Positions 1 through 9,716 of a DNA stretch of 9,716 bases are shown in pieces; the stretch's first letter is position 1; every line of letters starts with the position of its first letter. Below the pieces are notes generated by a model. That model saw only the letters and a program-made list of their open reading frames with translations. It was not told the DNA's origin and did no database searches. The DNA comes from Candidatus Heimdallarchaeota archaeon (GTDB lineage Archaea; Asgardarchaeota; Heimdallarchaeia; Heimdallarchaeales; Kariarchaeaceae). A program made the translations under genes and the position numbers. The stretch is taken from contig JAAFKL010000175.1 in assembly GCA_021399405.1 (NCBI GenBank), positions 1-9,716 on the forward strand, given 5' to 3'.

Positions 1-19
1 GAGTAAAGGTTGAATATTT

Positions 20-289
20 CTATTGTACAAGTTTTGAAAACTTAGTAATCAAAAATAAATATTCATCTGCTTCGATTATTCCTTCCTCATATACTTGACT
101 AATTTTAGAAAATACAAAATCTAGAGAATTAAAGGAATTAACTAATAAATCAAATTTCATCGCCATGGGCAAATCTCTATCTCTTAAGATTTTTAGGGTC
201 ATATGGGAAATTATTTCTTCATCAGATATTTTTGAGGCTTCTGTTTCCCTCTTCCTTGCCATTTCTGCAAAGTCCTTTTGTTTTGCCAT
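20..289 (-). CDS. Small helical protein of unknown function (89 aa)
   Basis: I do not recognise this protein. It is 89 residues, soluble in character, without cysteine, signal peptide or membrane segment. The first ~25 residues are rich in Lys, Glu and Arg (MAKQKDFAEMARKRETEASK), and the rest alternates acidic and hydrophobic residues as in amphipathic helices (DLLVNSFNSLDFVFSKISQV). The reading frame is complete, from ATG at 289 down to TAG at 20. No Shine-Dalgarno site is visible, but an AT-rich TATA-like element at about 319-330 sits ~35 bases upstream, which would give a nearly leaderless message, a common archaeal arrangement. It is divergent from the membrane protein gene at 490. That it is a gene at all rests on intact length, protein-like composition and the promoter-like element. 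Confidence 0.6.
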   Translation of the reverse strand: MAKQKDFAEMARKRETEASKISDEEIISHMTLKILRDRDLPMAMKFDLLVNSFNSLDFVFSKISQVYEEGIIEADEYLFLITKFSKLVQ

Positions 290-318
290 ATGAAGCCTGT
301 ATGGAACTCAAAAATGAT

Positions 319-330
319 AATATTTAAAGT
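319..330 (-). promoter_or_regulatory. TATA-like box for the 89-aa gene
   Basis: On the minus strand the element reads ACTTTAAATATT and ends 30 bases ahead of the ATG at 289. With the usual archaeal spacing of about 25 bases, transcription would start within ~10 bases of the start codon, which fits the missing ribosome site. Found by eye; the surroundings are AT-rich, so chance matches are possible. Confidence 0.35.
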
Positions 331-415
331 CGAATGAATAAGAAATAATAATAAGCTTGCATTCATTTTTAATTAGAATCGATCCTCAATATTAAGCCTT
401 CATAGCTTTGAGATA

Positions 416-425
416 TTTATAAAAA
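416..425 (+). promoter_or_regulatory. TATA box for the 138-aa membrane protein
   Basis: TTTATAAAAA is a good match to an archaeal TATA box. A transcript starting ~25 bases further on (about 445) would begin after the upstream in-frame TTG at 439. This is one reason to prefer the ATG at 490 as the start of the next gene. Confidence 0.4.
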
Positions 426-489
426 CAAATAATAATTATTGTATAGCAATAAAGATTCCTTATTTAACATCACACTAATTGTCCACCAA

Positions 490-906
490 ATGGATGATAC
501 ATTACGTACTACTCGGATATACAATATTGAGGGAATAATTCAGCTATTTGTGTCAATTGGTGCAATTCCTGCTGGAATTATGATGATTATTACCCCAGAT
601 GGTTCATCGCTTGGGATGGAGGAAATAGTTGACGTAATCCCTTTTGATAACTTGATCATTCCGGGGATTTTGCTAATTTTATTTAATGGAATAGGACAAG
701 GGGTTGCAGGGAGGCTCTCGCTACAAAAACACGAGTATGCATCCTATGCGGGATTTATTTTTGGTGTAGTCCTTGTAATCTGGATTTTCGTTCAAGTCAT
801 CATGGTTGAAGATATTCACTTTGCACATATTTTTTATTTTATAATCGGATTTGTAGAGGTTGTACTGTCGGTCCTCATGTATCAAAGACGTAATATAATT
901 GAATGA
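490..906 (+). CDS. Four-helix integral membrane protein of unknown function
   Basis: A 138-residue protein that is mostly membrane. Hydrophobic segments lie at about residues 13-34, 55-78, 86-106 and 111-131, with short loops and a basic C-terminal tail (YQRRNIIE). Between helices 1 and 2 is a loop with PDGSSLGM followed by PFDNLIIPGI. From memory this resembles a widespread family of small uncharacterised membrane proteins in which a PDGS-LGM loop and a PF-D-LIPG motif are shared; no biochemical role is known to me. The start is uncertain: the frame stays open to a TTG at 439 (17 residues longer), but the extension is not membrane-like and would begin upstream of the transcription start predicted from the TATA box at 416-425. 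No clear ribosome site precedes either start. It converges on the sufB-type fragment, 34 bases downstream. Confidence 0.75.
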   Translation: MDDTLRTTRIYNIEGIIQLFVSIGAIPAGIMMIITPDGSSLGMEEIVDVIPFDNLIIPGILLILFNGIGQGVAGRLSLQKHEYASYAGFIFGVVLVIWIFVQVIMVEDIHFAHIFYFIIGFVEVVLSVLMYQRRNIIE

Positions 907-940
907 AACAGTGAAATCTTAGGGAACGTCGAAATTGTAA

Positions 941-1117
941 TTACCCTACTGAGGCTTCCATTTCCATTTCAACTAAACGATTAAGTTCCACAGCATATTC
1001 CATAGGTAATTCTTTCGTAAATTCATCAAAGAAACCCATGACTACAAGTGCCAAAGCTTGGTTTTCTGGAATTCCACGACTCTTCAAGTAGAACAATGTT
1101 TCTGAGTTAATTTTTAT
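941..1117 (-). pseudogene. sufB: 3' remnant of a sufB/sufD-type Fe-S scaffold gene
   Basis: Translation of the minus strand from about 1117 gives [20 protein letters not shown], then [10 protein letters not shown], and ends [20 protein letters not shown], stop (TAA at 943-941). This matches the C-terminus of the SufB/SufD family, the scaffold that builds iron-sulfur clusters with the SufC ATPase: the family has an LFYL-SRG helix start and, in archaeal and clostridial SufB, an ending close to [18 protein letters not shown]. Only ~59 codons remain of a normal length above 400. There is no start codon. Reading further upstream in frame meets a TAA at 1132-1130, inside the last codons of the methyltransferase gene. 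The tail itself has no frameshift or internal stop, so the break looks recent or is an assembly join. SufB is likelier than SufD from the terminal motif, but this is not certain. Confidence 0.8.
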
Positions 1118-1121
1118 TTGG

Positions 1122-1667
1122 TTATCTCCTTACTTTTGGGAAAAACATCGGTGTCCTTTTCCGATATTCAATATATTCTTCACCCAGCCTCTTTTCGAGT
1201 TCTGGCTCCTCAATCGATTTAATTTCCCAAAAATTAATAAAAATAAAAAGAGGTGTAAATACAATGAGAAGGGAAACCGATCCAAAAAACACACCAAAAC
1301 CAAAAAGCAGGGAAAATACACCTGTAAGCATTGGATTCCGTGTGTAAGCGTATGGACCGGTCATTACTAAAATTGGTGGTGGATTGAAGGGTACTGGAGT
1401 GCCCTTAGTCCTAAGGAAACTTCGACCTGACCATCCAATTAGAAACAGAGCGAGTAAAAAAAATGGGAAAGATAAAATGATGTTTAGAGGATTTGAAAAT
1501 AGACTGGTAATGCCAATCAATTCGTCTAGATATAACGATACAACAACAAAAACAAATATCAAAAACCCGTAGAAGAAGGCACCTACTGGTGTAAAAAAAT
1601 TACGGGCCTTTCGACTCCCTGTTGCAATATTATTTATGGTTTCAATCCATTTCTTTTTTAGATTCAT
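1122..1667 (-). CDS. Isoprenylcysteine/phospholipid methyltransferase-like membrane protein
   Basis: A 181-residue membrane protein of the isoprenylcysteine carboxyl methyltransferase / phosphatidylethanolamine N-methyltransferase superfamily, which moves a methyl group from S-adenosylmethionine to a lipid-linked or hydrophobic substrate at the membrane. Hydrophobic segments lie at about residues 27-48, 60-80 and 112-148 (likely a helical hairpin). The family signatures are [10 protein letters not shown] at 104-113 and, after the hairpin, [20 protein letters not shown] at 153-172, followed by PMFFP. Length is normal for archaeal and bacterial members. The substrate cannot be read from sequence; prokaryotes generally lack prenylated-CaaX proteins, so a lipid or small-molecule substrate is as likely. 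The ATG at 1667 is preceded by a weak AGGAT site. The stop abuts the sufB-type remnant. Confidence 0.8.
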
Positions 1668-1682
1668 GTTTAGTATCCTGCT

Positions 1683-1781
1683 TTAATTGAAAAACTGGTT
1701 GTTTAACTTTTTATTCATTAGACGCTGCATTTTTGCACAACACCTCTCAAACAACGCATCCATGTTTGATTCCTGAGTCAT
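1683..1781 (-). other. Possible 32-codon leader ORF upstream of the methyltransferase gene
   Basis: A minus-strand frame from ATG at 1781 to TAA at 1685-1683 encodes MTQESNMDALFERCCAKMQR followed by LMNKKLNNQFFN. It ends 15 bases before the ATG of the methyltransferase gene and has a protein-like composition. It could be a short leader ORF, the tail of a degraded gene, or chance. It has no convincing ribosome site and no recognised family. Confidence 0.2.
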
Positions 1782-1861
1782 CGGAATCCAGTCTCATCTA
1801 TGAATATAGCTTGAAAGGTGGTATATCGATCGATGTCGAGATGAGCTAGATCGAACAAATT
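1718..1861 (-). pseudogene. Possible transposase-like remnant (FIDETGF motif)
   Basis: In one minus-strand frame, residues from about 1861 read NLFDLAHLDIDR, YTTFQAIFIDETGFR, stop, then LRNQTWMRCLRG. The IFIDETGF string with a TW a few residues later is reminiscent of the first catalytic aspartate region of IS630/Tc1-type DDE transposases (hydrophobics, D-E-S/T-G-F, then R-T-W). Only ~45 codons can be seen, an in-frame TGA interrupts them and no terminal inverted repeats were found. The same bases overlap the possible leader ORF in another frame. The call rests on one short motif and is weak. Confidence 0.25.
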
Positions 1862-1972
1862 CTATAAAAATACATACTATCTTAGTTCAGGAAGAGGTTT
1901 TTGATCAATTTGGAGATAATTTTCATTGTTTCAGTATTTGATATTATGTTTTACTGGGCTTCTTTGTTAATA

Positions 1973-2923
1973 TCAACTTGTAGGCTTTGAAATCAGAAAA
2001 TAGTATGCACCATTACCCTCTTTTTGTTTCACAATCTGTAATCCGTTTTCTTTGAGCTGATCCTCCACAATACCTTTTGAAACACCGAGTTTGTTAACGA
2101 ATGGATAGAGTTCTTCTATCATATCAAAATAAACCGATACGAAAGCATAACGCACATCAACCTCAGTCTCGTCAAATGATGAGGCAATAACTGCCTTACC
2201 ACCTGGTTTGAGAATTCTGGAGATTTCTGGTATAATCCAATCCATCCCACTTAAATGGAGTGTAAAAATACTCAATGCAAAATCCACAGAATCGTCTGGT
2301 AATGGCGATTTAACTTTGCTTTTGTTTGTTTCAGATTCTTCGTTTTTGATTTCCGGATTAATTACTGATAGATATTCCTGACCACGCATCATTTTGATTC
2401 TTTTTTGAGTTATCTCGTAAAATTTTGGGTGTAGATTATGAATTATCATCCTTCCAATGGGTCCAAGCTCATTACCAATAGTAATGATAGGTTTCAACTG
2501 TATTTCACTAAATCTAACGGAAAAATCAGCAAAAATCATTCCAGATCTAACCGTCAGATACTCCAAAATTTCATCCCTAACAAACAACAATTTTTCCTGA
2601 ATTCGTTCATTAAACAATCCATAAAACTGAAACAAATATTCAGCTACAACTTTGCGACCTTCCTCAGTTGTTTGATAATGTTTTTTCTTTCCTTTGTGAT
2701 CGCTAATTTCTATGAAACCACTGTTCAGCAATCCTTTCAAAGCAGGATAAATCTGATTATCATCTACCACATAACCATCAAGTGCTAAGTGTTCCCTTAT
2801 TTCAACACCATACATCTCTTTTTGCCGTAAATGCATTATGAGTGATAATTGTAAAAAACCTAGTCTACGCCATGCGAATTGCGATTTAGTTGATTTTTGG
2901 ATTACTGGAGTTTGTTTTTTCAT
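1973..2923 (-). CDS. PadR-family regulator fused to a methyltransferase-like domain
   Basis: A 316-residue fusion. Residues ~20-100 are a PadR winged helix: LGFLQLSLIMHL, MYGVEI (38-42), then DNQIYPALKGLLNSGFIE (55-72) as recognition helix and GKKKHYQTTEEGRKVV as wing and last helix. Typical PadR proteins end near residue 110-180. Here residues ~125-316 resemble a class I SAM-dependent methyltransferase: LPDDSVDFALS at 208-218 and ISRILKPGGKAVIAS at 234-248 are good matches to the conserved motifs after strands 4 and 5. The SAM-binding glycine loop (usually DxGxGxG) is replaced by TIGNELGPIG (148-157), so catalysis is doubtful; the domain may bind a ligand instead. PadR proteins usually repress a neighbouring transporter or detoxification gene, and this one is divergent from a large ABC operon. 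Its TATA box overlaps candidate operator repeats. Start: ATG at 2923, nearly leaderless. Confidence 0.85.
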   Translation of the reverse strand: MKKQTPVIQKSTKSQFAWRRLGFLQLSLIMHLRQKEMYGVEIREHLALDGYVVDDNQIYPALKGLLNSGFIEISDHKGKKKHYQTTEEGRKVVAEYLFQFYGLFNERIQEKLLFVRDEILEYLTVRSGMIFADFSVRFSEIQLKPIITIGNELGPIGRMIIHNLHPKFYEITQKRIKMMRGQEYLSVINPEIKNEESETNKSKVKSPLPDDSVDFALSIFTLHLSGMDWIIPEISRILKPGGKAVIASSFDETEVDVRYAFVSVYFDMIEELYPFVNKLGVSKGIVEDQLKENGLQIVKQKEGNGAYYFLISKPTS

Positions 2924-2935
2924 TTACTATGTATA

Positions 2936-3012
2936 ATATGATATATGGTTCTTTATATATATTGTCATAAACATATATAAAATATGATATTATTATCATC
3001 ATATTATATGAT
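2936..3012. repeat. Four ATATGAT boxes, candidate PadR operators
   Basis: ATATGAT occurs on the plus strand at 2936-2942, 2982-2988 and 3006-3012, and inverted (ATCATAT) at 2998-3004. The first two copies extend to the identical ten bases AATATGATAT (2935-2944 and 2981-2990). The second and the inverted copy form the imperfect palindrome AATATGAT-9-ATCATATT (2981-3005). They flank the divergent TATA boxes on both sides. PadR proteins bind dyads of AT-rich half-sites, so this is the natural operator candidate for the neighbouring regulator. The region is very AT-rich, so some recurrence is expected by chance. Confidence 0.4.
2951..2960 (-). promoter_or_regulatory. TATA box of the PadR-fusion gene
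   Basis: On the minus strand this reads ATATATAAAG. A start ~25 bases downstream falls near 2929, six bases before the ATG at 2923, giving an almost leaderless message. The candidate operator copy at 2936-2942 lies between the box and the predicted start, a position where a bound repressor would block initiation. Confidence 0.4.
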
Positions 3013-3016
3013 TACA

Positions 3017-3025
3017 TTTATATAG
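3017..3025 (+). promoter_or_regulatory. TATA box of the ABC exporter operon
   Basis: TTTATATAG lies right after the last ATATGAT copy (3006-3012). Initiation ~25 bases downstream is expected near 3047, giving a 5' leader of about 68 bases before the ATG at 3115. Repressor bound at 2981-3012 would overlap the place where TFB contacts DNA upstream of the TATA box. Confidence 0.4.
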
Positions 3026-3054
3026 TTTTCAACTCATTAATTATTTACCTCACT

Positions 3055-3068
3055 ACCACTAAAGTGGT
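3055..3068. repeat. 14-base palindrome ACCACT-AA-AGTGGT in the operon leader
   Basis: Six-base perfect arms with a two-base spacer, just downstream of the predicted transcription start near 3047. It differs in base composition from the AT-rich repeats upstream, so it could be the site of a second regulator or a short RNA hairpin near the 5' end. It covers the first of two tandem GTG codons (3064 and 3067) that would otherwise extend the ATPase frame. Confidence 0.4.
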
Positions 3069-3114
3069 GATGGTTACCTCAAACAGAAGGTGGACCATAC
3101 TAGCAGGTGAAATC

Positions 3115-3552
3115 ATGCAAACAGGAGTTTACAAAATTAAATCAGAAACATTCCCAATTGTCACCATTGATAATGTCAGTAAAATTTATGATATGGGGAT
3201 TATGCAAGTTCACGCTCTCAAAAACGTGAGCTTGAAGGTTGTTCGTGGAGAATTTATAGTTATTCTTGGACCATCCGGATGTGGAAAAACTACCTTGCTT
3301 AATCTCATAGGAGCAATCGATCGACCCACTAAGGGAAACATAAGAATCAAAAATTTAAATCTCACCGACCTTGGAAGGGGAGAATTAGCCCAGATACGAA
3401 GGGATTATATGGGCTTTATTTTTCAATTTTTCAATTTAATACCAACGTTAAATGCAAGAGAAAATGCAGAGTATGCATTGCAGATACGTGGTCAAAAGAA
3501 TACCCGTGCAAGGGCAACTGAAGTATTAGGACAAGTTGGATTAGGTAATTAA
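3115..3552 (+). CDS. Truncated ABC ATPase (N-terminal half of a LolD/MacB-type NBD)
   Basis: 145 residues with the first half of a LolD/MacB-like nucleotide-binding domain: strand and A-loop region (VSKIYDMG, 21-28), Walker A GPSGCGKTT at 52-60 and the Q-loop GFIFQFFNLIP at 100-110. It ends VLGQVGLGN, stop (TAA 3550-3552), exactly where family members continue into the LSGGQ signature, Walker B, D-loop and H-loop. None of these follow in any frame, because the permease starts one base later. It cannot hydrolyse ATP alone in the known way. It is either a 3'-deleted relic kept for translational coupling or a non-catalytic partner. ATG 3115 is preferred because AGGTGA at 3105-3110 precedes it; the frame is open up to GTG 3064 (17 more residues) and an ATG at 3070, but those lie in or beside the leader palindrome. 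Confidence 0.85.
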   Translation: MQTGVYKIKSETFPIVTIDNVSKIYDMGIMQVHALKNVSLKVVRGEFIVILGPSGCGKTTLLNLIGAIDRPTKGNIRIKNLNLTDLGRGELAQIRRDYMGFIFQFFNLIPTLNARENAEYALQIRGQKNTRARATEVLGQVGLGN

Positions 3553-3553
3553 G

Positions 3554-6500
3554 ATGTTTGCGGCAAAATATGCGTATAAATCACTAATAAGAAGGAAACA
3601 AAAGAATTTAACAATAATTCTTGCAATCGCACTTGGAGTTGCGTTATATGTCGGAGTTCAGATTGGAAATGACGGATTAAAAGATTCTGTGGCGAGACTA
3701 AAATATGATAGCATTCATAGAACTGATATCGTTATAAATCCTGAGGGGGGCAATTTCGTAAATGAGAGTATAGTCAATGATTTATCAACCATTCCCTCAA
3801 ATGATTTAATACTCGGGGTTGAACGAAGAATCGTTTTCTACACAGGAGCTTTCTATCAGTCTTCTAATCAGATAGAAGATAATGTAAGGGTTGCCGGAAT
3901 TGACCCTAACGACGACTTGGATGACGATTTTGGTGTTTTTTATGATGAGGATGGGGAAAAAATCAATATTAGAAATATTGTGGGTACCCGGAGAAATGAA
4001 ATCCCAAATGTAATTGCTTCAACAGAGCTTAAAGATGAATTACAGCTTACTGGCTCTGGTACTGAGGAATTAATAATGAGCTTCGACATTGGTAATGGTA
4101 CTTTTGTTGAAATCAAAGTAAATGTAGTAGACATTTATTCAGATAAAAAGGGTAGGGGATTGGAAGGAACGGTATCAAATGATCCTACTTCAAACTTATA
4201 TATTCATTTGCAAGAATTAAGGGATCTTATGATCCTATCTTTGCAAGATCAAGTGAGTTATATTGCCATCACAATGGCCGGAGTTGACCGTTCGATAGAG
4301 AGTATCGAATATGAAACCGGTGAATTCCCTGGCAAGGATAAAATAAATCAAGTAAAAAATGAGTTAGAAGCACTATTTGAATCTAACGGTACTGAAGGAG
4401 TACAGGTATATTCAGCCAGAATTGATATTGCTGAAAATGGTATCAATCGGCTTCTTCGGACCACCAGTGTTCTAGAATTATTCGTTTTCATTTTAAACTC
4501 GATAGCTCTGTTACTAATTGTTAATGTTCAACTGATGTCTGTAGAAGACCGAAAGAACCAAACTGCAGTACTACGGGCATTGGGTGCAAATAGACATACT
4601 ATTACTTACGTTTTCTTGCTTGAGGCTTCAGTGGTTGGTATCGCAGGTGGGTTGATTGGTGTATTGTTAGGAATCCCACTAAGCAGGCAGATTGTGTCAC
4701 AAATTGCTTCCTTATTTCATGGTCCTGAAACAAATCCCACAGTCGATTTCGCAATCATTATCCCAGCAATGATAATGGGATTAGTCCTATCAATAATAAC
4801 CGCAGTTGCCCCTGCAATACAATCGACGAGAGAGATTATTGCCAATTCACTAAGAGGAATCTCAGGTCCCAAAAAACCCAAAAAAAGATATTTCACAATA
4901 ATATTTGGATTTATTTTTGTGATTATTGGTTTACTATCAGCAAACAATGTTGGCAAATTTTGGTCTCGAGATGGTTGGCAAACTTTCGAAGATATCCAAG
5001 CTATCATGCTAGGTCTAGGTTTGACTCTTGCTGGTATCGGTTTACTACTTACTATGGTAATTGATAGGCGTATTGCCTTGAATATATCTGGTATATCACT
5101 TTGGGGACTAGCTGTTTTTATCTTACTGGTTGCAATCTCATGGGTTGAGCCAGGGGATCCTGGAAACACTCTAACTTTCGTAATGTTTTACATGGTAGTT
5201 GGAGCCACTATGATAATTTCAACTAACTACGAATTCTTAATGAGATCACTTGGCAAATTTCTATTTTTATTTCCTAAATTAAGAGCAATTTCTCAGGTTA
5301 CAACAACTGGAATGATTGGTAGAAAAACTCGTGGAATCTTAGTCTTCACGATTTTCTCCATTATTTTAACCTTGAATGTATTTGTAATATCCACTGCCGA
5401 TTCAATTCGAGTAGGTCTAGTTGACGAACACGATTGGCGTAGTGATGGTGTTGATGTGGTTGTTGATGTGCAATCTCCAGTTTCAGGATTAGCTGATGAT
5501 ATAAAAAACGTAGATTCTTCAATTACACACGTTTTTTCATTTCGTAAAGCCTATATTCCCATCTATACAGTTGACATCTCAGTCCTCGATATTCAAGATG
5601 ATCCTGCTAACTTAATAGGGTATGTTCCTATAATTGAGGTTAATGAATCAATGATGAATCCAGATAATTGGGGTGACGATTCTTTGAAAATAAGTTTAAT
5701 GGGGGGTTTGAATAAAGATGATGATGGAGAAGAAAGTGGGGCAGTCCTAGATAGCTTTAATGGTGTAGAACCCGATGAAACTAGAAACCACGAACTTTCT
5801 GAAACATTTTTTGATAATTTCTTTGCCGGTCACCAACGTGAAATTAACCAAACCTATGATCTGGAAGGAGGTAGGCAAACAATCCAAACCGAAAATCAAG
5901 TTATGATCTGGGGTGGAAGTGGGACCGAAATTCTTGGCATAGCAAAAGGTGATTCATTGTATATGCAAACCAAGGATGGTGGTACAACAAAAATGTATCT
6001 TGGAGCACTTGGGTTTGATATGATGGGTGAGAATGATTTATTTGGAATAGGTTTTCTTGTCACTCCTGAAATTGCAGAGACTCTTCCCGCTTTTGATCGC
6101 GTTCTAAATGAAAATGTGTTTTTAGTAAGAAGCACAAATGCTTTTCATGATGATAACGAAAATGATGAGCTTGCTTCTAATATTGAGGCAACACTGAATT
6201 CTATCTCCACGTATGGAATCCTACTGGGGGCAAACACAAGGATTGTGAAGGAAGAGGTTGTAGAGTATAATTTCATACTCGCAGCGTTTTGGGACTTCTT
6301 AGGAATGTTTAGTTCTCTAGGGTTAATTATAGGGGCTCTAGGCATGTCAATAATCGCAATTAGATCTGTATCTGAAAGAATTCGGGAGATAGGTATGATG
6401 CGATCAATTGGATTTAGCAGAAAATCAGTAGTACAAGGGGTGATAATAGAATTGGTTGTATTGTCATTATTAGGACTTATTATCGGAATAATCAATGGAG

Positions 6501-6676
6501 TACTGCTTACGATTGCTCTTGTAAGTAATATTTACGAGACCACGGAATCATATCCAGTGATGGTTATCAGCCTATATGCATTGGGTGTAATTTTGATTTC
6601 AGTGATTGCCGCAATCATCCCTGGGTATAGGGCATCTAGAGTTATGCCCAGTCATGCGTTGAGGTATACAGGATGA
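3554..6676 (+). CDS. Large ABC exporter permease with two FtsX modules
   Basis: A 1040-residue permease of the FtsX/MacB/LolC-E class. Order: TM1 (~18-38), extracytoplasmic domain 1 (~39-305), FtsX module 1 with three helices (~306-425), a basic cytoplasmic linker (GPKKPKKR), four further helices (~446-463, 480-502, 513-532, 540-558), TM9 (~595-613), extracytoplasmic domain 2 (~614-904, strongly acidic in parts, e.g. DDDGEESG), and FtsX module 2 (~905-1040). Each module has the cytoplasmic turn expected to touch the ATPase: LRALGANRH (340-348) and MMRSIGFSRKS (948-958). With 12 helices both termini are cytoplasmic. Such permeases usually work by mechanotransmission on outside substrates such as lipoproteins, peptides or drugs; the substrate here is unknown. 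The two-module build resembles a LolC-LolE pair on one chain. Weak AGGT site at 3543-3546; translation probably couples across TAAGATG. Confidence 0.9.
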   Translation: MFAAKYAYKSLIRRKQKNLTIILAIALGVALYVGVQIGNDGLKDSVARLKYDSIHRTDIVINPEGGNFVNESIVNDLSTIPSNDLILGVERRIVFYTGAFYQSSNQIEDNVRVAGIDPNDDLDDDFGVFYDEDGEKINIRNIVGTRRNEIPNVIASTELKDELQLTGSGTEELIMSFDIGNGTFVEIKVNVVDIYSDKKGRGLEGTVSNDPTSNLYIHLQELRDLMILSLQDQVSYIAITMAGVDRSIESIEYETGEFPGKDKINQVKNELEALFESNGTEGVQVYSARIDIAENGINRLLRTTSVLELFVFILNSIALLLIVNVQLMSVEDRKNQTAVLRALGANRHTITYVFLLEASVVGIAGGLIGVLLGIPLSRQIVSQIASLFHGPETNPTVDFAIIIPAMIMGLVLSIITAVAPAIQSTREIIANSLRGISGPKKPKKRYFTIIFGFIFVIIGLLSANNVGKFWSRDGWQTFEDIQAIMLGLGLTLAGIGLLLTMVIDRRIALNISGISLWGLAVFILLVAISWVEPGDPGNTLTFVMFYMVVGATMIISTNYEFLMRSLGKFLFLFPKLRAISQVTTTGMIGRKTRGILVFTIFSIILTLNVFVISTADSIRVGLVDEHDWRSDGVDVVVDVQSPVSGLADDIKNVDSSITHVFSFRKAYIPIYTVDISVLDIQDDPANLIGYVPIIEVNESMMNPDNWGDDSLKISLMGGLNKDDDGEESGAVLDSFNGVEPDETRNHELSETFFDNFFAGHQREINQTYDLEGGRQTIQTENQVMIWGGSGTEILGIAKGDSLYMQTKDGGTTKMYLGALGFDMMGENDLFGIGFLVTPEIAETLPAFDRVLNENVFLVRSTNAFHDDNENDELASNIEATLNSISTYGILLGANTRIVKEEVVEYNFILAAFWDFLGMFSSLGLIIGALGMSIIAIRSVSERIREIGMMRSIGFSRKSVVQGVIIELVVLSLLGLIIGIINGVLLTIALVSNIYETTESYPVMVISLYALGVILISVIAAIIPGYRASRVMPSHALRYTG

Positions 6677-6683
6677 AGGAGGT
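6677..6683 (+). promoter_or_regulatory. Strong ribosome binding site for the second ATPase
   Basis: AGGAGGT begins one base after the permease TGA (6674-6676) and lies six bases ahead of ATG 6690. It fixes the start of the ATPase and is stronger than the sites of the two preceding genes. Confidence 0.7.
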
Positions 6684-6689
6684 AAGAAA

Positions 6690-7391
6690 ATGAGTCAAGA
6701 AGCAATATTAAGTGTTCTGGACATACATAAGAAATACAATGAAGGTAAATCAAATGAGGTTTATGTTCTCAAAGGAGTTGATTTCTCAATCCCACCAGGA
6801 CAAATGACTGCTATTATGGGACCTTCAGGCTGTGGAAAGACAACACTGCTAAATTTGATAGGAGGGCTGGATGAAACATCTGACGGTAATATCTTGATTG
6901 AAGGCAATTCTATTATTGATATGGATGATAATGATCTTACTAATTTTCGAAGGGATAATGTAGGATATATATTCCAATTGTTCAATTTGTTCGATGATCA
7001 GACATCAGTTGAAAATGTTTCATTGCCTCTCTTATTACAAAACTCGGATGTGAGTGAAGCCGTAACAAAAGCCGAAATGCTTTTACAAGAAGTGGGTCTA
7101 GGAGATCGATTCAATGATGTTCCTGGAAATTTAAGTGGAGGGGAACAACAAAAGGTTGCCATTGCAAGAACTCTAGTGACTAGTCCAAGAATTATTTTGG
7201 CTGATGAACCAACTGGAGATCTTGACATTGCAACCTCTGATGATATAATGGCATTATTTAGAAGAATGCAGGAAGAGAATCAAGGGATGGCAGTAATAAT
7301 AGTGACCCATTCAAGCCGAATTGCAAATCAGTGTGATAGGATTATTCGAATTGAAAATGGGACAGTTTTCAGTGATGAGGAGGTTAAATAG
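6690..7391 (+). CDS. ABC transporter ATP-binding protein, LolD/MacB class
   Basis: A complete 233-residue cytoplasmic nucleotide-binding domain of normal length. Motifs in order: Walker A GPSGCGKTT at 44-52, Q-loop IFQLFNLF at 94-101, signature LSGGEQQKVAIAR at 148-160, Walker B IILADEPTGDLD at 168-179 with the catalytic Glu173, and H-loop VTHSS with His207. The PTGDLD form and the Q-loop context are those of ATPases paired with FtsX-type permeases. It directly follows the permease and should drive it. Because the permease carries two coupling modules, this protein could act as a homodimer or pair with the next gene product. Its C-terminal coding end contains the ribosome site of the next gene. 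Confidence 0.93.
   Translation: MSQEAILSVLDIHKKYNEGKSNEVYVLKGVDFSIPPGQMTAIMGPSGCGKTTLLNLIGGLDETSDGNILIEGNSIIDMDDNDLTNFRRDNVGYIFQLFNLFDDQTSVENVSLPLLLQNSDVSEAVTKAEMLLQEVGLGDRFNDVPGNLSGGEQQKVAIARTLVTSPRIILADEPTGDLDIATSDDIMALFRRMQEENQGMAVIIVTHSSRIANQCDRIIRIENGTVFSDEEVK
7377..7384 (+). promoter_or_regulatory. Ribosome binding site inside the end of the second ATPase gene
   Basis: GAGGAGGT encodes the final Glu-Glu-Val codons of the second ATPase and lies nine bases before ATG 7394. It supports that ATG as the true start of the 596-residue protein, so the long N-terminal region is translated rather than being leader sequence. Confidence 0.65.
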
Positions 7392-7393
7392 TA

Positions 7394-9184
7394 ATGGTCG
7401 AAAAAGGGAAATTTATAGTTGCAACTTTGGTAGATTGGAATAACGCAATTCAGCTTGAAAAGACATGGAAAAAAATTTCGAAAATTTTCAAGAAGAAATT
7501 ACATGCAAAGAATCCCAAGAAAAATCAACTTAACACATTTGTAATTACTGAAGTTGAATTAAATAGTCTCCCTTCACGTGAAGATCGAATAGAAGCGGAA
7601 GGAGAAATTAAGAAATATTTGAAGGAATATGCTGATGCCATACATGATGCCCATTATGCCTATGTAAAAAGACAGGGTACAATCACTGGAATCTATGAAA
7701 AAGGGTTGGTTGCTCGAGGAAGATTGGATCTATTTGAAAAATATGCTGAAGCTAAAGCTAATCGATTTGAGAAGATTGAGAGTGAGATTGAAAGAGTAGG
7801 GGCTGAAGGAGGAGTTATAATTTGGGATCTACCTGGATTTGAAGCAGACAAACTAATTTTACCTGAATGTGTTGCCACATTTGATGCTTATCCAGAAGAT
7901 AGTGAAGCTTTAGTTGATATAGTAGATGAGGTCCTAATTGCTAATTTCTCCCGTAGGTTTTTGCCTTTTAGCGATGAATTGATCAAAGAAGCAGTTGAAG
8001 AATTCAAAGAGCTAGAATTTCTAGCCGCAAAGTTAAACAAAAATGATCGGGTACCTGAAGATTTGTTAATTCCTTTACAAACCTTTATTGGAGTTATTTC
8101 TGGTATCCAAGAGGTTCTAAAGCTCTTTAAACGGGAAGTATCAAAGGTTTATGATGTTGCGATTGAAGCCTTTGATTTCCTTCATAGCCTACCCTCAAAA
8201 GAATTGAAGGAATGGGCAACTGTAAAAAATCGGAAACTTGGTGATGAAATTAATGCGAGTATTGATGCAGTAATGGGCATTATCATTCAAAGTAAACCTA
8301 GCTTGAGAAATCTATTAACCGGTGAAAACGAACTTAGTAATGAAATTGTAAATCAATTGATGGAAACAATGGTTGATATGGATGTTATTTCAGGAGGACT
8401 ACTTTCTTGGGTTCATAGATTCCAGCAGTTACCATCTTTCACTACACTTGATGAAGGTATAGCATACGAGGAGCTTGAAGGAGAGACTTATTGGCCAAAA
8501 GTAGAAGATGCTATTATTGAAGCCCAGACACTTTTTAAAACATTTAAGAGAGGAAATTCCTACATTTATGCTTTACGAGGGGTAAATGTGATTATCAACG
8601 AGGGTGAATTCATAGTCATTCGAGGGCACAGTGGTGCTGGAAAAACGACCCTTCTTAATATGTTGGCAGGTTTAGATGTTCCTCAACGTGGGGGGGTATT
8701 TTTCACAGGTCAAGATATCATTAATATGAAGGACAAAACACGGTCAAAATTGCGAAGAGAAAATTATTCGTTCATTTTTCAGAACTATGCCTTAATTCCA
8801 CACCTAACTGCTTTTGAGAATACAAAATTACCCCTTGATTTGGCTGGATTGTCCGACGAACTCGTCGCGGGAATTCAAAAACTCCTTGATGATGTGGGTA
8901 TAGGTGAATATGCGACTCATAAACCCGCATTATTGAGTGGTGGTCAAATGCAAAGATTAGGCATCGCCCGTGCTTTAGCAAATAACCCGAAGGTCTTATT
9001 TGCCGATGAACCAACTGGAGATCTTGATGAAGCAACTGGCTTGTCTGTGATGGAACTACTGAAAAAATATCATGAGGAAACCGGCATGACAATCATTCTT
9101 GTAACACATGATGAGAATGTTACGAAGTTTGCTACAAGAGAAATTCTCATAATGGATGGTCGAATTGTGAAATCAATAGAATAA
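7394..9184 (+). CDS. ABC ATPase with a ~370-residue N-terminal region of unknown function
   Basis: 596 residues in two parts. Residues ~372-596 are a complete ABC ATPase domain: Walker A GHSGAGKTT (411-419), Q-loop FIFQNYALIP (Gln463), signature LSGGQMQRLGIAR (514-526), Walker B VLFADEPTGDLD (534-545, Glu539), H-loop VTHDE (His572). All catalytic residues are present. Residues 1-370 I do not recognise: no membrane segment or signal peptide. Roughly 1-190 looks alpha/beta (strands FIVATLV, NTFVITEVEL, GGVIIWDLPGF) with a charged helix at ~105-135, and 190-365 looks all-helical. WDLPG resembles a GTPase G3 motif, but no matching P-loop exists in this part. No internal methionine with a ribosome site lies near the ATPase start, so this is a true fusion. 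A regulatory or partner-binding role on the exporter is an inference. Confidence 0.88.
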   Translation: MVEKGKFIVATLVDWNNAIQLEKTWKKISKIFKKKLHAKNPKKNQLNTFVITEVELNSLPSREDRIEAEGEIKKYLKEYADAIHDAHYAYVKRQGTITGIYEKGLVARGRLDLFEKYAEAKANRFEKIESEIERVGAEGGVIIWDLPGFEADKLILPECVATFDAYPEDSEALVDIVDEVLIANFSRRFLPFSDELIKEAVEEFKELEFLAAKLNKNDRVPEDLLIPLQTFIGVISGIQEVLKLFKREVSKVYDVAIEAFDFLHSLPSKELKEWATVKNRKLGDEINASIDAVMGIIIQSKPSLRNLLTGENELSNEIVNQLMETMVDMDVISGGLLSWVHRFQQLPSFTTLDEGIAYEELEGETYWPKVEDAIIEAQTLFKTFKRGNSYIYALRGVNVIINEGEFIVIRGHSGAGKTTLLNMLAGLDVPQRGGVFFTGQDIINMKDKTRSKLRRENYSFIFQNYALIPHLTAFENTKLPLDLAGLSDELVAGIQKLLDDVGIGEYATHKPALLSGGQMQRLGIARALANNPKVLFADEPTGDLDEATGLSVMELLKKYHEETGMTIILVTHDENVTKFATREILIMDGRIVKSIE

Positions 9185-9280
9185 ATAAATCAGGTTTAGT
9201 GGTTAGAAAATAACTTGAATCGTCATTATATATACAATAAATAATATTATATTTATGCAGATATTGAATTATTGTGATAC

Positions 9281-9290
9281 TTTTTTATTT
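9281..9290 (+). terminator. T-rich tract after the exporter operon
   Basis: TTTTTTATTT about 100 bases downstream of the operon stop. Archaeal termination commonly occurs at T-rich tracts on the coding strand without a hairpin. No stem precedes it, and the region is AT-rich, so this is only a candidate. Confidence 0.3.
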
Positions 9291-9310
9291 CGCTCATGAG
9301 TAATTTAGAG

Positions 9311-9320
9311 ATATTTATAG
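9311..9320 (+). promoter_or_regulatory. TATA box ahead of the truncated UDP-sugar dehydrogenase
   Basis: ATATTTATAG. A start ~25 bases downstream falls at about 9341, two bases before the GTG at 9343. The gene fragment therefore retains what looks like its own promoter in the right place for a leaderless message. Confidence 0.4.
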
Positions 9321-9342
9321 CGTATAGTAGTACTTGTAACTC

Positions 9343-9522
9343 GTGGAAAAACCAGTACAAATCGGCATTATAGGTACAGGTTACGTAGGCTTAGTCAGTG
9401 GATGTTGTTTCGGTGAACTTGGATTCAATGTTACTTGCGGTGACGTAATTCCTGAAAAAGTCAATATGATTTCGGAAGTCATACCGATTTGTTCTTGTAG
9501 AATTATATGTAATTTTTTATGA
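9343..9522 (+). pseudogene. 5' fragment of a UDP-glucose/UDP-sugar 6-dehydrogenase gene
   Basis: From GTG 9343 the frame encodes VEKPVQIGIIGTGYVGLVSG, CCFGELGFNV, TCGDVIPEKVNMISEVIPI, then unrelated CSCRIICNFL and a TGA at 9520-9522. The first ~49 residues match the NAD-binding start of UDP-glucose / UDP-N-acetylmannosamine dehydrogenases, which oxidise a UDP-sugar to its uronic acid for surface glycans: Rossmann loop GTGYVGL, strand 2 ending in an acidic residue (GD, 33-34), then KVNMISEVIPI in place of the usual KI-x-L-N-GEIPIYEPGLEEL. Similarity stops abruptly at the IPI, where YEPGLEEL should follow. The full enzyme is over 400 residues, so this encodes no working dehydrogenase. It could be the break point of a deletion, an insertion or an assembly error. 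Exact substrate class cannot be told from this part. Confidence 0.8.
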
Positions 9523-9716
9523 CAAAACCGTTTCAAGAATGAATTTTTCTCATTCCTTACATTTGTATATATAATTTATAGGACAAACGATTTATGTTAA
9601 AATTCGAATTCGTTCGATCGACAGATACCTAATGTATCACCCTAAATAATACCCACAGCTAGCTGGCATAATACCAAAAAAATCATCTAGCAATTACTTC
9701 AACTTTTCATGCAACA
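9523..9716. other. Terminal non-coding stretch with a small hairpin
   Basis: No continuation of the dehydrogenase is visible in any frame, and no other gene is recognised. There is a small hairpin GAATGA/TCATTC (9537-9542 and 9550-9555, seven-base loop) and an inverted TTCTTG/CAAGAA (9492-9497 and 9534-9539) spanning the point where the dehydrogenase similarity has already been lost. Short palindromes CGAATTCG (9605-9612) and AGCTAGCT (9657-9664) are also present. None forms a convincing mobile-element end. Confidence 0.35.

What the first reader, a model, noticed from the sequence alone, without database searches (positions are those of the whole stretch)
7394..8509. Unrecognised ~370-residue N-terminal region fused to an ABC ATPase
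LolD/MacB-class ATPases are normally ~220-240 residues without long N-terminal partners. Here an uninterrupted, ribosome-site-supported frame carries ~370 extra soluble residues, apparently an alpha/beta part (with VIIWDLPGF) and a helical part. A new regulatory or sensing domain controlling an exporter from the cytoplasm is plausible.
Basis: partly seen in the sequence, partly recalled or inferred. Interest (0 to 1): 0.7.

Follow-up and report, generated by a model that had tools for sequence, protein, structure and literature searches.

The report
New archaeal domain fused to ABC-ATPase
A gene of a probable Asgard archaeon makes an ABC motor protein with a large extra soluble front part that no searched family library knows and that a second, distant archaeal group shares, probably a built-in control or docking module on a membrane machine.

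Summary
ORF 7394-9184 (596 aa) is a real fusion: residues 1-372 precede a complete LolD/MacB-type ATP-binding cassette. AGGAGG precedes the start codon, relatives share the N-terminus, and substitutions against a relative show a translated frame. For residues 1-372, searches of Pfam, NCBIfam, PADLOC, PDB sequences and PDB folds gave no convincing match. Relatives of the same layout occur in Heimdall/Kariarchaea and, at about 19% N-terminal identity, in a large group whose two named members are Bathyarchaeota (profile-profile E 1e-8; controls negative). The fused cassettes sampled fall on one side of one branch. No complete stand-alone copy was seen. The model shows a small ferredoxin-like unit with a long helical hairpin, a helical bundle and a flexible linker. 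In both loci that could be read, the gene follows a plain LolD-like ATPase gene directly and lies beside a duplicated FtsX/MacB-type permease with two different, strongly conserved coupling-helix motifs. I read it as one half of an unequal ATPase pair of a type VII ABC machine, its N-terminal part a cytosolic regulatory or docking module. The architecture is well supported; regulation is inference. 'DLPGF' is not a GTPase motif here.

The parts
7378..7383 (+). Shine-Dalgarno-like AGGAGG, 10 nt before the start codon of the fusion gene
   Evidence: sequence
7394..9184 (+). fusion gene: 372-residue N-terminal region plus ATP-binding cassette (596 aa)
7394..7888 (+). N-terminal alpha/beta part (residues 1-165), predicted ferredoxin-like beta-alpha-beta-beta-alpha-beta plus a small beta hairpin
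7577..7807 (+). long helical hairpin (residues 62-138) in the place of the second helix of the alpha/beta part
7910..8422 (+). helical part, read as a bundle (residues 173-343), carrying invariant D178, S236, Q239 and nearly invariant R247, R305, W339, F343
   Evidence: helices in the model (packing not inspected on coordinates); conservation over 52 rows
8423..8512 (+). linker (residues 344-373), low confidence from residue 346
8513..9184 (+). LolD/MacB-type ATP-binding cassette with Walker A (GHSGAGKT at 8624-8647), LSGGQ, Walker B DEPT and H-loop
6690..7391 (+). plain LolD-like ATPase (233 aa), stop 2 nt before the fusion gene; probable partner cassette
3554..6676 (+). duplicated FtsX/MacB-type permease (1040 aa), two FtsX stretches, 12 hydrophobic segments, two different coupling-helix motifs

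Best explanation
The protein is one of two unequal ATP-binding cassettes of an archaeal type VII (MacB/LolCDE/FtsEX/BceAB/YbbAP-like) ABC machine. Shown by computation: the fusion is real, conserved and old; in the two loci read it is paired with a plain cassette gene and a duplicated permease. Inferred: the plain and the extended cassette dock on the two different coupling helices of one permease chain, 2 cassettes to 1 permease as in YbbAP. Inferred, less surely: the N-terminal part (ferredoxin-like unit with helical hairpin, then helical bundle, on a flexible linker) hangs in the cytosol next to the cassette dimer and sets when it closes or hydrolyses ATP, by binding a small molecule or a cytosolic partner protein, so that the mechanical stroke passed to the outside domains is under internal control. 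The conserved polar residues of the helical part are my guess for the binding site.
For: Fusion. Layout: of 150 relatives held, 139 have at least 395 residues before a Walker A, 6 have shorter N-terminal parts and 5 end before or inside the Walker A. Two sides: a near-side profile found five far-side proteins at E 2.4e-6 to 5.5e-6 and a sixth at 0.017, in 5.8 billion sequences; profile-profile E 1.2e-8 over 335 columns, controls (reversed, 20 block shuffles) no better than 0.014. Fused cassettes: one side of one branch, support 100/99, 22 fused against 5 other rows; cross-side cassette identity mean 53% (21 near-side rows by a sample of 19 of 113 far-side rows) against about 40% to the plain partner. 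Pairing: plain gene directly before the fusion gene in 2 of 2 loci, 2 nt gap in the window, 1 nt overlap in L001. Coupling motifs: DRKNQTAVLRALG 13 of 13 and ERIREIGMMRSIG 12 of 13 identical to L001 while the permeases share 43%. 2:1 assembly precedent: YbbAP, PMC12646458, passages.
Against: No ligand, partner or activity was shown. The region could be an enzyme, an assembly platform or a localisation domain. Only two loci with neighbours could be read (window and L001, both near side); for the far side the neighbours are unknown. The gene order differs between the two loci (permease first in the window, last in L001). The tree had only 5 non-fused rows, picked from what was at hand, and the program warns that long branches meet. 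The N-terminal part is less conserved than the cassette. The extended cassette could also work as a homodimer.
Confidence: 0.5

Rival explanations
1. The N-terminal part is a docking or localisation platform, not a regulator: it ties the ABC machine to another cytosolic structure or protein, as FtsEX interacts with FtsA in bacteria, without changing ATP hydrolysis.
For: Long helical hairpin and further helices without recognisable catalytic motif; a type VII system with a cytosolic partner is in print (FtsEX-FtsA, PMC7343993, start of abstract seen in the listing).
Against: Nothing specific; I saw no obvious partner gene in the two loci read.
Confidence: 0.25
2. The N-terminal part is an enzyme whose product or substrate is linked to the transporter, with a palm-like or cyclase-like alpha/beta core.
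Confidence: 0.12
3. The region is only a structural brace that stabilises the unequal cassette pair or its folding; it senses nothing.
For: It is less conserved than the cassette on both sides (near side, 21 rows: mean 52% against 76%; far side, 29 of 113 rows: 80% against 90%).
Against: A 372-residue brace kept across distant archaea with invariant polar residues seems more than stabilisation needs (judgement).
Confidence: 0.1

Closest known systems
YbbAP (E. coli, type VII ABC, duplicated permease with two cassettes)
   Same: Duplicated FtsX-type permease with large outside domains and LolD-like cassettes (PMC12646458 passages)
   Different: YbbAP uses two copies of one plain cassette; here two different cassette genes, one with 372 extra residues. 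12 hydrophobic segments counted here against 10 transmembrane helices in YbbAP
MacB / MJ0796 / LolD cassettes
   Same: Cassette sequence: LolD profile E 1e-56; identity to MJ0796 46%, MacB 41%, LolD 39%; motifs present
   Different: In the 60 of 127 PDB matches shown, the best stretch starts at profile position 367 or later; the N-terminal profile alone finds nothing in the PDB sequences below E 0.04
ADOP family duplicated permease (TIGR03434)
   Same: Duplicated FtsX-type permease, E 5.5e-31
   Different: 107.5 bits against a curated cut-off of 622.3
Ferredoxin-like alpha/beta folds
   Different: Helical hairpin in place of helix 2 and a following helical part; similarity is to a very common arrangement and shows no kinship

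Membership tests
Type VII ABC superfamily (MacB/LolCDE/FtsEX/BceAB/YbbAP) | FtsX/MacB-type permease in the same operon | tested here: met
   PF02687 E 9.8e-31, two stretches, in the window permease; PF02687 and PF12704 in the L001 permease. Co-transcription itself not tested
Type VII ABC superfamily (MacB/LolCDE/FtsEX/BceAB/YbbAP) | LolD-like cassette with intact Walker A, LSGGQ, Walker B and H-loop | tested here: met
   for the window; patterns for SGGQ, Walker B and H-loop found in 134, 134 and 130 of 139 relatives; the exceptions were not looked at one by one, 5 of the 139 are under 540 aa
[quoted passage not shown]
   hydrophobic segments 19-37 and 305-323 of the window permease; MacB_PCD PF12704 29.6 bits against cut-off 27 in L001. 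Which side faces out was not tested
Type VII ABC superfamily, YbbAP/BceAB topology | Ten transmembrane helices, halves of four joined by two linking helices | tested here: inconclusive
   12 segments in the window, 14 partly overlapping ones in L001, by simple hydropathy
Type VII ABC superfamily (MacB/LolCDE/FtsEX/BceAB/YbbAP) | Mechanotransmission without a substrate path through the membrane | not testable with these tools
   needs structures or assays; described in PMC12646458 and PMC5985334 (passages)
LolD equivalog (TIGR02211) | Score above the curated cut-off | tested here: not met
   191.9 bits against 307.75
ADOP duplicated permease (TIGR03434) | Score above the curated cut-off | tested here: not met
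   107.5 bits against 622.3
GTPase (suggested by DLPG in the N-terminal part) | P-loop GxxxxGK[ST] in the N-terminal region and conserved DxxG | tested here: not met
   no P-loop in the window region, 2 of 139 relatives with a loose pattern match; D and G kept in 22 of 25 near-side matches but in none of the 12 commonest far-side forms (115 matches)
Class III nucleotide cyclase fold | Confident structural match and conserved metal-binding residues | tested here: inconclusive

The most novel reading that the evidence does not exclude
An undescribed archaeal domain family (ferredoxin-like unit with helical hairpin plus helical bundle), fixed by an old fusion to one cassette of an unequal cassette pair, lets archaea switch a type VII mechanical ABC machine from inside the cell by a cytosolic signal: the machine would then carry a signal outward, inside to outside, across the single archaeal membrane.
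Probability: 0.3. Interest if true: 0.65.

Novelty: new variant of a known kind. Interest (0 to 1): 0.47.

Why it matters
Type VII ABC machines are known mainly from bacteria (general knowledge; the papers seen here are bacterial). Here is an archaeal version with a large uncharacterised cytosolic module and an apparently dedicated unequal cassette pair. The widest profile matched 211 proteins at E up to 10, of which the 120 listed stand at 2.5e-104 or better (two far-side rows were in the query, so these values are flattering). The Pfam accessions listed for them are of ATPase type; in the two far-side proteins that I scanned they fall on the cassette. A new Pfam-type family could be written from the alignments, and the unequal pairing gives a testable handle on what these machines do in Asgard archaea and Bathyarchaeota.

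Tried and rejected

Own genome and relatives by the genome search: not held. Genome contigs: single-protein query none, alignment query one locus, L001. Viral contigs: none. So neighbours on the far side stay unknown, and the window's organism is inferred from similarity only.

Protein searches saw only candidates of 0.55 to 1.75 times the query length (about 328-1043 aa, 205-651 aa) and scored about 8000 candidates each, so longer fusions or rarer forms may be missed; 91 of the 211 matches were not listed. Against a strict 'always fused, always full length': 11 of 150 held proteins lack part of the layout. P0018, P0019 and P0023 are named partial by their source; P0020, P0021, P0025, P0028, P0030, P0031, P0112 and P0123 are not, and their place on their contigs was not seen.

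Literature: nine searches; I saw listings with starts of abstracts, in three of them capped (15 of 103, 12 of 16, 12 of 52), and passages of two papers. No listed title or abstract start concerns such an N-terminal region. The library holds only open PMC papers, so this does not show that it is unpublished.

Full report
What was checked. The frame 7394-9184 is open for 596 codons; residues 1-372 correspond exactly to the reported 7394-8509. An AGGAGG lies 10 nt before the ATG, and the upstream ATPase gene stops 2 nt before it. The cassette begins at residue 374 in the LolD profile and 394 in Pfam. There is no in-frame ATG, GTG or TTG between codons 330 and 398; the GTG at codon 399 has a Shine-Dalgarno-like GAGGGG before it but would cut off the first part of the cassette. 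The other two forward frames carry 29 and 54 stops over the region. Between the window and L001 the N-terminal 372 codons differ at 35, 24 and 59% of first, second and third positions.

How widespread it is. A search with residues 1-372 gave 21 proteins at E up to 0.1, a profile of ten of this family 37 at E up to 10, and a profile including the farthest relatives 211 at E up to 10, of which 120 were listed. On the near side (31 proteins held, P0001-P0031) 13 carry an organism name in the listings, all Heimdallarchaeota or Kariarchaeaceae; on the far side (119 held, P0032-P0150) two do, both Bathyarchaeota (P0103, P0122). The near-side profile reached five far-side proteins at E 2.4e-6 to 5.5e-6 and a sixth at 0.017. 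Mean N-terminal identity across the two sides is 19%. Profile-profile comparison (23 near-side against 70 far-side rows) gave probability 95.6, E 1.2e-8 over 335 columns; the reversed profile gave E 0.23 and 20 block-shuffled ones no better than 0.014. A near-side HMM hit 70 of 70 far-side rows (best E 9.8e-20 in this small set; the rows are close relatives of each other); reversed rows also appeared at E up to 10 (68 of 70), none better than 0.011.

Layout. Of 150 proteins held, 139 have at least 395 residues before a Walker A, and 133 of these are 590-619 aa long; 6 have shorter N-terminal parts and 5 end before or inside the Walker A. I saw no complete stand-alone copy and no fusion to another ATPase type, within the length limits of the searches and among the listed hits. 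The 22 fused cassettes taken into a tree with 5 others (the two plain partners, MJ0796, MacB, LolD) sit on one side of one branch with support 100/99; the program warns of long branches. Cross-side cassette identity averages 53%, while the window's plain and fused cassettes share 40%. A single old fusion is the simplest reading. The N-terminal part evolves faster than the cassette on both sides (52 against 76%, and 80 against 90% mean identity) but keeps invariant residues A10, N47, F49, W144, D178, S236 and Q239 over 52 rows.

The operon. In the window the order is permease (3554-6676), plain ATPase (6690-7391), fusion (7394-9184); in L001 (a Heimdallarchaeota MAG contig) it is plain ATPase, fusion, permease. 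The plain and fusion genes touch or nearly touch in both. The permease has two FtsX stretches and 12 hydrophobic segments. Its two coupling-helix regions differ from each other, DRKNQTAVLRALG (from residue 332) and ERIREIGMMRSIG (from 941), yet are 13/13 and 12/13 identical in L001; 0.1% and 1.1% of all 13-residue windows of the permease pair, which is 43% identical, are as conserved. 'Coupling helix' is assigned by position in the FtsX domain and from memory of MacB-like sequences, not by structure. This fits one permease chain that holds two different cassettes. YbbAP shows the 2:1 principle with two equal cassettes (PMC12646458, passages).

Mechanism. Shown by computation: real fusion, conserved layout, shared ancestry of the region across two archaeal groups, and, in two loci, a paired plain cassette and a duplicated permease. 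Inferred: heterodimer, cytosolic location, regulation or docking by the N-terminal part. I put regulation (ligand or partner gating of the cassette pair) first, docking second, enzyme third, brace fourth.

Verdict. It is an unnamed domain, new to the libraries searched, in a known kind of machine, wider spread than one genome, with function still open.

Noticed in passing
window 3064-3552 (+): A LolD-like ATPase frame of 162 aa breaks off just before where LSGGQ and Walker B would come, 1 nt before the permease start; 39% identical to the plain ATPase over 136 residues. Remnant, deletion or assembly join.
   Followed up: partly
window 9343-9519 (+): A 59-codon fragment matching the N-terminal end of UDP-glucose/GDP-mannose dehydrogenase (PF03721, E 1.3e-9) breaks off abruptly; second truncated gene in the window.
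   Followed up: partly
window 1973-2923 (-): PadR-type DNA-binding domain joined to a methyltransferase-like domain (PF08241) in one 316-aa protein, divergent to the ABC genes; a possible regulator of unusual make-up.
   Followed up: no
window 1122-1667 (-): Phospholipid methyltransferase-like protein (PF04191, E 2.8e-9).
   Followed up: no
L001 1-597 (-): Divergent gene of unknown family beside the ABC operon, open at the contig end (no Pfam match at E 0.01); it sits where the window has the PadR-like gene.
   Followed up: no
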